Source of the DNA: Salinivibrio sp. ES.052
GTDB taxonomy: Bacteria; Pseudomonadota; Gammaproteobacteria; Enterobacterales; Vibrionaceae
Direction: 5' to 3'
Length of the DNA stretch: 64,000 bases
NCBI RefSeq assembly: GCF_900141775.1
Contig: NZ_FSRI01000002.1
Location: forward strand, 84,501 to 148,500
Below are positions 1 through 64,000 of this stretch, piece after piece. The notes beneath the pieces were generated by a model that was not told where the DNA came from, ran no database searches, and saw nothing but the letters and a program-made list of their open reading frames with translations. The translations under genes and the position numbers were made by a program. Within the stretch, counting starts at the first letter, position 1. The number at the start of each line of letters is the position of its first letter.

Positions 1-448
1 CAATATCGGCACTAAAGGCACCAATGTCCTGATACTGACCTTGGAGCACAATGTTCATGGGGATTGCGTCTAACCAGCTACCGTGTATTCTTGGTTGCCA
101 CGCCAGCGTTTCGAATTGCAGCTGATGGCGCATTCCTACCTCGTTGACCCCCGCGAGTAGGCCTGCCAGCTCCTCTTCTTCCGGTAATTGCGCGATAAGC
201 TGAGTGTATTGTTGGTTCAGCGCGACTAACTGCTCGTCTACATCCGGTAATGCTGCCACCTCGTAGGCCCGCTGCCGGTAACGCGTTTTTAGTTGCGACG
301 TGTGCTCTTGAGCTTGCAGTAACGCTGCATGGTTGGGCTGCACAATTCCGACCCAAGCCACACTCCCAAGCACCATGATGACTATTCCCCATAGGCTTAA
401 TTTCACCCACAAAGGCGCAAACGGTAAGCGCCGCCAATCCCAGTCCAT
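1..448 (-). CDS. pilO: type IV pilus inner-membrane protein PilO (3' part lies outside the window)
   Basis: The protein begins MDWDWRRLPFAP, has one N-terminal membrane segment (about residues 13-33, LWVKLSLWGIVIMVLG) and then a Gln/Leu-rich periplasmic coiled-coil segment, the usual PilO layout. PilO pairs with PilN in the type IVa pilus alignment subcomplex that links the PilM platform to the PilQ secretin. Its ATG shares one base with the pilN stop (TGATG), so the two are probably translationally coupled. The reading frame stays open to the window edge, so the C-terminal part and the expected pilP and pilQ are not visible. Confidence 0.9.
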   Translation of the reverse strand, partial: MDWDWRRLPFAPLWVKLSLWGIVIMVLGSVAWVGIVQPNHAALLQAQEHTSQLKTRYRQRAYEVAALPDVDEQLVALNQQYTQLIAQLPEEEELAGLLAGVNEVGMRHQLQFETLAWQPRIHGSWLDAIPMNIVLQGQYQDIGAFSADI

Positions 449-1026
449 CATGACTCTTCCTCCTGGTCTCCTGGCAGCTGCGGTGCGACATAACGCGTCA
501 GCGAAAAGTTTAATTTAAACCGCTTGTTGGGCCCGCTTACCTTTTCATCGGTGATCACGGTGTCAATGTTTAACCCAGAAACGTCACTCTGTTTCTCCAA
601 GGCGGCCAACAGGCGGGCAAGCTCAGCGTTTGAGGTGACCCATCCCTCTAGACTGATCTGGCCTTCTTGTTGCACTAAACGGGTTAAATAGGCGCCTGGT
701 GGGATCACCGTCGGTATAAAATTGAGCACAGCCGTCACATTGTTACGCTGCTGCTGGAGGCGGTTAACGAGCCCGAGACGAGATTGCAACGCCCGCCGTT
801 TTTCATCTTGCTGTGCAAATCTCGCCAACGTATGTTCAAACTGCTCAATACCTTGCTCTAGTTGTTGGTGGCGGCTTTGCTGCTCATGGAGCCAATGCTG
901 CTGCCATTGAGTGATCATCAACACTGTGATCAACGCACACACTACGACCATGAAAGTTTGCAAGATAAAAACACGCTCTAGGCGACGCTGTGCTTGCGCT
1001 CGCCATGGAAGTAGATTAATCCTCAT
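448..1026 (-). CDS. pilN: type IV pilus assembly protein PilN
   Basis: A 192-residue product starting MRINLLPWRAQAQRR. The INLLPWR motif at the extreme N terminus is the conserved PilN signature that docks into the groove of cytoplasmic PilM. One membrane segment follows (about residues 21-41, FILQTFMVVVCALITVLMI), then a periplasmic coiled coil and a compact ferredoxin-like domain. I chose the ATG that overlaps the pilM stop by four bases (ATGA); a longer frame upstream would lie inside pilM and precede the INLLPWR motif. It is the second gene of the pilMNO(PQ) operon. Confidence 0.93.
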   Translation of the reverse strand: MRINLLPWRAQAQRRLERVFILQTFMVVVCALITVLMITQWQQHWLHEQQSRHQQLEQGIEQFEHTLARFAQQDEKRRALQSRLGLVNRLQQQRNNVTAVLNFIPTVIPPGAYLTRLVQQEGQISLEGWVTSNAELARLLAALEKQSDVSGLNIDTVITDEKVSGPNKRFKLNFSLTRYVAPQLPGDQEEES

Positions 1027-1940
1027 GGCCTTACCCCACGAAATGCGAGACCCAGCGCTGCACAGCTTTGGGCACACAGAGAAGCCTGACCAAATGCCTC
1101 GCCAGGATGGATAAACGTGCACGATGTCGATGCCGGGCTAGTGACATGTGTGGGCCAATCCCCGCTGAGCCAAAGCGGGACAACTGAATGGGGGTGGTGG
1201 GTACCGTAACGTTGATACGCTTGGTCAAGATGTTGTTGCAGTACGCGAGAGCGCCCGAGGTCTCGTTCTCTCACCTCCGGGTTTGCATCCATCGTCATTG
1301 TGCTAACTGTCAAACGATGTTGATACAGTTCTCCATCAGGTAAAGCGCAGATGACCGACAGTGTCCCCGCGCTGAGGTGTAACCATAATGGTGCACTATC
1401 AGGCTGATAATGCTGAACCAACGCATGATAAACTTCTTGTAGCCCTTGTTGTTGCGTATCCACAATGCTGACATTCAGGCCTCCCTCTTTAAACGCCGCG
1501 AGTAAGGGCATCAATGCTTGTCGGCGGCACGCCACAACCTCGTAGGACACCTGCCCAGATTGAGGACACGATGAGCGCTGCTTCATAAAATCAAAAAATA
1601 GACCACTCATGTCCATATTAAGCGCCACACTTAATGCTTGGCCAACAACCACTTCCTGCTCGAGTGGGTCATCAATGTCTGCTGCTGTCAGGGTTTTTCT
1701 GATCACCGTTTCATCCTCAACCCCAACGACTACGGTTGGCGAAAACCGTTGATGCCAAGGCAGGTGGGAGAGCAGTGTTTTTTTGAGTGTTTTTATCGTC
1801 TCAGGCAAAGTGTCTTTATTATCACACTCAAAGGTATGATAAGCAGAGACAGTCAGGGTTGATGAGGCAGGGCGAACTGCGACAGCGTGGCTTATCTCTT
1901 GGCCCACAGCGATACCTAAAACTGCCGAACTTGGGATCAT
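1023..1940 (-). CDS. pilM: type IV pilus assembly ATPase-like protein PilM
   Basis: A 305-residue actin/FtsA-fold protein of the PilM family. The N terminus (AVLGIAVGQEISHAVAV) resembles the phosphate-1 loop of the fold, and the middle carries DDPLEQEVVVGQAL and YEVVACRRQALMPLLAAF, typical of PilM. In type IVa pili PilM is a cytoplasmic ring that binds the PilN tail. It is the first gene of the operon and divergent from mrcA, an arrangement common in Vibrio and Pseudomonas. The sequence looks divergent from better-known PilM proteins, and the call leans partly on context. Confidence 0.88.
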   Translation of the reverse strand: MIPSSAVLGIAVGQEISHAVAVRPASSTLTVSAYHTFECDNKDTLPETIKTLKKTLLSHLPWHQRFSPTVVVGVEDETVIRKTLTAADIDDPLEQEVVVGQALSVALNMDMSGLFFDFMKQRSSCPQSGQVSYEVVACRRQALMPLLAAFKEGGLNVSIVDTQQQGLQEVYHALVQHYQPDSAPLWLHLSAGTLSVICALPDGELYQHRLTVSTMTMDANPEVRERDLGRSRVLQQHLDQAYQRYGTHHPHSVVPLWLSGDWPTHVTSPASTSCTFIHPGEAFGQASLCAQSCAALGLAFRGVRP

Positions 1941-1967
1941 TTCGTGTTAGGCTCCAACGTCAGCGTA

Positions 1968-1992
1968 AGGTCAGTATTTATAAAACTGACCT
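1968..1992. promoter_or_regulatory. perfect inverted repeat in the pilM/mrcA divergent intergenic region
   Basis: AGGTCAGT and ACTGACCT form an 8-bp perfect inverted repeat around a 9-bp AT-rich centre (ATTTATAAA). It lies 28 bp upstream of pilM and about 90 bp upstream of mrcA. A TATACT hexamer at 2024-2029 is a plausible -10 for mrcA. The repeat could be an operator or a short hairpin; I do not recognise the binding protein. Confidence 0.45.
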
Positions 1993-2081
1993 CATCACGG
2001 GTTATTTTTAATGCTGGTGCCTTTATACTACTCACGTATGATTATTGAACGGCTCAACGGCAATAGAACGGGAAATTTCAG

Positions 2082-4574
2082 GTGAAGTTCATAAAGCGTT
2101 TGCTTATCTTTGCACTGGTTTGCACAGTGCTTGGAGTCACTACAATCTTTGGGTTTTACCTGTATGTGAAACCCGACCTCCCCGATGTGGCAACATTAAA
2201 GAATGTCGAGCTACAAACGCCGATGCAGGTTTATAGTGCAGATGGTGAGTTGATCTCGCAATTCGGCGAGAAGCGTCGCATTCCAGTCAAGCTTGAGGAT
2301 ATTCCTCAACCGATGATTGACGCCTTAATTGCTACCGAAGATAGCCGCTTTTATCAACACCCAGGTATTGACCCAATCGGTATTGTCAGGGCTGCGGTGG
2401 TGGTGGCGATGTCCGGTAGTGCCAAGCAAGGGGCGAGTACCATTACCCAACAACTGGCACGGAATTTCTTCCTCTCCAATGAAAAACGGATCATGCGCAA
2501 GATAAAAGAAATTTTTATCGCGGTGCATATCGAACAGTTACTCAATAAAGAAGAGATCCTCGAACTCTATTTCAACAAAGTCTTCTTAGGATACCGCGCA
2601 TACGGTGTGGGCGCGGCCGCACAAGTGTATTTTGGCAAAACCCTCGATCAACTGACTTTGAGTGAGATGGCGGTGATTGTCGGTCTCCCTAAAGCGCCAT
2701 CCACCATGAACCCTCTTTATTCACTCTCGCGCTCAACCGAGCGTCGAAACGTCGTGTTGGGGCGAATGCTCAAAGAAGGCTACATTTCCAACGCAGAATA
2801 CCAGCAAGCGAAAAATGAGCCTATTGTCGCGCGCTATCATGGTGCTGAAATTGAACTCGCTGCGCCTTATGTCGCTGAAATGGCACGTGCCTGGGCAGTA
2901 GAACAATTGGGTGATGATGCTTACACCTCTGGGGTCCGTATTTTTACCAGTGTGAATGCCGATATGCAGCGGGCGGCCAATGACGCTGCGATGGATAACA
3001 TTCTTGCCTACGACCGACGCCATGGTTTCCGGGGGCCGGTTGCAATACTTTGGCAGGCGTCTAGCGCACGCTGGCAACATCAACGTATTGTCGATCACCT
3101 TGCCAAGCAACCCAGTTATGGTCCACTGGAACCCGCCGTTGTGACTGACGTTCAGGCACAATCTGCCCAAGTAGTGGGTCCCAATGGTCGTGAAATATCT
3201 CTCCCTTGGGAAGGCCTAGACTGGGCGCGCCCTTATATCACCGATAGTCGCCAAGGCCCGGCGCCTCAGCGTGCTGATGAATTCCTCGCCAGTGGTCAGC
3301 AGGTGTTTATTCGCCAGGTCGATGACAGCTGGCATTTAGCCCAAGTCCCCAACACCAATACTGCACTGGTTTCCATGTCTCCATCGACGGGGGCCATCAA
3401 AGCACTGGTGGGTGGCTTTAATTTTGTCCACAGCAAGTTTAACCGCGCCACCCAATCAGTGCGCCAAGTGGGTTCGAGTATCAAGCCGTTTATTTATTCC
3501 GCGGCGGTGAATGAGGGCATGACACTTGCCACTTTGATTAACGATGCCCCCATTAATCGTTGGGATCGTAGCCAAGGGGTCGCCTGGCGGCCGAAAAATT
3601 CGCCCCCGCGCTATGCAGGACCCACCCGTGCACGACTTGGTTTAGCCCAGTCTAAAAACGTGATGGCAGTGCGCGTGCTACGTCGAGTAGGACTGGATGA
3701 TACCTTAGATTATCTCACCCGCTTTGGCTTTAAACGCGACGACCTGCCTCGTGCCGAAGCCATCGCCCTTGGGGCGGGAAGCTTAACCCCGGTTGAAATG
3801 GCACAAGGCTTTAGCGTATTTGCCAATGGCGGCTACTTCATGGAGCCCTTTATCATTGATCGGGTCGAAACCCCATTCGGTGAGGAAATCTATCGCGCCA
3901 ATCCACCCATCATTTGTGATAACTGCGAGCAAAAAGCCGACAAGTCCGATCCATTTAACGAGCAGAATTTGCTAGAGAACAACGACACCACCACACAGCG
4001 TCATGCCAAACAGGTCATTGATGAGCAAAATGCATTTTTGGTGCGCGAAATGATGCAAAGCAACATCTGGGGTGGCGGTGATTGGCGCTACGGGACAGGC
4101 TGGAATGGCACCGGTTGGCGCGCACAAGCACTCAAACGACGGGATATTGGCGGCAAAACCGGGACCACCAATGACTCCAAAGACACTTGGTATACCGGCT
4201 ATGGCCCAGGCATTGTGACTACGGTGTGGGTCGGTTTTGATGACCACTCTCGCAAGCTTGGCCGCACCACCCGCAATGCCAACTTAAGTGACGAGCGCCA
4301 GCCTATCCGTGGTGCCGAGTCTGGGGCAAAAACGGCCGAACCGGCTTGGATTGATTTTATGCAGCATGCGCTCGCGGATGTGCCAGAGCAGAGTAAAGCC
4401 GCGCCACCGGGCATCGTCAAAGTGCGCATTGACCGCGAAACGGGCCTACTCACACGGAAAACCGATCATACTTCGATGTTCGAGTACTTCGTGAAAGGCA
4501 GCGAGCCCACCGAATATGTGTCGTCACAATCGGATGGCAACATTTATGAGTCAGGCACAGAGTCGCTGTTTTAA
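2082..4574 (+). CDS. mrcA: penicillin-binding protein 1A (bifunctional glycosyltransferase/transpeptidase)
   Basis: An 830-residue class A PBP that polymerises and cross-links peptidoglycan at the inner membrane during side-wall growth. A short cytoplasmic tail and signal anchor (residues 5-27) precede the glycosyltransferase domain, with catalytic Glu86 in EDSRFYQHPGID and a second motif GASTITQQLARN. The transpeptidase domain has SSIK with nucleophile Ser465, SKN at 524-526 and KTG at 692-694. An OB-like insert lies between them. Length is close to E. coli PBP1A (850). The start is GTG, chosen because the membrane anchor begins directly after it (MKFIKRLLIFAL). It is monocistronic, with a terminator 30 bp downstream. 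Confidence 0.97.
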   Translation: MKFIKRLLIFALVCTVLGVTTIFGFYLYVKPDLPDVATLKNVELQTPMQVYSADGELISQFGEKRRIPVKLEDIPQPMIDALIATEDSRFYQHPGIDPIGIVRAAVVVAMSGSAKQGASTITQQLARNFFLSNEKRIMRKIKEIFIAVHIEQLLNKEEILELYFNKVFLGYRAYGVGAAAQVYFGKTLDQLTLSEMAVIVGLPKAPSTMNPLYSLSRSTERRNVVLGRMLKEGYISNAEYQQAKNEPIVARYHGAEIELAAPYVAEMARAWAVEQLGDDAYTSGVRIFTSVNADMQRAANDAAMDNILAYDRRHGFRGPVAILWQASSARWQHQRIVDHLAKQPSYGPLEPAVVTDVQAQSAQVVGPNGREISLPWEGLDWARPYITDSRQGPAPQRADEFLASGQQVFIRQVDDSWHLAQVPNTNTALVSMSPSTGAIKALVGGFNFVHSKFNRATQSVRQVGSSIKPFIYSAAVNEGMTLATLINDAPINRWDRSQGVAWRPKNSPPRYAGPTRARLGLAQSKNVMAVRVLRRVGLDDTLDYLTRFGFKRDDLPRAEAIALGAGSLTPVEMAQGFSVFANGGYFMEPFIIDRVETPFGEEIYRANPPIICDNCEQKADKSDPFNEQNLLENNDTTTQRHAKQVIDEQNAFLVREMMQSNIWGGGDWRYGTGWNGTGWRAQALKRRDIGGKTGTTNDSKDTWYTGYGPGIVTTVWVGFDDHSRKLGRTTRNANLSDERQPIRGAESGAKTAEPAWIDFMQHALADVPEQSKAAPPGIVKVRIDRETGLLTRKTDHTSMFEYFVKGSEPTEYVSSQSDGNIYESGTESLF

Positions 4575-4606
4575 CTCTGTTACATCGTCAATAGCCGCAT
4601 AAAATC

Positions 4607-4640
4607 AAGACGCCCGCATTCACGATGCGGGCGTCTTTTT
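4607..4640. terminator. rho-independent terminator between mrcA and oxyR
   Basis: A 13-bp stem (AAGACGCCCGCAT / ATGCGGGCGTCTT) with a 5-nt loop is followed by a T run. It serves mrcA, and the stem lies just past the convergent oxyR stop, so it may act on both strands. Confidence 0.93.
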
Positions 4641-4661
4641 ATCTACGCGTCACGCGCCGCT

Positions 4662-5570
4662 CTAGTGACGAGTTCGATCATTCATCACGGCAGTCATTTG
4701 TTCATGGATGGCGTCAGCCAACTGCTCATAACGGCCACGTAATGGCGAGCCAGGACGGTAGTCGAGGGTGATTTGTCGCGACGGCGTCGGCGAGGTGGTC
4801 GGAATATACACCACGCCATCTCGCTTATCAGCAGGCACAGACAATTGAGGCAACAAGGTGATCCCACTCCCCGCCGCCACCATGTTGCGCAAGGTCTCTA
4901 AGCTGGTGGCGCGAAAGCGCTGATCTTCGCGCGCGCCCACTTTAAAGCAAAAGCCCATCGCTTGGTCACGTAAGCAATGGCCATCGCCGAGCATTAATAA
5001 GGTTTCGCCTTGCAATACATCTAACGCCACCTCGGCACAATCGGCGAGGCGGTGTTTTTCGTTCACCGCGAGCAACATCGGCTCGTTGTAAAGTGGGAGC
5101 TCTTTTAAATGCTGAGCCTCTTCCACGGAAGCCAGAATAATACAATCGAGCTTGCCCTCTTCCAGCTGCTGCACCAACTGTTGCGTCTGCCCTTCGTGAA
5201 TAAACAGCTCCAGATCCGGGAAACGATCACGCAGTAGCGGGATAATTTTAGGCAGCAGGTAAGGCCCGACCGTAGGGATCAGACCGATATGCAAAGGGCC
5301 GGTCATGCTTTCCCCTTGCTCACTGGCCAATTCGGTCAAAATTGTGACTTCCCGCAAGACGTTACGTGCCTGTTGTACTAACCTCATACCGGCATCGGTG
5401 AACAACACACGACGGCTGGTTCGCTCTAACAAACTCACACCCAGCTCATCTTCCAACTTGCGAATTTGCCCGCTTAAGGTCGGCTGGCTAACAAAGCAGG
5501 CTTCGGCCGCTTTACGAAAATGTCGATGTTCGGCCAAGGCGACCAAGTACTCCAAGTCACGAATGTTCAT
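4662..5570 (-). CDS. oxyR: hydrogen peroxide-sensing LysR-type regulator OxyR
   Basis: A 302-residue LysR-family protein: N-terminal winged HTH (MNIRDLEYLVALAEHRHFRKAA, SQPTLSGQIRKLEDELG) and a periplasmic-binding-like sensor domain. The redox pair is exactly canonical: Cys199 in GDGHCLRDQ and Cys208 in MGFC, the two cysteines that form the activating disulfide in E. coli OxyR. It is divergent from the peroxiredoxin-glutaredoxin gene, its likely target. The shared operator lies 14-50 bp upstream of the oxyR ATG, which fits autorepression. A Prx-type target beside oxyR is common in Vibrio and Haemophilus. Confidence 0.97.
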   Translation of the reverse strand: MNIRDLEYLVALAEHRHFRKAAEACFVSQPTLSGQIRKLEDELGVSLLERTSRRVLFTDAGMRLVQQARNVLREVTILTELASEQGESMTGPLHIGLIPTVGPYLLPKIIPLLRDRFPDLELFIHEGQTQQLVQQLEEGKLDCIILASVEEAQHLKELPLYNEPMLLAVNEKHRLADCAEVALDVLQGETLLMLGDGHCLRDQAMGFCFKVGAREDQRFRATSLETLRNMVAAGSGITLLPQLSVPADKRDGVVYIPTTSPTPSRQITLDYRPGSPLRGRYEQLADAIHEQMTAVMNDRTRH

Positions 5571-5583
5571 CTTTGTCTCTTCT

Positions 5584-5620
5584 ATAGAGGATAACTATCA
5601 AAACCATAGCATTAAGCGAT
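5584..5620. promoter_or_regulatory. OxyR operator between oxyR and prx-grx
   Basis: The sequence reads ATAG-N7-CTAT-N7-ATAG-N7-CGAT, which is the four-half-site OxyR consensus with exact spacing and one mismatch in the last half-site. Directly downstream are a weak -35 (TTAGAG, 5620-5625) and a -10 (TAATAC, 5643-5648) with a 17-bp spacer. This places bound OxyR against the -35 of the prx-grx promoter, as expected for activation. Confidence 0.88.
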
Positions 5621-5722
5621 TAGAGCTATCAATCGCAATCGGTAATACTGATCCCATCAAAACGCGGCGAAGCACTCGCCCACTCACTTGAAGCAAAACT
5701 TGAATCAAAAAAGGACATCACC

Positions 5723-6454
5723 ATGACAGCAACAAAAGAAGGTCAGCCAGTACCACAAGTCACCTTCCGTACACGCGAAGGCGACCAATGGAAAGACGTT
5801 AGCACCGATGACATCTTTGCCAACAAAACCGTGATTGTATTCAGCCTGCCAGGTGCGTTTACCCCAACCTGTTCATCGTCGCACCTGCCACGCTATAACG
5901 AGCTGTATCCGGTGTTCCAACAGTACGGCGTCGATGACATTGTCTGTGTGTCCGTCAACGATACCTTTGTAATGAACGCGTGGAAAGCCGACCAAGACGC
6001 TGACAACATTCATGTCCTACCTGACGGCAACGGTGAGTTCACCGATGGCATGGGGATGCTGGTCGACAAAAACGATCTTGGCTTTGGCAAACGCTCATGG
6101 CGCTACAGCATGCTGGTGAAAAACGGCGTGGTCGAGAAAATGTTTATCGAACCCAACGAGCCGGGCGACCCGTTCAAAGTGTCTGATGCCGACACCATGC
6201 TGGGCTACATCGCCCCTGAGCACAAACTGCAAGACTCGATCACTGTGTTTAGTAAGCCAGGCTGCCCATTCTGTGCCAAGGCCAAACAAGCCCTGATCGA
6301 TGAAGGCCTTCAGTTTGAAGAAATCATCCTCGGTAAAGACGCCACCACGGTTTCTTTGCGTGCGGTGAGCGGTCGCGCCACCGTGCCACAAGTATTTATC
6401 GGTGGCCGTCATATCGGTGGCAGTGAAGAGCTCGACACCTATCTAAATCAGTAA
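5723..6454 (+). CDS. peroxiredoxin-glutaredoxin fusion protein (Prx5/Grx hybrid peroxidase)
   Basis: A 243-residue hybrid that reduces H2O2 and alkyl hydroperoxides at the expense of glutathione. Residues 1-165 are a Prx5-type peroxiredoxin with peroxidatic Cys50 in PGAFTPTC. Residues about 172-243 are a glutaredoxin with the active site CPFC at 181-184, a TVPQVFIGG cis-Pro loop and the GG motif. The same fusion is known from Haemophilus (hyPrx5) and Vibrio. A good ribosome site (AAAAGGACATCACC) precedes the ATG. It is divergent from oxyR, has an OxyR site in its promoter, and is followed 52 bp later by a flavin disulfide reductase gene, probably in the same transcript. Confidence 0.96.
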
Positions 6455-6506
6455 TCCGCTGTTTGGGCGGCCTCTTTGCCGCCCGTTATTTTCCCAGGAG
6501 AAAGCA

Positions 6507-7958
6507 ATGAAAACATTAACGGTTGATGTGGCTGTGATTGGTGGCGGAACCGCCGGACTCGGTGCTTATCGCGCAGCCAAAGCGCATACGGATAACGTGG
6601 TGATGATTGAAGGCGGCCCCTATGGCACCACGTGCGCGCGGGTTGGCTGCATGCCTTCCAAACTGTTAATTGCGGCGGCTGAAGCGGCACATCATATCGA
6701 CAAAGCCCCCGGCTTCGGTGTGTATCCCGGCGGCACCACGGAAATTAATGGCCGTGAGGTGATGGATCGGGTGAAACGCGAGCGTGACCGCTTTGTCGGC
6801 TTTGTACTGGAAAGTGTCGATGACATTCCCGCCCAAGACAAAATTGATGGCTATGCGCGCTTTATCGATGATCACACCTTAATGGTTGACGATCACACCA
6901 CCATCCATGCTGATCGCATCGTGATCGCGACAGGTTCGCGTCCAAGCTGGCCGTCCGCTTGGGATCACCTTGGCGATCGTTTAGTGGTCAATGATGATAT
7001 TTTTGAATGGGACGATTTGCCCAACTCAGTCGCCGTGTTTGGCCCGGGCGTGATTGGCCTTGAGCTCGGACAAGCGCTGCATCGCCTTGGGGTCGAGATG
7101 ACCATGTTTGGCGTCGGCGGCCAAGTGGGCCCGCTGACCGATCCGGACATCATGGCCTATGCGGATAAAACCTTTAGCGAGGAGTTTTATCTCGACGCCG
7201 ATGCCAAGGTGGAAGAGATGGTGCGTGAAGGCGATAAGGTGCAAATCTGTTATCGTGATAAAGAGGGCGAAAGCCAACTGCGCTGGGTCGACTATGTGGT
7301 TGCCGCCACCGGTCGTCGCCCTAATGTCGACAAGCTAAACCTCGATGCGACCAGTATCAAAGTGGATGCCCGCGGCGTGCCGGTTGCCGATAGTTACACC
7401 CTGCAAACCACGGCATCGCACATTTTTATTGCCGGTGACGCCAGTAACCAAATTCCGTTGCTGCACGAAGCGGCTGACCAAGCGCGCATCGCCGGTGACA
7501 ATGCCGGACGCGGCAAAGATATCCGTGCCGGATTGCGCCGCAGCAAGCTCTCCGCAGTCTTCTCCGACCCACAAATCGCAATGGTGGGCGAAAGCTACAA
7601 AGCGATTACCGACCGTCTCGGCCCCTGTGGCTGCTTTGAAACCGGCGTGGTGTCGTTTGAAAACCAAGGCCGCTCACGGGTGATGCTGCGCAACAAAGGC
7701 TTGTTACACGTTTATGCCGAACAAGGCACTGGTCGCTTCCTTGGCGCCGAAATGATCGGGCCGAACGCCGAGCACTTGGCCCACTTGTTGGCATGGGCAC
7801 ATCAAAACCAAATGACCATTTCGCAAATGTTGGATATGCCCTTCTATCACCCAGTGATTGAAGAAGGGGTACGTACCGCGCTGCGGGATGTGAATGCCAA
7901 GCTCAAACTCGGCCCTGAAATGATCAAACACTGTTTGGACTGCGGCCCAGGCTGCTAA
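6507..7958 (+). CDS. dihydrolipoyl dehydrogenase-like pyridine nucleotide-disulfide oxidoreductase
   Basis: A 483-residue flavoprotein of the Lpd/glutathione reductase/mercuric reductase family. The FAD-binding motif GGGTAGLGAYRAA is at residues 12-24, the redox disulfide Cys43/Cys48 is in CARVGCMPSK, a second dinucleotide motif (GPGVIGLELGQAL) is near residue 180, the FAD site FIAGDA is near 310, and the C-terminal acid-base pair is HPVIEE. It is probably not the Lpd of the PDH complex, because it sits behind prx-grx in an OxyR-controlled unit; a role in regenerating thiols for peroxide defence is inferred. The C terminus ends in an extra CX2CX3C (Cys476, 479, 483). Confidence 0.88.
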   Translation: MKTLTVDVAVIGGGTAGLGAYRAAKAHTDNVVMIEGGPYGTTCARVGCMPSKLLIAAAEAAHHIDKAPGFGVYPGGTTEINGREVMDRVKRERDRFVGFVLESVDDIPAQDKIDGYARFIDDHTLMVDDHTTIHADRIVIATGSRPSWPSAWDHLGDRLVVNDDIFEWDDLPNSVAVFGPGVIGLELGQALHRLGVEMTMFGVGGQVGPLTDPDIMAYADKTFSEEFYLDADAKVEEMVREGDKVQICYRDKEGESQLRWVDYVVAATGRRPNVDKLNLDATSIKVDARGVPVADSYTLQTTASHIFIAGDASNQIPLLHEAADQARIAGDNAGRGKDIRAGLRRSKLSAVFSDPQIAMVGESYKAITDRLGPCGCFETGVVSFENQGRSRVMLRNKGLLHVYAEQGTGRFLGAEMIGPNAEHLAHLLAWAHQNQMTISQMLDMPFYHPVIEEGVRTALRDVNAKLKLGPEMIKHCLDCGPGC

Positions 7959-8036
7959 TCCACTGCTCTTTTCGCCGACCTTCGGCGCTTTACAGGCGCT
8001 GCCTGTTGCTTCCCCAAGCACTTGCTTACCTTTTTT

Positions 8037-8062
8037 GCCCTCCTGATTGGAGGGCTTTTTTT
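8037..8062 (+). terminator. rho-independent terminator after the lpd-like gene
   Basis: Stem GCCCTCC / GGAGGGC with a TGATT loop and a seven-T tail, 78 bp after the reductase stop. An upstream T run (8031-8036) would give a U tail on the opposite strand as well. Confidence 0.9.
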
Positions 8063-8122
8063 GTATCCGGCGGCCCACTGCGCCACAATAGCGTATCGCC
8101 ATCACCGACCAAGAGAAACCGC

Positions 8123-8395
8123 ATGGCTTGCAAATACTGCCAGTCCGCGATTTGGCAACAAAAACTGGGACGCTGTACCCGTTGTATGAAACAACTGGCC
8201 GCCATCTGCGCGCTACTTTGGCCGCTTTGGTGGTGGGGCTATGCCGACACGCCACGGCAAGTGGAGTCGATTGCCTTGTTATTCGCCGCCGGCAGTGCCA
8301 GTGTGCTACTCACGCTGCATGTGGTGATTTATCCGTTTCGGCGCAATAAAAAACCCGCGCCGGGGCGCGGGTCATCAGACACACCAGACGATTAA
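8123..8395 (+). CDS. small membrane protein with N-terminal CxxC pairs (DUF3624-like)
   Basis: A 90-residue protein beginning MACKYCQSAIWQQKLGRCTR. Two CxxC pairs (Cys3/Cys6 and Cys18/Cys21) suggest a zinc ribbon or treble clef, followed by two membrane segments (about residues 22-40 and 46-68) and a basic-to-acidic tail. It matches what I recall of Vibrionaceae DUF3624 proteins, whose function is unknown. The ATG at 8123 was taken because the cysteine motif starts there; an in-frame extension back to 8006 runs through the terminator. Its stop overlaps the convergent phoA stop (TTAA). Confidence 0.8.
   Translation: MACKYCQSAIWQQKLGRCTRCMKQLAAICALLWPLWWWGYADTPRQVESIALLFAAGSASVLLTLHVVIYPFRRNKKPAPGRGSSDTPDD
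8348..8371 (-). terminator. phoA terminator embedded in the DUF3624-like coding sequence
   Basis: Read on the minus strand, CCCGCGC / GCGCGGG form a strong stem followed by six T. This is a rho-independent terminator for phoA, placed inside the last 16 codons of the convergent gene, where it encodes part of the Lys/Pro/Arg/Gly tail. Confidence 0.85.
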
Positions 8396-9858
8396 TCAGC
8401 CAGATCCGTGGCTTCGTTAATCACGTGGAAAATGTAGTTTTGCTCCACGGCCCCTTGGAACAACCACGCCATCGGACCACGCGCCATGATGGCCACATCT
8501 TCGCCGGAGTGGGTTTCCGAACCGAGCTTAATCAAAGATTGCTGTTTGTAATCCAGCTCACGCACCTGCCCTTCTTGCAAGTTTTCACGCTCACCTTTCA
8601 CCGCACCCGGGCCGTTGCCATAGGTGATCGTGGTATAGGTTTTACCAAAATCATCCTGATTCAAGCGCCCTTTTTGGCGCGATAAACCGAGGATCGGATT
8701 GCCCCGCTCTGCGTAACCGTTCATCACCATGGTATGGGCGTGGTCCGCAGTAACGATCACTAGGGTGTCTTCTGGGTTAGTTTTCTCTAAGGCCACTTTA
8801 ATGGCATCGTCATAAGCCAGCGTATCTTCTAACGCTCGCGCGGCGTTGCCCGCATGGTGGGCATGGTCGATACGTCCAGCTTCCACCATCATCACATAGC
8901 CATCTTTGTCACGGCTGAGCATATCAATCGCTTTGCTGGTCATTTGCGCCAATGACGGCTCATCTTGGCTTTCGCGGCGATCGGCTTCGTATTTCATGTG
9001 GCTGCTTTCAAATAAGCCGAATACCCGAGAGGTGTTAGCAGCGTCGATGGCATCAAAACCGGACTGATTAAAAATGTATTGGCCATCAGGATGGCGTGTT
9101 TGCCATTCTTCAATCAGGTTGCGTCCATCTTTACGCTTGCCCTTTTTGCCTTCAGGGTCGACGCTATCGGCAGGGATGAACTCACGGCGTCCACCGCCAA
9201 AGGCCACCTGAAAACCCTCCCCGGAGTCAAAATCGACAAATTGGCTGGCGATATCGGTACAACCTTGGTTTTTGGCAATGTTGGGCAACTTGCTATCGTT
9301 CTCCCAATTGCGATCTGCACTGTGCGCGTAGGTGGTGGCTGGAGTGGCATGAGTTAAACGGGCGGTTGATATCACGCCAAGGGCCTTACCCTTCTCTCCT
9401 GCCATTTCGAACAAGGTTTTTGCTTCATTACCTTTTGCGGTGCTACAAAAACCACGCTGGACGTTATCGTCAACGCTGATGATCCCCGCTTTGGTTTTCA
9501 CCCCGGTGACCATGGCTGTCGCGGTCCCTGCCGAATCAGGCGTTTGCATGTCAGTATTATAGGTTTTTGCTAGCGCTACATGCGGCAAGCTTTCCATGCC
9601 GAGACGATTTTCTTCACCGGTTTTACCCTGTTGCTGTCCTTGATAGATACGTGCTGCCGTGACTGTCCCTACGCTCATGCCGTCACCGACAAAGAGGATC
9701 ACATTTTTGGCTTTACCTGTGATAGGTGGATTGGCTTTGGCCGCCGCCAGTGCCGCTTGCGCGTCTTGATACCAAACATCATTTTGTTGAGGCACTGCCG
9801 CGTGTGCAGTCGCCGTTAATAACGCTGAGGCCACCGCGGCCGTAAGGATTGTTTTCAC
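8392..9858 (-). CDS. phoA: secreted alkaline phosphatase
   Basis: A 488-residue periplasmic or extracellular phosphomonoesterase. A signal peptide (VKTILTAAVASALLTATAHA) is followed by mature sequence with VILFVGDGMS (metal ligand Asp), the nucleophile motif DSAGTATA, a TARLTHATPA segment, the zinc ligands in DHAHH and TADHAH, and ETHSGEDVAI near the end. Overall it resembles Vibrio alkaline phosphatase. I chose the GTG at 9858 because GGAG lies 8 bases upstream and the signal peptide starts exactly there; an ATG at 9903 would add 15 residues ahead of it. A Pho-box-like site lies upstream. Confidence 0.94.
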   Translation of the reverse strand: MKTILTAAVASALLTATAHAAVPQQNDVWYQDAQAALAAAKANPPITGKAKNVILFVGDGMSVGTVTAARIYQGQQQGKTGEENRLGMESLPHVALAKTYNTDMQTPDSAGTATAMVTGVKTKAGIISVDDNVQRGFCSTAKGNEAKTLFEMAGEKGKALGVISTARLTHATPATTYAHSADRNWENDSKLPNIAKNQGCTDIASQFVDFDSGEGFQVAFGGGRREFIPADSVDPEGKKGKRKDGRNLIEEWQTRHPDGQYIFNQSGFDAIDAANTSRVFGLFESSHMKYEADRRESQDEPSLAQMTSKAIDMLSRDKDGYVMMVEAGRIDHAHHAGNAARALEDTLAYDDAIKVALEKTNPEDTLVIVTADHAHTMVMNGYAERGNPILGLSRQKGRLNQDDFGKTYTTITYGNGPGAVKGERENLQEGQVRELDYKQQSLIKLGSETHSGEDVAIMARGPMAWLFQGAVEQNYIFHVINEATDLAD

Positions 9859-9963
9859 TACAAAATCTCCATCATTAATGAGAAACGCAGGCATGGTGAC
9901 CACTGAGCGTGACGCTTCTGTGACAAACCGTACAATGTAACAACTTGTAAGCCACTCAATTTG

Positions 9964-9981
9964 ATGAAGTTTTTATGACAG
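9964..9981 (-). promoter_or_regulatory. candidate Pho box upstream of phoA
   Basis: On the minus strand a perfect CTGTCAT half-site is followed after AAAA by ACTTCAT (4 of 7 matches). This gives the two 7-mers with 4-bp spacing expected of a PhoB site, about 106 bp upstream of the phoA GTG. Confidence 0.6.
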
Positions 9982-9989
9982 AGGTAGGT

Positions 9990-10022
9990 AAAAAGGCTGC
10001 AGCTTAATCCACTCGCAGCCTT
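9990..10022 (-). terminator. terminator of the argCBGH(A) operon
   Basis: On the minus strand an 8-bp stem (AAGGCTGC / GCAGCCTT, 14-nt loop) ends in a T run, about 50 bp after the argH stop. Confidence 0.8.
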
Positions 10023-10072
10023 AGGGGGCGCAATGACGACACGGACGCCGTCACGCGATCGACAGTGTCACC

Positions 10073-11953
10073 CTACTCCAATGCAGAGAAGGTCGATATT
10101 GTGGCCGGCCCAGCAATACTGTAGGTCAGAGCCACTTCGTCACAGGCGTGAAAACGCGGACAGATTTCACAATCTTTCATCACTTTCTCTGGCAGTTGCG
10201 ATTTTGACACTGGGGTAAAGCCTAATTGGGTGAAAAATTCTGGCACTCGGGTGAGGACAAAGACTTGCTCAATCGCCATTTGCTTGGCTTTTTTAATCAA
10301 GTGCATCATCAACGCCGTGCCGTGTCCTTGGCGCTGCCAGCCCGCTTCTACGCCTAACGAGCGAATCTCTGCCAATCCTGAGTCGTAAATATACAGCGAG
10401 CCGCAGCCGGTCAAATCGCCTTGATGCTCTGAGACCGCAAATAGGCCAATATTGCGCACCAGTTCATGACGATCACGGGGTAAGTTCTCCCCCAATTTTG
10501 CCCAATACACCACCATGCCTTCGATGGTATCGAGGTCAGTGAGCCTTGCCGAGCGCACCGTGACTTTGGGGGTAAAGCGCTTATCTAAACGCTTTTGCGC
10601 CTCTTGAATGGCAAAGCTGACCTGTTCAGGTGCCACCCCACCCAGCGCCCGACGTTGGGCCAAGCAGGATTCAATCGTGAGCATCGCATACACATCGTCT
10701 TCAATCACCGGTGAGAATTGCTGCAAGGTGGCAAGCGGCAGCGCTTCTAATGCACAACCTTGCTCAATGGCGGATACCACCGCCACGCCCACAATATGGT
10801 GTGCTTCACGGAACGGGATCCCTTTACTCACCAAATAATCGGCCAGCTCGGTGGCATTGGCATGACCTTGCTGCGCCGCTTGCAAGGTTTTATCTTTATG
10901 GATGGTAATGCCTTCAAAGCACAGGGCAGCCATGTCCAAACAATCGTGCCAAGTGTCCATGGCATCGAAGAGTCCTTCTTTGTCTTCTTGCATGTCCTTG
11001 TTGTAGGCCAGCGGCAAGGCTTTCACTGTCATCATCATCGCCGACAAGGTGCCATACACACGGCCAGTTCTGCCGCGGATAAGCTCTAACGCATCGGGGT
11101 TTTTCTTTTGTGGCATCAACGAGGAGCCTGAGGTGACGGTATCCGCCAATTCAATAAAGCCCGATTCACCCGAGTTGTAGAAGATCATGTCTTCGGCCAT
11201 CCGTGAGAGATGCAACATCGACATGGATGCGGCGGACATCATCTCCATCACATGATCGCGGTCCGAGACCGAATCCAAACTATTACGGGTGGCCCGTTTA
11301 AATCCCAGATTTTGTGCCAAGGCATCGCGGTCAATTGGATACGCGGTGCCTGCCAGCGCCCCCGATCCGAGTGGGCAGGTATCCAAGCGACTGAGCGCAT
11401 CTTGCAAACGCGTGGTATCACGCTCAAACATCTCCAGATAGGCCAGACACCAATGGGCAAAGGTCACCGGTTGTGCACGCTGCAAGTGGGTGTAGCCAGG
11501 CAGCACGGTACCATGGTGCTGACCCGCCACATCCACCAGCTGCTGCTGAAGCTTGTCGAGAGACAGTAAGATTTGCTGGCCTTGCTGGCGACACCAGAGC
11601 TTGAGATCCGTGGCAACCTGATCGTTACGCGAGCGTCCGGTATGCAGCTTTTTGCCCAAATCCCCGACTTTCTCGATCAGTTGCTGCTCAACCCAGCTGT
11701 GAATGTCTTCGGCCTCTGAGCGTAAGATTTGCTTCGGGTTTTCCATCACCGACAGCTTGAGCTCATTAAGCGCGAGCTCCAATTGCTGTTGCTCGTCTTC
11801 ACTCAGCACGCCCACTGAACGCAAGGCTTTCGACCAAGCAATGGAGCCCACAATGTCTTGCTCTGCTAGGCGATAGTCAAAGCGCAGCGAATCATTAAAC
11901 GCTTGAAACCGTTTGTCTGCTGCTTGACTAAAGCGTCCGCCCCATAATGCCAT
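10073..11953 (-). CDS. argH: argininosuccinate lyase fused to an N-acetylglutamate synthase-like GNAT domain, ArgH(A)
   Basis: A 626-residue bifunctional protein. Residues 1 to about 455 are argininosuccinate lyase (MALWGGRF start, [12 protein letters not shown], signature [12 protein letters not shown]), which releases arginine and fumarate. Residues about 465-626 are a GNAT acetyltransferase ([19 protein letters not shown] is the acetyl-CoA loop) corresponding to the short ArgA domain that makes N-acetylglutamate, the first step of the pathway. This ArgH(A) fusion is known from Vibrionaceae and Moritella. The reading frame is continuous through the junction. The C-terminal domain holds a Cys cluster ([11 protein letters not shown]). 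It is the last gene of the arginine operon. Confidence 0.96.
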
Positions 11954-11988
11954 GCTGTCTCTCCTTACTGCTCACGATGCTTTTTTAA

Positions 11989-13200
11989 TTAGGATTGTTT
12001 TTGTTTGTTCAGTGTCCGAATCCGGCTCGACAGCGAATACAAACGGATAAAGCCTTCGGCGTGGCTGTGATCGTAGACATCATCATCCCCAAAGGTGGCA
12101 AAGTCTTCCGAGTACAAGCTATTGGTCGAGCGCTTTTGTACCACCGCCGCTTGCCCTTTATAGAGCTTGATTACCACCTCGCCCGTTACCGGCGCGGCGA
12201 GGGAATTGGCCGCGGCAACAATCGACTGACAAAGTGGCGTAAACCAACGCCCATCATAAATTAGGTGAGACGCTTTTAAACCGAGCTCCTCACGGAACTG
12301 ATAACTCTCTTTATCCAATACTAATTGTTCAACACCGCGCAGCGCTTCCATGATGATGGTGCCACCTGGGGTTTCATAGCAGCCGCGGGATTTCATCCCC
12401 ACCAAACGGTTCTCAACGATATCAATCCGTCCCACGCCATGTTCGGCACCTTTATCGTTCAGCAGCGTCAGCACGTCATAAGGCGACATGGATTCACCAT
12501 CGACCGAGACCACTTCCCCGCTTTGTACCCCTAAAGTGACAAATTCGGGCGTATTGGGCGCGTCTTCTGGTGCGACGGTCCATACCCAGCAGTCTTGGTT
12601 AGCCGCGGTCCAGGTATCTTCCAGCACTCCGCCTTCGGTCGAAACGTGCCAAGCATTGGCATCACGTGAATAGATTTTCTCAAGGCTCGCTGTACAAGGA
12701 ATATCACGGGCGGCCAAGTAGTCGAGTAAGGCTTCACGACTGGTGAGATCCCACTCACGCCAAGGTGCAATCACTTTAAGCTGCGGCGCCAGCGCGGAGA
12801 AGGTGCTCTCAAAACGAACTTGGTCGTTCCCCTTTCCGGTACAGCCGTGGCAAAGTGCATCCGCTCCAACTTCAAGGGCGCACTCGACCTGCGCTTTGGC
12901 AATGATCGGACGCGCCATCGAGGTGCCCAGAAGATACTTGCCTTCATACACCGCACCGGTTTTCAGGCTGGGGTAAATATAATCCGCCACCATTTCGTGT
13001 TTCAGATCGGCGATAAAACATTGCGATGCCCCGGAGGCGAGCGCTTTTTGCTCAATGCCTTCTAGCTCTTGTTCGCCTTGACCGACGTCGGCGACAAAGG
13101 CGACGACTTCACAGTCATAGTTTTCTTTTAGCCATGGAATGATGGCCGAGGTATCCAATCCACCCGAATAGGCCAGTACCACTTTGTTGATTTTGCTCAT
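11989..13200 (-). CDS. argG: argininosuccinate synthase
   Basis: A 403-residue ATP-dependent ligase that joins citrulline and aspartate. The N-terminal nucleotide loop [11 protein letters not shown] (residues 9-19) is diagnostic, with [13 protein letters not shown] and the long C-terminal tetramerisation arm. The ATG at 13200 is preceded by a strong ribosome site (AAGGAGAGCAAG); in-frame sequence further upstream belongs to the argB-argG spacer. Third gene of the operon, 35 bp before argH(A). No argF lies between argB and argG, so ornithine carbamoyltransferase must be encoded elsewhere. Confidence 0.97.
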
Positions 13201-13255
13201 CTTGCTCTCCTTAAATCCTGAAATGACGGTTTGCGTCGCGTCGTTATACGTTTTA

Positions 13256-14035
13256 TTAACTGGCGCTAAACCGGGTGCCGATTTGCTGGCCATCGAATAA
13301 TTGCGTGAGTTTTTCTGGGTAACGCCAGGTGGCAATCTCCACCGGTTTACCTAGCTCGCGGGCGGCGGCAAACGCCGCGTTAACCTTGACCACCATGCCA
13401 TCGGTGATCACGCCTTTTTCTATCAGGTGTTGCGCATCCAGCTCGGTCAGGCAAGGCAGTAAATGGCCTTTGCCATCTAACACACCACTGACATCCGACA
13501 GCAGCACTAGCTCCGCCCCGAGGGTGGTTGCCACCGCCACCGCCGCTTGGTCGGCATTAACGTTCATCAGTTCCCCTTGGTCACTGATACCAATCGAGCT
13601 AATAATCGGCACACAATCCGCGGCCAGTACCGCCTGCAGCAGGCTAGGATCACCGGCGCTGGCCTCGCCCACCGCCCCCAGATCAGGGTCCAGTTGGCTG
13701 ACCTGACACAAGCCACCATCGGCCAAGCTCAAGCCACAGCTTTTAATCTTCGCCTTACGCGCCTCAGCTAACAGTAGCTTATTGGCCGTCCCGGCTAAGG
13801 CACCGGTGACATAATCAATCTGGTCAGCCGGCGTGATCCGTAATCCTTGTTTTTTCACACTGGTGAGGGCGAGCTTTTTCAGCAGATCATCAACCAAGTA
13901 GCCGCCACCGTGCACCAGCACTAGCGGACGCTCAGCCTCACTGCGATAGGTGTTTATTGCGCCGAAAACCTTGGCGAGAGTCTCGCTGCAGCTCAGTGCC
14001 GCGCCGCCTAATTTAATCACTAATGGCGTTTTCAT
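13256..14035 (-). CDS. argB: acetylglutamate kinase
   Basis: A 259-residue amino-acid kinase that phosphorylates N-acetylglutamate with ATP, step two of the acetylated arginine pathway. The N-terminal VIKLGGAAL and LVLVHGGG motifs bind phosphates, and LLSDVSGVL is the conserved substrate/nucleotide segment. Length equals that of short E. coli-type ArgB (258), which lacks the N-terminal helix of the arginine-inhibited hexameric form. The ribosome site AGGAGAAACGG precedes the ATG. It starts 9 bp after the argC stop. Confidence 0.97.
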
Positions 14036-14044
14036 CCGTTTCTC

Positions 14045-15055
14045 CTAGACAATCGCTGTGGTTTCGGCAAAGCCAAACTTAAGGTTTAAACATTGCACGG
14101 CTTGGCTGGCCGCGCCTTTCAGTAAGTTATCAATCGCACTGGTAAGGATCAGATGCCCATGCGCGGCCTGATAGCCTATGTCGCAAAAGCCGGTGTATTG
14201 CACCGCTTGTAGCTTGGCCACCTCACCGGCAGGAAGTACCCGTACCAGCGGCGCATCTTGGTAAGTCTGGGTCAGTGCCTGCCCCACCTCCGCCTCACTA
14301 ACACCTGGCGCTAATTTGGCGGTAATGGTGGCAAGAATACCGCGTTTGTAACTGCCAAGGTGCGGGGTAAAAATCACTGGTGTATCAAGGTGCGCAGCAA
14401 TCTCTGGCTGATGACGGTGAGAAAACACCCCGTAAGCATGCAAGCTCACTTCGCAAAAACTGTTGGTCAGGCTCGCTTTGCGCCCCGCGCCCGTCACGCC
14501 GCTGGTGGCATTGATCACCGGCCACATTTGTTTATCCAACAAGCCTGCATCCAGCACAGGTTTGAGCGCTAATTGGCTGGCGGTCGGGTAACATCCCGGC
14601 ACGGCGACCAGCTGCGCTGCAGATAATGCTTCCTGTTGCCACTCCGCCAAGCCATACACGGCTTGCGCCAGCCATGCCGGTGACTGGTGCGAAAAGCCGT
14701 AATTGGTAGGATAAAAATCAGCTTGATTGACCCGATACGCCCCCGACAAATCAAACACCACGCAACCTTGAGCCAGAAAAGTCGGCGCCAAGTCATGACT
14801 AACCGCATGCGCAGTGGCTAAAAACACCACATCGGCTTGCTTGGCCACATCCTGTGGCGAGGTCAAAGGCATCAGTGGCATATCCACTACACCACGCAAT
14901 TGGCCGTGCAACGCGCTCACGGGGAGGTTGGCGTCTTCACTGCCTGCCGAGACATATAAACCGGCCAAGTGCAGTTGCGGATGGCGATGGACAAGGGCGA
15001 CAAGCTCGGCTCCTGTGTAGCCACTGGCACCGACAATAATGGTGTTACGTGTCAT
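14045..15055 (-). CDS. argC: N-acetyl-gamma-glutamyl-phosphate reductase
   Basis: A 336-residue NADPH-dependent dehydrogenase that makes N-acetylglutamate semialdehyde. The dinucleotide loop [11 protein letters not shown] is at residues 9-19 and the catalytic cysteine is in [13 protein letters not shown] near residue 155. It is the first structural gene of argC-argB-argG-argH(A). Transcription is predicted from a promoter near 15240, covered by two ARG boxes. A leader of about 175 nt containing a possible arginine-rich leader peptide precedes the start codon. The divergent neighbour is ppc rather than argE. Confidence 0.97.
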
Positions 15056-15138
15056 GGGTGTCTCTCTTTATGGGTGTTTACGGTGTGCTGCGGGGCAGCA
15101 GAGTATCGAGGGCGTAGCCAATAGCCACGCAAGGCAGG

Positions 15139-15189
15139 CTAGCGTCGTCGAGCAGAAAGGGCGTTGTGTTTGGTGGCGAGTGGCATCAT
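15139..15189 (-). CDS. candidate arginine leader peptide of the arg operon
   Basis: A 16-codon frame in the argC leader reads MMPLATKHNALSARRR and then TAG, so three arginine codons (CGA CGA CGC, 15142-15150) sit directly before the stop. GAGAG lies 7 bases upstream of the first ATG. The frame begins about 40 nt downstream of the predicted transcription start and ends 83 nt before argC. The position and the terminal Arg run suggest arginine-sensing translation or attenuation control, but no U-tailed terminator follows. It is not a gene I know, and it may be chance. Confidence 0.4.
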   Translation of the reverse strand: MMPLATKHNALSARRR

Positions 15190-15202
15190 GGGTCAACTCT
15201 CA

Positions 15203-15241
15203 AAAATATTTTTATTCATAAATAGTGAATGGTTATTTTTT
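15203..15241. promoter_or_regulatory. tandem ARG boxes (ArgR operator) over the argC promoter
   Basis: Two 18-bp ARG-box-like sites at 15203-15220 (right half ATTCATA perfect) and 15224-15241 (left half AGTGAAT perfect) are separated by 3 bp, the standard ArgR hexamer arrangement. On the minus strand TTGACG (15260-15265) and TAAAAA (15237-15242), spaced 17 bp, are the likely argC promoter. The boxes therefore cover the -10 and the start site. A weaker ARG-like half-site (ATTCATA) occurs at 15304-15310. Confidence 0.8.
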
Positions 15242-15503
15242 ATCGTATTCCCGTTTAGCCGTCAAGCCCTAAAAGCGTAAAAAGTCACTTTTAGTGTCTA
15301 TTCATTCATATTAGAGCAGAAATTCCATTTAACCATGCAAATAACATAGTCGTCATTAACCGCGACATCACGATATCGCAGGCGCAGAGACGCTCTCTGG
15401 AAGTTGGCAAGCATGAAAGCTGAAACTTTTTTTCATCTTTTGGGGTGGCTCTATGATAAGCATCAAATCCGATGGCCAGTTTTCGCGCTAACTTGCGGTA
15501 AAG

Positions 15504-15571
15504 TTGACCCGATCGCGCAATATTCGCTAGATTGGTTCTTTACAGTCACAGTAGGATGTAACTTTGTTACA
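15504..15571 (+). promoter_or_regulatory. ppc promoter and TGTAAC-N3-GTTACA palindrome
   Basis: TTGACC (15504-15509) and TAGATT (15528-15533), spaced 18 bp, form a plausible sigma-70 promoter. A perfect 15-bp palindrome, TGTAACTTTGTTACA (15557-15571), lies downstream of the predicted start and 13 bp ahead of the ppc ATG. It resembles the HexR operator consensus (TGTAAT-N3-ATTACA). The rest of the 529-bp argC-ppc spacer holds the arg control region and no other gene I can support. Confidence 0.55.
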
Positions 15572-15584
15572 GAATGGATACGCT

Positions 15585-18218
15585 ATGAACGAAAAGTACT
15601 CTGCCTTAAAAAGCAATGTCAGTATGCTTGGCCGTCTGCTGGGTAACACCATCCAAGATGCCCATGGTCCAGCACTCTTAGAAAAAGTTGAGGAAATTCG
15701 TCAGCTCTCAAAATCGGCTGCCGATGGCAATCAGGACGATCATGCTAAGCTGAAAACCGTGCTGCAAAACTTGCCGGCTGACCAACTGCTTCCGGTCGCC
15801 CGCGCCTTTAGCCAATTTTTGAATCTGACTAATATCGCCGAGCAATATCACACCGTCTCGCGTCAATGCGACGCGTTGGAGTGCAGCCCGGACGCTATTG
15901 ACGATTTACTCCGCCGTGTCAGCCAAGGTGAAATAAATGCCAATGACGCGCAAAAAGCGATCGCCGATTTAAAAATTGAGTTAGTCCTGACCGCCCACCC
16001 GACCGAAATCGCGCGCCGTACCACCATTCATAACTTGGTGCAGATTAATAAATGCTTATCGAAATTAGAGCTCAGTGAACATTTGGGTGCCGGTGAGCGC
16101 GCCAAAACCGAGAAACGTCTCGAGCAGTTGATCGCCCAAGCGTGGCACACCGATGTGATCCGCCAAGAGCGACCAACCCCGCTTGATGAAGCCAAGTGGG
16201 GCTTTGCGGTGATTGAAAATTCACTGTGGCAAGCAGTGCCCGCATTTTTACGTCAATTTGATCAGCAGCTTGAGAATCACCTCGACATCAACTTGCCTAT
16301 TGATGCCAAGCCGGTACAGATCTCCTCGTGGATGGGTGGCGATCGCGACGGTAACCCGTATGTCACCAGCGAGGTTACCCGTGAAGTCATGCTGTTATCA
16401 CGCTGGAAAGCCGCAGATTTGTACTTGCGTGATGTGCAAGATTTGATCAGTGAACTGTCAATGACACAGTGTGATGACACAGTGCGTGAAATGGCCGGCG
16501 AGGCGCACGAGCCGTATCGCGCCATCCTCAAAACCATGCGCAGCCAGCTAACTCACACCTTAAGCTATTTGGACGCCAAACTGAAAGGCGAACGCGCCTC
16601 ATCACAAGGGATCCTGACCGACACCCAGCAATTGTGGCAACCATTACTGGCGTGTTACCAGTCTCTCCATCAATGTGGCATGGGCATTATTGCCGACGGC
16701 AAGTTGCTTGACTTGCTCCGCTGCGTGCAATGCTTTGGCGTGCATCTGATCAAGCTCGATATTCGCCAAGAAAGTACCCGTCATGCCGATGTGCTCTCAG
16801 AAGTGACCCGTTATTTGGGGATGGGCGACTACGCCCAATGGAGCGAGCAAGACAAGCAAGCCTTCTTAACCCGCGAGCTGGCCTCTAAGCGTCCGCTACT
16901 GCCACGTGATTGGTCACCGTCGCCTGAGGTACAAGAAGTGATCGATACCTGCAAGGTGATCGCCGAACAGCCGCGCGAAGCCTTGGGCGCCTATGTGATT
17001 TCGATGGCTCGCACCGCCTCCGACGTGTTGGCCGTGCATTTATTGCTAAAAGAAGCTGGCTGTCCATTCCGTATGGACGTGTGCCCGTTATTCGAAACCT
17101 TGGACGATCTGAACAATGCCGAGGCAGTGATTGGTGAGCTACTGGCCATTGATTGGTACCGTGGCTTTACCCAGAACGTTCAAATGGTGATGATCGGTTA
17201 CTCGGACTCAGCCAAAGATGCTGGAGTGATGGCCGCGGGTTGGGCGCAATACCGCGCCATGGAAGCCTTGGTCAATTTGTGTGATGAACAAGGGGTTAAT
17301 CTCACCCTTTTCCATGGCCGCGGCGGGACAGTTGGCCGCGGCGGCGCCCCTGCACATGCGGCCCTGCTCTCACAACCTCCTCGCAGTTTGAAAGGTGGCC
17401 TACGCGTGACCGAGCAAGGGGAGATGATCCGCTTTAAATTGGGGCTGCCTGGTGTCGCAGTCAACAGCTTAAACCTGTATACCAGCGCCATTTTAGAAGC
17501 GAACTTGCTGCCACCACCTGAGCCTAAGCAGGAGTGGCGACAGCTGATGGACACCTTGAGTGATATCTCTTGCCAGGCCTACCGTGATGTGGTGCGTGGC
17601 CATGAGCAATTTGTGCCTTACTTCCGCTCCACCACCCCTGAGCTTGAATTAGGCAAACTACCGCTGGGATCGCGCCCTTCTAAGCGTAACCCGAACGGCG
17701 GTGTCGAAAGCTTGCGCGCGATTCCTTGGATTTTCGCGTGGAGTCAAAACCGCTTATTGCTGCCGGCTTGGTTGGGGGCTGGACAAGCGATTGACCACGC
17801 TATTTCAAAAGGCCACAAAGCACAGCTGGAAGAAATGTGTCGTGAGTGGCCGTTTTTCTCAACCCGCCTCGGCATGCTAGAAATGGTGTTTACCAAAACC
17901 AACCTAGACATTGCCAAGTACTATGATCAGCGTTTGGTCGACGAAAGCCTCTGGCCGTTGGGTGAATCCTTGCGAGATCAGTTGCGCCAAGATATTCAGG
18001 TGGTGTTAGCGGTAGAAAACAGCGATAACCTGATGGAGCAAAACCCGTGGGGTGCCGAAGCCATCCGCTTGCGTAACATTTATGTTGAGCCGTTAAACAT
18101 GCTGCAAGCAGAGCTATTACACCGTACACGGCAATCGGAACAAGGGGATCAATCGCTCGACGATGCCTTGATGATTTCCATCGCGGGGATTGCCGCGGGG
18201 CTGCGCAATACCGGTTAG
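15585..18218 (+). CDS. ppc: phosphoenolpyruvate carboxylase
   Basis: An 877-residue anaplerotic enzyme that fixes bicarbonate onto PEP to give oxaloacetate. The catalytic histidine lies in [12 protein letters not shown], the glycine-rich loop is [14 protein letters not shown], and the protein ends with the family's C-terminal NTG, whose backbone carboxylate takes part in allosteric inhibition by aspartate. The start [16 protein letters not shown] matches the E. coli N terminus; an upstream in-frame codon at 15564 adds seven residues unlike the family. It is monocistronic, followed by a terminator. Confidence 0.98.
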
Positions 18219-18231
18219 TCCTTGATAGTCG

Positions 18232-18258
18232 AGCCGTACCCTTGGGTGCGGCTTTTTT
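18232..18258 (+). terminator. ppc terminator
   Basis: Stem AGCCGTACCC / GGGTGCGGCT (one imperfect pair) followed by six T, 14 bp after the ppc stop. Confidence 0.85.
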
Positions 18259-18401
18259 GTCTTGGCACATGAACGACGCTGAGGAAATCCTGACCACAGA
18301 CTTTTTTATGCAAAGCCGCAGCTAATGCTTGCTGTTGCATTGATAATATTATTACTATTGAAGGTCGCACTGACGCGACCCTACAACGCAAAGGAATTGC
18401 C

Positions 18402-19679
18402 ATGAAAGACGAAACCCTCTCGATTCATCACGGCTACCAGACCGACCCCACCACCAAATCGGTGGCAACGCCTATCTATCAAACCGTCGCTTACGAGTTT
18501 GATAATGCCCAACACGGCGCTGATCTGTTCAATCTCGATGTGCCAGGCAATATCTACTCACGGATCATGAACCCGACCAACGACGTGTTGGAACAACGGG
18601 TGGCGGCATTAGAGGGGGGTATTGCGGGACTGTGTGTCAGTGCCGGGGCGGCCGCCATCACCTATGCGATTCAAACCCTCGCCAAAGCCGGTGATAACAT
18701 CGTCGCGACCCCACAGCTTTACGGCGGTACTTACACCTTGTTTGCCCACATGCTCCCCGAGCAAGGCATTGAGGTCCGTTTTGCTACGAGTGACGACGCC
18801 AGTGCGATTGAAGCGCTGATTGATGACAACACCAAAGCGGTGTATTGCGAGTCGATTGGCAACCCCGCTGGCAATATCGCGGATATACCCGGTTTTGCCA
18901 ACGTCGCACACGCGCATGGGGTGCCTTTGGTGGTCGACAATACCGTGGCCACACCCGTTTTGTGCAAACCCATTGAGCATGGTGCCGATATCGTGGTGCA
19001 CTCACTCACCAAATACATTGGCGGCCATGGCACCACCCTCGGCGGCATGATTGTCGATGGTGGCACCTTTGATTGGCTGGCGCATCAAGCGCGCTTCCCG
19101 CAATTCTCGCAGCCCGAACCGGCCTATCACGGCGTGGTCTACAGTGACACCTTCGGTCCGGCGGCGTTTATTGCGCGTGCTCGCACGGTGCCACTGCGTA
19201 ACAGCGGCGCGGCACTCTCACCGATGAACGCGTTTATGTTGATGCAAGGATTAGAAACCTTGAGCCTGCGTATGGAGCGTCATTGTGAGAATGCCCAAGC
19301 GGTGGCGAACTATCTTGCCCGTCACCCTGCCGTCGCGTGGGTGAACTATGCCGGTCTTGAAAATCACTCGCATCATGCGCGCGCCCAATCCCTCATTCGC
19401 GGTGGACTGCCCGCGTCACTGCTGTCATTCGGCTTAAAAGGCGGCTTTGATGAAGGGGTGATGTTTTATGATGCGCTGAATCTGTTTAAACGATTGGTGA
19501 ATATCGGGGATGCTAAGTCATTGGCATGTCATCCCGCCTCGACCACCCATCGCCAATTGAACGAACAAGAGCAAGCGAAAGCCGGGGTGACGCCAGAGAT
19601 GATCCGTCTTTGTGTCGGCATTGAGCATCTCGATGACATCATTGCCGACTTAGAACAGGCATTGGCGGCGGTGAAATAG
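18402..19679 (+). CDS. metY: O-acetylhomoserine sulfhydrylase (MetY-type PLP enzyme)
   Basis: A 425-residue Cys/Met-metabolism PLP enzyme with the longer MetY layout (MetB/MetC are about 390). The PLP lysine is in HSLTKYIGGHG, the N-terminal SRIMNPTNDVLEQR contacts the cofactor phosphate, and the inserted LAHQARFPQFSQPEPAYHG segment is typical of O-acetylhomoserine aminocarboxypropyltransferases. It would make homocysteine directly from sulfide. metB for the transsulfuration route is also present at 24 kb, so two sulfur-assimilation options coexist. No MetJ box is visible upstream. Strong AAAGGAATTGCC ribosome site. Confidence 0.92.
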   Translation: MKDETLSIHHGYQTDPTTKSVATPIYQTVAYEFDNAQHGADLFNLDVPGNIYSRIMNPTNDVLEQRVAALEGGIAGLCVSAGAAAITYAIQTLAKAGDNIVATPQLYGGTYTLFAHMLPEQGIEVRFATSDDASAIEALIDDNTKAVYCESIGNPAGNIADIPGFANVAHAHGVPLVVDNTVATPVLCKPIEHGADIVVHSLTKYIGGHGTTLGGMIVDGGTFDWLAHQARFPQFSQPEPAYHGVVYSDTFGPAAFIARARTVPLRNSGAALSPMNAFMLMQGLETLSLRMERHCENAQAVANYLARHPAVAWVNYAGLENHSHHARAQSLIRGGLPASLLSFGLKGGFDEGVMFYDALNLFKRLVNIGDAKSLACHPASTTHRQLNEQEQAKAGVTPEMIRLCVGIEHLDDIIADLEQALAAVK

Positions 19680-19745
19680 CCCAAAGAAGGCTAATCGTCC
19701 CCCATGCTAAACAATCGTTGTACAATAAAACTGTGGATATAAGAG

Positions 19746-20294
19746 ATGTCACTCCCCCATGTAATACTGACAGTGCTGAGCAATTGCGAAGCCACGGGTT
19801 ATGATATTACCAAGGCGTTTTCCACCAGCATCAGTAATGTGTGGAAAGCCAGCCATCAGCAGGTATATCGTGAACTGAATAAACTCGCCGAGCGAGGGGC
19901 TGTCACTTACCGACTTGAGCCGCAAGTCGGTAAGCCTGATAGAAAGGTCTATGCCATCACACCTGTTGGAACTGAGGTGCTTGAAGCGTGGTTTATTCAA
20001 GCCCCCAAGTTAGCCCCACCACGTGACGAGTATGTCGCCAGGTTACTCAGCTGTGATGTGCTCGACCCAGCGCCCATGCTCGACCATGTTAATAACTTGA
20101 TTGTCGAGTCTCAGCAGCTGCTTAATCATTACACCCTGCTTGAGCAGCGTGAATACAGCCAAGGTGCCCGGCTCACATCACAACAACGTTTAATGCGCCT
20201 CGCACTGCGACGCAGCATCCATCAACGTCGTGCATGGATGGCATGGGCTGAGGAAGTACGCGACGAGCTAACCCTGCTGGCCGCCAGCGCCTAA
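19746..20294 (+). CDS. aphA: PadR-family regulator AphA (quorum-sensing / virulence regulator orthologue)
   Basis: A 182-residue winged-helix protein. Its N terminus (MSLPHVILTVLSNCEATGYD, then WKASHQQVYRELNKL and LEPQVGKPDRKVYAIT) is, from memory, very close to Vibrio AphA, with the C-terminal antiparallel coiled-coil dimerisation arm (RLALRRSIHQRRAWMAWAEE). In Vibrio AphA is the low-cell-density master regulator opposing LuxR/HapR, and it lies next to ppc, as here with metY between them. The spacer from metY is only 66 bp, so metY-aphA read-through is possible. Confidence 0.87.
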   Translation: MSLPHVILTVLSNCEATGYDITKAFSTSISNVWKASHQQVYRELNKLAERGAVTYRLEPQVGKPDRKVYAITPVGTEVLEAWFIQAPKLAPPRDEYVARLLSCDVLDPAPMLDHVNNLIVESQQLLNHYTLLEQREYSQGARLTSQQRLMRLALRRSIHQRRAWMAWAEEVRDELTLLAASA

Positions 20295-20323
20295 GCGTTA
20301 CAACAAACACAACACGTAACCCA

Positions 20324-20353
20324 ATGCGCCCCGTCTCATCGGGGCGTATTTTT

Positions 20354-20355
<2 letters not shown>
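20324..20355. terminator. terminator after aphA
   Basis: Stem ATGCGCCCCG / CGGGGCGTAT with TCTCAT loop and seven T. It sits between the convergent aphA and metF stops. Confidence 0.9.
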
Positions 20356-21349
<994 letters not shown>

Positions 21350-21444
21350 TTATACGGCTAAAATGTCAACGATTTCGTCCATGAAAAAAAATCATGGTGT
21401 TATGAAGATAGGCAAAACAGGCATAAATACCTGCTTTTAGGCAT

Positions 21445-21477
21445 AAAAAAGCTGCCTAACCAACGTTAGGCAGCTTT
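21445..21477 (-). terminator. metBL operon terminator
   Basis: Thirteen-bp perfect stem AAAGCTGCCTAAC / GTTAGGCAGCTTT with a 4-nt loop, followed on the minus strand by six T, about 20 bp after the metL stop. Confidence 0.93.
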
Positions 21478-21497
21478 AAACGGCGTAATGTCGTCTC

Positions 21498-23939
21498 TCA
21501 GTGAAGCCGCCCAATCAAACGGTTAATGTCGGATTGAATCGCTCCAGCCGTGACATCACGGCCTGCACCGGGACCTCGGATCACCAAGGGGTTTTCACGG
21601 TACCATTGGCTTTCTATGGCAAAAACGTTATCACAAGGCAATAAGTGTGCAAGCGGGTGCTCACTCGGCAGCGTTTCTAGGCTGACATTGGCTCTACCAT
21701 TAGCATCTAAACGTGCCACATAACGCAACACAGCACGATCTTGCTTAGCTTTTTCCAGTCGTTCTTGTAAACATTGATCCATCTGGTACGCGTTATCAAG
21801 AAAGGCGTCTAGAGACAGTGACTGAAGCGCCTTAGGCACCAATGACTCTACTTTTACCTGCTCCGGCTCCAAAGGCATCCCTGCCTCTCGCGCCAAGATC
21901 ACCAGTTTACGCACGACATCGGCACCAGACAGGTCATCACGCGGATCAGGCTCGGTTAAGCCTTGCTGCCAAGCTTGCTCGAGTAACGCACTGAAAGGCA
22001 CCTCACCGGTAAATTGTAAAAATAGCCACGATAAAGTCCCGGAGAAAATACCGGACAAGGCTAAGATAGTGTCACCGCTTTCACGCAAGTCTTGAACCGC
22101 ATAATTCACCGGTAAGCCCGCTCCCACGGTCGCGTTGTATAGCCAGTGACGCCCCGTTTTGGCGAAGGCGTGTTGAATCGCATAATATTGCTCTGCCGGC
22201 GCCGCACCCGCTTCCTTATTCGCGGAAATAAGGTGAAAACCGTGCTCCGCCAAACGGGGGTACAGCTCCGCCAATGAGACACTGGCCGTTACATCAAGGA
22301 TCACGACGTCATCATATGGATGATTGAGTAATCGTGTTAACCACTCATCGTTAAAATAGGGGGCTCCGTTCTCGTCAAAATCATCCCGCACCTGAACTGG
22401 ATCGATGCCCGCAAAGTCCAACCATTGGTTGCGGCTATCCACCACCGAAATCAGCGACACTTCTTTGCCATGGCGTTTTTCTAATTGCGCTTTTTGCTCG
22501 GCAAACAGGCTGAGCCAGCGCGCACCGATATTACCTTTACCCACTAACACCAAGCCAATACGACGTTGCGCTTGGAATAAGGCATCATGCAAGCTGGCCA
22601 CCAGCGCCTCCGTTTGCACTTCACGCAAAATCGCCACCATACTCAAGCCAGACGCAGACTCACTGATAAATTCGACAGGCTGCGACTTCAGCTGTTGATA
22701 GAAACCGTGACAATGCACTGGGTTATTGACCACACCCGCCCCCACCGCAGCCACCATGGTAAAGCCTTCCCGCAATTTCAATTCGGCGGATAAACCGGTA
22801 TCTTGGATCTGAGCCATCACTAAGGCGACAACCTCAGCAGTAAACGCAAGCAAAATACGGTACTGATCATCTTGATAATCCGTCGCCAGTGGCTGCACCT
22901 TAAGTTGAGACAATATCCGGCTGAGTTCTTGTTTAATCGCCTGAAAGTCTTGTCCTTTGGCAACGTCAAACTGCAACAAGCAGACGTCATCCAAGGACGT
23001 GATAATTTTGGCTCCACGCCCGGTGGCTAGCACACGCTCTATATGGGTAGATCCACTGTCTGGGGCCTGAGTACAGCGTAATGTCAGGTCTGTTGCACTT
23101 TGTGCCACTGGTTGTAAAGTTCGGCTGTGAAGGACTGGCGCGGCAAGGCGGGCTAACTCTCCCGCTTCATCAAGACGAATTAAGGGCAACAGGCAGGCGT
23201 TCTCCACATGCCGTGGATCAGCGCTGTACACCCCAGCAACATCACTCCAAATGGTCACACGACTCACGCCTGCGAGCGCCCCCAGAACGGTCGCCGAATA
23301 ATCAGAGCCATTGCGCCCTAACAGCACCGTCTCTCCCGCTTGGTTTTGTGCCATAAAGCCGGTGATCACCACGTGGGTATGGCCATGTTGTGACAGCTGG
23401 CTTTGCAGCAAAGGCCAAGAGGCACCGCGATCCACTTCTGGCTGAGCCGCACGCTCGGCGCGTAAACACTGACGTGAATCTAACATCACCGCGGCACGTC
23501 GGTACTGATTCAGTAGCTGGGCTAACAAACGCGCAGACCAGACCTCCCCAAAGCCTTGCACGTAGGCTTTGCTGCTCTCGCTCACGCCGTTATCCCCCAG
23601 CGAGGCGATGGTGGCAATATCTGCATATAGCGCATCCACCAGCTGTTGCTTTTGCTCACCATCTATCAAATTCTCAATCAGGTCTTGCTGGAACGTACGC
23701 ACACCTTGCAAGGTCTCGTGCGCAACACGCCCATCTTTACCTAACTGCGTCAGCCACATGATCAGCTGATTGGTGGTTTTACCCGCGGCAGACACCACAA
23801 TGAGGTCTTGCGGGCTCGCATGCGCGATCAATACATCGACCACGCGACGATAGCAATCTGGGCTCGCTAAACTGCTCCCACCAAATTTATGCAATTGGCG
23901 TTGTGACTCGGGGGACGTCTCCGTCGGTTGCACGTGCAT
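21498..23939 (-). CDS. metL: bifunctional aspartokinase II / homoserine dehydrogenase II
   Basis: An 813-residue fusion. The N-terminal aspartokinase domain begins with QLHKFGGSSLA and contains FMAQNQAGETVLLGRNGSDYSATVLGAL split by the usual helices; a regulatory region with degenerate ACT folds follows. The homoserine dehydrogenase domain starts at LVLVGKGNIGARWL (NAD(P) loop, about residue 460) and has SANKEAGAAP and GTLSWLFL. E. coli MetL has 810 residues. The ATG at 23939 matches the family start; in-frame sequence upstream overlaps the metB-metL spacer. It is 61 bp downstream of metB, and both are presumably MetJ-controlled. Confidence 0.96.
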   Translation of the reverse strand: MHVQPTETSPESQRQLHKFGGSSLASPDCYRRVVDVLIAHASPQDLIVVSAAGKTTNQLIMWLTQLGKDGRVAHETLQGVRTFQQDLIENLIDGEQKQQLVDALYADIATIASLGDNGVSESSKAYVQGFGEVWSARLLAQLLNQYRRAAVMLDSRQCLRAERAAQPEVDRGASWPLLQSQLSQHGHTHVVITGFMAQNQAGETVLLGRNGSDYSATVLGALAGVSRVTIWSDVAGVYSADPRHVENACLLPLIRLDEAGELARLAAPVLHSRTLQPVAQSATDLTLRCTQAPDSGSTHIERVLATGRGAKIITSLDDVCLLQFDVAKGQDFQAIKQELSRILSQLKVQPLATDYQDDQYRILLAFTAEVVALVMAQIQDTGLSAELKLREGFTMVAAVGAGVVNNPVHCHGFYQQLKSQPVEFISESASGLSMVAILREVQTEALVASLHDALFQAQRRIGLVLVGKGNIGARWLSLFAEQKAQLEKRHGKEVSLISVVDSRNQWLDFAGIDPVQVRDDFDENGAPYFNDEWLTRLLNHPYDDVVILDVTASVSLAELYPRLAEHGFHLISANKEAGAAPAEQYYAIQHAFAKTGRHWLYNATVGAGLPVNYAVQDLRESGDTILALSGIFSGTLSWLFLQFTGEVPFSALLEQAWQQGLTEPDPRDDLSGADVVRKLVILAREAGMPLEPEQVKVESLVPKALQSLSLDAFLDNAYQMDQCLQERLEKAKQDRAVLRYVARLDANGRANVSLETLPSEHPLAHLLPCDNVFAIESQWYRENPLVIRGPGAGRDVTAGAIQSDINRLIGRLH

Positions 23940-24000
23940 GACAAGGTCTCTCTTGATCTCAATAAATATCAGTAAAGCAAAGTGCGACGCTAAGTGGTTG

Positions 24001-25176
24001 TTAAAACGACAGGTGCACTTCATCAGCTAAATGGGCAAAGGCCTGAGCCAAATCAGTGACGAGATCCTCAGCATCTTCCAGCCCGATAGAAAAACGTAGC
24101 AAGGTTGGAACAATACCCGCTTCCGCCTGTGCTGCATCACTCATTGCACGATGCGTCATCGAGCCAGGGTGCGTCACTAAACTTTCAACGCCTCCCAAAG
24201 ACTCAGCCAATGCAAATAAGGATAAGCCCTCAATAAATCGCGCCAAGCCTGCTTGGTCAGTCTCCAGCTCGAGACTCAGCATGCTACCAAACCCCGCTTG
24301 CTGGCGTGCCGCAATGGCATGGCCAGGGTGAGACGTCAAACCGGGATAGTATATTTTCCGTACCGCCGGCACCGTTTGTAGATAGCGAAGCACTGCTTCA
24401 GTATTTTGCTGGTGTTGTTTAACCCGCGCGCCCAATGTGCGCAAGCCTCTTAATGTCATATAACTGTCAAATGCATTGCCTGTGGCCCCTAAACAATTCC
24501 CCCACCATGCTAACGTGTCGGCAAGTTCTTGGGTGCCAGCAATCACAGCACCGCCCACGATATCCGAATGACCATTGATAAACTTAGTGGTGGAATGCAC
24601 TACCATATCGGCGCCAAGCGAAAAGGGCTTTTGCAATGCCGGCGATAAAAACGTGTTATCCACGACGACCCAGGCGCCCACTTTATGGGCTTTTTGACAT
24701 ATTTCCGCGATATCGACCACGCGTAGTAGTGGGTTCGATGGGGTCTCCACCAGCACCAGCTTTGGCTGCTCAGCCAGGGCGCTATCCAAGGCATTATTAT
24801 CCGATTGATCGACAAAACTCACCTGCCAAATCCCTTGTTTAGCACGTGATTCCAGCAATCGGTAGGTGCCGCCATAACAGTCATGTGGTGCCACAACCTT
24901 GTCGCCAGCATTCAACAGGGACAGCACCAAGTTTATCGCCGACATGCCGCAGTTGGTCACCACCGCCCCCGCGCCCCCTTCTAAATCGGTCAACGCCTGC
25001 TCTAATTGTGCACGTGTTGGGTTCCCACCCCGTGCATAATCGTAGGTCGGCACATCACCAAACGCGGGAAAGCGGTAATTGGTCGACAAGTACAAAGGCG
25101 GCACCACCGCATGATGTTGCGTGTCGGTGCCAATGCCTGTTCTCACGGCAATGGTATCGGTTTTTTTACGTGTCAT
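24001..25176 (-). CDS. metB: cystathionine gamma-synthase
   Basis: A 391-residue PLP enzyme joining O-succinylhomoserine and cysteine. YDYARGGNPTRAQLEQAL binds the cofactor phosphate, the PLP lysine lies in VVHSTTKFINGHSD, and SLGGVESLVTHPGSMTH is the C-terminal substrate segment. Length matches MetB/MetC (386-395), shorter than MetY. Being the first gene of metB-metL and divergent from metJ identifies it as MetB rather than MetC. Confidence 0.96.
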   Translation of the reverse strand: MTRKKTDTIAVRTGIGTDTQHHAVVPPLYLSTNYRFPAFGDVPTYDYARGGNPTRAQLEQALTDLEGGAGAVVTNCGMSAINLVLSLLNAGDKVVAPHDCYGGTYRLLESRAKQGIWQVSFVDQSDNNALDSALAEQPKLVLVETPSNPLLRVVDIAEICQKAHKVGAWVVVDNTFLSPALQKPFSLGADMVVHSTTKFINGHSDIVGGAVIAGTQELADTLAWWGNCLGATGNAFDSYMTLRGLRTLGARVKQHQQNTEAVLRYLQTVPAVRKIYYPGLTSHPGHAIAARQQAGFGSMLSLELETDQAGLARFIEGLSLFALAESLGGVESLVTHPGSMTHRAMSDAAQAEAGIVPTLLRFSIGLEDAEDLVTDLAQAFAHLADEVHLSF

Positions 25177-25244
25177 GCTCCATCCTTGCTATTCTGAGGT
25201 GGGTGATCTCACCGTCATCATCCCACCTTACCTTGCACTTTTTG

Positions 25245-25276
25245 GGACGTCAACACTTCTAGACGTCTATACTCCT
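25245..25276. promoter_or_regulatory. MetJ operator in the metB/metJ intergenic region
   Basis: Four 8-mers in tandem, GGACGTCA, ACACTTCT, AGACGTCT (perfect) and ATACTCCT, form a standard multi-box MetJ site between the divergent metB and metJ, implying repression of metBL and autorepression of metJ. Confidence 0.87.
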
Positions 25277-25351
25277 TTGCATGTGGCGGTTAATATAGCT
25301 AAAATCTCCGCAGCATCATTCTGGGTATTCCATAATCAAGATAGGTGAGAC

Positions 25352-25669
25352 ATGGCGCAGTGGAACGGCGATTACATTAATCCGTATGCCGAACATGGTA
25401 AAAAGAAAGAGCAGGTAAAGAAAATCACCGTCTCTATTCCATTAAAAGTACTAAAAATTCTGACTGACGAGCGTACTCGCCGTCAGGTTCATAACCTGCG
25501 TCACGCGACCAACAGTGAGCTGTTATGTGAGGCATTTTTGCATGCTTATACCGGTCAGCCTCTGCCAACCGATGACGATATCCGCAAGGATAAACCCGAC
25601 AGCATTCCCGCCGAAGCGCGTCGGATCATGGAAGAGCTTGGTATTGAGTTCGACGATAGCGAATACTAA
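25352..25669 (+). CDS. metJ: methionine repressor MetJ
   Basis: A 105-residue ribbon-helix-helix repressor that binds met boxes with S-adenosylmethionine as co-repressor. [24 protein letters not shown] contains the DNA-contacting beta strand and helix A, and [16 protein letters not shown] is helix B. E. coli MetJ also has 105 residues. It is divergent from metB, with four met boxes between. The ribosome site AGGTGAGAC precedes the ATG. Confidence 0.98.
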
Positions 25670-25671
25670 AA

Positions 25672-25697
25672 AAACCCGCCAATCGGCGGGTTTTTTT
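25672..25697. terminator. terminator shared by metJ and maeB
   Basis: Stem AAACCCGCC / GGCGGGTTT with AATC loop and T run on the plus strand, and an A run on the 5' side that gives a U tail on the other strand, between convergent genes. Confidence 0.92.
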
Positions 25698-25733
25698 ATT
25701 GTTTTCGGCATCAGTCGGCCTACTCACTCGGCT

Positions 25734-26978
25734 TTATAACATGTAGTTTTCTGGCATTTCGATACGAGCCACGCCAGTTTCAACTGCAGCCAACGCCACG
25801 GCTCTTGCTACCTTGGGCAATAAGCGCGCATCCATTGGCTTAGGGATGATGTAATCCGGCCCAAAGCTCAGTGAAGACAAGCCAGCCGCCTCCAACACCG
25901 TTTGTGGCACAGGCTCTTTCGCCAGGCTACGTATCGCATCGACGGCGGCCAGCTTCATGGCATCATTGATTTCACTGGCACGGACATCCAATGCACCACG
26001 GAAAATAAACGGGAAACACAGCACGTTGTTGACCTGGTTCGGATAGTCAGAACGTCCAGTCCCTATGATCAAGTCGTCACGCACCTGATGCGCAATGTCA
26101 GGATTGATTTCTGGATCTGGGTTTGAGCAAGCAAAGACGATGGGCTTGTCTGCCATGAGCTTAAGTGCATCAGGCGACAACAGATCAGGGCCAGACACAC
26201 CAACAAACATGTCTGCGCCCTCAATCACCTCTTCGAGGGTGCGTTTATCGGTGTTATTGGCAAACAGCTGCTTATACTTATTGATGTCGTCACGACGCGT
26301 GTGAATCACACCTTTACGATCCAGCATGTAGATTTTTTCACGTTGGGCACCGCATTTGATCAATAACTCCATACAGGCCACGGCAGCAGCACCCGCGCCT
26401 AAACAGACGACGGTGGCCTCGCGAATATCTTTGCCTTGTAGCTCGAGCGCGTTAAGCATGCCAGCAGCGGTGACGATGGCAGTACCGTGTTGGTCATCGT
26501 GGAACACCGGCACTTCGCAACGCTCAATCAATTGCTTTTCAATTTCAAAACAGTCTGGGGCTTTGATATCTTCGAGGTTGATTCCGCCAAAGGTATCGGC
26601 AATATTGGCAACGGTATCGACAAACTCATCGATGGTGCGGTGTTTCACTTCAATGTCAATCGAGTCCAAACCTGCGAAACGTTTGAACAATAATGCTTTA
26701 CCTTCCATGACGGGCTTAGAAGCCATAGGGCCTAAATTGCCTAGTCCCAAAATCGCGGTGCCGTTTGAGATCACCGCGACCATGTTACCTTTACCCGTGT
26801 ACCGGTAGACGGCATCCGCATCTTGGGCTATCTCGCGCACTGGCTCGGCAACACCTGGGCTGTACGCCAAGGCCAGATCCGCCGCTGAATCGGCAGGCTT
26901 GCTCAATTCAACAGAAATTTTTCCGGGAGTAGGGTATGCATGATAATCCAGCGCTTGCTGGCGTTTATCGTCCGACAT
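25734..26978 (-). CDS. maeB: NADP-dependent malic enzyme, short form
   Basis: A 414-residue oxaloacetate-decarboxylating malate dehydrogenase giving pyruvate and NADPH. ALAYSPGVAEPV, NGTAILGLGNLGP, FHDDQHGTAIV (divalent metal) and VVCLGAGAAAVACMELL (NADP loop) are clear. It lacks the C-terminal phosphotransacetylase-like domain of E. coli MaeB (759 residues), a form common in Vibrio and in Gram-positives. NADP preference is inferred by family. Confidence 0.92.
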   Translation of the reverse strand: MSDDKRQQALDYHAYPTPGKISVELSKPADSAADLALAYSPGVAEPVREIAQDADAVYRYTGKGNMVAVISNGTAILGLGNLGPMASKPVMEGKALLFKRFAGLDSIDIEVKHRTIDEFVDTVANIADTFGGINLEDIKAPDCFEIEKQLIERCEVPVFHDDQHGTAIVTAAGMLNALELQGKDIREATVVCLGAGAAAVACMELLIKCGAQREKIYMLDRKGVIHTRRDDINKYKQLFANNTDKRTLEEVIEGADMFVGVSGPDLLSPDALKLMADKPIVFACSNPDPEINPDIAHQVRDDLIIGTGRSDYPNQVNNVLCFPFIFRGALDVRASEINDAMKLAAVDAIRSLAKEPVPQTVLEAAGLSSLSFGPDYIIPKPMDARLLPKVARAVALAAVETGVARIEMPENYML

Positions 26979-27183
26979 GTCGTATTCCTAGTTATTATCG
27001 TGAAGGGATAACCAATATCGACAGGGAAGTGTCACCGATATTAGCCAAACACTCTACAAACCACACAGGGAAGGTTTGTATAAGAGAAAAGATGGTAACG
27101 CAGGGAGCAAACGTCCACCAGTCTTAACCCCCTATTCGCGACGATGCTCGGACCTGTTACCCGAACACCAGAACGGTACGATC

Positions 27184-27208
27184 AAAAAAAGGGACGCGAA
27201 TGCGTCCC
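27184..27208 (-). terminator. rpmE terminator
   Basis: On the minus strand the stem GGGACGC / GCGTCCC with a 4-nt loop is followed by seven T, 26 bp after the rpmE stop. The rest of the 255-bp rpmE-maeB spacer shows nothing else I can name. Confidence 0.9.
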
Positions 27209-27233
27209 TTCTCTGTATTCGGTCAATAGCGGC

Positions 27234-27449
27234 TTATTTTTTGCTGCTAAGGGCACCGAAACGTTTCTTAAAGCGGTCAACACGGCCACCGGTATCAAGG
27301 ATACGCTGCTTACCAGTGTAGAATGGGTGACACTTGTCACACACGTCTAGGTTGATATCTTTACCTAGGGTGGTGCTGAACGCGAATTCGTTACCGCATG
27401 AGCATTTAGCATTAACGGCTTTGTACTCTGGATGGATACCAGCTTTCAT
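27234..27449 (-). CDS. rpmE: 50S ribosomal protein L31, zinc-binding form
   Basis: A 71-residue bL31 beginning [20 protein letters not shown]. Cys16, Cys18, Cys37 and Cys40 form the C+ zinc site, so this is the form used under zinc sufficiency; a zinc-free paralogue (ykgM/rpmE2) would be elsewhere if present. It bridges the ribosomal subunits. Monocistronic, divergent from priA. Confidence 0.97.
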
Positions 27450-27670
27450 AGGGATAACCTCATTTTAAAGGCCGTGTCGCTCTCCCGATCCTAAGCCGGG
27501 CACCACACGTCGTTAACAAACATTTTCTAAGGCGCGCAATTCTAATCAAGCGACCTCGATTTCGCAACTTTTTTGTGCAATCAAAAGAGCCCCTCACCCT
27601 GTAACAACGCTTTGCCAACCCAAGGCGAACCGTTACACTGGCATTCCTTACTGGTCAATAAGATGTTGTG

Positions 27671-29869
27671 ATGGAATCATTTGCTCAGGTGGCCTTACCG
27701 GTCCCATTGGCGAAAACCTTTGATTACCGAATTGCTGACGAGCAACGTCCCGTTATCGGTGGACGCGTAAAAGTCCCTTTTGGTCGCCAGCACAAAGTTG
27801 GCATTGTCATGGGCCTGTCCTCAACCGCCAGTGTCGAGGCCAACCAGCTCAAAGCAATTGATACCGTCCTGGATACTCAACCGGTCTGGAGCCCTGGCGT
27901 GTATAACCTACTCCAGTGGGCCAGTCGCTTTTACCACCATCCTCTTGGCGATGCGATGGGAGCGGTAATGCCTACCCTACTTCGTAAAGGGCGCCCAGCG
28001 ACATTGCAGCAACAAAAATGGTGGCAAATCACCGAAGCAGGACAAAACCAACCCCTATCAGGCCTGAGCCGTGCGCCCAAACAAGCCCGGGTATTGCAAC
28101 TGCTCACTCACGGCCCTACCACTCATGCCGATTTAATCGAACAAGACATTGGCGCGCCGGTGCTAAAAACCGTGGCAGAGAAAGGCTGGATCGCGCCCTA
28201 CTCGCCTCCAGTGCAGGCGAACGGCTGGGTGCGCGACTTTGCCGTGACCGAAGAAAAACCGACCTTAAATCACGAGCAAGCGATGGCCGTTGCCACCATC
28301 AATGCCAGCGATGGTTTTGCCTGCTCATTATTAGAAGGGATCACCGGCTCAGGTAAAACCGAGGTATATCTCAATGTACTAGAACCGGTGCTCGCGCGAG
28401 GCCAACAAGCGTTAATTCTGGTACCAGAAATCGGCCTTACGCCGCAAACCATTCGCCGCTTTGAACGCCGCTTTCATGTCCCAGTGGCCGTAATGCATTC
28501 TGGGCTCAATGACACCGACCGACTCAAAGCATGGCTTGATGCTCGAGAAAACCAAGCTGCGATCGTGATAGGGACACGCTCTGCCCTTTTCACCCCGATA
28601 GCTCATCTAGGCATGATCATTATCGATGAAGAACATGATCCGTCTTATAAACAGCAAGATAGCTTCCGCTATCATGCGCGTGATCTGGCGGTCATGCGGG
28701 GTCATGAAGAACAGGTTCCGGTGATTTTGGGCTCGGCAACGCCGTCGCTGGAAAGCTTACACAATGCAAAGACCGGCAAATACCAGTACCTTAAACTCAC
28801 TCAACGTCCTGGTAACGCGGTCACCGCTCGGCAAGGCATACTCGATATAAAAGGTCATCACCTCGAAGCCGGCTTGTCTGCCCCACTGATTGCCGAAATG
28901 CGTCAGCACCTGCAACAAGGCAATCAAGTGATGTTGTTTTTAAATCGCCGCGGTTATGCCCCTGCCATGATGTGTCATGAATGTGGTTGGCTGGCTAATT
29001 GTCAGCGTTGTGACGCTTACTACACGCTCCACCAGCAGCATCAGGAGTTGCGCTGTCACCACTGCGGTCACCAAAAACGTATTCCCCATCAATGTGGTGA
29101 CTGTGGCTCAACCCAGCTTATCAGTGTAGGGGTCGGCACCGAGCAACTCGAAAGCCAATTGGGGACACTGTTTCCAGAGTACAGCACCGTACGCATTGAC
29201 CGCGACAATACCCGTCGTAAAGGCAGCTTAGAAAGCTACTTGGCCGACATTGAAAAGGGTGAGTATCAAATATTACTCGGCACTCAGATGCTCGCCAAAG
29301 GCCACCACTTTCCCAACGTCACCCTCGTCGCTTTAGTCGATGTTGACGGCGCGCTATTCAGCAATGACTTCCGTGCCCCAGAACGTTTAGCCCAACTGAT
29401 GGTGCAAGTCGCCGGTCGAGCTGGACGCGCCAGCAAACCAGGGACGGTGCTATTACAAACTCACCATCCCGAGCATAGTCTGATCCAATCGCTGGTTCAT
29501 CAGGGCTATCAAGCCTTTGCAGAATCAGCCCTCACTGAACGTCGCCAAGCTTGGCTTCCACCTTATACGTTCCTGAGTTTATTCCGTGCCGAAGGTCACG
29601 AAGAAGACAGTGTGCAACAATTTCTACAACAAATTCGCCAAACGCTCGCCGCCTCTCCGATCCAACAGGATGAGAGCCATATTATGGGCCCTATGCCTGC
29701 AGCAATGGCCAAACGGGCAGGCCGCTATCGCTGGCAACTGTTGATCCAGGCACCAAGTAGAAAAGTCATGCAACAGTGGCTAGCCGTCGCCCTTCCCGCG
29801 ATCCATCAGTTACCACTGTCACGTAAGGTTCGTTGGTCGCTAGATGTCGAACCGCAAGACCTTTCTTAA
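27671..29869 (+). CDS. priA: primosomal replication restart helicase PriA
   Basis: A 732-residue 3'-5' DNA helicase that reloads DnaB at stalled forks. The N-terminal 3'BD is followed by a winged-helix region, Walker A GITGSGKTEVYL, the DEEH box (IIDEEHDPSYKQQD), an eight-cysteine zinc region from CHECGWLANCQRCDAYY to QCGDCGS, and motif VI QVAGRAGRASKPG. The ATG at 27671 (MESFAQVALPVPL) follows an adjacent in-frame GTG; the ribosome site is weak for either. Divergent from rpmE, as in E. coli. Confidence 0.97.
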   Translation: MESFAQVALPVPLAKTFDYRIADEQRPVIGGRVKVPFGRQHKVGIVMGLSSTASVEANQLKAIDTVLDTQPVWSPGVYNLLQWASRFYHHPLGDAMGAVMPTLLRKGRPATLQQQKWWQITEAGQNQPLSGLSRAPKQARVLQLLTHGPTTHADLIEQDIGAPVLKTVAEKGWIAPYSPPVQANGWVRDFAVTEEKPTLNHEQAMAVATINASDGFACSLLEGITGSGKTEVYLNVLEPVLARGQQALILVPEIGLTPQTIRRFERRFHVPVAVMHSGLNDTDRLKAWLDARENQAAIVIGTRSALFTPIAHLGMIIIDEEHDPSYKQQDSFRYHARDLAVMRGHEEQVPVILGSATPSLESLHNAKTGKYQYLKLTQRPGNAVTARQGILDIKGHHLEAGLSAPLIAEMRQHLQQGNQVMLFLNRRGYAPAMMCHECGWLANCQRCDAYYTLHQQHQELRCHHCGHQKRIPHQCGDCGSTQLISVGVGTEQLESQLGTLFPEYSTVRIDRDNTRRKGSLESYLADIEKGEYQILLGTQMLAKGHHFPNVTLVALVDVDGALFSNDFRAPERLAQLMVQVAGRAGRASKPGTVLLQTHHPEHSLIQSLVHQGYQAFAESALTERRQAWLPPYTFLSLFRAEGHEEDSVQQFLQQIRQTLAASPIQQDESHIMGPMPAAMAKRAGRYRWQLLIQAPSRKVMQQWLAVALPAIHQLPLSRKVRWSLDVEPQDLS

Positions 29870-30044
29870 CATTCCCTTGCAGTAAAGCGACACTAGTCAC
29901 ACTTTCATTGCAATAAGTGTTAGCTTGTCCGTATTTAAATGGGGCAAGGCTAGGTAGAATAAGGCCGCGATTGGCTAAGAAAACAGGTCAGATGAGCTAA
30001 TAACTGTTTGATCTAACAATATAGATAACAAGAGGACTGTCATT

Positions 30045-31049
30045 ATGGCGACAATGAAGGACGTTGCCCACATTGCCGGTGTATCCACAGCAACCGTATC
30101 GCGCGCGCTGATGAACCCAGAAAAGGTCTCAGCCACGACCCGTAAAAAGGTCGAGCATGCTGTGGTAGAAGCCGGCTACTCCCCCAACTCACTCGCACGC
30201 AATTTGCGCCGTAATGAGTCAAAAACGATCGTCGCTATCGTACCAGATATTTGCGACCCCTATTTTAGTGAAATCATTCGCGGCATTGAAGAAGCCGCAA
30301 TGGAACACGGTTACCTTGTCTTATTAGGTGACAGCGCACAGCAACATCACCGCGAAAATTCGTTTGTGAATTTGGTCTTTACCAAACAAGCTGACGGCAT
30401 GCTATTGCTAGGGTCTGATGTGCCTTTTGATGTCAGCAAGCCGGAACAAAAGAACTTGCCACCACTGGTGATGGCCTGTGAATACGCACCTGATCTCGAG
30501 TTACCGACCGTTCATATCGACAACCTCACTGCGGCGTTTGAGGCAGTCAATTACCTGACACAAGTCGGCCATACTCGCATTGCCAACATCACTGGGCTGC
30601 CAGAGACGGCGCTGACGCAATTCCGCTCACAAGGCTACCAACAAGCATTACACCGTGCTGGCATCACCATCAATCCCGCCTATAGCGTGGTCGGTGATTT
30701 TAGTTTTGCATCTGGGGCGAGAGCGATGACCAGCTTATTATCACTCCCCGAACCCCCTACAGCCGTGTTCTGTCATTGCGATGTGATGGCGGTCGGTGCC
30801 ATGCAACAAGCCAAACGCTTGGGGATGCGCGTTCCGCAAGATATCTCTATCGTTGGCTTTGATGATATTCAATTCGCAGAATATTGCGATCCACCACTGA
30901 CCACCGTTTCCCAACCTCGCTACGACATTGGCCGCCAAGCCATGTTGATGCTACTCAACACCTTACAAGGACGAGAAGTGAATGCCGGATCGCGGCTATT
31001 AGATGCCAAATTAGTGATCCGTGAGAGCGTCGCTCCACCGTCTCGCTAG
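30045..31049 (+). CDS. cytR: LacI-family nucleoside catabolism repressor CytR
   Basis: A 334-residue LacI-type repressor: HTH MKDVAHIAGVSTATVSRALM, hinge SPNSLARNLRRNES, and a ribose-binding-like effector domain (IVPDICDPYFSEIIRGIEEAA). CytR binds cytidine and represses nucleoside uptake and catabolism genes together with CRP, and in Vibrio also affects competence and biofilm. The position priA-cytR-ftsN-hslVU is the same as in E. coli, which makes CytR more likely than another LacI paralogue. Confidence 0.95.
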   Translation: MATMKDVAHIAGVSTATVSRALMNPEKVSATTRKKVEHAVVEAGYSPNSLARNLRRNESKTIVAIVPDICDPYFSEIIRGIEEAAMEHGYLVLLGDSAQQHHRENSFVNLVFTKQADGMLLLGSDVPFDVSKPEQKNLPPLVMACEYAPDLELPTVHIDNLTAAFEAVNYLTQVGHTRIANITGLPETALTQFRSQGYQQALHRAGITINPAYSVVGDFSFASGARAMTSLLSLPEPPTAVFCHCDVMAVGAMQQAKRLGMRVPQDISIVGFDDIQFAEYCDPPLTTVSQPRYDIGRQAMLMLLNTLQGREVNAGSRLLDAKLVIRESVAPPSR

Positions 31050-31070
31050 TAAGACTGGTCAGCACGGGCC

Positions 31071-31108
31071 GAAGCCAGTAACATGACCACTTTACTGGCT
31101 TCTTGATT
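31071..31108 (+). terminator. possible terminator between cytR and ftsN
   Basis: An 11-bp perfect stem GAAGCCAGTAA / TTACTGGCTTC with a 10-nt loop. The T tail (TTGATTT) is interrupted, so termination may be partial. It ends just before the ftsN start. Confidence 0.55.
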
Positions 31109-31120
31109 TGATTATTTGCT

Positions 31121-31678
31121 GTGGCAACTCGTGATTACGTTAAACGTGGCAAAGCACCACGTAAAAAAAATACCCGTCGCCAACCCACGAAGGGCCGCAC
31201 TGGGCTCCCATTAAAATGGGCGCTACTTGCAGTCGTACTGGTGGGGGCTTTCGGTTATGGCCTCTATTTGCTAAGCAAAACAGAGGCACCCACGCCTGAA
31301 CCAACGCCCACCACGAAAGCCAAACCAGCGAGGCAAAACCAAGGCGAGAGTCTACCGAAAAAGCCTGAAGAAAAGTGGAGCTATATCGAAGAGCTGGAAA
31401 GTAAGAAAGTGGAGGTCAAAGCCAAAGCGCTGCCGCAGTCGACCCGTCCTTATTTGATGCAATGTGGCGCCTACCGGAGCCAAGGACAGGCAAACGAGCG
31501 CAAAGCAACGATCGCGTTTCAAGGCCTAGAAAGCCAAATAAAGGTCAGTCAAGGGGAAAAAGGCACTTGGCACCGTGTGGTATTAGGCCCTTATCCACGT
31601 AAGCGACAAGCTGAGCGTGATCGCAACATGCTACGTCGTGCGGGCATTGAACCTTGTGCTATCTGGTATTGGGAATAA
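31121..31678 (+). CDS. ftsN: cell division protein FtsN, short form
   Basis: A 185-residue bitopic division protein. The cytoplasmic tail starts MATRDYVKRGKAPRKK (the RDYV motif binds FtsA), a membrane segment spans about residues 32-52, PEEKWSYIEELE is the essential periplasmic E-domain helix that triggers septal synthesis, and residues about 107-185 are a SPOR domain with CGAYRSQGQA. E. coli FtsN has 319 residues; the long Gln-rich linker is almost absent here. The start is GTG at 31121, fixed by the RDYV motif. Confidence 0.93.
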   Translation: MATRDYVKRGKAPRKKNTRRQPTKGRTGLPLKWALLAVVLVGAFGYGLYLLSKTEAPTPEPTPTTKAKPARQNQGESLPKKPEEKWSYIEELESKKVEVKAKALPQSTRPYLMQCGAYRSQGQANERKATIAFQGLESQIKVSQGEKGTWHRVVLGPYPRKRQAERDRNMLRRAGIEPCAIWYWE

Positions 31679-31704
31679 CGGTTAGTAAACATATCGATAA
31701 CGAG

Positions 31705-31725
31705 GCCAAGAGCACAGCTCTTGGC
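31705..31725 (+). other. strong hairpin without T tail after ftsN
   Basis: GCCAAGAGC / GCTCTTGGC with an ACA loop is a perfect 9-bp stem, 27 bp after the ftsN stop. No T run follows, so it may stabilise the 3' end or be part of a rho-dependent end. Confidence 0.5.
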
Positions 31726-31755
31726 TCATCCTCGCCTTGAAATCACGCCCCTCCC

Positions 31756-31786
31756 CTTGAAAAACCAGCGTAAAAGCCCAACCTTT
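31756..31786 (+). promoter_or_regulatory. sigma-32 (heat shock) promoter of hslVU
   Basis: CTCCCCTTGAAA (-35, CTTGAAA at 31756-31762), a 14-bp spacer and CCCAACCTTT (from 31777) fit the sigma-32 consensus (CCCTTGAA-N13-17-CCCCATNT). A second CTTGAAA occurs 20 bp upstream at 31736. The site is 49 bp before hslV. Confidence 0.78.
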
Positions 31787-31834
31787 TAGAGTAATCACCC
31801 ATCTGGTGCACCAGACACAAATAAAGAGGTTTCC

Positions 31835-32371
31835 GTGACTACAATTGTCTCCGTCCGTCGCGAAGGTAAAGTGGTTATTGCTGGCGATGGCCAAGTCTCG
31901 CTTGGCAATACTGTCATGAAAGGTAATGCCCGAAAAGTGCGTCGCTTGTATAACGGCCAAGTATTAGCTGGTTTTGCCGGCGGTACGGCTGATGCCTTTA
32001 CCTTGTTTGAGCGCTTTGAGCGCAAACTTGAGCTCCACCAAGGGCACTTAACCAAAGCGGCGGTAGAGCTCGCCAAAGAATGGCGAACCGATCGTGCGCT
32101 TCGTCGCCTTGAAGCCTTGTTGGCCGTCGCTGATGAAACCGCGTCATTGATCATTACCGGTAACGGGGATGTGGTTGAGCCAGAGAACGATCTAATCGCC
32201 ATTGGCTCCGGTGGCAACTTCGCGCAAGCCGCCGCCGTTGCCATGCTAGAGAACACAGCGTTAGATGCCCGCGAGATCGCAGAGAAAGCGCTCACCATCG
32301 CTGGTGATATATGTGTGTTTACCAACCAACAGCACACCGTTGAAGAACTCGACAGTAATAAACAGGATTAG
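31835..32371 (+). CDS. hslV: ATP-dependent protease proteolytic subunit HslV (ClpQ)
   Basis: A 178-residue proteasome-beta-like threonine protease. The N terminus [20 protein letters not shown] gives the catalytic Thr after Met removal, and [30 protein letters not shown] is near-identical in the family. It forms double hexamers capped by HslU. The start is GTG, preceded by AAAGAGG. It is 2 bp upstream of hslU and heat-shock controlled. Confidence 0.98.
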
Positions 32372-32373
32372 TG

Positions 32374-33705
32374 ATGTCTGAAATGACTCCACGCGAAATC
32401 GTGCACGAACTTGACCGTCATATTATTGGTCAAGACAATGCCAAACGTGCGGTGGCGATCGCACTGCGAAACCGCTGGCGCCGAATGCAGCTCCCCGAAG
32501 ACCTGCGTGCGGAAGTTACCCCTAAAAACATCTTGATGATTGGTCCAACCGGTGTGGGTAAAACTGAGATTGCCCGCCGTCTGGCGCGACTTGCCAATGC
32601 GCCTTTCATCAAAGTCGAAGCGACCAAGTTCACCGAAGTGGGCTATGTGGGTAAAGAAGTCGAAACCATCATTCGTGATCTTGCGGATGTGGCGATGAAC
32701 CTGACCCAACAACAGGCGATGGAAAAGGTCAAATTCCACGCAGAAGAGCAAGCGGAAGATCGGATCCTCGATATCTTATTGCCGCCCGCTCGCGATGCCT
32801 GGGGCCAAAACGAAGAGAGTCAAGACGACTCCTCAACACGCCAAAACTTCCGTAAGAAATTACGCGAAGGCAAGCTTGACGATAAAGAAGTGGAAGTCGA
32901 TGTCGCCGCCCCACAAATGGGCGTGGAAATCATGTCACCACCAGGCATGGAAGAAATGACTAACCAGCTTCAAAGCATGTTCCAAAACCTCGGTGGCAAC
33001 AGCACCAAAAAGCGTAAGATGAAAATCAAAGACGCCATGAAAGCGCTGACCGAGGAAGAAGCCGCCAAGCTGGTCAACCAAGAAGAAATCAAAGAGCAAG
33101 CCATCCACATGGTGGAAAACAACGGTATCGTGTTCGTGGATGAAATCGATAAGATTTGTAAATCCGGCAACACCAGCGGTGGCGATGTGTCGCGCGAAGG
33201 GGTGCAACGCGATCTCTTGCCTCTGGTCGAAGGTAGCACAGTGTCAACCAAACACGGCATGATCAAAACCGATCATATCCTGTTTATCGCCTCGGGGGCC
33301 TTCCAGGTATCACGTCCATCCGACCTGATCCCTGAGCTGCAAGGTCGCTTGCCGATCCGCGTTGAACTTGAAGCACTCTCAACCAATGACTTCAAGCGGA
33401 TCTTGACCGAGCCAAATGCCTCTCTCACCCAGCAATATTCCGCGCTGCTAAAAACCGAAGACATTGATCTGACGTTTGAAGAAAGCGGTATTGATGAGCT
33501 AGCCTCTGCGGCATGGCGCGTCAACGAGAAAACCGAAAACATCGGTGCCCGCCGTCTGCATACCTTGATGGAACGCTTGATGGAAGAAGTTTCATACGAC
33601 GCCTGCGATCGTGCCGGCCAAAGCGTGACAGTCAATGCTGAGTACGTACGTAGCCATCTCGAAGAGTTGGTTGACGACGAAGACTTAAGCCGCTTTATTT
33701 TGTAA
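32374..33705 (+). CDS. hslU: HslUV ATPase subunit HslU (ClpY)
   Basis: A 443-residue AAA+ unfoldase that feeds substrates to HslV. Walker A is [15 protein letters not shown], the GYVG pore loop is in [10 protein letters not shown], an I domain spans about residues 110-240, Walker B is [11 protein letters not shown], and the C terminus SRFIL inserts between HslV subunits. E. coli HslU also has 443 residues. The ATG follows the hslV stop by 2 bp, with AGGA upstream. Confidence 0.98.
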
Positions 33706-33726
33706 AGCTGCGTCACAAACCAGATT

Positions 33727-33752
33727 AAGGGCAGCAAACGCTGCCCTTTTTT
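33727..33752 (+). terminator. hslVU terminator
   Basis: Stem AAGGGCAGC / GCTGCCCTT with AAAC loop and a six-T tail, 22 bp after hslU. Confidence 0.93.
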
Positions 33753-33865
33753 GCATCAAAATTTGAGCTGACGCAATAGGACGTCGGATTTCGACCGGGA
33801 ATCCGTTACTCCTTGTCCTGCTTGCGTAATAATAGCGACATTATTTTTTTGTCTTGAGGATCGCT

Positions 33866-34771
33866 ATGCTGCACTCCACCCTCGCTATTTGGCTTGATGC
33901 TGCGCGACCCAAAACCCTGCCACTGGCGGTGACATCGATTTTATCTGGCAGCGCCGTTGCCGCCTCCCAAGGCAGCCTGTCTTGGTCAATTAGCATCATG
34001 GCACTGATCACCGCTTTGTGCTTACAGATCCTCTCCAATCTCGCGAACGACTACGGTGATGCGATAAAAGGGACCGACAATACCACCCGTTTAGGCCCGA
34101 TGCGCGCCATCCAATCGGGCAAGGTTAGCCTGACAACCATGCGTCGCGCTTTAGTCTTCAATACAGGGTTAACGCTTTTGAGTGGTAGTGCGCTCATTGC
34201 GATTGCCTGCCAACAACCCACCGATATTATTAGCTTTTTGCTGCTCGGGCTGATGTCGATTGTCGCCGCCATCACCTACACCGTCGGCAATAAACCCTAT
34301 GGATATCGAGGGCTGGGAGATTTATCGGTCCTGATGTTTTTTGGTTGGCTTGGCGTGGCGGGCACCTTCTACCTGCAAGTCGGGCATATCGATTCGCTGG
34401 TGATCTTACCCGCGACGGCCTGTGGCCTACTCGCCGTAGGTGTGCTCAACATCAATAATTTGCGCGACATTGATAACGACCGCGCCAGTGGTAAACATAC
34501 GTTGGTGGTCCGCTTAGGGCCCCACCGTGGACGACAGTACCATGTTATTTTGCTCGCAGGGGCGATTATCTGCTACGCATTATTTGCTGCCCTCACCTTG
34601 CAAGCTTGGCTTGGCTGGTTATTTCTCGCCAGTGTGCCCTTACTGGTTCGCCATGGACGCGAGGTGTATCAAGCAGCCAGTGCCACCGCGCTGCGCCCAA
34701 TGATGGGCAACATGGTTCGCTGCGCTTTAGTCACTAACGGACTGTTTATGACCGGTATGCTATTAGTGTAA
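33866..34771 (+). CDS. menA: 1,4-dihydroxy-2-naphthoate octaprenyltransferase
   Basis: A 301-residue UbiA-family integral membrane prenyltransferase that makes demethylmenaquinone. NDYGDAIKGTDN is the first Asp-rich motif (NDxxDxxxD type) and NINNLRDIDNDRASGKHTL the second; eight or nine hydrophobic segments are visible. GAGGA lies 5 bases before the ATG at 33866. The neighbours hslVU upstream and rraA downstream are the same as in E. coli. Confidence 0.96.
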   Translation: MLHSTLAIWLDAARPKTLPLAVTSILSGSAVAASQGSLSWSISIMALITALCLQILSNLANDYGDAIKGTDNTTRLGPMRAIQSGKVSLTTMRRALVFNTGLTLLSGSALIAIACQQPTDIISFLLLGLMSIVAAITYTVGNKPYGYRGLGDLSVLMFFGWLGVAGTFYLQVGHIDSLVILPATACGLLAVGVLNINNLRDIDNDRASGKHTLVVRLGPHRGRQYHVILLAGAIICYALFAALTLQAWLGWLFLASVPLLVRHGREVYQAASATALRPMMGNMVRCALVTNGLFMTGMLLV

Positions 34772-34798
34772 TCAGGCCACAGATTGTCCGCTTTTGCA

Positions 34799-34826
34799 TT
34801 GCAAACCCTTATTGCCCCGTTATACT
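34799..34826 (+). promoter_or_regulatory. rraA promoter
   Basis: TTGCAA (34799-34804), a 16-bp spacer and TATACT (34821-34826) form a good sigma-70 promoter 65 bp before the rraA ATG. Confidence 0.6.
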
Positions 34827-34890
34827 TGGACTAGCCATGTTGGCAGCGTAAGCTAGCCAGCCTTTTTCTGCCTCAACAAGAAGTTAGACT

Positions 34891-35403
34891 ATGGAATACA
34901 ATACCTCGGAACTATGCGACATGTACCTCGATCAAGTGGATGTCGTGGAGCCAATGTTTAGCTCTTATGGGGGCCGCAGTTCGTTTGGTGGCCAAATAAC
35001 CACGCTAAAATGCTTTGAAGATACCGGTTTGATTCGCGAGATGGCCGAACAAGACGGCGAACAGCGGATTATGCTCGTTGATGGCGGCGGGTCGCTACGT
35101 CGTGCTCTGATTGACGGCGAGATTGCGCAGCTTGCCGCTGACAACGACTGGGCTGGCATCATTGTTTATGGTTGTGTCCGTGATGTCGATACCATTGATG
35201 AGATAGATATTGGTATCCAAGCCCTAGCGTCTATCCCTGTGGGTGCCGACGAGCAAGGCACAGGGGAAACAGACGTACCTGTGAACTTTGGTGGGGTCAC
35301 TTTCTTGCCTGACGACCATGTCTATGCCGATACCACAGGCGTTATTTTATCGCCCGATCCTCTCAGCATGACCGACGTAGAAGAAGAGGACGACGAGGAC
35401 TAA
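34891..35403 (+). CDS. rraA: regulator of ribonuclease E activity A
   Basis: A 170-residue RraA, a trimeric protein that binds RNase E and inhibits mRNA decay. [25 protein letters not shown] and [17 protein letters not shown] are family hallmarks, and [16 protein letters not shown] carries the acidic pocket. The C terminus is very acidic (EEEDDED), slightly longer than E. coli RraA (161). The family resembles demethylmenaquinone methyltransferases and was once annotated MenG. It is convergent with zapB. Confidence 0.96.
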
Positions 35404-35427
35404 GTCCTCATCGATACCTAACCAATG

Positions 35428-35457
35428 AAAAACAGAGCCATTTGGCTCTGTTTTTGG
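35428..35457. terminator. bidirectional terminator between rraA and zapB
   Basis: Stem AAAAACAGAGCC / GGCTCTGTTTTT with ATTT loop; A and T runs on the two sides serve both convergent genes. Confidence 0.93.
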
Positions 35458-35458
35458 T

Positions 35459-35701
35459 TTATTCGACGTTCTCAATCTTACCCAGCAAGTTACGAATGCG
35501 ATCTTGCCATGCCTCTTGCTCTTCACGGAGCTTGGCATTTTCTTGCTCTAGCTGCTCACGGCGTTCTTTTTCAGCCACTGTCTCTTGCTCCAGCGACCCA
35601 TTCTTTTCTTTGAGCTCTTCAATTTCCATTTGTAGCAGCGAAATGGTATCCACCGCCATTTGTACTTTAGCTTCGAGTTGTTCTAATACTTCCAATGACA
35701 T
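35459..35701 (-). CDS. zapB: cell division protein ZapB
   Basis: An 80-residue all-coiled-coil protein ([20 protein letters not shown], then [13 protein letters not shown]) that binds ZapA and stabilises the Z ring. Heptad leucines run the whole length. The ATG at 35701 has AAGGTGG five bases upstream; an in-frame GTG three codons earlier overlaps that ribosome site. Confidence 0.95.
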
Positions 35702-35907
35702 CAAGGCCACCTTATTTCTGACGATTGATCCCGTTACTACCCAGAAGGCAGCAACCCGTGCAACTGGATGTGCACCCCGACTTTATTGTACTCAGGTGGT
35801 GCCAGACTGCCACTGTTCTAACCACCTGTTAACGTACAAGTGCGCAAAAATGCAGCGTCTTAGCGGTCTATTGCTCTACACATCCCAAAACCATCCATTA
35901 CAGCACA

Positions 35908-35936
35908 ACGCAAACGTTTTCTATTTCTGGTAGACT
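35908..35936 (+). promoter_or_regulatory. PurR/Cra-like operator in the glpX promoter
   Basis: ACGCAAACGTTTTCTA (35908-35923) matches the PurR box ACGCAAACGTTTNCNT in all but the last base. It ends 7 bp before a TAGACT hexamer (35931-35936) that could be the -10. Cra, another LacI-family regulator with an AAACGTTT core, is an alternative. Confidence 0.55.
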
Positions 35937-35989
35937 TGCGCGAAAATTGGGCGGCTTCCGCCCGAGTGGCTGATATTTCCGGAGTACTG

Positions 35990-36997
35990 ATGAAACGTGA
36001 TCTTGCCTTGGCTTTCTCTCGCGTCACCGAAGGCGCTGCTTTAGCTGGCTATAAATGGCTGGGCCGAGGCGATAAAAATGCGGCTGATGGCGCAGCCGTT
36101 GAGGTAATGCGTACGCTGCTTAACCTCACCGACATCGAGGGTGAAGTCGTCATTGGAGAAGGGGAAATCGATGATGCCCCCATGCTCTATATTGGTGAAA
36201 AAGTCGGCCTTGGTGGTGAAGCTGTCGATATTGCCGTGGATCCGATTGAAGGGACACGCATGACAGCAATGGGCCAAGCGAATGCCTTAGCCGTCCTCGC
36301 CGCCGGTGAAAAAGGCAGTTTTTTGAAAGCGCCGGATATGTATATGGAAAAACTGGTGGTTGGCCCTGGCGCTAAAGGCGTGATTGATCTCAATAAACCT
36401 TTGCTTGAGAATCTCGAACATGTCGCCACCGCGCTCGGTAAAACACTCGATACCTTAGTCGTCGCCACCCTCGCTAAACCACGCCATGACGAGATGATTG
36501 CCAATATGCAGGCACAAGGGATCCGGGTGTTTGCGTTCCCTGACGGCGATGTCGCCGCCTCCATTTTAACCTGTATGCCAGAAAGTGAAGTGGACGTTAT
36601 GGTTGGGATCGGGGGCGCACCAGAAGGTGTGGTATCAGCGGCCGTGATCCGTGCATTGGGGGGCGACATGCAAGGACGCTTGCTACCTCGCCATGAGGTT
36701 AAAGGTGATACACCAGATAACCGCCTACACGGCGAACAAGAGATCGCACGTTGCGAGAAAATGGGTATCCAACCCCATCAAGTATTGGCACTCTCGCAGA
36801 TGGCGAGCAGTGATCATGTTGTCTTTGCCGCTACCGGAATAACAAAAGGTGACTTACTTGATGGCATCAGTCGAAACGGAGACTTGGCCACAACAGAAAC
36901 CCTGGTCGTCCGTGGCCAGTGTCGCACCATTCGCCGCATTCGCTCCACCCATTATTTAAGCCGTAAAGATGACGCGATCAAACCACACATCGTATAA
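35990..36997 (+). CDS. glpX: class II fructose-1,6-bisphosphatase
   Basis: A 335-residue GlpX-type FBPase for gluconeogenesis. MKRDLALAFSRVTEGAALAGYKWLGRGDKNAAD is the family N terminus, GEGEIDDAPMLYIGE and DPIEGT hold the metal and phosphate ligands, and GIGGAPEGVVSAAVIRALGGDMQGR is characteristic. E. coli GlpX has 336 residues. The ATG at 35990 follows GGAG by five bases. It stands alone here rather than in a glpFKX operon. Confidence 0.96.
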   Translation: MKRDLALAFSRVTEGAALAGYKWLGRGDKNAADGAAVEVMRTLLNLTDIEGEVVIGEGEIDDAPMLYIGEKVGLGGEAVDIAVDPIEGTRMTAMGQANALAVLAAGEKGSFLKAPDMYMEKLVVGPGAKGVIDLNKPLLENLEHVATALGKTLDTLVVATLAKPRHDEMIANMQAQGIRVFAFPDGDVAASILTCMPESEVDVMVGIGGAPEGVVSAAVIRALGGDMQGRLLPRHEVKGDTPDNRLHGEQEIARCEKMGIQPHQVLALSQMASSDHVVFAATGITKGDLLDGISRNGDLATTETLVVRGQCRTIRRIRSTHYLSRKDDAIKPHIV

Positions 36998-37118
36998 GAT
37001 TCGTCACGATGAATGCAGTCGCTGACTAGTCAACTCGACGGATTTCGATTACCCTTTTATAAATGCTTTACTTTATTTATTAGTAGATAGGCGATTGGGG
37101 GTAATCGGGATCCGGACT

Positions 37119-37739
37119 ATGAAATCCACAGACCGCATTTTGGACACCATTAAACGTGAAGGAAGCGTAAGTGCAAAAGCCTTGGCTGACCAGCTAGGAA
37201 TGACCACCATGGGCGTGCGTCAGCATTTACAAAGCCTTGAGCGGGACGACTTGGTGGATTTTGAAGATCACCGCGCCAAAATCGGACGCCCAACACGCCA
37301 CTGGTCACTGACCGCCAACGGACACCGTCGGTTTGCTGACAGCCACAATGACTTATCCGTGACTCTCATCGATTCAGTACAGGAAGTGTTTGGCGATCAC
37401 GGTGTTGCCAAAGTCATCGCGCAACGTGAAGCCGCAACCTTTGCCCAATATCAAGCGGCGCTCAAAGATTGCGATAATTTAGAGGCTAAATTGCAAACCT
37501 TGACGTATCTTAGAGAGAGCGAGGGATATATGGCCGAGCTCCACCGGGACGGCGCCGACTATATTTTGATTGAGCATCACTGCCCTATCTGTCACGCAGC
37601 GAAAACCTGTCCGGCGCTATGCCGTTCTGAAATCCAGTTATTCCAACATCTACTGGGCGATCACTATCGGATTGAACGCGAAGAGCACATTGTGTCCGGA
37701 CAACATCGCTGCACATACCGCATTGGAGAAAAAACGTGA
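37119..37739 (+). CDS. SufR-like iron-sulfur winged-helix transcriptional regulator
   Basis: A 206-residue regulator with an N-terminal HTH (ILDTIKREGSVSAKALADQL, then MTTMGVRQHLQSLERDDLV) and a C-terminal cysteine region: Cys155, 158, 164, 168 and 198. The Cys155-X12-Cys168 spacing plus a distal Cys recalls SufR, a [4Fe-4S] repressor. It is directly upstream of fpr (9 bp), so it probably autoregulates and controls ferredoxin/flavodoxin reductase in response to cluster or redox status. An in-frame TTG at 37095 is a less likely start. Confidence 0.8.
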   Translation: MKSTDRILDTIKREGSVSAKALADQLGMTTMGVRQHLQSLERDDLVDFEDHRAKIGRPTRHWSLTANGHRRFADSHNDLSVTLIDSVQEVFGDHGVAKVIAQREAATFAQYQAALKDCDNLEAKLQTLTYLRESEGYMAELHRDGADYILIEHHCPICHAAKTCPALCRSEIQLFQHLLGDHYRIEREEHIVSGQHRCTYRIGEKT

Positions 37740-37748
37740 GGAGGTAAT

Positions 37749-38492
37749 ATGGCCACTTGGATCAAGGCTGACGTCGTGGAGAACCAACATTGGACGAAGG
37801 ATCTCTTCAGCCTGGTGTTATCCGCCCCTGTCGCGCCGTTTACGGCAGGTCAGTTCACAAAACTAGGCATGGAAATCGATGGAAAACTGATCCAGCGCGC
37901 CTATTCGTTTGTGAATCCTCCTCAGAATAGATATTTAGAAGTCTATGCCACGCGTGTTGCCGATGGCTTGATGTCACCCCGACTCCATGCACTCGAACCG
38001 GGCGATAATGTAATGATCACCCAAGATCCTGCCGGTTACTTTACCCTCGACGAAGTCCCACAAGGCCAACACCTGTGGATGTTTGCTACAGGGACGGCAA
38101 TCGGCCCTTACATCTCACTCATGGAACAAGGTGACGTCTGGTCGCGCTTTCGTAAAATTATCTTGGTCCATGCGGTGCGTTTTGCGGCTGATCTAACCTA
38201 TCAAGCTCGCATTAACGCGCTAGAAGAAAAATACCCTGACCAGTTGGTGATACAACCCTTCGTCAGCCGCGAACCAACAGCAGGCGCGTTATCAGGGCGA
38301 GTGACCCATGCACTCGAAGATGGGCTACTCGAACGTGTAGTTGGCTTACCTCTCACCCCAGAACATAGCCAAGTCATGTTGTGCGGTAACCCCGCGATGG
38401 TGAAAGAAGTAAAAAGCTTACTCGAAGGCAAAGGACTGAGTAAAAACTTACGCCGTAAGCCGGGAAATGTCACGACTGAGCACTATTGGTAA
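37749..38492 (+). CDS. fpr: ferredoxin/flavodoxin-NADP+ reductase
   Basis: A 247-residue FAD enzyme of bacterial FPR type. RAYSFVNPP binds FAD, FATGTAIGPYISLM is the NADPH phosphate region, and the protein ends KPGNVTTEHYW, the C-terminal aromatic tail seen in subclass I bacterial FPRs. It supplies electrons to flavodoxin or ferredoxin for Fe-S repair and oxidative stress. A strong GGAGG ribosome site precedes it; the upstream regulator gene ends 9 bp before. Confidence 0.96.
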   Translation: MATWIKADVVENQHWTKDLFSLVLSAPVAPFTAGQFTKLGMEIDGKLIQRAYSFVNPPQNRYLEVYATRVADGLMSPRLHALEPGDNVMITQDPAGYFTLDEVPQGQHLWMFATGTAIGPYISLMEQGDVWSRFRKIILVHAVRFAADLTYQARINALEEKYPDQLVIQPFVSREPTAGALSGRVTHALEDGLLERVVGLPLTPEHSQVMLCGNPAMVKEVKSLLEGKGLSKNLRRKPGNVTTEHYW

Positions 38493-38494
38493 AC

Positions 38495-38542
38495 ATGCTC
38501 CCTGCTTTTCTGGTATGCATACGGTAAAGCAGGGCATTTTTA
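38495..38542 (+). terminator. fpr terminator
   Basis: CCCTGCTTT pairs with AAAGCAGGG across an 18-nt loop that contains a palindrome (GTATGCATAC), followed by ATTTTTA. A perfect TTGACA (38543-38548) sits directly downstream, but no good -10 at standard spacing is visible. Confidence 0.7.
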
Positions 38543-38729
38543 TTGACAATAATTAACCAAGAAAAGTGGTATTGATTCAGTTGATTGTTCGCCAGTGCGT
38601 CTGCATCTCCATTCAGCACGCCAATTTAGCCAGACAGCCTGAATTTGATCCCCCACACACTCCGACTCATAGTTAACTTAACGCTTTGGTAACACGGTCA
38701 GACGACCGACGGCGTGTAAGGAGTATGCT

Positions 38730-39077
38730 ATGAAGACCCTACCTTCTTTTGATGAGTTAGCAGCCTTGGCTCAGTCCGACCCTCATGCATTAGAAGCCCT
38801 CCGGCTGAAAATGAGCGAAGACGTGATTGCGAATGCCTCCCACGCCACCCAGCCGCAACTTCATGCCATGTTGAGCCATATCAATAGGATGATCGACCAT
38901 GGGAAAAATCCGTTGCACGTTAATATGATGCTATTCCAAGCACTCAGCCGCCAGTACTCGCGTTTTGCTATTGCGTTTACAAACCCAAATGCATTGCGCA
39001 GTCATCAGGCCGATGTCATGGATTTTAGAGTCGGACAAGCAGCCCGAGCGGCCTCCAATGTCACCGAACGCTCATAG
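38730..39077 (+). CDS. small DUF3135-like protein
   Basis: A 115-residue soluble, mostly helical protein beginning MKTLPSFDELAALAQSDPHA. It contains LHAMLSHINRMIDHGKNPLHVNMMLFQALSRQY, which I recall as the core of DUF3135 found in Vibrionaceae and Pseudomonas. The function is unknown. A GTAAGGAGTATGCT ribosome site precedes the ATG. It is convergent with the tautomerase gene, with a 19-bp gap. Confidence 0.75.
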   Translation: MKTLPSFDELAALAQSDPHALEALRLKMSEDVIANASHATQPQLHAMLSHINRMIDHGKNPLHVNMMLFQALSRQYSRFAIAFTNPNALRSHQADVMDFRVGQAARAASNVTERS

Positions 39078-39096
39078 ACAAAACTGGCGCAACGAA

Positions 39097-39459
39097 TTAC
39101 ATCGCTTGGTTTGAACCAACCCACTTGCGATAACTGTTGGTATCCATGTCTCGTATTTCGACCGTTAGGCTGCTCACATGGCCCGCATGCTCGCGCAATG
39201 GCTGGGTCAGTGCGTCACTGATATATTGTTTCTGTTGGTCACTGCGTCCGGCAAGTAACCTAAATTCTACATGAACAAACTCACCACGATCCGATTGGGC
39301 ACCAACACGCCAAACCCCACAGGACACTGCACGCGATTTTAGTGCTTCTGGATCAAAACAGTCTGTTGCGATGGCGGCTCGATGGAGATCGTCCACCAGC
39401 TGATCGATGTTAACCCGCTCAGCCAACGCTTCGGTGTATTCCATCACCAAATGGGGCAT
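39097..39459 (-). CDS. 5-carboxymethyl-2-hydroxymuconate delta-isomerase family protein (HpcD-like tautomerase)
   Basis: A 120-residue tautomerase-superfamily protein starting [16 protein letters not shown]; after Met removal Pro1 would be the catalytic base. GGAG lies seven bases before this ATG, which settles the start against in-frame codons up to 39630. No homoprotocatechuate-degradation genes are nearby, so the substrate is unknown. Divergent from tpiA. Confidence 0.82.
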
Positions 39460-39722
39460 ACTTTCACTCCGTTGAAAACATAAACCGATATCGTGCCGGA
39501 ATATGGCGTTCATCACGAGTGTTCCTGTCACACTTTTTGCGCCCGTCTCGGTCTCATTATGATGAAAATTTACTACGTGAAGGTTCCCTTTTAAACGTAA
39601 AACGGGTAAAAACGAAGGCATTCTCGCCATTCTATGATTTTAAACAGAGAAGGCCGCGCTACAATAGACTACCTTCTTTACATCTTTTGACTTCAAATCA
39701 ACTAAACCGCGGAGGAATTCCT

Positions 39723-40490
39723 ATGCGCCGTCCATTGGTAATGGGTAACTGGAAACTCAATGGCAGCAAAGCCATGGTCACTGAACTACTTAACGGCCTG
39801 AACGCTGAACTCAAAAGCGTTGAAGGTGTAGACGTGGCTGTCGCGCCACCAGCCATGTACCTGGCACAAGCCGAGCAACTTCTGGCAGACAGCGCCATTA
39901 AGCTTGGTGCGCAAAACGTCGACACACACAACAGCGGCGCATTCACCGGTGATATCTCTGCAGAGATGCTGAAAGACTTTGGTGCGACCCATATTATTAT
40001 CGGTCACTCAGAGCGTCGTGAATATCACCAAGAGTCTGACGAGTTTGTGGCGAAGAAATTTGCCTTCTTGAAAGAAAATGGCCTGACCCCTGTGCTATGT
40101 ATCGGTGAATCAGACGCGCAAAACGAAGCAGGCGAAACCCTGGCGGTTTGTTCACGCCAGCTAGATGCGGTGATCCAATCACAAGGCGTTGAAGCACTCG
40201 AAGGCGCCATTATCGCCTATGAACCTATCTGGGCCATCGGCACCGGTAAAGCAGCAACGGCTCAGCAAGCGCAAGATATCCATGCAGCGATTCGCAAGCA
40301 CATTGCGTCGTACAGCGAAGACGTAGCAAGCAAGGTCGTGATCCAGTACGGCGGCTCTGTAAAAGCAGGTAACGCGGCAGAGCTATTCGCCATGCCTGAC
40401 ATCGACGGTGCGCTAGTCGGCGGTGCCGCGCTTGATGCAGCCGGCTTCGCAGCCATTGCTAAAGCCGCTGCAGAAGCGAAACAAGTTTAA
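39723..40490 (+). CDS. tpiA: triosephosphate isomerase
   Basis: A 255-residue TIM barrel that interconverts DHAP and glyceraldehyde-3-phosphate. MGNWKLNG holds the Asn/Lys pair, IIGHSERR the electrophilic His, [14 protein letters not shown] the catalytic Glu and flexible loop 6, and YGGSVKAGN and LVGGAALDA bind phosphate. E. coli TpiA has 255 residues. The GCGGAGGAATTCCT ribosome site fixes the ATG at 39723; the frame is open far upstream. Confidence 0.98.
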
Positions 40491-40520
40491 TCGATTGAAA
40501 AAGCTAATTGGCTAATAAGA

Positions 40521-40555
40521 AAACGCCCCCTCAGCCTAGCGAGGGGGCGTTTTTT
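40521..40555 (+). terminator. tpiA terminator
   Basis: Stem AAACGCCCCCTC / GAGGGGGCGTTT with an 8-nt loop and T tail, between the convergent tpiA and trmL. Confidence 0.94.
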
Positions 40556-40576
40556 GTTCTGCCTGTCGGGTTTTTA

Positions 40577-41038
40577 TTAAGCGCCCTCAAACCCTAATTG
40601 ACGCCAAGCTTCATAACCAATAATGGCCACCGCATTGGATAAATTAAGGCTGCGCGCATTGGGTTGCATCGGAATACGTAGACGTTGCGCGTCCGGTAAC
40701 GCCTGGATCACATCGTGAGGCAACCCCCGTGTCTCAGGCCCGAATAACAGTACGTCCCCAGGCCTAAACTCGGCATCTGTATGAAACTGACTCGCTTTGG
40801 TCGTGCAAGCAAAAATGCGACGTCCCGCCATCGCATCGACAAATGCAGCATAATCCGCATGACGCGTGACCCGCGCTAGATCATGATAATCCAACCCCGC
40901 TCGGCGCACTTTTTTCTCTTCTAAGTCGAAGCCCAGTGGTTCAATCAAGTGCAAATTGGCACCACAGTTGGCACATAATCGAATAATATTGCCCGTATTA
41001 GGCGCAATTTCTGGTTCATAGAGCGCAATGTCAAACAT
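40577..41038 (-). CDS. trmL: tRNA (cytidine/uridine-2'-O)-methyltransferase TrmL
   Basis: A 153-residue SPOUT methyltransferase that modifies the wobble base of tRNA-Leu. [30 protein letters not shown] is motif 1, [11 protein letters not shown] motif 2 and [22 protein letters not shown] motif 3, forming the trefoil knot that binds AdoMet. E. coli TrmL has 157 residues. Transcribed toward tpiA. Confidence 0.96.
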
Positions 41039-41100
41039 GGTCAGTTACCACAGTGATAATCAGGCGCTTATTGTCGCAACCGCGGGAACCCAGCGCAATA

Positions 41101-42507
41101 TTAACTGATCGGCCAACGGAGGGTGACGACCAACCCACCTGTCGGTCGATTTTGTGCCACGACCTGTCCACCATGTTGCTGAACCGCTTGAGCGGTGATC
41201 GCGAGCCCTAACCCTGTCCCTCCTGACTGCCGATCTCGAGCAGCAGAAACACGATAGAAAGGGCGAAAAATATCCACTAACATCGACTCAGGTACACCCG
41301 GGCCATCATCGCACACGCAGATCAAGAGCATGTTGCTGTCAGTCTGAACGTCAATCACGATGTGCGCGTCAGCGTAACGGATTGCATTACGCAGCACGTT
41401 GTCTAAGGCGCTGCAGGCCAACCGCACATTCACGCTCAGCATTGCGGATGGCCATGTGTTGACTGTTACCTGCTTCCCCTGCTGGTTAGCTTCAAAGCAC
41501 GCGTCATCAACCACCGGCTGCCACAGTGACTCGGCGCTAACAGACGCCCGTTCAAGCTGTCCTTGTGCTTGCAGTTTGGATAAAGTGAGAAGCTCTGCAA
41601 TTAAGGCTTCAAGCTGACTCGCTTCACGTTCTATCCTGGCCAAGGTGTCACTCTGCCCTAACTCTCGCTCAGCCAATGCCCTCGCCATCTGTAAACGCGT
41701 TAATGGCGATCGTAATTCATGAGAAATATCGGACACCAATTGCTGCTGTCCCGTCACCATTTGATTCACGGCACGGATCATATGGTTGAACCCCTTCCCT
41801 GCTTCACTAAACTCACGCGGTCCGCGTTCTAACTCTGGATCGGTCACCAACTCACCACTAGCAACCCGGCGACTGGCAGCCTCAAACCGGCGCGCGGGAC
41901 GTGTCAGAGTATGCGCTAACCACAATAACAGGGGCGTACTGACCAGCATGGTGACAATCAACAAATGCTGTGGTTTTTCTAATATTTTCAGTACAAAAGG
42001 AAGCCTAGGCTGCCAACGCCGAGCATGATAAAGAGCACCTTGCTCCTTCTCGGTCATCACTGGAAACGGACCGGCGAGCATGGTTCGACGCACTAAACGT
42101 TGCATCGGCTTGTCAGCTTCAGTGGTTTGGGACATAAAGCGACGTAACTCTGAGGGAAAATCATCGAGCCGGGCCGCCTTTGGCACCCAGTAAAGCGTGT
42201 TCTTTCCACGGTTATGGCGGTGACCGCGATGTTGATTATGTCGAGCTACTACGGTCGCAATCGGAATATCTCGTGCCGCGGCGATGGCGACTAATGGGTT
42301 TAACTGGTCGGTAATGTGCGCTTGTTCTGAGATAGGCACGGGATGCAGTGAGCGAGGGTCACCACGCTGGGCCCAGATCACGGCGGCCAAAACCAGCAAT
42401 AAGGTGAGCCAGAAAATCACAAAAACACGTCCATACAAACGGCTAAAAAAAGGGAAGCGAGACATGGCTTGCCAAATACGCTGACGACTGCGCCCTAGTC
42501 GACCCAT
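41101..42507 (-). CDS. cpxA: envelope stress sensor histidine kinase CpxA
   Basis: A 468-residue two-transmembrane histidine kinase: TM1 about residues 27-45, periplasmic sensor about 46-180, TM2 about 182-200, HAMP, the phosphoacceptor in SDISHELRSPLTRLQ, and an ATPase domain with LRNAIRYAD, CDDGPGVPE and GGTGLGLAI. The sensor domain has an unusual His cluster (His90, 93, 96, 98). I kept the ATG at 42507, which overlaps cpxR by 13 bases and has GAGGGAAGGGA upstream; the next Met (42465) has no ribosome site. Order cpxRA divergent from cpxP matches E. coli. Confidence 0.95.
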   Translation of the reverse strand: MGRLGRSRQRIWQAMSRFPFFSRLYGRVFVIFWLTLLLVLAAVIWAQRGDPRSLHPVPISEQAHITDQLNPLVAIAAARDIPIATVVARHNQHRGHRHNRGKNTLYWVPKAARLDDFPSELRRFMSQTTEADKPMQRLVRRTMLAGPFPVMTEKEQGALYHARRWQPRLPFVLKILEKPQHLLIVTMLVSTPLLLWLAHTLTRPARRFEAASRRVASGELVTDPELERGPREFSEAGKGFNHMIRAVNQMVTGQQQLVSDISHELRSPLTRLQMARALAERELGQSDTLARIEREASQLEALIAELLTLSKLQAQGQLERASVSAESLWQPVVDDACFEANQQGKQVTVNTWPSAMLSVNVRLACSALDNVLRNAIRYADAHIVIDVQTDSNMLLICVCDDGPGVPESMLVDIFRPFYRVSAARDRQSGGTGLGLAITAQAVQQHGGQVVAQNRPTGGLVVTLRWPIS

Positions 42508-43190
42508 AGATATCCCTTCCCTCGCAACGTTTTAATTCTGGGTTTTCCATCGAGACGCTCGGGTAACTTTTTACGTAAGTTAGAAATATGCACATCAACA
42601 GCACGATCAAAAGGCATCAGGCGTTTACCCAAAACGTGATCACTCAGGTGCGCTTTACTCACGACTTCTCCCGGGTGCGCCAATAAACACGCCAACATTT
42701 CTGTCTCCATCCCAGTAAGTTCAACGAGTTTATCTTGGCATAGCGTTTCCAGTCGCCGTGGATAGACGCAGACATCGTGATGCGCCAAGACAGGCTCTTC
42801 CTCTTGGGAAGGCGGCTCAGGATCCGGTAAACGCGTACGCCGCAAAATAGCCCGCATTCTGGCTAACAACTCCCGATCGCTAAATGGTTTGGCCAGGTAA
42901 TCATCCGCCCCAAGTTCGAGCCCCATCACCCGATCTACTTCCTCGCCACGCGCCGTTAACATCAGGATTGCCACATTCGAGGTAGCGCGCAGTTGGCGTA
43001 AGGTTTCCATACCATTAAGCACCGGCATCATGACATCGAGCAAAATAATATCTGGCGGTGACGCATTGGCCATCTCCAAACCCACTTGGCCGTTATCCGC
43101 ACAGCGCACCGAAAATCCCTCCAAGGACAGCAGTTCGCTCAGAAGGTCCGTTAACGCTGTGTCATCATCAATAATTAAAACCTGATGCAT
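42495..43190 (-). CDS. cpxR: envelope stress response regulator CpxR
   Basis: A 231-residue OmpR-family regulator. The receiver domain begins MHQVLIIDDDTALTDLL, with the phosphoacceptor Asp in DIILLDVMMP and the switch Lys in YLAKPF; the C-terminal winged helix contains RAVDVHISNLRKKL. The ATG at 43190 matches E. coli CpxR; upstream in-frame sequence to 43250 would enter the control region. Divergent from cpxP, with CpxR boxes between. Confidence 0.96.
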   Translation of the reverse strand: MHQVLIIDDDTALTDLLSELLSLEGFSVRCADNGQVGLEMANASPPDIILLDVMMPVLNGMETLRQLRATSNVAILMLTARGEEVDRVMGLELGADDYLAKPFSDRELLARMRAILRRTRLPDPEPPSQEEEPVLAHHDVCVYPRRLETLCQDKLVELTGMETEMLACLLAHPGEVVSKAHLSDHVLGKRLMPFDRAVDVHISNLRKKLPERLDGKPRIKTLRGKGYLWVD

Positions 43191-43267
43191 CGCCAGCCTA
43201 TGTCTCCACTTAAAATAACCTACCCTGTGGGCTCTTTTTATCACAGCCACGCATTACCATAAGTGAC

Positions 43268-43302
43268 TTTACCCATCTTTACATCGCATAACGTGACTTT
43301 AC
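43268..43302. promoter_or_regulatory. CpxR boxes between cpxR and cpxP
   Basis: TTTAC-N5-TTTAC (43268-43282) is a perfect CpxR box (GTAAA-N5-GTAAA on the other strand). A further TTTAC at 43298-43302 keeps the 10-bp phase with one step skipped (ATAAC at 43288). It predicts CpxR control of cpxP and autoregulation of cpxRA. Confidence 0.87.
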
Positions 43303-43352
43303 ATCCCCGTCGTTAAGCTAAAAGGGTACACACTCAATCACGGAGAGAAAGA

Positions 43353-43817
43353 ATGAAACGCTTAACCCTTGGCTTAGCAGCCGCGCTCATTGCGATTCCC
43401 GCCTTGGCTGCCCCGCATTTCGGTGGCGACTCCAACCGCGGGATCTGGCAGGATCTTGACTTAACGGCAGCACAACAATCACAACTCGACACCCTACGCG
43501 AAACCTATCGCGATCAGCGCCTCCAGGCGCGTGACGAATTCCGGCAGAAAATGGGGGCACTGCTGACTCAACCTGAATTTGATGAAGCGGCGGCCACCGA
43601 GCTATTCAATGCTATGCCACAACATGGCCGACAGATGAACGACCAAGGTATCGAGCGCGCTCGCCACATGCATGCCATGATGCAAGTGTTGACGCCAGAG
43701 CAGCAAGAAACCTTTTTAGATAAGATGCATGACCAACGCCAACACGGCAGCTGGAATAAAGAAACAGGCAAGCGCGGCCAAGGTCACCATGATCGCCGTG
43801 GCAATTGTTCACGATAA
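43353..43817 (+). CDS. cpxP: periplasmic CpxP/Spy-family adaptor
   Basis: A 154-residue protein with a signal peptide (MKRLTLGLAAALIAIPALA, cut before APHF) and two LTxxQ-type motifs (LTAAQQ near residue 38, LTPEQQ near residue 114), the signature of CpxP/Spy chaperones. CpxP damps CpxA and delivers misfolded proteins to DegP. The C terminus is His-, Gln- and Arg-rich (GQGHHDRRGNCSR). GGAGAG precedes the ATG. It is divergent from cpxRA and controlled by the CpxR boxes. Confidence 0.92.
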   Translation: MKRLTLGLAAALIAIPALAAPHFGGDSNRGIWQDLDLTAAQQSQLDTLRETYRDQRLQARDEFRQKMGALLTQPEFDEAAATELFNAMPQHGRQMNDQGIERARHMHAMMQVLTPEQQETFLDKMHDQRQHGSWNKETGKRGQGHHDRRGNCSR

Positions 43818-43860
43818 ATCTGCGCCGAGTCATACGCATACCGTAAACAACCTATATACT

Positions 43861-43891
43861 AAGGGCTGCGTTTAATGACACAGCCCCTTTT
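43861..43891 (+). terminator. hairpin/terminator between cpxP and fieF
   Basis: GGGCTG / CAGCCC with a 12-nt loop is followed by CTTTT, ending at the base before the fieF ATG. It is a likely cpxP terminator. It leaves fieF without a normal ribosome site, so it could also affect fieF expression. Confidence 0.6.
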
Positions 43892-44782
43892 ATGAAAAAA
43901 CAGTATGCTTTTTGGGTCGAAGCCGCAGCGTGGGCAGCGACTGCGGTAGCCACCACCTTACTGCTCGCCAAACTGATCGCATGGTGGCTGACGGGCTCAG
44001 TCAGTGTTCTTGCCTCGTTTGTCGACTCCCTGCTCGATTTACTTGCCTCGTTAACCAACTTGGTGGTCGTGCGCTACGCAGTCCAACCCGCCGACAATGA
44101 GCACAGTTTCGGTCATGGCAAAGCAGAATCCCTTGCCGCACTCGCACAATCGACATTTATCGTCGGCTCTGCTTCTTTTTTACTTCTCAGCGGCCTTGAA
44201 CGTTTGTTCAAGCCAATGCCGATTGCATCACCAGAACTTGGTGTTGCCGTCAGCCTAGGGGCTACGGTCGTCACGTTCGGGTTAGTACTATTCCAAAAAT
44301 GGGTGATCCGGAAAACCGCCAGTCCCGCCATTGCGGCTGATGCCCTTCACTATCAATCTGATTTATTGATGAACATCGCTATTGTCGTGGCACTGGTGCT
44401 AAGTTGGTATGGCTGGGTTCACGCTGATGCTTGGTTTGCGATCGGCATCAGTGTATTCATCTTATCCCAGGCAATAAAAATGGCTTACGAGGCGATTCAA
44501 TCACTGCTCGATAGGCAGTTACCGCTTGAAGAGCAAGAAAAAATTGCCGTCCTCTCTAGTTCAGTGGTGGGTGTTCATGGCATTCACCAATTACGAACAC
44601 GCCAAGCGGGCATGACCAAATTTATCCAACTGCACATAGAGCTTGAAGACGAGCTACCCTTAGTGGATGCACATACCATTGCCGATGAGGTAGAAGATAG
44701 GCTGTTGGTCGCCTTTCCTGGCGCCGATGTCATGATTCATCAAGATCCGAAATCCGTGGTAGCACGAGAAGCAAAGGCGTGA
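43892..44782 (+). CDS. fieF: cation diffusion facilitator FieF (ferrous iron/zinc efflux)
   Basis: A 296-residue CDF transporter with six membrane segments that exports Fe(II)/Zn(II) by proton antiport. [14 protein letters not shown] carries the TM2 Asp pair, [10 protein letters not shown] the TM2-TM3 site, [14 protein letters not shown] the TM5 HxxxD site, and the C-terminal cytoplasmic metallochaperone-like domain has [12 protein letters not shown] and [10 protein letters not shown]. coli FieF has 300 residues and the same neighbours, cpxP and pfkA. No clear ribosome site precedes the ATG. Confidence 0.95.
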
Positions 44783-44842
44783 TGAATGACATGAACAAAA
44801 GCTCGTCGGTCTGACATGTATCAACTTTTTTACTACAGCAAT

Positions 44843-44857
44843 TGTAATACTATTACA
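44843..44857 (+). promoter_or_regulatory. HexR-like palindrome upstream of pfkA
   Basis: TGTAATACTATTACA is a perfect TGTAAT-N3-ATTACA palindrome. This equals the HexR operator architecture described for Shewanella and Vibrio. It overlaps a possible -10 (TAATAC) and lies 111 bp before the pfkA ATG. Confidence 0.62.
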
Positions 44858-44968
44858 GAAGTAGGAAAATTACAGTTTAAGCAATCGTCATTGCGGGTTC
44901 ACTGGGGCAAGCAGGTTGCCATTACCGCAATCGGCACGAAATAAGTGACGAAGAGTCAGAGGGTAACC

Positions 44969-45931
44969 ATGGTTAGAAAAATTGGTGTTTTGACCAGTGG
45001 CGGTGATGCGCCAGGTATGAACGCAGCCATTCGCGGCGTTGTTCGCAGCGCATTAAGCGAAGGCTTAGAAGTGTATGGTATTTATGACGGTTTTCTTGGC
45101 CTACACCAAAACCGTATCGAACGTCTCAATCGTACAAGCGTCTCTGACGTGATTAACCGCGGTGGCACATTTCTAGGTTCAGCCCGCTTCCCCGAATTTG
45201 CTGACGAAAAAGTCCGTGAGCAAGCGATCCAAAACTTAAAGATGCACGGCATTGATGCGCTCGTCGTGATTGGTGGTGACGGTTCATTCATGGGCGCAAA
45301 AAAACTGACCGAGATGGGCTATCCATGTATTGGTCTACCAGGGACCATTGATAATGACGTCGCCGGTACTGACTATACTATCGGCTATATGACGGCGTTG
45401 AACACGGTGATCGATGCTATCGACCGTTTACGTGATACCTCGTCGTCGCACCAGCGGATCTCGATTGTCGAAGTCATGGGTCGCCACTGTGGTGATTTAA
45501 CCTTAATGGCATCGATTGCCGGTGGTTGTGAGTACATCATCACCCCAGAGATCGGTTTAGATAAAGACAAGCTGCTGGCCAAAGTCAAAGAAGGCATCTA
45601 CAAAGGTAAAAAGCACGCGATCATCGCGATTACGGAGCTGATGACCGATGCCAATGAGCTGGCGAAGTTCATCGAGACCGAAACCGGTCGCGAAACGCGC
45701 GCAACCATCTTAGGCCATATCCAACGCGGTGGTCAGCCTGGTGCCTTCGACCGTATTTTGGCTTCACGCATGGGTGCTTATGCCGTCGACCTGCTGCAAA
45801 ACGGTGAAGGTGGTCGTTGTGTGGGGATTCAGGATGACAAAATGGTGCACCACGACATCATTGATGCGATTGAAAATATGAAGCGTCCATTCCGCGACGA
45901 CTTGTACGAAGTCGCAGAAAAGCTCTTCTAA
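44969..45931 (+). CDS. pfkA: 6-phosphofructokinase I
   Basis: A 320-residue ATP-dependent PFK, the committed step of glycolysis. [20 protein letters not shown] is the ATP loop, GGDGSFMGA and [17 protein letters not shown] hold the catalytic Asp and substrate residues, and [12 protein letters not shown] binds F6P. The length equals E. coli PfkA, with allosteric ADP/PEP site residues present in the same region. The ATG at 44969 follows AGAGGGTAACC; an upstream GTG adds eight residues. Confidence 0.98.
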
Positions 45932-45955
45932 TTATCCGGCCAATATACCCATAAT

Positions 45956-45983
45956 AAAACGGAGCCCTTTGGCTCCGTTTTTT
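45956..45983 (+). terminator. pfkA terminator
   Basis: Stem AAAACGGAGCC / GGCTCCGTTTT with CTTT loop and a T tail, 25 bp after pfkA; the A run on the left could also serve convergent cysE. Confidence 0.94.
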
Positions 45984-46046
45984 GTGTTGTCGCATCACTT
46001 GGCGCAAGCGGTGATCGCATGACGGTCTCTTAGAAAGCGTTCTCGC

Positions 46047-46889
46047 TTATATCCCATCGCCAGAGATAAAGGTTTTATGTGAGCCGTTAAATTCTTGGTC
46101 CATATCCAGAGAAGGCATTTGCGAGCTCGGACGGCCGACAATTTTGGCGGGCACCCCCGCCACCGTGGTATGGGGAGGGACAGGATTGAGTACCACCGAG
46201 CATGAGCCGATTTTCGCACCTTCACCAATGTCGATATTGCCGAGAATTTTAGCACCGGCACCAATCATCACCCCAGTGCGGATCTTCGGATGGCGGTCGC
46301 CGCCCTCTTTGCCCGTTCCGCCCAAGGTGACGTCTTGTAGAATCGATACATTGTCCTCGATCACGGCCGTTTCACCGATCACGATACCCGTGGCGTGGTC
46401 AAACATAATGCCACGACCAATACAGGCCGCGGGGTGAACATCCACTTGGCTGGTCACAGAAATTTGATTTTGTAGGTACGTTGCCAGCTCTTTTCGACCT
46501 TGGTGCCAGAGCCAATTAGCCACCCGAAAGCCTTGCAGTGCATGGAAACCTTTTAGGTACAGCAACGGGGTCGAGTAAAGCTCCACCGCGGGATCCCGCT
46601 CTACCGTGGCACAAATATCACAGGCCGCATATTCAGTCACAGACGCATCACTGGCATAGACTTCTTCGATCACTTCTCGCACTGCCATGGATGGCATCGA
46701 CGGCGTCGAAAGCTTATTAGCCAAAATATAGCTTAATGCACTGGCAAGGTTGTCGTGCTTAATGATGGTGGCATGGTAAAAACTCGCCAACATCGGTTCG
46801 CGTTCGGAATGCTCGCGTGCTTCCTTTTTCACCGCTTGCCACACACGGTACTGTTGGCATTCTTTTCTGGCCTGATTCACTGCCTTCAT
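46047..46889 (-). CDS. cysE: serine O-acetyltransferase
   Basis: A 280-residue CysE that acetylates serine for cysteine synthesis. The N-terminal helical domain has EPMLASFYHATIIKHDNLASALSYILANKL, followed by a left-handed beta helix with GRGIMFDHATGIVIGETAVIEDNVSIL. The C terminus ends in SGDGI, whose terminal Ile docks into CysK. The start is uncertain: the ATG at 46889 is adjacent to its purine run, and a GTG three codons later (46880) has better spacing. Order secB-gpsA-cysE matches E. coli, but a terminator separates it from gpsA. Confidence 0.95.
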   Translation of the reverse strand: MKAVNQARKECQQYRVWQAVKKEAREHSEREPMLASFYHATIIKHDNLASALSYILANKLSTPSMPSMAVREVIEEVYASDASVTEYAACDICATVERDPAVELYSTPLLYLKGFHALQGFRVANWLWHQGRKELATYLQNQISVTSQVDVHPAACIGRGIMFDHATGIVIGETAVIEDNVSILQDVTLGGTGKEGGDRHPKIRTGVMIGAGAKILGNIDIGEGAKIGSCSVVLNPVPPHTTVAGVPAKIVGRPSSQMPSLDMDQEFNGSHKTFISGDGI

Positions 46890-46943
46890 CCTTATCAAAA
46901 ACAACCTACAACCAAGACGACTCAACGCCCGATGCCAGTGTAT

Positions 46944-46974
46944 AAAAAAACGCGCGGTTCTCACCCGCGCGTTT
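46944..46974 (-). terminator. terminator between gpsA and cysE
   Basis: On the minus strand the stem AAACGCGCGG / CCGCGCGTTT is followed by a seven-T run. It lies after gpsA and 55 bp before cysE, so cysE probably needs its own promoter or read-through. Confidence 0.9.
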
Positions 46975-46991
46975 ATCCTTTATCTTTGCTA

Positions 46992-48011
46992 TCACTCTGA
47001 TTTTTTATCACGGGCCAGCAAATCTCGCGCAGCATGCTGGGCAAGTTTACCCTGATATAGAACTTGATAAATCTGCTCAACGATAGGCATCTCGACGCCC
47101 GCGCGCTGGGCGAGTGCCCATACTTCTTTGGTGTTGCGAAAGCCCTCGACCACTTGACCGATGTTGTCTTGCGCCACTTGCACATCTTCACCTTCGCCAA
47201 GCGCGAGGCCAAAACGTCGGTTGCGCGATTGATTATCGGTGCACGTCAGCACCAAATCACCTAAGCCGGCCATCCCCATAAAAGTGTCTCGGGAGGCACC
47301 CAGCGCTTCACCCAATCGGGTCATTTCCGCCAAGCCTCGCGTGATCAACGCCGTACGTGCGTTGGCGCCAAAGCCGATACCATCGGAAATCCCCGCACCA
47401 ATCGCGATCACATTTTTCACTGCTCCTCCGAGCTGCATTCCAATGAAATCATGGTTGCCGTAAACACGGAAGCTATGTTGGCAGTGAATGGTGTCTTGCA
47501 AATCGCGTACAAACTCAGGGTCCGGAGAGGCAACCGAAATCGCAGTGGGCATGCCTGCCGCAAGTTCTTTTGCAAACGTCGGGCCAGATAGAACCGCTAA
47601 CGAACGGGATTCACCCAACTGCTCGCGCGCGACATCTTGCAACAAGCGCCCAGTTTCGGGCTCAAGGCCTTTAGTGGCCCAACATACACGTGAATCTGCC
47701 CGTAAGTAGGGGCGAATTTGGCTCAATACCTGCCCAAAAACGTGGCTAGGCACGACCACTAACAAATCACGACTGGCATTCACAGCCATGGGAAGATCGG
47801 CGCATACCACGAGTGAGTCGGGGAAAGTGACGCCTGGCAAAAAGGCTTCATTGGCGCGATCCATTTCTAACTGCGCGATATGACCAGGATCGTGCCCCCA
47901 TAATACGACGGTGGCACCGTTTCTCGCCAATGAAATTGCTAGCGCTGTTCCGTACGAGCCAGCGCCCAATACCGCAATGGCTGCGTCTTGAGTGGGAGCA
48001 AGATCCGTCAT
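46992..48011 (-). CDS. gpsA: NAD(P)+-dependent glycerol-3-phosphate dehydrogenase
   Basis: A 339-residue enzyme that makes sn-glycerol-3-phosphate for phospholipids. The NAD loop [50 protein letters not shown] with [15 protein letters not shown] (catalytic Lys), and [20 protein letters not shown] are conserved. Of two adjacent ATG codons I took the second (48011), which has GAGG five bases upstream and gives the E. coli length. It starts 9 bp after secB. Confidence 0.97.
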
Positions 48012-48020
48012 CATATCCTC

Positions 48021-48497
48021 TTAGGCTTGAACGTCTTCGCCAGATTTTTCATCGGCCTGCTGTTGCAGGTAGTTCATGAACAGGGCATCAAAGTTCACTG
48101 GCGCTAGGTTAAGCTGCGGGAAGGTGCCTTTTACCACTAGGCTAGAAATCGTCTCACGTGCATACGGGAATAAGATATTAGGGCAGAAAGCCCCCAAGCA
48201 ATGCGCCAGTTGCGGCGATTCCATACCGGTCACTGAGAAAATGCCACCTTGTTGTACTTCACACAAGAACGCGCTGCTTTCTTGGTTTTTGACCGTCACG
48301 GTCAAACGTAGGATCACTTCGTAAATCCCTTCACCTAGCTCACGGCTTTGTGTATCCAAATCGAGGTTAACGTCTGGCGCCCAATCTTGTTGAAAAACAT
48401 CGGGGGAATTTGGCGCTTCAAAAGACACGTCCTTAAGAAAAACGCGTTGAATGGCAAAATTTTGCTCGGCTTGTTGGTTGTTTTCGGCTTCAGCCAT
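48021..48497 (-). CDS. secB: protein-export chaperone SecB
   Basis: A 158-residue tetrameric chaperone that delivers unfolded preproteins to Sec[23 protein letters not shown] is the family core start, and [44 protein letters not shown] is nearly invariant. The C-terminal acidic/Gln tail ([14 protein letters not shown]) fits the SecA-binding surface. Upstream of gpsA as in E. coli; the grxC found in that locus in E. coli is absent. Confidence 0.97.
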
Positions 48498-48594
48498 GAT
48501 GGTTCGTCCTTATTTAAAAAATTGCTAATGCGCCAAGCACATTAAAAAATGCGAGCCACCGCGTCATGCGATCGCTCGAGATTTGGGTGAGGGA

Positions 48595-49056
48595 TCACTT
48601 TTTCTTTTTGCCTTTGCCTTTGGCACTTTTTGCGCGCACCAGCGGCATTTTGGCATCGTTCCAAGAGGTTAATCCGTCTTTAAGAACATAGACAGATTCA
48701 AACCCCGCCTTGGCAAGCTGGTTGGCACTCTCTGCCGCGGTTTGACCTGTTTTACATACCACGATGATGGGGGCATTTTTGTGTTTTTCAAGTTCGCCAA
48801 ACGACTGCGACTTAATTTCACTAGGCAATAAGTTAACCGACCCTGTGATATGACCGGAACGAAACTCGTCATGGCTACGAATGTCGACAAACACCCCGTT
48901 CTCACGGTTGTTAAGAATGGCGGCATCGTTAGGCGTAACCACTTTATAAGCGGCGGTTTTCTGTTTGATTAGCGACATTAATAAGGCGGCAACCAAGCCA
49001 ACCCATACCAGTGCCATAATCATGTTGTTGGAGACAAAATCGATATATTCCTGCAT
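48595..49056 (-). CDS. yibN: membrane-anchored rhodanese-like protein YibN
   Basis: A 153-residue protein with an N-terminal membrane anchor (about residues 13-30) and a rhodanese domain with FVDIRSHDEFRSGHITGSVNLLPSEI and the active-site cysteine in IVVCKTGQTA. The C terminus is strongly basic (KSAKGKGKKKK). It matches E. coli YibN in size and in position upstream of secB; YibN has been linked to the Sec/YidC membrane machinery. The ATG at 49056 (MQEYIDFV) matches the family; the frame extends further upstream. Confidence 0.92.
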   Translation of the reverse strand: MQEYIDFVSNNMIMALVWVGLVAALLMSLIKQKTAAYKVVTPNDAAILNNRENGVFVDIRSHDEFRSGHITGSVNLLPSEIKSQSFGELEKHKNAPIIVVCKTGQTAAESANQLAKAGFESVYVLKDGLTSWNDAKMPLVRAKSAKGKGKKKK

Positions 49057-49538
49057 AACCTTTGCTCTATACTGCTTGTTTGTCCCGCATGGCGAGAGTC
49101 CATCAAGGGGTGAAAATGGTGTCGAGTATAACCTGCTCGCCAGGGTTTTACAGCCTGCCAAGACGAAATCGCGCGCTTGCTCACTCGCCGTATTCAGTCA
49201 ACGCTTTTTCTCCCCCCTCAATAAGTTGAAAAGAAAGAAGGTTTCATCAATCGCAAACATCGAGTGAAGCCATTCGCGTATACCGACAATCTTCGCCATA
49301 ATGAGGGGAGTCAAGGGTCGAAGGCAAGTAAAGCAACGCTTGCTGGTTAACTTGCCAGCTGGGATAATTGATCTTAGCCTACTTATCTTTGCGTAAAATG
49401 TTGTAAAATTACGCACACTGCACCACTGAGGCCTGATGCTAGCCAAATCTCTGGCACCAAGCCTCAGTGGCTGCTCCATGACATACAATGTCAGTGGCAT
49501 CCAATGTCAGTCTTTAGCTTGAATTAAGAGGACGTAAT
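49057..49538. other. 482-bp yibN/gpmI intergenic region with structured gpmI leader
   Basis: No gene is supported here. Toward gpmI it contains a HexR-like imperfect site TGTTGTAAAATTACG (49399-49413), and a 10-bp perfect inverted repeat CCACTGAGGC / GCCTCAGTGG (49423-49432 and 49461-49470) enclosing a smaller GCCA/TGGC hairpin. A perfect palindrome TGACATACAATGTCA (49479-49493) and a direct repeat of CAATGTCAGT at 49486 and 49502 (16-bp period) follow. The promoter is unclear; TAAAAT at 49404-49409 is a -10 candidate. The yibN-proximal half shows nothing I can name. Confidence 0.5.
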
Positions 49539-51077
49539 ATGTCTGCGAAAAAACCACTTGCTCTGGTGATTCTCGATGGCTGGGGCTATCGTGATCCACA
49601 AAGCGATAACGCCATTACCAATGCGAACACCCCTGTGATCGACAGCCTGATGGCCGATAATAGCACCTTGATTTCAGCATCAGGTTTTGACGTTGGCCTG
49701 CCTGACGGGCAAATGGGTAACTCTGAAGTGGGTCACGTGAATATCGGTGCAGGTCGCGTGGTGTATCAGGAGCTCACACGTATCACCAAATCCATCGCCG
49801 ATGGTGAATTCAACCAGACCCCTGCGCTCACTGCTGCGGTCGATAAAGCCGTCGATAAAGGCAAAGCCGTACATATCATGGGCCTGATGTCACCGGGTGG
49901 CGTTCATAGCCATGAAGATCACATTGCTGCCATGGTGGAGTTGGCTGCTGAACGTGGCGCAGATCAAATCTATCTTCACGCCTTCTTGGATGGCCGAGAT
50001 ACGCCACCACGTAGCGCAAAAGCGTCACTTGAGCGTTTCGACGCCCTTTTTGCCAAGTTAGGAAAAGGACGCACCGCCTCGCTAGTGGGACGTTACTACG
50101 CGATGGACCGCGACAATAACTGGGACCGTGTTGAACGCGCATACGACTTACTGACTTTGGCTCAAGGTGAGCACCGTGCAAACAGTGCCGTTGAAGGTCT
50201 AGAAGCGGCGTACAGCCGTGAAGAAAACGACGAGTTTGTGGCACCAACAGAGATCCATCGCGACGGCGATAATAAAGCGACGATTAATGATGGTGACGCG
50301 GTCGTCTTTATGAACTTCCGTGCCGACCGTGCGCGTGAAATGACCCGTGCCTTTATGCCTGATTTTGATGGTTTTGCGCGTAAGAAGTACGCGGAACTGT
50401 CTGATTTTGTGATGCTGACTGAGTACGCGGCAGACATCGATACCACGGTAGCCTTCCCACCGACAAGCCTGTCTAACACCTTGGGTGAGTGGCTATCGAA
50501 AAAGGGGAAAACCCAGCTACGTATTTCAGAAACTGAGAAATATGCGCACGTGACCTTCTTCTTTAACGGTGGCATGGAAACGGTCTTTGAGGGCGAAGAA
50601 CGCTCTTTGGTGGCGTCACCAAAAGTCGCAACCTATGATCTTCAGCCAGAAATGAGCTCGGAAGAACTCACCGACAAGCTGGTCGATGCGATCAAATCAG
50701 GTAAGTTCGACATGATCATCTGTAATTATCCAAACGGTGATATGGTTGGCCACACTGGGGTGTATGACGCGGCAGTTCAAGCTTGTGAAGCCGTCGATCA
50801 TTGCATCGGCCGTGTCCTGGAAGCGATCAAAGAAGTGGATGGTCAAATGCTGATCACCGCCGACCACGGTAACGCCGAGATGATGGTTAACGAGGAAACC
50901 GGTGGTGCATACACCGCGCACACCAACTTGCCCGTTCCACTGATGTATGTGGGCAGTAAGCCAGTGCGCTTGAAAGATGGCGGTAAGCTATCTGACCTAG
51001 CCCCAACCATGTTGTCGCTATCAGAGATGCCTATCCCTGAAGAGATGACTGGCAAGCCACTGTTCGATCTGAAATAA
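49539..51077 (+). CDS. gpmI: 2,3-bisphosphoglycerate-independent phosphoglycerate mutase
   Basis: A 512-residue Mn-dependent mutase of the alkaline phosphatase superfamily, glycolytic step 3PG to 2[14 protein letters not shown] is the metal-binding start, [17 protein letters not shown] contains the phosphorylated Ser, FLDGRDTPP and [12 protein letters not shown] bind substrate, and [11 protein letters not shown] is the second metal site. E. coli GpmM has 514 residues. It is 8 bp upstream of envC, as in E. coli. Confidence 0.98.
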
Positions 51078-51085
51078 TCACCCCC

Positions 51086-52219
51086 ATGCGGGAGATACGA
51101 ACACGCTTAGCTCAAACCCTCCGCGCCAGTGCTTTATGCACTGGCGTTTTTCTGTGTCTGTTGGTTAGCCCAGTCCATGCCAACTCTGAGCTAGAGGGCG
51201 TGAGCGATGAAATTGCACGTCAACAATCACAACTGGCTGCACATAATAAGAAATTAGACGCGCTCCAAAGTGACTTAAAAGCCCAGTCCAAGCGTATTGA
51301 TGCCTTATCCAAACGTATCCGCCAAGCACAACGTACCCTGAAACACACAGACACAAAAATCGCCCGCCTGACCCAAAAACAGGCTCGACTCAAGCAAGAG
51401 GTGATCGCCCAGCAAGCACGACTGGGGGAGCTACTCGACGCCCAGTATCGTCAGGGAGAGCATGACCAACTCAAACGCCTACTTAGCCAAGAGTCACCCA
51501 CCAAGCTCGACCGACTCACGAAGTATGCTGAAGTGCTAGCAAGCACCATGCAGGAGGCGATCGAATCATTAGCTGCGACCCGCACCGATTATCAGCTCAC
51601 GGCCCACCAGCTCAAGCAGCAACGTAACAAACAAGCGAGCCTCGTGGCTGAATTAACCGACAAAAAACGAGATCTTGAGCGTGAGCAAACCTCGCAAAGC
51701 CAGACTGCGAAAAAAATCCGCACCAAAATTGCCAGCGATAGTGCGTATTTGGCGGAACTAAAAGCCAATAAACAACGCTTACAAGAACAAATAGCGGCTG
51801 CAGCACGACGAGCGCAAGTAAACATGGCCGGTATTGGCCACGCTAAAGGAAAACTCGGTTGGCCAACCCCTGGGAAGCTGCTCCACCGTTTTGGAGAGCG
51901 TCAATCCGGTGAGGTAACCTGGAACGGGATTGTGATCAGTGCCAAGCGTGGCACCGAAGTGAAGGCGGCTCATGCGGGGAAGGTGGTGCTTTCTAGCTGG
52001 CTGCGCGGCTATGGCCTTTTGATTGCCGTAGACCATGGCAAAGGCGACATGACGTTGTACGGCTATAACCAAGCATTACTCAAAGAGGTAGGTGACACAG
52101 TGACTGCCGGTGAGCCCATCGCATTGGTCGGCGACAGTGGCGGACAATCGCAACCGTCGCTTTATTTTGAAATTCGCCGCAAAGGCAATACCACCAACCC
52201 CATCCCTTGGTTGGATTAA
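51086..52219 (+). CDS. envC: murein hydrolase activator EnvC
   Basis: A 377-residue periplasmic protein: signal peptide (about residues 1-32, ending VSPVHA), a long coiled coil to about residue 240 that binds FtsEX, and a C-terminal LytM/M23 domain. The LytM zinc ligands are replaced (NGIVISA for the HxxxD segment, SLYFEIR for HxH), as in E. coli EnvC, which activates AmiA/AmiB instead of cutting murein itself. Co-transcribed with gpmI. Confidence 0.95.
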   Translation: MREIRTRLAQTLRASALCTGVFLCLLVSPVHANSELEGVSDEIARQQSQLAAHNKKLDALQSDLKAQSKRIDALSKRIRQAQRTLKHTDTKIARLTQKQARLKQEVIAQQARLGELLDAQYRQGEHDQLKRLLSQESPTKLDRLTKYAEVLASTMQEAIESLAATRTDYQLTAHQLKQQRNKQASLVAELTDKKRDLEREQTSQSQTAKKIRTKIASDSAYLAELKANKQRLQEQIAAAARRAQVNMAGIGHAKGKLGWPTPGKLLHRFGERQSGEVTWNGIVISAKRGTEVKAAHAGKVVLSSWLRGYGLLIAVDHGKGDMTLYGYNQALLKEVGDTVTAGEPIALVGDSGGQSQPSLYFEIRRKGNTTNPIPWLD

Positions 52220-52245
52220 AAACGCCCACCACGTTGGCGGGCGTT
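52216..52245 (-). terminator. kbl-tdh terminator
   Basis: On the minus strand the stem AACGCCCGCC / GGTGGGCGTT (one G-U pair) is followed by a T run, 23 bp after tdh. It overlaps the end of convergent envC. Confidence 0.82.
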
Positions 52246-52268
52246 ATCACGCAATGACACGCAACGGG

Positions 52269-53312
52269 TTATGCTTGCCAGTCGAGGATAACCTTGCCAG
52301 ATTGCCCCGAACACATCATCTCAAAGCCTTCTTGGAAGTCATCCACGCGGTAGTGGTGAGTAATGATCGGGGTCAAGTCTAACCCTGATTGGATTAACGA
52401 GGCCATCTTGTACCAAGTTTCAAACATTTCACGGCCATAGATACCTTTAATCACTAGGCCTTTAAAGATCACCTGATTCCAATCAATCCCCATATCACTG
52501 GGTGGGATCCCAAGGAGCGCAATGTTGCCGCCATGGTTCATGGCTGTCAGCATGCTATTAAATGCCGCCGGTACCCCTGACATTTCTAGACCAACATCAA
52601 AGCCTTCTGTCATTCCCAGCTCTTCCATCACCGATTCCAGCGAGGTATTGGCGACATTGACCGCACGGGTCACGCCCATTTTGCGGGCCAGTTCGAGGCG
52701 ATATTCGTTCACATCGGTGATCACCACATGGCGTGCCCCGACATGGCGCGCCACCGCAGCGGCCATGATCCCAATCGGGCCTGCACCGGTGATCAGCACA
52801 TCCTCGCCCACCAAATCAAATGACAGTGCCGTATGCACGGCATTGCCGAATGGGTCGAAAATCGAGGCTAAATCATCCGAGATCTCATCGGGGATTTTGA
52901 ACGCATTAAACGCAGGGATCACTAAATACTCCGCAAATGCGCCTGGGCGATTCACCCCCACCCCTTCGGTGTTACGACAAAGATGGGTGCGCCCACCTCG
53001 GCAATTACGGCAGTGTCCGCAGGTAATATGCCCTTCGCCAGATACGCGATCACCAAGCGAAAACCCTTTAACTTCTTGGCCAATGCCCACCACTTCACCG
53101 ACGTACTCGTGGCCGACCACCATAGGGACAGGAATGGTATTTTGCGACCACTCATCCCACTTATAAATATGCACATCGGTGCCGCAAATGGCGGTTTTGC
53201 GAATTTTGATCAGCAGATCGTTATGGCCCAGCTCAGGGAGCTCGGCCTCTGTCATCCAGATCCCAGGCTCGGCTTTTAGCTTCGCTAGGGCTTTCATGGT
53301 TGTTTGTGTCAT
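52269..53312 (-). CDS. tdh: L-threonine 3-dehydrogenase
   Basis: A 347-residue zinc medium-chain dehydrogenase that oxidises threonine to 2-amino-3-ketobutyrate for Kbl. [18 protein letters not shown] and GHEYVGEVV hold the catalytic zinc site, [15 protein letters not shown] the structural zinc, and [13 protein letters not shown] the NAD loop. Two starts are possible, ATG 53312 (MTQTTMKAL) or ATG 53297 (MKAL, the E. coli start); I kept the first because it lies 4 bp after the kbl stop. Confidence 0.97.
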
Positions 53313-53316
53313 GACA

Positions 53317-54513
53317 TTACCCAATCAGTTGCATTTCTTTACCGACCTTGATGAAAGCATCAATGGCACGATCCAGTTGCTCACGCGTATGCGCCGCCGA
53401 CATCTGGGTACGGATACGTGCTTGTCCTTTCGGTACCACCGGGAAGGAGAAGCCCACCACATACACGCCTTCTTGCATCATCCGCTCGGCAAACTCACTG
53501 GCCACTTTGGCATCGCCGAGCATCACGGGAATAATGGCGTGATCAGCGCCCGCCAGTGTAAAACCAGCGTCGCTCATACGCTTACGGAAATGGGCGCTGT
53601 TGTCCCAGAGCTGAGCACGCAAGTGATCACTTTCGGCCAGCATATCCAGTACCCGGATCGATGCCGACACAATCGCGGGCGCCAGAGAGTTGGAGAAAAG
53701 GTAAGGACGCGAACGTTGACGCAACCAATCAATCACCTCTTTTTTCCCTGAGGTGTAGCCTCCTGATGCACCGCCCATGGCTTTGCCCAAGGTACCGGTG
53801 ATGATATCGACACGATCCATCACTTGATGGTATTCGTGCGTGCCTCGACCGTTCTGGCCCATAAAGCCGACCGCGTGAGAGTCATCCACCATCACCAACG
53901 CGCCATATTGCTCCGCCAGATCGCACACAGCCGGCAAATTCGCTACCACGCCGTCCATCGAGAAGACACCATCAGTCACAATCAAGATATTCGCCACACC
54001 GGCCGCTTTCGCCGCTTTTAACTGGGATTCCAACTCGTCCATATCATTGTTGGCATAACGGAATCGCTTGGCTTTACACAAGCGCACACCATCAATGATC
54101 GACGCATGGTTGAGCGCATCAGAGATGATCGCGTCGTCAGGGCCGAGGATGGTTTCAAATAAGCCCGTGTTCGCATCGAAGCATGACGAATACAGAATGG
54201 TATCTTCCATTCCCAAAAAGTCAGAGAGTTTAGCCTCAAGGGTTTTATGGGCGTCTTGCGTGCCACAAATAAAGCGCACGGACGCCATGCCAAAGCCGTG
54301 CTCATCCATCCCCGCTTTGGCAGCTTCAACCAAGGCGGGATGATTGGCTAAGCCTAGGTAGTTATTCGCGCAGAAGTTGAGCACCTGTTGCTCATGATTA
54401 ACGGCCACACTGGCCGATTGCGGGGAAGTAATAAGGCGTTCACTTTTGTACAAGCCATCAGCTTTTACTTGCTCAAGCTGATGACGGATTTGCTGATAGA
54501 AGGCAGCCGTCAT
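53317..54513 (-). CDS. kbl: glycine C-acetyltransferase (2-amino-3-ketobutyrate CoA ligase)
   Basis: A 398-residue PLP enzyme of the alpha-oxoamine synthase family that splits 2-amino-3-ketobutyrate into glycine and acetyl-CoA. [40 protein letters not shown] and the PLP lysine in [14 protein letters not shown] are characteristic. The ATG at 54513 has GGAG six bases upstream and gives exactly the E. coli length. A 23-bp perfect palindrome lies 38 bp upstream. Confidence 0.97.
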
Positions 54514-54550
54514 CGCAATCTCCATGCTGTGATGATTACTTTGGGAAGGC

Positions 54551-54573
54551 CGCCGTACATAAAATGTACGGCG
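54551..54573. promoter_or_regulatory. 23-bp perfect palindrome upstream of kbl-tdh
   Basis: CGCCGTACAT-AAA-ATGTACGGCG is a 10-bp perfect inverted repeat. No T run follows on either strand, so it is not a standard terminator. Its size and position fit an operator, for example for the adjacent TetR-family regulator, or a leader hairpin. Confidence 0.55.
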
Positions 54574-54706
54574 AATGATTGGTGGCTATCATGGCACGTT
54601 CATGCGTTCTGTGCCAACAGGGGGCGCGAGACAGTGATTCATATCGTGTAATCACTTCTCTGCTGGGCGAATATCGCGCAACGCGACACCAGCCTAGAGA
54701 GATAGC

Positions 54707-55375
54707 TTAGTTCAATGTATCCAGCGATCGTGAGTCTTGGCGAACTAATTGCTGTTCATAATGGTCTACTAATGCATTGATGGCCGTTTGTCCCTGTGCC
54801 GATGTCAGAGGGTGGAGCAATGCCAGCATCTGCAAAACGCCTTTGTAAATCACTCCCGCATGGATTTGTGTTTGTGGGGCTTGTGCACTTTGGTAGAAAA
54901 TCCAGCTTGACGCCACCTGCTTAAGCGTTTCTCCGACCGCAGATAAGGCACTGTCATTAAGGCTCAGCCAACCAGCTTGGCGATAATGGAGCAAGATGGT
55001 CATCAAGTTGGTTTGCAGTTGTTGCTGTGCTCCCAAGTATTTTTGCTGCAGCGCGTCATCACGGCGCAAAATGTCCGGCAGATTGGCGTAAAAAAACCGG
55101 TAGCGCCACATCAAGCTAAAGGTCGCGTCTAAGTAATGCTGCAACAAGGCTTGGGTATCGTCGCGAGGCTGACTAGGATCAAAGGCAAGAGCAAGATCTT
55201 GCGCGTATTGGTCGAATATACTGTGTATAATCGCCTCTTTATTACGGAAGTGATAGTAAAGGTTCCCAGGGCTGATCCCGAGATCTGCCGCGATATGGTT
55301 GGTGGTGATATTCGGCTCACCGTGTTGATTGAATAAAGCCAGTGCAGCATGGATAATTCGGTCTCGGGTTTTCAT
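54707..55375 (-). CDS. TetR-family transcriptional regulator (PhaD-like N terminus)
   Basis: A 222-residue TetR protein. The HTH (MKTRDRIIHAALALFNQHGE, then HIAADLGISPGNLYYHFRNK) closely resembles Pseudomonas PhaD as I recall it. The C-terminal ligand domain is helical, with RYRFFYANLPDILRRD. The ligand is unknown. It lies between kbl-tdh (same strand) and the divergent hldD; a GGTTGA-TGC-TCAACC palindrome is 22-36 bp upstream of its ATG and could be its own operator. Confidence 0.85.
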   Translation of the reverse strand: MKTRDRIIHAALALFNQHGEPNITTNHIAADLGISPGNLYYHFRNKEAIIHSIFDQYAQDLALAFDPSQPRDDTQALLQHYLDATFSLMWRYRFFYANLPDILRRDDALQQKYLGAQQQLQTNLMTILLHYRQAGWLSLNDSALSAVGETLKQVASSWIFYQSAQAPQTQIHAGVIYKGVLQMLALLHPLTSAQGQTAINALVDHYEQQLVRQDSRSLDTLN

Positions 55376-55396
55376 GTATGGTTCAGTCCTCTGCCC

Positions 55397-55411
55397 GGTT
55401 GATGCTCAACC
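55397..55411. promoter_or_regulatory. palindrome upstream of the TetR-family gene
   Basis: GGTTGA-TGC-TCAACC, a perfect 15-bp inverted repeat in the divergent spacer with hldD. It is a candidate autoregulatory site; it differs in sequence from the palindrome upstream of kbl. Confidence 0.4.
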
Positions 55412-55432
55412 ATACTATCACAGTCAACAGTA

Positions 55433-55455
55433 ATGGCGACGGGGTCGGTCGCCAT
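55433..55455 (+). other. hairpin in the hldD leader
   Basis: ATGGCGAC / GTCGCCAT, a perfect 8-bp inverted repeat with a 7-nt GC-rich loop, ends 23 bp before the hldD ATG. No T run follows. Confidence 0.45.
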
Positions 55456-55478
55456 ATAGAGATGAATTAGGTAACGAT

Positions 55479-56423
55479 ATGATTTTTGTGACTGGTGGTG
55501 CTGGCATGATTGGCAGCAACTTAGTAAAAGCACTGAACGCGCAAGGCTACCGTGACATCGTGGTGGTCGATAACCTCAAAGATGGCACCAAATTCGTTAA
55601 CCTGGTTGACCTCGACATCGCGGACTACATGGATAAGGAAGATTTTCTTACCCAAATCATGGCCGGTGAAAACTTCGGTCCTATCGAAGCGATATTCCAC
55701 CAAGGCGCCTGCTCGGCGACCACTGAGTGGGACGGCAAATACATGATGCTCAACAACTACGAGTACTCGAAAGAACTGTTGCATTATTGTATTGACCGCG
55801 ATATTCCCTTTCTCTACGCCTCGTCAGCAGCCACCTATGGCGGCCGCGACAGTGACTTTATTGAAGCGCCAGAGTATGAGGGCGCGCTGAATGTTTATGG
55901 GTATTCCAAGCAGCAATTCGACAACTATGTCCGTCGTGTGCAAGAAGATGCCAAGGCCCATGGTGAGACACTGCCACCGATTACTGGCTTCCGTTATTTT
56001 AATGTGTATGGTCCTCGCGAACAGCACAAGGGCAGCATGGCGTCAGTGGCTTATCACCTCAATCAACAAATTCTAAAAGGCGAAAATCCCAAACTTTTTG
56101 AAGGCAGTGATACCTTCAAGCGTGACTTTGTCTATGTCGGTGATGTTTGCGCGATGAACATTTGGTTCTGGCAACAACAAATCAGCGGGATTTACAACTG
56201 TGGTACCGGCCGGGCCGAGCCCTTTAGTGCGGTTGCCAACGCAGTTATCGACTTCCACGGTCAAGGAGAGATTGAAGAGATCCCCTTCCCCGAACACCTA
56301 AAAGGTCGCTACCAAGCGTACACGCAAGCGGATCTGACCAAAGTGCGTGAAGCGGGATACACCGCCTCCTTTAAGACAGTGGCGGAAGGTGTTGCCGCTT
56401 ATCTAGCCGAAATCAATCGCTAA
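55479..56423 (+). CDS. hldD: ADP-L-glycero-D-manno-heptose 6-epimerase
   Basis: A 314-residue short-chain epimerase that makes the ADP-heptose used for the LPS inner core. [16 protein letters not shown] is the NADP loop, [11 protein letters not shown] carries the catalytic Ser, and [13 protein letters not shown] is the Tyr-X3-Lys pair. E. coli HldD has 310 residues. It opens the LPS cluster directly after kbl-tdh, the E. coli waa-locus position. Confidence 0.97.
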
Positions 56424-56468
56424 TAAAAGCAATTCGTCCTCCTTGATGGTGGGACGCGAGAAAGAGCA

Positions 56469-57449
56469 ATGACAAAACAGCGACACGATTACGACACGCA
56501 CGCGTATAACCCAGAGTTCTCGCGTGCTTACTTAGCGCCCAAATACTGGGGCACGTGGCTGATGCTACTCATCGCAATGCCCTTCAGTCTTCTGGTGCCG
56601 GCGCGCGGTAAGCATCGCTTCGCACAATGGGTGGCGCGCAAACTGGTTAAAAAGAAAAAAGGCACGATCCTTAACGCCTGGCTTAATCTGGAAGCCTGCT
56701 TTCCCGAGAAATCGGTGCAAGCACGCGAAGCCATATTAGTCGACACCTTGACCACCGCAGGGGCCTTTTTGCTGAGCTTTCCGCTGATCACCTTGCGCAG
56801 TCGCCAGTGGTTTCAACACCACTGTGATGTGACTGGCATGGAACATATCACTCGGCACACTGATAACGACGAAGCAGTGATCCTCTTTGTGCCCCATACT
56901 TGGGCCATCGATGCAGCCGCGATTTTATTTGCCTCGCAAGGGCTCCCCGTGGCGGCATTCTCAAAACGACAAAAAAACCCGCTACTAGACTGGCTGATGC
57001 ATCGCCAACGCGTACAATATGGCGGTAACTGTTATGAGCGCGAGGCAGGGATTAAGCCCTTTATCCGTGCAGTTAAGCGCGGATTTTTGGGCTACTACTT
57101 GCCCGACGAAGATATGCGAGATGAGAGCAGCGAGTTCGTGCCGTTTTTTGCCACCACCAAAGCGACCTTGCCGAGTCTAGGCAAGTTAAGCAAAGTCACC
57201 CGCTCGCATATTGTCCCTGTGCTGTCAGGCTTTGATGCCCAGACGGGTCGGTTCGTCATCGAGGTGCACCCTGCGTTTAACGACTTCCCAACGGGAGACA
57301 GTCGCACCGACGCACGCATGATGAACCAGCAAATCGAAACCATGCTCGACGGTCAGCTGGATCAATACATGTGGATCTTGCAGCTACTTCGTACTCGCGA
57401 GGACGGCCGTAATATCTACCAAGAAGCAAAGAGGAAACGGGCATCATGA
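56469..57449 (+). CDS. lpxM: late lipid A acyltransferase (LpxM/LpxN family)
   Basis: A 326-residue inner-membrane acyltransferase of the HtrB/MsbB family: one N-terminal membrane segment (about residues 30-46) and the catalytic VPHTWAID (HX4D) near residue 142, with YYLPDEDMRDESSEFVPFF and HPAFNDFPTGD. It adds a secondary acyl chain to Kdo2-lipid IVA. Whether it transfers myristate (LpxM) or a 3-hydroxy acid (Vibrio LpxN) cannot be told by eye. It overlaps waaF by four bases. Confidence 0.88.
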   Translation: MTKQRHDYDTHAYNPEFSRAYLAPKYWGTWLMLLIAMPFSLLVPARGKHRFAQWVARKLVKKKKGTILNAWLNLEACFPEKSVQAREAILVDTLTTAGAFLLSFPLITLRSRQWFQHHCDVTGMEHITRHTDNDEAVILFVPHTWAIDAAAILFASQGLPVAAFSKRQKNPLLDWLMHRQRVQYGGNCYEREAGIKPFIRAVKRGFLGYYLPDEDMRDESSEFVPFFATTKATLPSLGKLSKVTRSHIVPVLSGFDAQTGRFVIEVHPAFNDFPTGDSRTDARMMNQQIETMLDGQLDQYMWILQLLRTREDGRNIYQEAKRKRAS

Positions 57450-58471
57450 CCAGCGTATTAATCATTGGCCCATCATGGGTCGGCGATATGGTGATGTCGC
57501 AGTCTTTGTATAAAACCCTCAAGCAACAGCACCCGGATGCCAAGATTGATGTCATGGCACCCGCTTGGTGCGCGCCGATTCTCGCGCGCATGCCCGAGGT
57601 TAATCGCAGCATTGAAATGCCACTCGGCCATGGCGAATTGGCACTGGGTAAGCGCTACCAACTGGGGAAACGCTTAGCAAAGTACGGTTATGATCGCGCC
57701 TACGTGTTGCCTAATTCCGCTAAATCCGCACTGATCCCGTGGTTTGCGGGGATCCCGACGCGTACGGGTTGGAAAGGTGAAATGCGTTATGGCTTGCTCA
57801 ACGACCTGCGTCCCAACAAGAAAGCGTTTCAATACATGGTTGAGCGTTATGTTGCCCTCGCTCACCCGCGTACCGAGATGCAAAGCTATGCCTCGCTGGG
57901 CGGGCTCGACAACCTCCCTAAGCCGGCGCTAGACATCGACCCAGACGCCCAAACGACTGTCATCGCCAAACTGGGATTAAACCAAGACAAACCCGTGATT
58001 GGTTTATGCCCGGGTGCCGAGTTCGGGCCGGCCAAAAAGTGGCCTGAGCAGCACTATGCTGAGGTCGCACGCCAAGCGCATCAACAAGGCTACCAAATCT
58101 GGCTATTTGGCTCGGCGAAAGATGTTGAAACCTGTGAAAAAATTGCCGCTCTCGCAGAGCATGCGCCTAATATTCATGTATTGGCAGGCAAAACCAACTT
58201 AATCGAAGCCGTCGACCTTTTAGGCGCATGTCAAACCGTGGTCAGCAATGACTCGGGGTTGATGCACATCGCCGCGGCAGTCAACTGCCAAGTGATCGCC
58301 ATCTACGGCTCGACATCCCCTGATTACACCCCGCCGCTGACCAGTAAGGTCGATATTGTGCACACGGATATCGAGTGCCGTCCTTGCTTCCAGCGCGAAT
58401 GTCCCCTAGGGCACTTAAAATGTTTAAACGATCTCGCCCCGAGCCGAGTTGTAAAAAGGATTCTACCGTGA
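57446..58471 (+). CDS. waaF: ADP-heptose:LPS heptosyltransferase II
   Basis: A 341-residue GT9 enzyme that adds the second heptose to the LPS inner core. The N terminus IIGPSWVGDMVMSQSL (catalytic Asp), CPGAEFGPAKKWPEQHY and NDSGLMHIAAAVNCQVIAIYGSTSPDYTPP are typical WaaF, and the paired cysteines in ECRPCFQRECPLGHLKC are a known WaaF feature. Start ATGA overlaps the lpxM stop; the end overlaps waaL. Confidence 0.96.
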   Translation: MTSVLIIGPSWVGDMVMSQSLYKTLKQQHPDAKIDVMAPAWCAPILARMPEVNRSIEMPLGHGELALGKRYQLGKRLAKYGYDRAYVLPNSAKSALIPWFAGIPTRTGWKGEMRYGLLNDLRPNKKAFQYMVERYVALAHPRTEMQSYASLGGLDNLPKPALDIDPDAQTTVIAKLGLNQDKPVIGLCPGAEFGPAKKWPEQHYAEVARQAHQQGYQIWLFGSAKDVETCEKIAALAEHAPNIHVLAGKTNLIEAVDLLGACQTVVSNDSGLMHIAAAVNCQVIAIYGSTSPDYTPPLTSKVDIVHTDIECRPCFQRECPLGHLKCLNDLAPSRVVKRILP

Positions 58472-59778
58472 GCACCAATAGTACGACACCATCCGTATCT
58501 CGATACTTTAGACATCAGTTGTATTACCAAATCACCCGTTTTTTCCTGTTCGGTTATGCCTTGTGTGCAATCGCATTTCCTGACGTGGGTGAAGTCTTCC
58601 GCGCAGGCTTTTTGTTGTTAAGCTTACCCTTGCTTTATACCCATTGGCCTCAACTGAAAAAAGACCCCATTATGTGGGCCTTGTTCGGTGTCATTATTGT
58701 CCAATGCCTGAGTTGGGCAAATAGCTTGATACAGATCCCTGATATTGCCAATGCCTATCCACATGTCGACCGGCTGGCAAAACTGTTTTTGTTCGTCCCC
58801 ATCGGCCTCGCCTTGCAAGGGCGAAAAGACACCGTGATTGGGCTCGCCGCCTGCTTTGTTCTGGGCGTGTTCATTGCTTGCTATACACAAAGCGACTTCT
58901 CAAACCAAATTCAGCAACTGCTCCACACGCACCGCGTAGACTTTGGCTTAAAGAATGCTCAATACACCTCCATGCTGGGCGGTGTGATCGCGATTATTTC
59001 GGCGTTTAGCTTTTATCTCGTCGACAAAAGTCGCTGGACGCTTCGCGCGTTCTTTGCACTTTCAGCCATCCTAGGCCTCGTATTGACACTGGTCAGCCAG
59101 TCGCGACAAGTGTGGCTTGCCCTCGCGATCGTCAGCGCATTAACGCCGATACTGCTGTTCTTTGTGGGCGTCATTGAGGGAAAGAAGAAGTTGCTCCTAG
59201 GCTATGCGTTTGTCGTCGTCACCCTGTTTGCAGTCAGTCAATCTGACTATATTCAAAACCGCGCGCTAAAAGAGAGCGCGGTTATTTCGAGCGTGGTCCA
59301 GGGCAACCTCGATAACATCCCGATGACCAGTGTCGGTGTCAGGCTCAACTCTTGGTTAGCCGCTTGGGATGTATTTCAAAAGAGTCCCTTGGTAGGCCTG
59401 GGGGAAAATGGTATCGGGCATGTTATCTCTTCATCTGAAAAGCTATCTGCATTAAAGGAGAATACTCCTAGATACAAAAACCTATCTCATTTACATAGTA
59501 GCCATATTGAATCGTTAGTCGCATATGGCTTAGCAGGCTTTGCGTTGATTTTGTTTACCTACTTCCAGCTTGCTAAGCGTTGCTTTGTCGCTCGCGATAC
59601 GTCGGAGAACGGTAAGGTAGTCGCATTCTTCTCTATCGCCTTTTTTATCTACTGGCTAACGATCAATGCCTTCGAAACCTTTAACAGCCGAAGCCTTGGC
59701 GTATTTGCTTTTGTGATTGTGTCAGGCTGTTTTTACTCACTAGCAAACATAAAAAACAACACACAGGATGAGCATTGA
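58468..59778 (+). CDS. waaL: O-antigen ligase / O-antigen polymerase family protein
   Basis: A 436-residue polytopic membrane protein with about eleven to twelve hydrophobic segments. The large periplasmic loop has SVGVRLNSWLAAWDVF, LVGLGENGIGH and HLHSSHIESLVAYG, the Wzy_C/WaaL signature with the essential His. It would join O-antigen (or another undecaprenyl-linked glycan) to lipid A-core. The GTG at 58468 overlaps the waaF stop (GTGA) and has AAGGA seven bases upstream, preferred over an ATG at 58375 inside waaF. Confidence 0.87.
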   Translation: MSTNSTTPSVSRYFRHQLYYQITRFFLFGYALCAIAFPDVGEVFRAGFLLLSLPLLYTHWPQLKKDPIMWALFGVIIVQCLSWANSLIQIPDIANAYPHVDRLAKLFLFVPIGLALQGRKDTVIGLAACFVLGVFIACYTQSDFSNQIQQLLHTHRVDFGLKNAQYTSMLGGVIAIISAFSFYLVDKSRWTLRAFFALSAILGLVLTLVSQSRQVWLALAIVSALTPILLFFVGVIEGKKKLLLGYAFVVVTLFAVSQSDYIQNRALKESAVISSVVQGNLDNIPMTSVGVRLNSWLAAWDVFQKSPLVGLGENGIGHVISSSEKLSALKENTPRYKNLSHLHSSHIESLVAYGLAGFALILFTYFQLAKRCFVARDTSENGKVVAFFSIAFFIYWLTINAFETFNSRSLGVFAFVIVSGCFYSLANIKNNTQDEH

Positions 59779-59779
59779 T

Positions 59780-60973
59780 ATGCGTGTCGCGATTGTCGTC
59801 AATTGTCTGAAACTCGGTGGTATGGAGAGAGTCGCGGTTAATTTATCCGGTGCATTCGCCGCCAATGGTGACGATGCCACGTTAATCTATCTCAAAAATC
59901 GACCTCAAGATATAAAGCCGACGTCGGATGTTGACGTCCGCCTTTTTGATCTTAAGAAATCAGTGTTAAAAACTGGCATAGGTGCGCTTTATTATTTGAT
60001 TTGTAAACTGGTTAATGCACTGGTCAGCAAAACCTTCCCACTGCTATTTGCCTATCCCAGTGCTTTTTTCTTCAAGCGAAAATTACGGCAGCTCGAAGCG
60101 GAAAAAGGACCGTTTGATTTGGTCATTTTTCGTGGCCAAGGCACCTTTGAACAACTCTGGCCGCTGCATGATGACCGCTTTGTCTATGTCTGTGAAAACA
60201 TTATCAAGCCACAGCAATATGGCGTTTTATCCGGTGTAGTTTACCGAGCGCTGTTCGATAAGAAACGTATTGTCTGCGTCTCAGATGGTGCCTACAACAC
60301 GTTCCAATCCCTGACTCAAACACATGTCATCACGCCGTCTCAAGCTAGAGTGATTAGCAACCCTAACAACGACGTGTATATCCGTGAGCAGGCGGACAAG
60401 GTAGAGCCCGATATGCACCCTCGACCTTTTATTCTTGGCCTTGGGCGACTCACTCAAGTAAAGAACTTTACATTACTGGTCGAAGCATACGCGCACCTTG
60501 TTAAGACATATGATATCCATCACGATCTGGTTATCGTGGGTGAAGGTAAAGATAGAGACAATATCGAGGCGTCAGTAAAAGCACTCAAGATTGAACATCG
60601 CGTGTTTTTCAAAGGCGCACGTAAAAACCCCTTCCCATGGTTTAAACACGCCGATCTTTTTGTATTGAGCTCAAGGTTTGAAGGGCTCGGCATGGTATTA
60701 CTTGAAGCTCTGGCCTGTGGCACACGCATCGTCTGTACGGACTCCCCTGGCGGTGTTCGTCAAATAATGAATGGCGAATTAGAGAAGTATCTGTGTAATC
60801 AAGAGCAAATATCGATGTCAGATTGCATGAAAAAAGCACTCGATACCGGCTGGTCTACGGAAGAACAAGCATACGTTCACGATAAACTCGCTGAATTCAA
60901 CCAAGCCACGATCGTCCAAAAGTACAAAGAGCTAAACCAAGATGTCTTTCAGAGCACAGATAACAAAGGATAA
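59780..60973 (+). CDS. family 4 glycosyltransferase, LPS core
   Basis: A 397-residue GT-B enzyme. The N terminus MRVAIVVNCLKLGGMERVAV is the acceptor-domain start, FILGLGRLTQVKNF begins the donor domain, and SRFEGLGMVLLEALACG is the EX7E motif. The acceptor is probably an LPS core sugar, judged by position after waaL. An ATG four codons upstream (59768) overlaps waaL by 11 bases and has poorer ribosome-site spacing. The insert before residue 110 is hydrophobic, fitting membrane association. Confidence 0.85.
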   Translation: MRVAIVVNCLKLGGMERVAVNLSGAFAANGDDATLIYLKNRPQDIKPTSDVDVRLFDLKKSVLKTGIGALYYLICKLVNALVSKTFPLLFAYPSAFFFKRKLRQLEAEKGPFDLVIFRGQGTFEQLWPLHDDRFVYVCENIIKPQQYGVLSGVVYRALFDKKRIVCVSDGAYNTFQSLTQTHVITPSQARVISNPNNDVYIREQADKVEPDMHPRPFILGLGRLTQVKNFTLLVEAYAHLVKTYDIHHDLVIVGEGKDRDNIEASVKALKIEHRVFFKGARKNPFPWFKHADLFVLSSRFEGLGMVLLEALACGTRIVCTDSPGGVRQIMNGELEKYLCNQEQISMSDCMKKALDTGWSTEEQAYVHDKLAEFNQATIVQKYKELNQDVFQSTDNKG

Positions 60974-60977
60974 ACTC

Positions 60978-61760
60978 ATGATCACAGGCGTCGTCATTAC
61001 GCTCAACGAAGAAAAAAACATCAAAGCTTGTATCGAGTCGCTCCAGAAGGTGTGCTCTGACATTGTGGTGGTTGACTCGCAAAGCACAGATCGCACGCTT
61101 GCCATTGCAAAGCAACTCGGTGCCACCGTAGTCACTCAAGCTTACCTCGGTGATGGCCTGCAAAAAAACGTTGGCTTAGCGCACACTGACAATCAATGGA
61201 TCCTGAGTATTGATGCTGACGAACGTCTTACCGAAAAAGCAGTGCAGCAAATCCAAGCGCTAGATTTGGTCAATACAGCGCATGATGCCTTTGCCTTTCG
61301 CCGTCGTAACCATATTGGTAGCCGCTGGGTGAAACAGTGCGGCTGGTATCCAGACTACTGCATTCGCTTGTATAACAAATCAAAAACTCGTTTTGCCGAG
61401 GTTAAGCAACACGCGGCAGTACAGGCTAAAAATCCTAAACAGCTTGATTGCGATCTCATCCACTACTCCTTTGAGAACATCGGACAGCTCTTTGCCAAGC
61501 CTGGGCGTAACTTTAGCGGCCGTGCCGCGAAAATCATGTATCAAAAGGGCAAGCGCGCCAACGCATTCTCACCGTTTATACACGGACTCAATGCATTTAT
61601 TCGCAAATATCTGTTTCAGCGGGGCTTTTTAGGCGGTGTTGACGGGATGACAGTCGCACTGAGCTCAGCCGTCAATAGCTACCTTAAGTATGCCAAACTC
61701 TTGGAGTTTCAACGCGATCCGAAAGTATTGGAAAACGAAGACTTCAATAAGGTGTGGTGA
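60978..61760 (+). CDS. family 2 glycosyltransferase, WaaE/KdtX-like
   Basis: A 260-residue GT-A enzyme. ITGVVITLNEEKNIKACIESL is the N-terminal fold, VVVDSQSTDRT the first Asp, LSIDADERLT the DXD-type metal site, and KQCGWYPDYCIRLYNKSKTRF with VKQHAAVQ resembles WaaE/KdtX beta-1,4-glucosyltransferases, which act on inner-core heptose I. The ATG at 60978 has AAGGA seven bases upstream; the gene starts 4 bp after its neighbour. Confidence 0.85.
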   Translation: MITGVVITLNEEKNIKACIESLQKVCSDIVVVDSQSTDRTLAIAKQLGATVVTQAYLGDGLQKNVGLAHTDNQWILSIDADERLTEKAVQQIQALDLVNTAHDAFAFRRRNHIGSRWVKQCGWYPDYCIRLYNKSKTRFAEVKQHAAVQAKNPKQLDCDLIHYSFENIGQLFAKPGRNFSGRAAKIMYQKGKRANAFSPFIHGLNAFIRKYLFQRGFLGGVDGMTVALSSAVNSYLKYAKLLEFQRDPKVLENEDFNKVW

Positions 61761-61764
61761 CAAT

Positions 61765-62799
61765 ATGCACATTTGTCACGTCAATCTCGCGTCAGGTTTT
61801 AGCGGTGGTGAACGTCAAACCCTCACCTTGATACAGCAACAAGCCCAAATGGGCTATCAGCTCACCGCAGTGGTGAACCCCAAAAGCCCGCTGGTCCACG
61901 AACTTCGTGCGATACCTCAATGCCAGATCGTGCTTTGTCCGCACTATACTCGGCGACACGGGCGCTCAATCACCGCAACATGCGATCTGGTCCATGTCCA
62001 CGAAGGCCGCGCCATTTATTGGGCGTTGCTTCAACACCTATTGCATCGTGTTTCCTACATAGTGACACGCCGTATTGATAACCCTTTAAAGAAAAAGTGG
62101 TTATCTCAACTTGCTTACCGCAAAGCCAGTGCGCTGGTCGGCTTGAGCTCGGAAATTATCCATCAACTAGAAAAACGCCATCCCGATGCCAAGTTAGTCA
62201 AAATTCCTAGCTCTCCTGTCACGTACCCTGTATCGCAAGATAAAGTTGAGCAAATCAAAGCGCACTTTCGTGGGAAATTTTTGGTCATTCATGCCGCCAA
62301 TATGTATGCGCATAAAGGCTTTGATGTCACTATTGAAGCTGCACGCTTACTTGCTGACACATCACCTGACATCCAGTTTTGTTTACTGGGTGATGGCAAA
62401 GAGCGCGCGTCACTCGAGGCGCAAGCTCAAGGGCTCACGAATGTGCATTTTATGGGTAAACAAACCAATATGGGAGATTGGTTTTCGGCGGCAGATCTGC
62501 TCGTTCACCCGTCCTATACCGAGGGGTTGGGCTCAGTCATTTTAGAAGCAATGGCAGCAGGGCTACCCGTGATAGGCGCTCGAGCCGGCGGGATACCTGA
62601 TATCATTGAAGACAGCATCAGCGGCTACTTAATCACACCAGGCGATAGTGCATCTCTCGCCGCGAGGACCCTCAAAATCAGCAAAGATGATGTCATACTT
62701 TCCCAAATAAAAGAAAACTCCGCAGCTAGAATAAAACAGTTTGGCATATCTGAGTGCGCTAAAAAATATGAAGTCTTATATAAAAAAGTAAAGAGTTAA
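61765..62799 (+). CDS. family 4 glycosyltransferase
   Basis: A 344-residue GT-B enzyme beginning MHICHVNLASGFSGGERQ. DLVHVHEGRAIYWALLQHLL is the acceptor domain, LVIHAANMYAHKGFD the donor-domain start, HPSYTEGLGSVILEAMAAG the EX7E motif and GARAGGIPDIIEDSISGYL the nucleotide-sugar end. It starts 4 bp after the WaaE-like gene. The last 40 codons become AT-rich, and the stop overlaps that of the inverted neighbour (TTAA). Confidence 0.86.
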   Translation: MHICHVNLASGFSGGERQTLTLIQQQAQMGYQLTAVVNPKSPLVHELRAIPQCQIVLCPHYTRRHGRSITATCDLVHVHEGRAIYWALLQHLLHRVSYIVTRRIDNPLKKKWLSQLAYRKASALVGLSSEIIHQLEKRHPDAKLVKIPSSPVTYPVSQDKVEQIKAHFRGKFLVIHAANMYAHKGFDVTIEAARLLADTSPDIQFCLLGDGKERASLEAQAQGLTNVHFMGKQTNMGDWFSAADLLVHPSYTEGLGSVILEAMAAGLPVIGARAGGIPDIIEDSISGYLITPGDSASLAARTLKISKDDVILSQIKENSAARIKQFGISECAKKYEVLYKKVKS

Positions 62800-63647
62800 C
62801 CTTTCAACTGGTCGAGGCCATTAGAAGCCCAAAACGCTTTTGCTTGAACGGTTCTTTGAAAGATTTCTTTGTTAGTTGACGGCCTCGGTAATTCGTGGTG
62901 ATACATGTGTAATAACGCCGCACCAAATTTGATAGCCTTGGTTCGCACGCCCACACCTTTCAGCCTGAATTCTATATCAGTATCTTCACCCACTGCTGGC
63001 GCCTCATAGTTCATATCAAAACCGTTTATTCTTTCTAAATCTTTCTTATATATGGAAAAATTACATCCTATAATCGATCTTGGCTTCGAGGAAAGGCTCG
63101 TTAAACGTTGCAACCAAGGCAGACACAGGCCATTTTTAAGGTGTTTACCCGTATACTCTGTCGTGTTTTTCTCATATCGATTACCTAGATAGTCGACCAG
63201 CATGGAGAGTATATACTTATGACTAAATGTAGACTTATTATTAGCTTTCACCAGTAAATCCGTGTACTTCTTAGACAGCTCAACTCTGCGCCCACAAGCG
63301 ACAACACCCGATTCAGCAGCCTGTAGATGATCTCTGACAAATCTATTTTGAGGAACGCAATCGCCATCAATAAATATTAAGTAGTCGCTTTTGGATGCAA
63401 GTACAGCCTTATTAAGAATTCTATTTTTCCTAAAACCCTTATCTTCATGCCAAACATGTGTAACAGAAAATGGCAGTTGCTCTACTCTTACAGATAACCA
63501 GTCTTTCACTTCTTCTTTCGAACCATCATCGGCTATCACGACATTAAAATCATGATTCCATTGCTCAATCAATGATTGAAAGATCAGTTCCAAAGCGTTT
63601 TTGTTATTGTAAAAAGAAATAATCAAGGTTGCAGATGTCGTTTTCAT
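62796..63647 (-). CDS. family 2 glycosyltransferase with C-terminal galactosyltransferase-like region; inverted and AT-rich
   Basis: A 283-residue GT-A enzyme: TLIISFYNNKNALELIFQSL, VVIADDGSKEEV, LIFIDGDCVP (DXD) and a C-terminal GFDMNYEAPAVGEDTDIEFRLKG (ED motif of the Glyco_transf_7C type). It is the only gene of the LPS block on the minus strand and is visibly AT-rich, with many AAA/TTA/ATA codons. Acquisition by transfer is likely. The acceptor is unknown. Confidence 0.85.
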   Translation of the reverse strand: MKTTSATLIISFYNNKNALELIFQSLIEQWNHDFNVVIADDGSKEEVKDWLSVRVEQLPFSVTHVWHEDKGFRKNRILNKAVLASKSDYLIFIDGDCVPQNRFVRDHLQAAESGVVACGRRVELSKKYTDLLVKANNKSTFSHKYILSMLVDYLGNRYEKNTTEYTGKHLKNGLCLPWLQRLTSLSSKPRSIIGCNFSIYKKDLERINGFDMNYEAPAVGEDTDIEFRLKGVGVRTKAIKFGAALLHMYHHELPRPSTNKEIFQRTVQAKAFWASNGLDQLKG

Positions 63648-63723
63648 AGCAGTCGTTGTTCATAAAATGCTGCGGTAACTGTATCATATCATTCCTATGT
63701 GTGGTCGGTATGAGGGCCTACTT

Positions 63724-64000
63724 GTGCGCTGGATATATACACTATTACTCACGCTTTCCGCCCCTTTTTTGCTTGTCGGACTTTATCGTAAACGGCCTGG
63801 TAAGCCTGCTGTTGGCGAGCGATGGCGTGAGCACTTTGGCGGTACGCCCAACGTAGACGGTCAGCCTATTTGGCTCCATGCGGTGTCGGTGGGAGAAGTA
63901 CTCGCGGCAAAGCCGGTGATCAGCGCACTGCAACAAGCCTATCCAGACGTGCCGATCCTGGTCACCACCACCACCGCCACCGGCGCAGAGCAGGCCAAGC
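63724..64000 (+). CDS. waaA: 3-deoxy-D-manno-octulosonic acid transferase WaaA (5' part only)
   Basis: The frame from GTG 63724 runs open to the window end (92 codons): an N-terminal membrane anchor (WIYTLLLTLSAPFLLVGLY), GERWREHFG, WLHAVSVGEVLAAKPVI (the SVGE motif with the catalytic Glu) and ILVTTTTATGAEQAK. WaaA adds Kdo to lipid IVA. GAGGG seven bases before the GTG supports this start; an in-frame ATG at 63697 lacks a ribosome site. The C-terminal part is outside the window. Confidence 0.93.
   Translation, partial: MRWIYTLLLTLSAPFLLVGLYRKRPGKPAVGERWREHFGGTPNVDGQPIWLHAVSVGEVLAAKPVISALQQAYPDVPILVTTTTATGAEQAK

Follow-up and report, generated by a model that had tools for sequence, protein, structure and literature searches.

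Ribosome-mediated attenuators are known for the his, trp, leu, thr, phe and ilv operons, and a comparative survey of proteobacterial attenuators from 2004 reportedly dealt with branched-chain, histidine, threonine, tryptophan and phenylalanine operons, not with arginine. Arginine biosynthesis in gammaproteobacteria is usually taught as a case of repressor control by ArgR. According to the available portions of the respective articles, the speF leader frame orf34 (SpeFL) of Salmonella contains two consecutive Arg codons and functions together with Rho and RNase G (PMC6386406), the leader peptide rbfL of Staphylococcus aureus senses arginine via rare Arg codons and lowers rbf (PMC13009471), and the uORFC-8-2 motif upstream of cysS, for which ribosome-mediated attenuation has been proposed, has tandem cognate codons in a stem and a terminator-like U run (PMC8632094).

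The leader of argC in Salinivibrio sp. ES.052 can be compared with all of these. It lies in a stretch of 64,000 nucleotides (contig NZ_FSRI01000002.1, positions 84,501 to 148,500), which as a whole is called the window here. Like in the classical attenuators of the his, trp, leu, thr, phe and ilv operons, a short leader peptide with a run of product codons precedes the first structural gene, here downstream of a promoter recognised by eye only, and relatives also have alternative RNA folds (genus g8) and terminator-like hairpins (family f17 and some leaders of family f7). Unlike in the classical attenuators, the amino acid is arginine and the control would be added to ArgR repression, the regulatory codons of f17 are themselves the 5' arm of the hairpin, and no U-tailed terminator was found in Salinivibrio. 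Consecutive Arg codons in an upstream frame are shared with speF orf34, where arginine acts through ribosome pausing and Rho is involved, but as far as the accessible text goes, orf34 controls ornithine decarboxylase and not arginine synthesis, and it has 34 codons, a conserved internal core (DUF2618), its Arg codons at positions 12 and 13, and a leader of about 516 nt (PMC6386406); the core HIRRTxHIMM given there is absent, by reading, from the argC leader frames that were printed. The uORFC-8-2 motif resembles argC leaders in the cognate-codon tandem inside a stem and the U run, and differs in that it concerns cysteine, a tRNA synthetase gene and Rhodobacterales (PMC8632094, same portion). 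Arginine sensing by Arg codons in a leader peptide is common to rbfL and the argC leader, but the stalled ribosome of rbfL is described as blocking a downstream ribosome site and thereby lowering expression of a biofilm regulator (PMC13009471, same portion). Among the literature matches listed (titles and abstract openings), no earlier report of an argC leader peptide was found, and argC does not occur in the main text of a survey of Shewanella cis-RNAs (PMC2659441), which is the part of that article covered; the novelty is provisional. With a probability of about three in four, argC is subject to ribosome-mediated attenuation that would sense charged tRNA-Arg in addition to the control by ArgR, as judged from comparison of the leaders.

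In the window, argC (14045..15055, minus strand; open reading frame named by NCBIfam TIGR01850) is the first gene of a cluster with the order argC-argB-argG-argHA, which reaches down to 10073 (open reading frames, names by NCBIfam) and from its layout is probably a single operon. A phosphoenolpyruvate carboxylase gene, also named by NCBIfam, is divergent from argC. The final gene of the cluster (10073-11953, minus strand) is a fusion of argH with an acetyltransferase domain (NCBIfam PRK12308), and residues 464-613 of argHA match an N-acetyltransferase model. A putative argC promoter, TTGACG-N17-TAAAAA, can be recognised by eye at 15237..15265 (minus strand), with a start site expected near 15230, and two ARG-box-like 18-mers, 3 bp apart, were found by eye on the same strand at 15224..15241 and 15203..15220 by comparison with the ARG-box consensus wnTGAATwwwwATTCAnw. 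From these by-eye assignments the leader should be about 175 nt long, and the first-pass annotation of this DNA, which had described an ARG-box-covered promoter and a leader of that length, agrees with them; a scan with consensus patterns listed neither a minus-strand promoter nor a terminator at the argC leader. The layout TTGAC-N17-TAAAAA is seen, by eye, in leaders of genus g3 too. A protein of the ArgR family (PF01316) is encoded in the genome of the window, and ArgR is present in seven of the seven genomes tested. Around the leader, a 339-nt segment of five named Salinivibrio records has exact counterparts in genomes of the same genus.

The leader frame itself, MMPLATKHNALSARRR followed by TAG, has 16 codons, lies at 15139..15189 on the minus strand just as first described, and is conserved in relatives; GAGAG at 15197..15201 (minus strand), 7 nt upstream of its ATG, is its likely ribosome-binding site. 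Directly before the stop are the codons CGA CGA CGC (15142..15150, minus strand), the candidate regulatory codons, which are invariant in all eight Salinivibrio. For a lone sequence chance is a fair rival explanation and the single-genome statistic is weak, as 10 of the 871 short ATG frames in the window have at least three Arg among their last five codons, the MMPLATKHNALSARRR frame included. In the eight Salinivibrio, the frame and its Arg run are kept while the residues before the run change (MTPLAAKHNALALRRR, MILGTAKHNTLALRRR), and CGACGACGCTAG is invariant. The first-pass annotation had treated chance as a real alternative and had made its reading depend on relatives having an Arg-rich frame at this place. 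The former holds for the single sequence, but not once relatives are compared, where 64 of 67 leaders of Vibrionaceae outside genera g10 and g12 have the frame; as to the latter, short ATG frames with terminal Arg codons are kept in many relatives, and the close relatives in g10 and g12 are without them. A chance frame was rejected on the grounds of this conservation together with the phase of the ATGs before the run.

The census behind these counts covered the 250 nt upstream of argC in 304 distinct leaders (13 identical refetched ones removed). Of a set of 121 genomes, 116 were entered, two having been excluded because they had no argC match, two because they had weak hits only, and one because its argC was fragmented; a Kurthia locus and loci of family f3 found in a separate search were left out of the counts. 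The criterion was a frame that starts with ATG, is 5-45 codons long and has Arg-Arg within the last five codons. Such a frame is present in 146 of the 304 leaders, as compared to 209 of 6080 sequences sampled from these leaders by a first-order Markov model (3.4%), where it has to be considered that the leaders share descent and that the counts are not numbers of independent events. Within the Vibrionaceae, it was found in all Salinivibrio (g1, 8/8), in g3 (14/16), g7 (2/2) and g8 (36/36), and in the single leaders of g4, g5, g9 and g11, while it is nearly missing in g10 (0/14) and g12 (1/35; together 1/49) and was not found in the one leader of g2. We take g8 to be probably Photobacterium, and g3, g10 and g12 presumably are Enterovibrio, Aliivibrio and Vibrio. 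Outside the Vibrionaceae, the frame occurs in families f2 (10/11, nine of them MNRFS[WS]FRRDSI and one, L149, via a different frame), f6 (22/26), f17 (8/9) and f13 (3/4), in only 23 of 58 leaders of f7, in f25 (4/10), f11 (1/2) and f15 (1/2; group null 0.15), in 7 of 23 named Colwellia records, and in 2 of 8 named records of the Erwinia/Pantoea type (group null 0.106). No frame was found by this rule in f3 (8 leaders), f5 (1), f9 (3), f10 (5), f12 (4), f16 (4), f19 (4), f21 (3), f23, f26 and f27 (1 each). The shortest f7 candidate among the matches listed is MLLFRRR (L168), with 7 codons, whose stop lies 108 nt upstream of the first argC codon that was matched. In g10 and g12, a divergent argE lies at short spacing upstream of argC (medians 213 and 160 nt). 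Linkage to argE was discarded as a predictor of the absence of the frame, since in f2, f6, f13, g4, g9 and g11 argE is 231-312 nt away and the frame is mostly present; argE proximity is at most a spacing effect.

That the frame is coding is suggested by the phase of its start codons. When every ATG in the 60 nt upstream of the Arg run was counted in any frame, those in phase with the run were 14 of 14 in g1, 29 of 32 in g3, 53 of 62 in g8, 29 of 30 in f6 and 12 of 20 in f17. The ATG of g8, located by context alone, is 33, 36 or 39 nt upstream of the run in 33 of 36 leaders, the other three having no context match. A further argument from frame length, according to which gaps in the aligned frames are multiples of three, was dropped because it is partly built in, the ATGs having been picked in frame, and because some of the gaps are end gaps; the count of ATGs in any frame is free of this bias and takes its place. 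Within the run the codon choice is biased. All 64 Vibrionaceae frames counted have CGA as the first codon of the run, and CGA makes up 334 of 430 codons of the Arg runs as compared to 8 of 173 Arg codons (4.6%) in eight long open reading frames of the window. CGA is decoded slowly in E. coli. As CGA is thus retained more strictly than Arg codons generally, and as CGACGAC pairs with downstream sequence in f17, in g3/g7 and, by reading, in some f6 leaders, the motif might be an RNA or DNA element, for structure or as a protein site, with an only incidental frame. This is highly improbable, the least probable of the explanations weighed here, since in g1 and g8 no strong partner of the motif was found and it is nonetheless in phase with an upstream ATG and adjoins the stop, and since the Arg run varies by whole codons, from two to five.

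A sensor that reads codons has to be distinguished from an arrest peptide, whose nascent chain would bind free arginine or a related metabolite such as ornithine and stall the ribosome. SpeFL reportedly acts as such a metabolite-binding arrest peptide. The Arg residues of the argC leaders hold a fixed C-terminal place, and Arg-Arg likewise occurs in the SpeFL-type leader (PMC6386406, available part), which both would suit an arrest peptide, but the residues before the run vary among clades and the lengths range from 7 to more than 20 codons. The entropy is alike at all three codon positions of the frame, which indicates no conservation of the peptide ahead of the run, and MNQA in g8 is accounted for by the RNA helix P1 described below. 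A codon sensor would explain this lack of conservation more readily than an arrest peptide would; the latter we consider quite improbable, if slightly less so than the bare motif.

In several clades the codons of the leader frame are part of RNA structures. In f17, eight of nine leaders have a U-tailed hairpin whose 5' arm consists of the Arg codons and the stop, with -6.8 to -20.7 kcal/mol (as the best of many ends, without a control), and two stricter terminator scans recovered five of nine (null 0.03) and six of nine (0/27). In two f17 leaders that were folded, a ribosome occupying the Arg codons made the hairpin impossible, and so did one at the stop codon, for which reason termination would require that the ribosome is released. 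Arg codons within a U-tailed hairpin are what a stall sensor would need, and this arrangement, together with the conservation of the frame, supports the arginine leader peptide that had initially been proposed from a single sequence. In f7, one leader (L316) resembles f17, with GCGACGACGAA/TTAGTCGTCGC followed by U8. Very strong terminators were found in 18 of 58 f7 leaders (null 10/174), nine of these 18 being without an Arg frame by the census rule, and folding indicated that the terminator is insensitive to the position of the ribosome in six of seven leaders. Very strong U-tailed terminators of L307, L310, L317, L323 and L329 end 35-75 nt before argC, and the frames of several of them carry a CTGCCTTGCTATGC-like sequence that pairs 3' of the stop; in L311, L312, L320 and L326 the terminator is kept and Arg codons are absent. 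In g3/g7 a hairpin takes in Arg codons 4-5, with 94.6% of the cells paired and little covariation.

A different arrangement is found in g8, g4 and g9, for which 34 leaders, 30 of them distinct, were compared. A helix termed P1 joins codons 2-5 (ACCARGCGA) to a segment that lies about 7 nt 3' of the leader stop. In P1, 93.0% of the cells are paired as compared to 86.9% in shuffles (0/500 as high), 18 cells have changed on both sides as compared to 4.5 (0/500 as high), and four pairs have two-sided changes as compared to 2.2 (reached by 23/500), while further pair types are not above shuffles (466/500). Pairing falls to 21-41% when the partner is slid along. Nine pairs are kept in 26 rows and eight in four, and L132, L143, L144 and L145 keep 4-6 of 9. 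Within the 3' arm of P1 begins a hairpin B of these genera (GGTGC..GCACC), which a search limited to this position found in all 34 leaders; when the bases 3' of this point were shuffled, its median score was reached by 3.5% and its lowest score by 9.6%. Its tail is U-rich in a minority of these leaders, and a scan for terminator-like hairpins gave 15 of 32 g8 leaders (null 0.11), or 5 of 36 (null 3/108) when the rule was tightened. Four g8 leaders were folded, the size of the ribosome footprint being assumed. A ribosome placed at the first or at the third Arg codon gave P1 a probability of 0.85-0.97 in three of them; in G023 the two values were 0.92 and then 0.18, and the third codon favoured B. 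On the stop codon, the ribosome left B at 0.97-1.00 in all four. As P1 is favoured also without any ribosome (0.88-0.97 in three leaders, 0.49 in G023), the switch would need a ribosome that is still at the stop while B forms. In g8, pairing and constrained folding support that P1 excludes hairpin B and that the choice may depend on the position of the ribosome. Given the ribosome-free preference for P1 in g8 and the blocked stop in f17, both schemes would hinge on when the ribosome pauses and when it is released.

In Salinivibrio no such terminator is seen, and none of the eight leaders, that of the window included, has a U-tailed one, in accordance with the first-pass annotation and with the consensus scan. 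Two other hairpins are conserved in the eight leaders, both on the minus strand. Hairpin B (GCGTGGC / GCTACGC, 7 pairs, loop of 5; 15112..15130) has 98.2% of its cells paired and one pair with a two-sided change, in one species; hairpin C (TGCTGC / GCAGCA; 15086..15100), which had been noticed from the start, has 95.8% paired and one pair changed on both sides, again in one species. Jointly, 97.1% of the cells are paired and two changed on both sides, which shuffles match in 5/500. TAGCC and two copies of GGCTA, for which a pairing had been proposed as well, are present, but the hairpin GCGTGGC / GCTACGC is better supported, and as a switch the TAGCC/GGCTA pairing was rejected with a folding probability of 0.00-0.01. 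Folding of the window's leader with different ribosome positions gave no clean switch (B 0.00-0.37), and a P1-like helix from folding (GCCACCAA with UUGCGUGGC) is, by reading, not kept across the Salinivibrio alignment. Rfam 15 gave two weak matches at E up to 5 for positions 11500-18500 of the window, both outside the leader, and no gathering-level match in 13 loci, which include that of the window.

Stalling at the Arg codons might have another output, altering decay or translation of the argC mRNA and not its transcription, like in the Salmonella speF leader, where pausing at two Arg codons governs decay by RNase G (PMC6386406, in the part available). No intrinsic terminator was found in Salinivibrio, and the conserved hairpins B and C are located between frame and argC, as would suit this output, but both hairpins end at least 30 nt upstream of the argC ATG and leave its ribosome site uncovered, and the terminator-like hairpins of f17 contain the Arg codons. 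An output by decay or translation is thus unlikely, although more plausible than an arrest peptide. For attenuation of transcription, the output most likely in Salinivibrio would be Rho acting on the stretch between the leader stop and argC (15056..15138, minus strand), which is C-rich and G-poor (32 C, 17 G) and may be a Rho-loading region; it ranks at the 98.7th percentile among 95-nt windows of both strands of the window, being itself 83 nt long. Its composition is compatible with Rho loading and does not prove Rho, and with no intrinsic terminator found, this output is the least certain step of the mechanism.

A conserved frame with terminal CGA codons precedes the operon in a genome that encodes ArgR, and paired structures are tied to it in several clades. 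Accordingly composed leaders would place two arginine controls on the argC operon, ArgR at the promoter and then the arginine leader peptide downstream of it. A ribosome would translate the short frame and, when charged tRNA-Arg is scarce, stall on the terminal, mostly CGA, Arg codons, whereby its position would prevent the transcription-stopping RNA fold, so that transcription reads through into argC and the arg genes are made. With plentiful Arg-tRNA it would reach the stop and leave, the stopping form would fold, and transcription would end early. In f17 the stopping form would be an intrinsic terminator with the Arg codons as its 5' arm, in g8 the stalled ribosome would allow P1 and so exclude hairpin B, and in Salinivibrio the sensor would be retained with an output perhaps via Rho. 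Whether this amounts to a widespread second-layer arginine attenuator in many families of the order Enterobacterales, mostly of marine type, with a near-fixed CGA-CGA sensor, with outputs swapped repeatedly (terminator in f17, helix switch in g8, Rho in Salinivibrio), and with loss in Vibrio-like and Aliivibrio-like lineages, is evenly balanced in our estimation. A conserved Arg leader peptide would add arginine to the amino acids whose operons are controlled by attenuators, and sensing of charged tRNA would be stacked with sensing of free arginine on one promoter. The leaders would then be a natural series of one sensor with several output stages, in which it can be tested why attenuators choose a slow codon like CGA.

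Further Arg leaders were sought at other genes. Before argF, no convincing Arg frame was found at 15 OTCase-family loci of six genomes; one frame, MNSLRKRLRS, is present at such a locus (L291) of G047. In six of seven genomes, exact CGACGACGNTAR sites were no more numerous than in the backward-pattern control (G000 had 7 as compared to 5), so that no second leader was found by the search for exact sites. In G000, C4:707717-707890 (minus strand) encodes a second, weaker ArgR-family protein, perhaps the regulator of a catabolic cluster, and the OTCase-family gene at 708691 is some 0.8 kb away.
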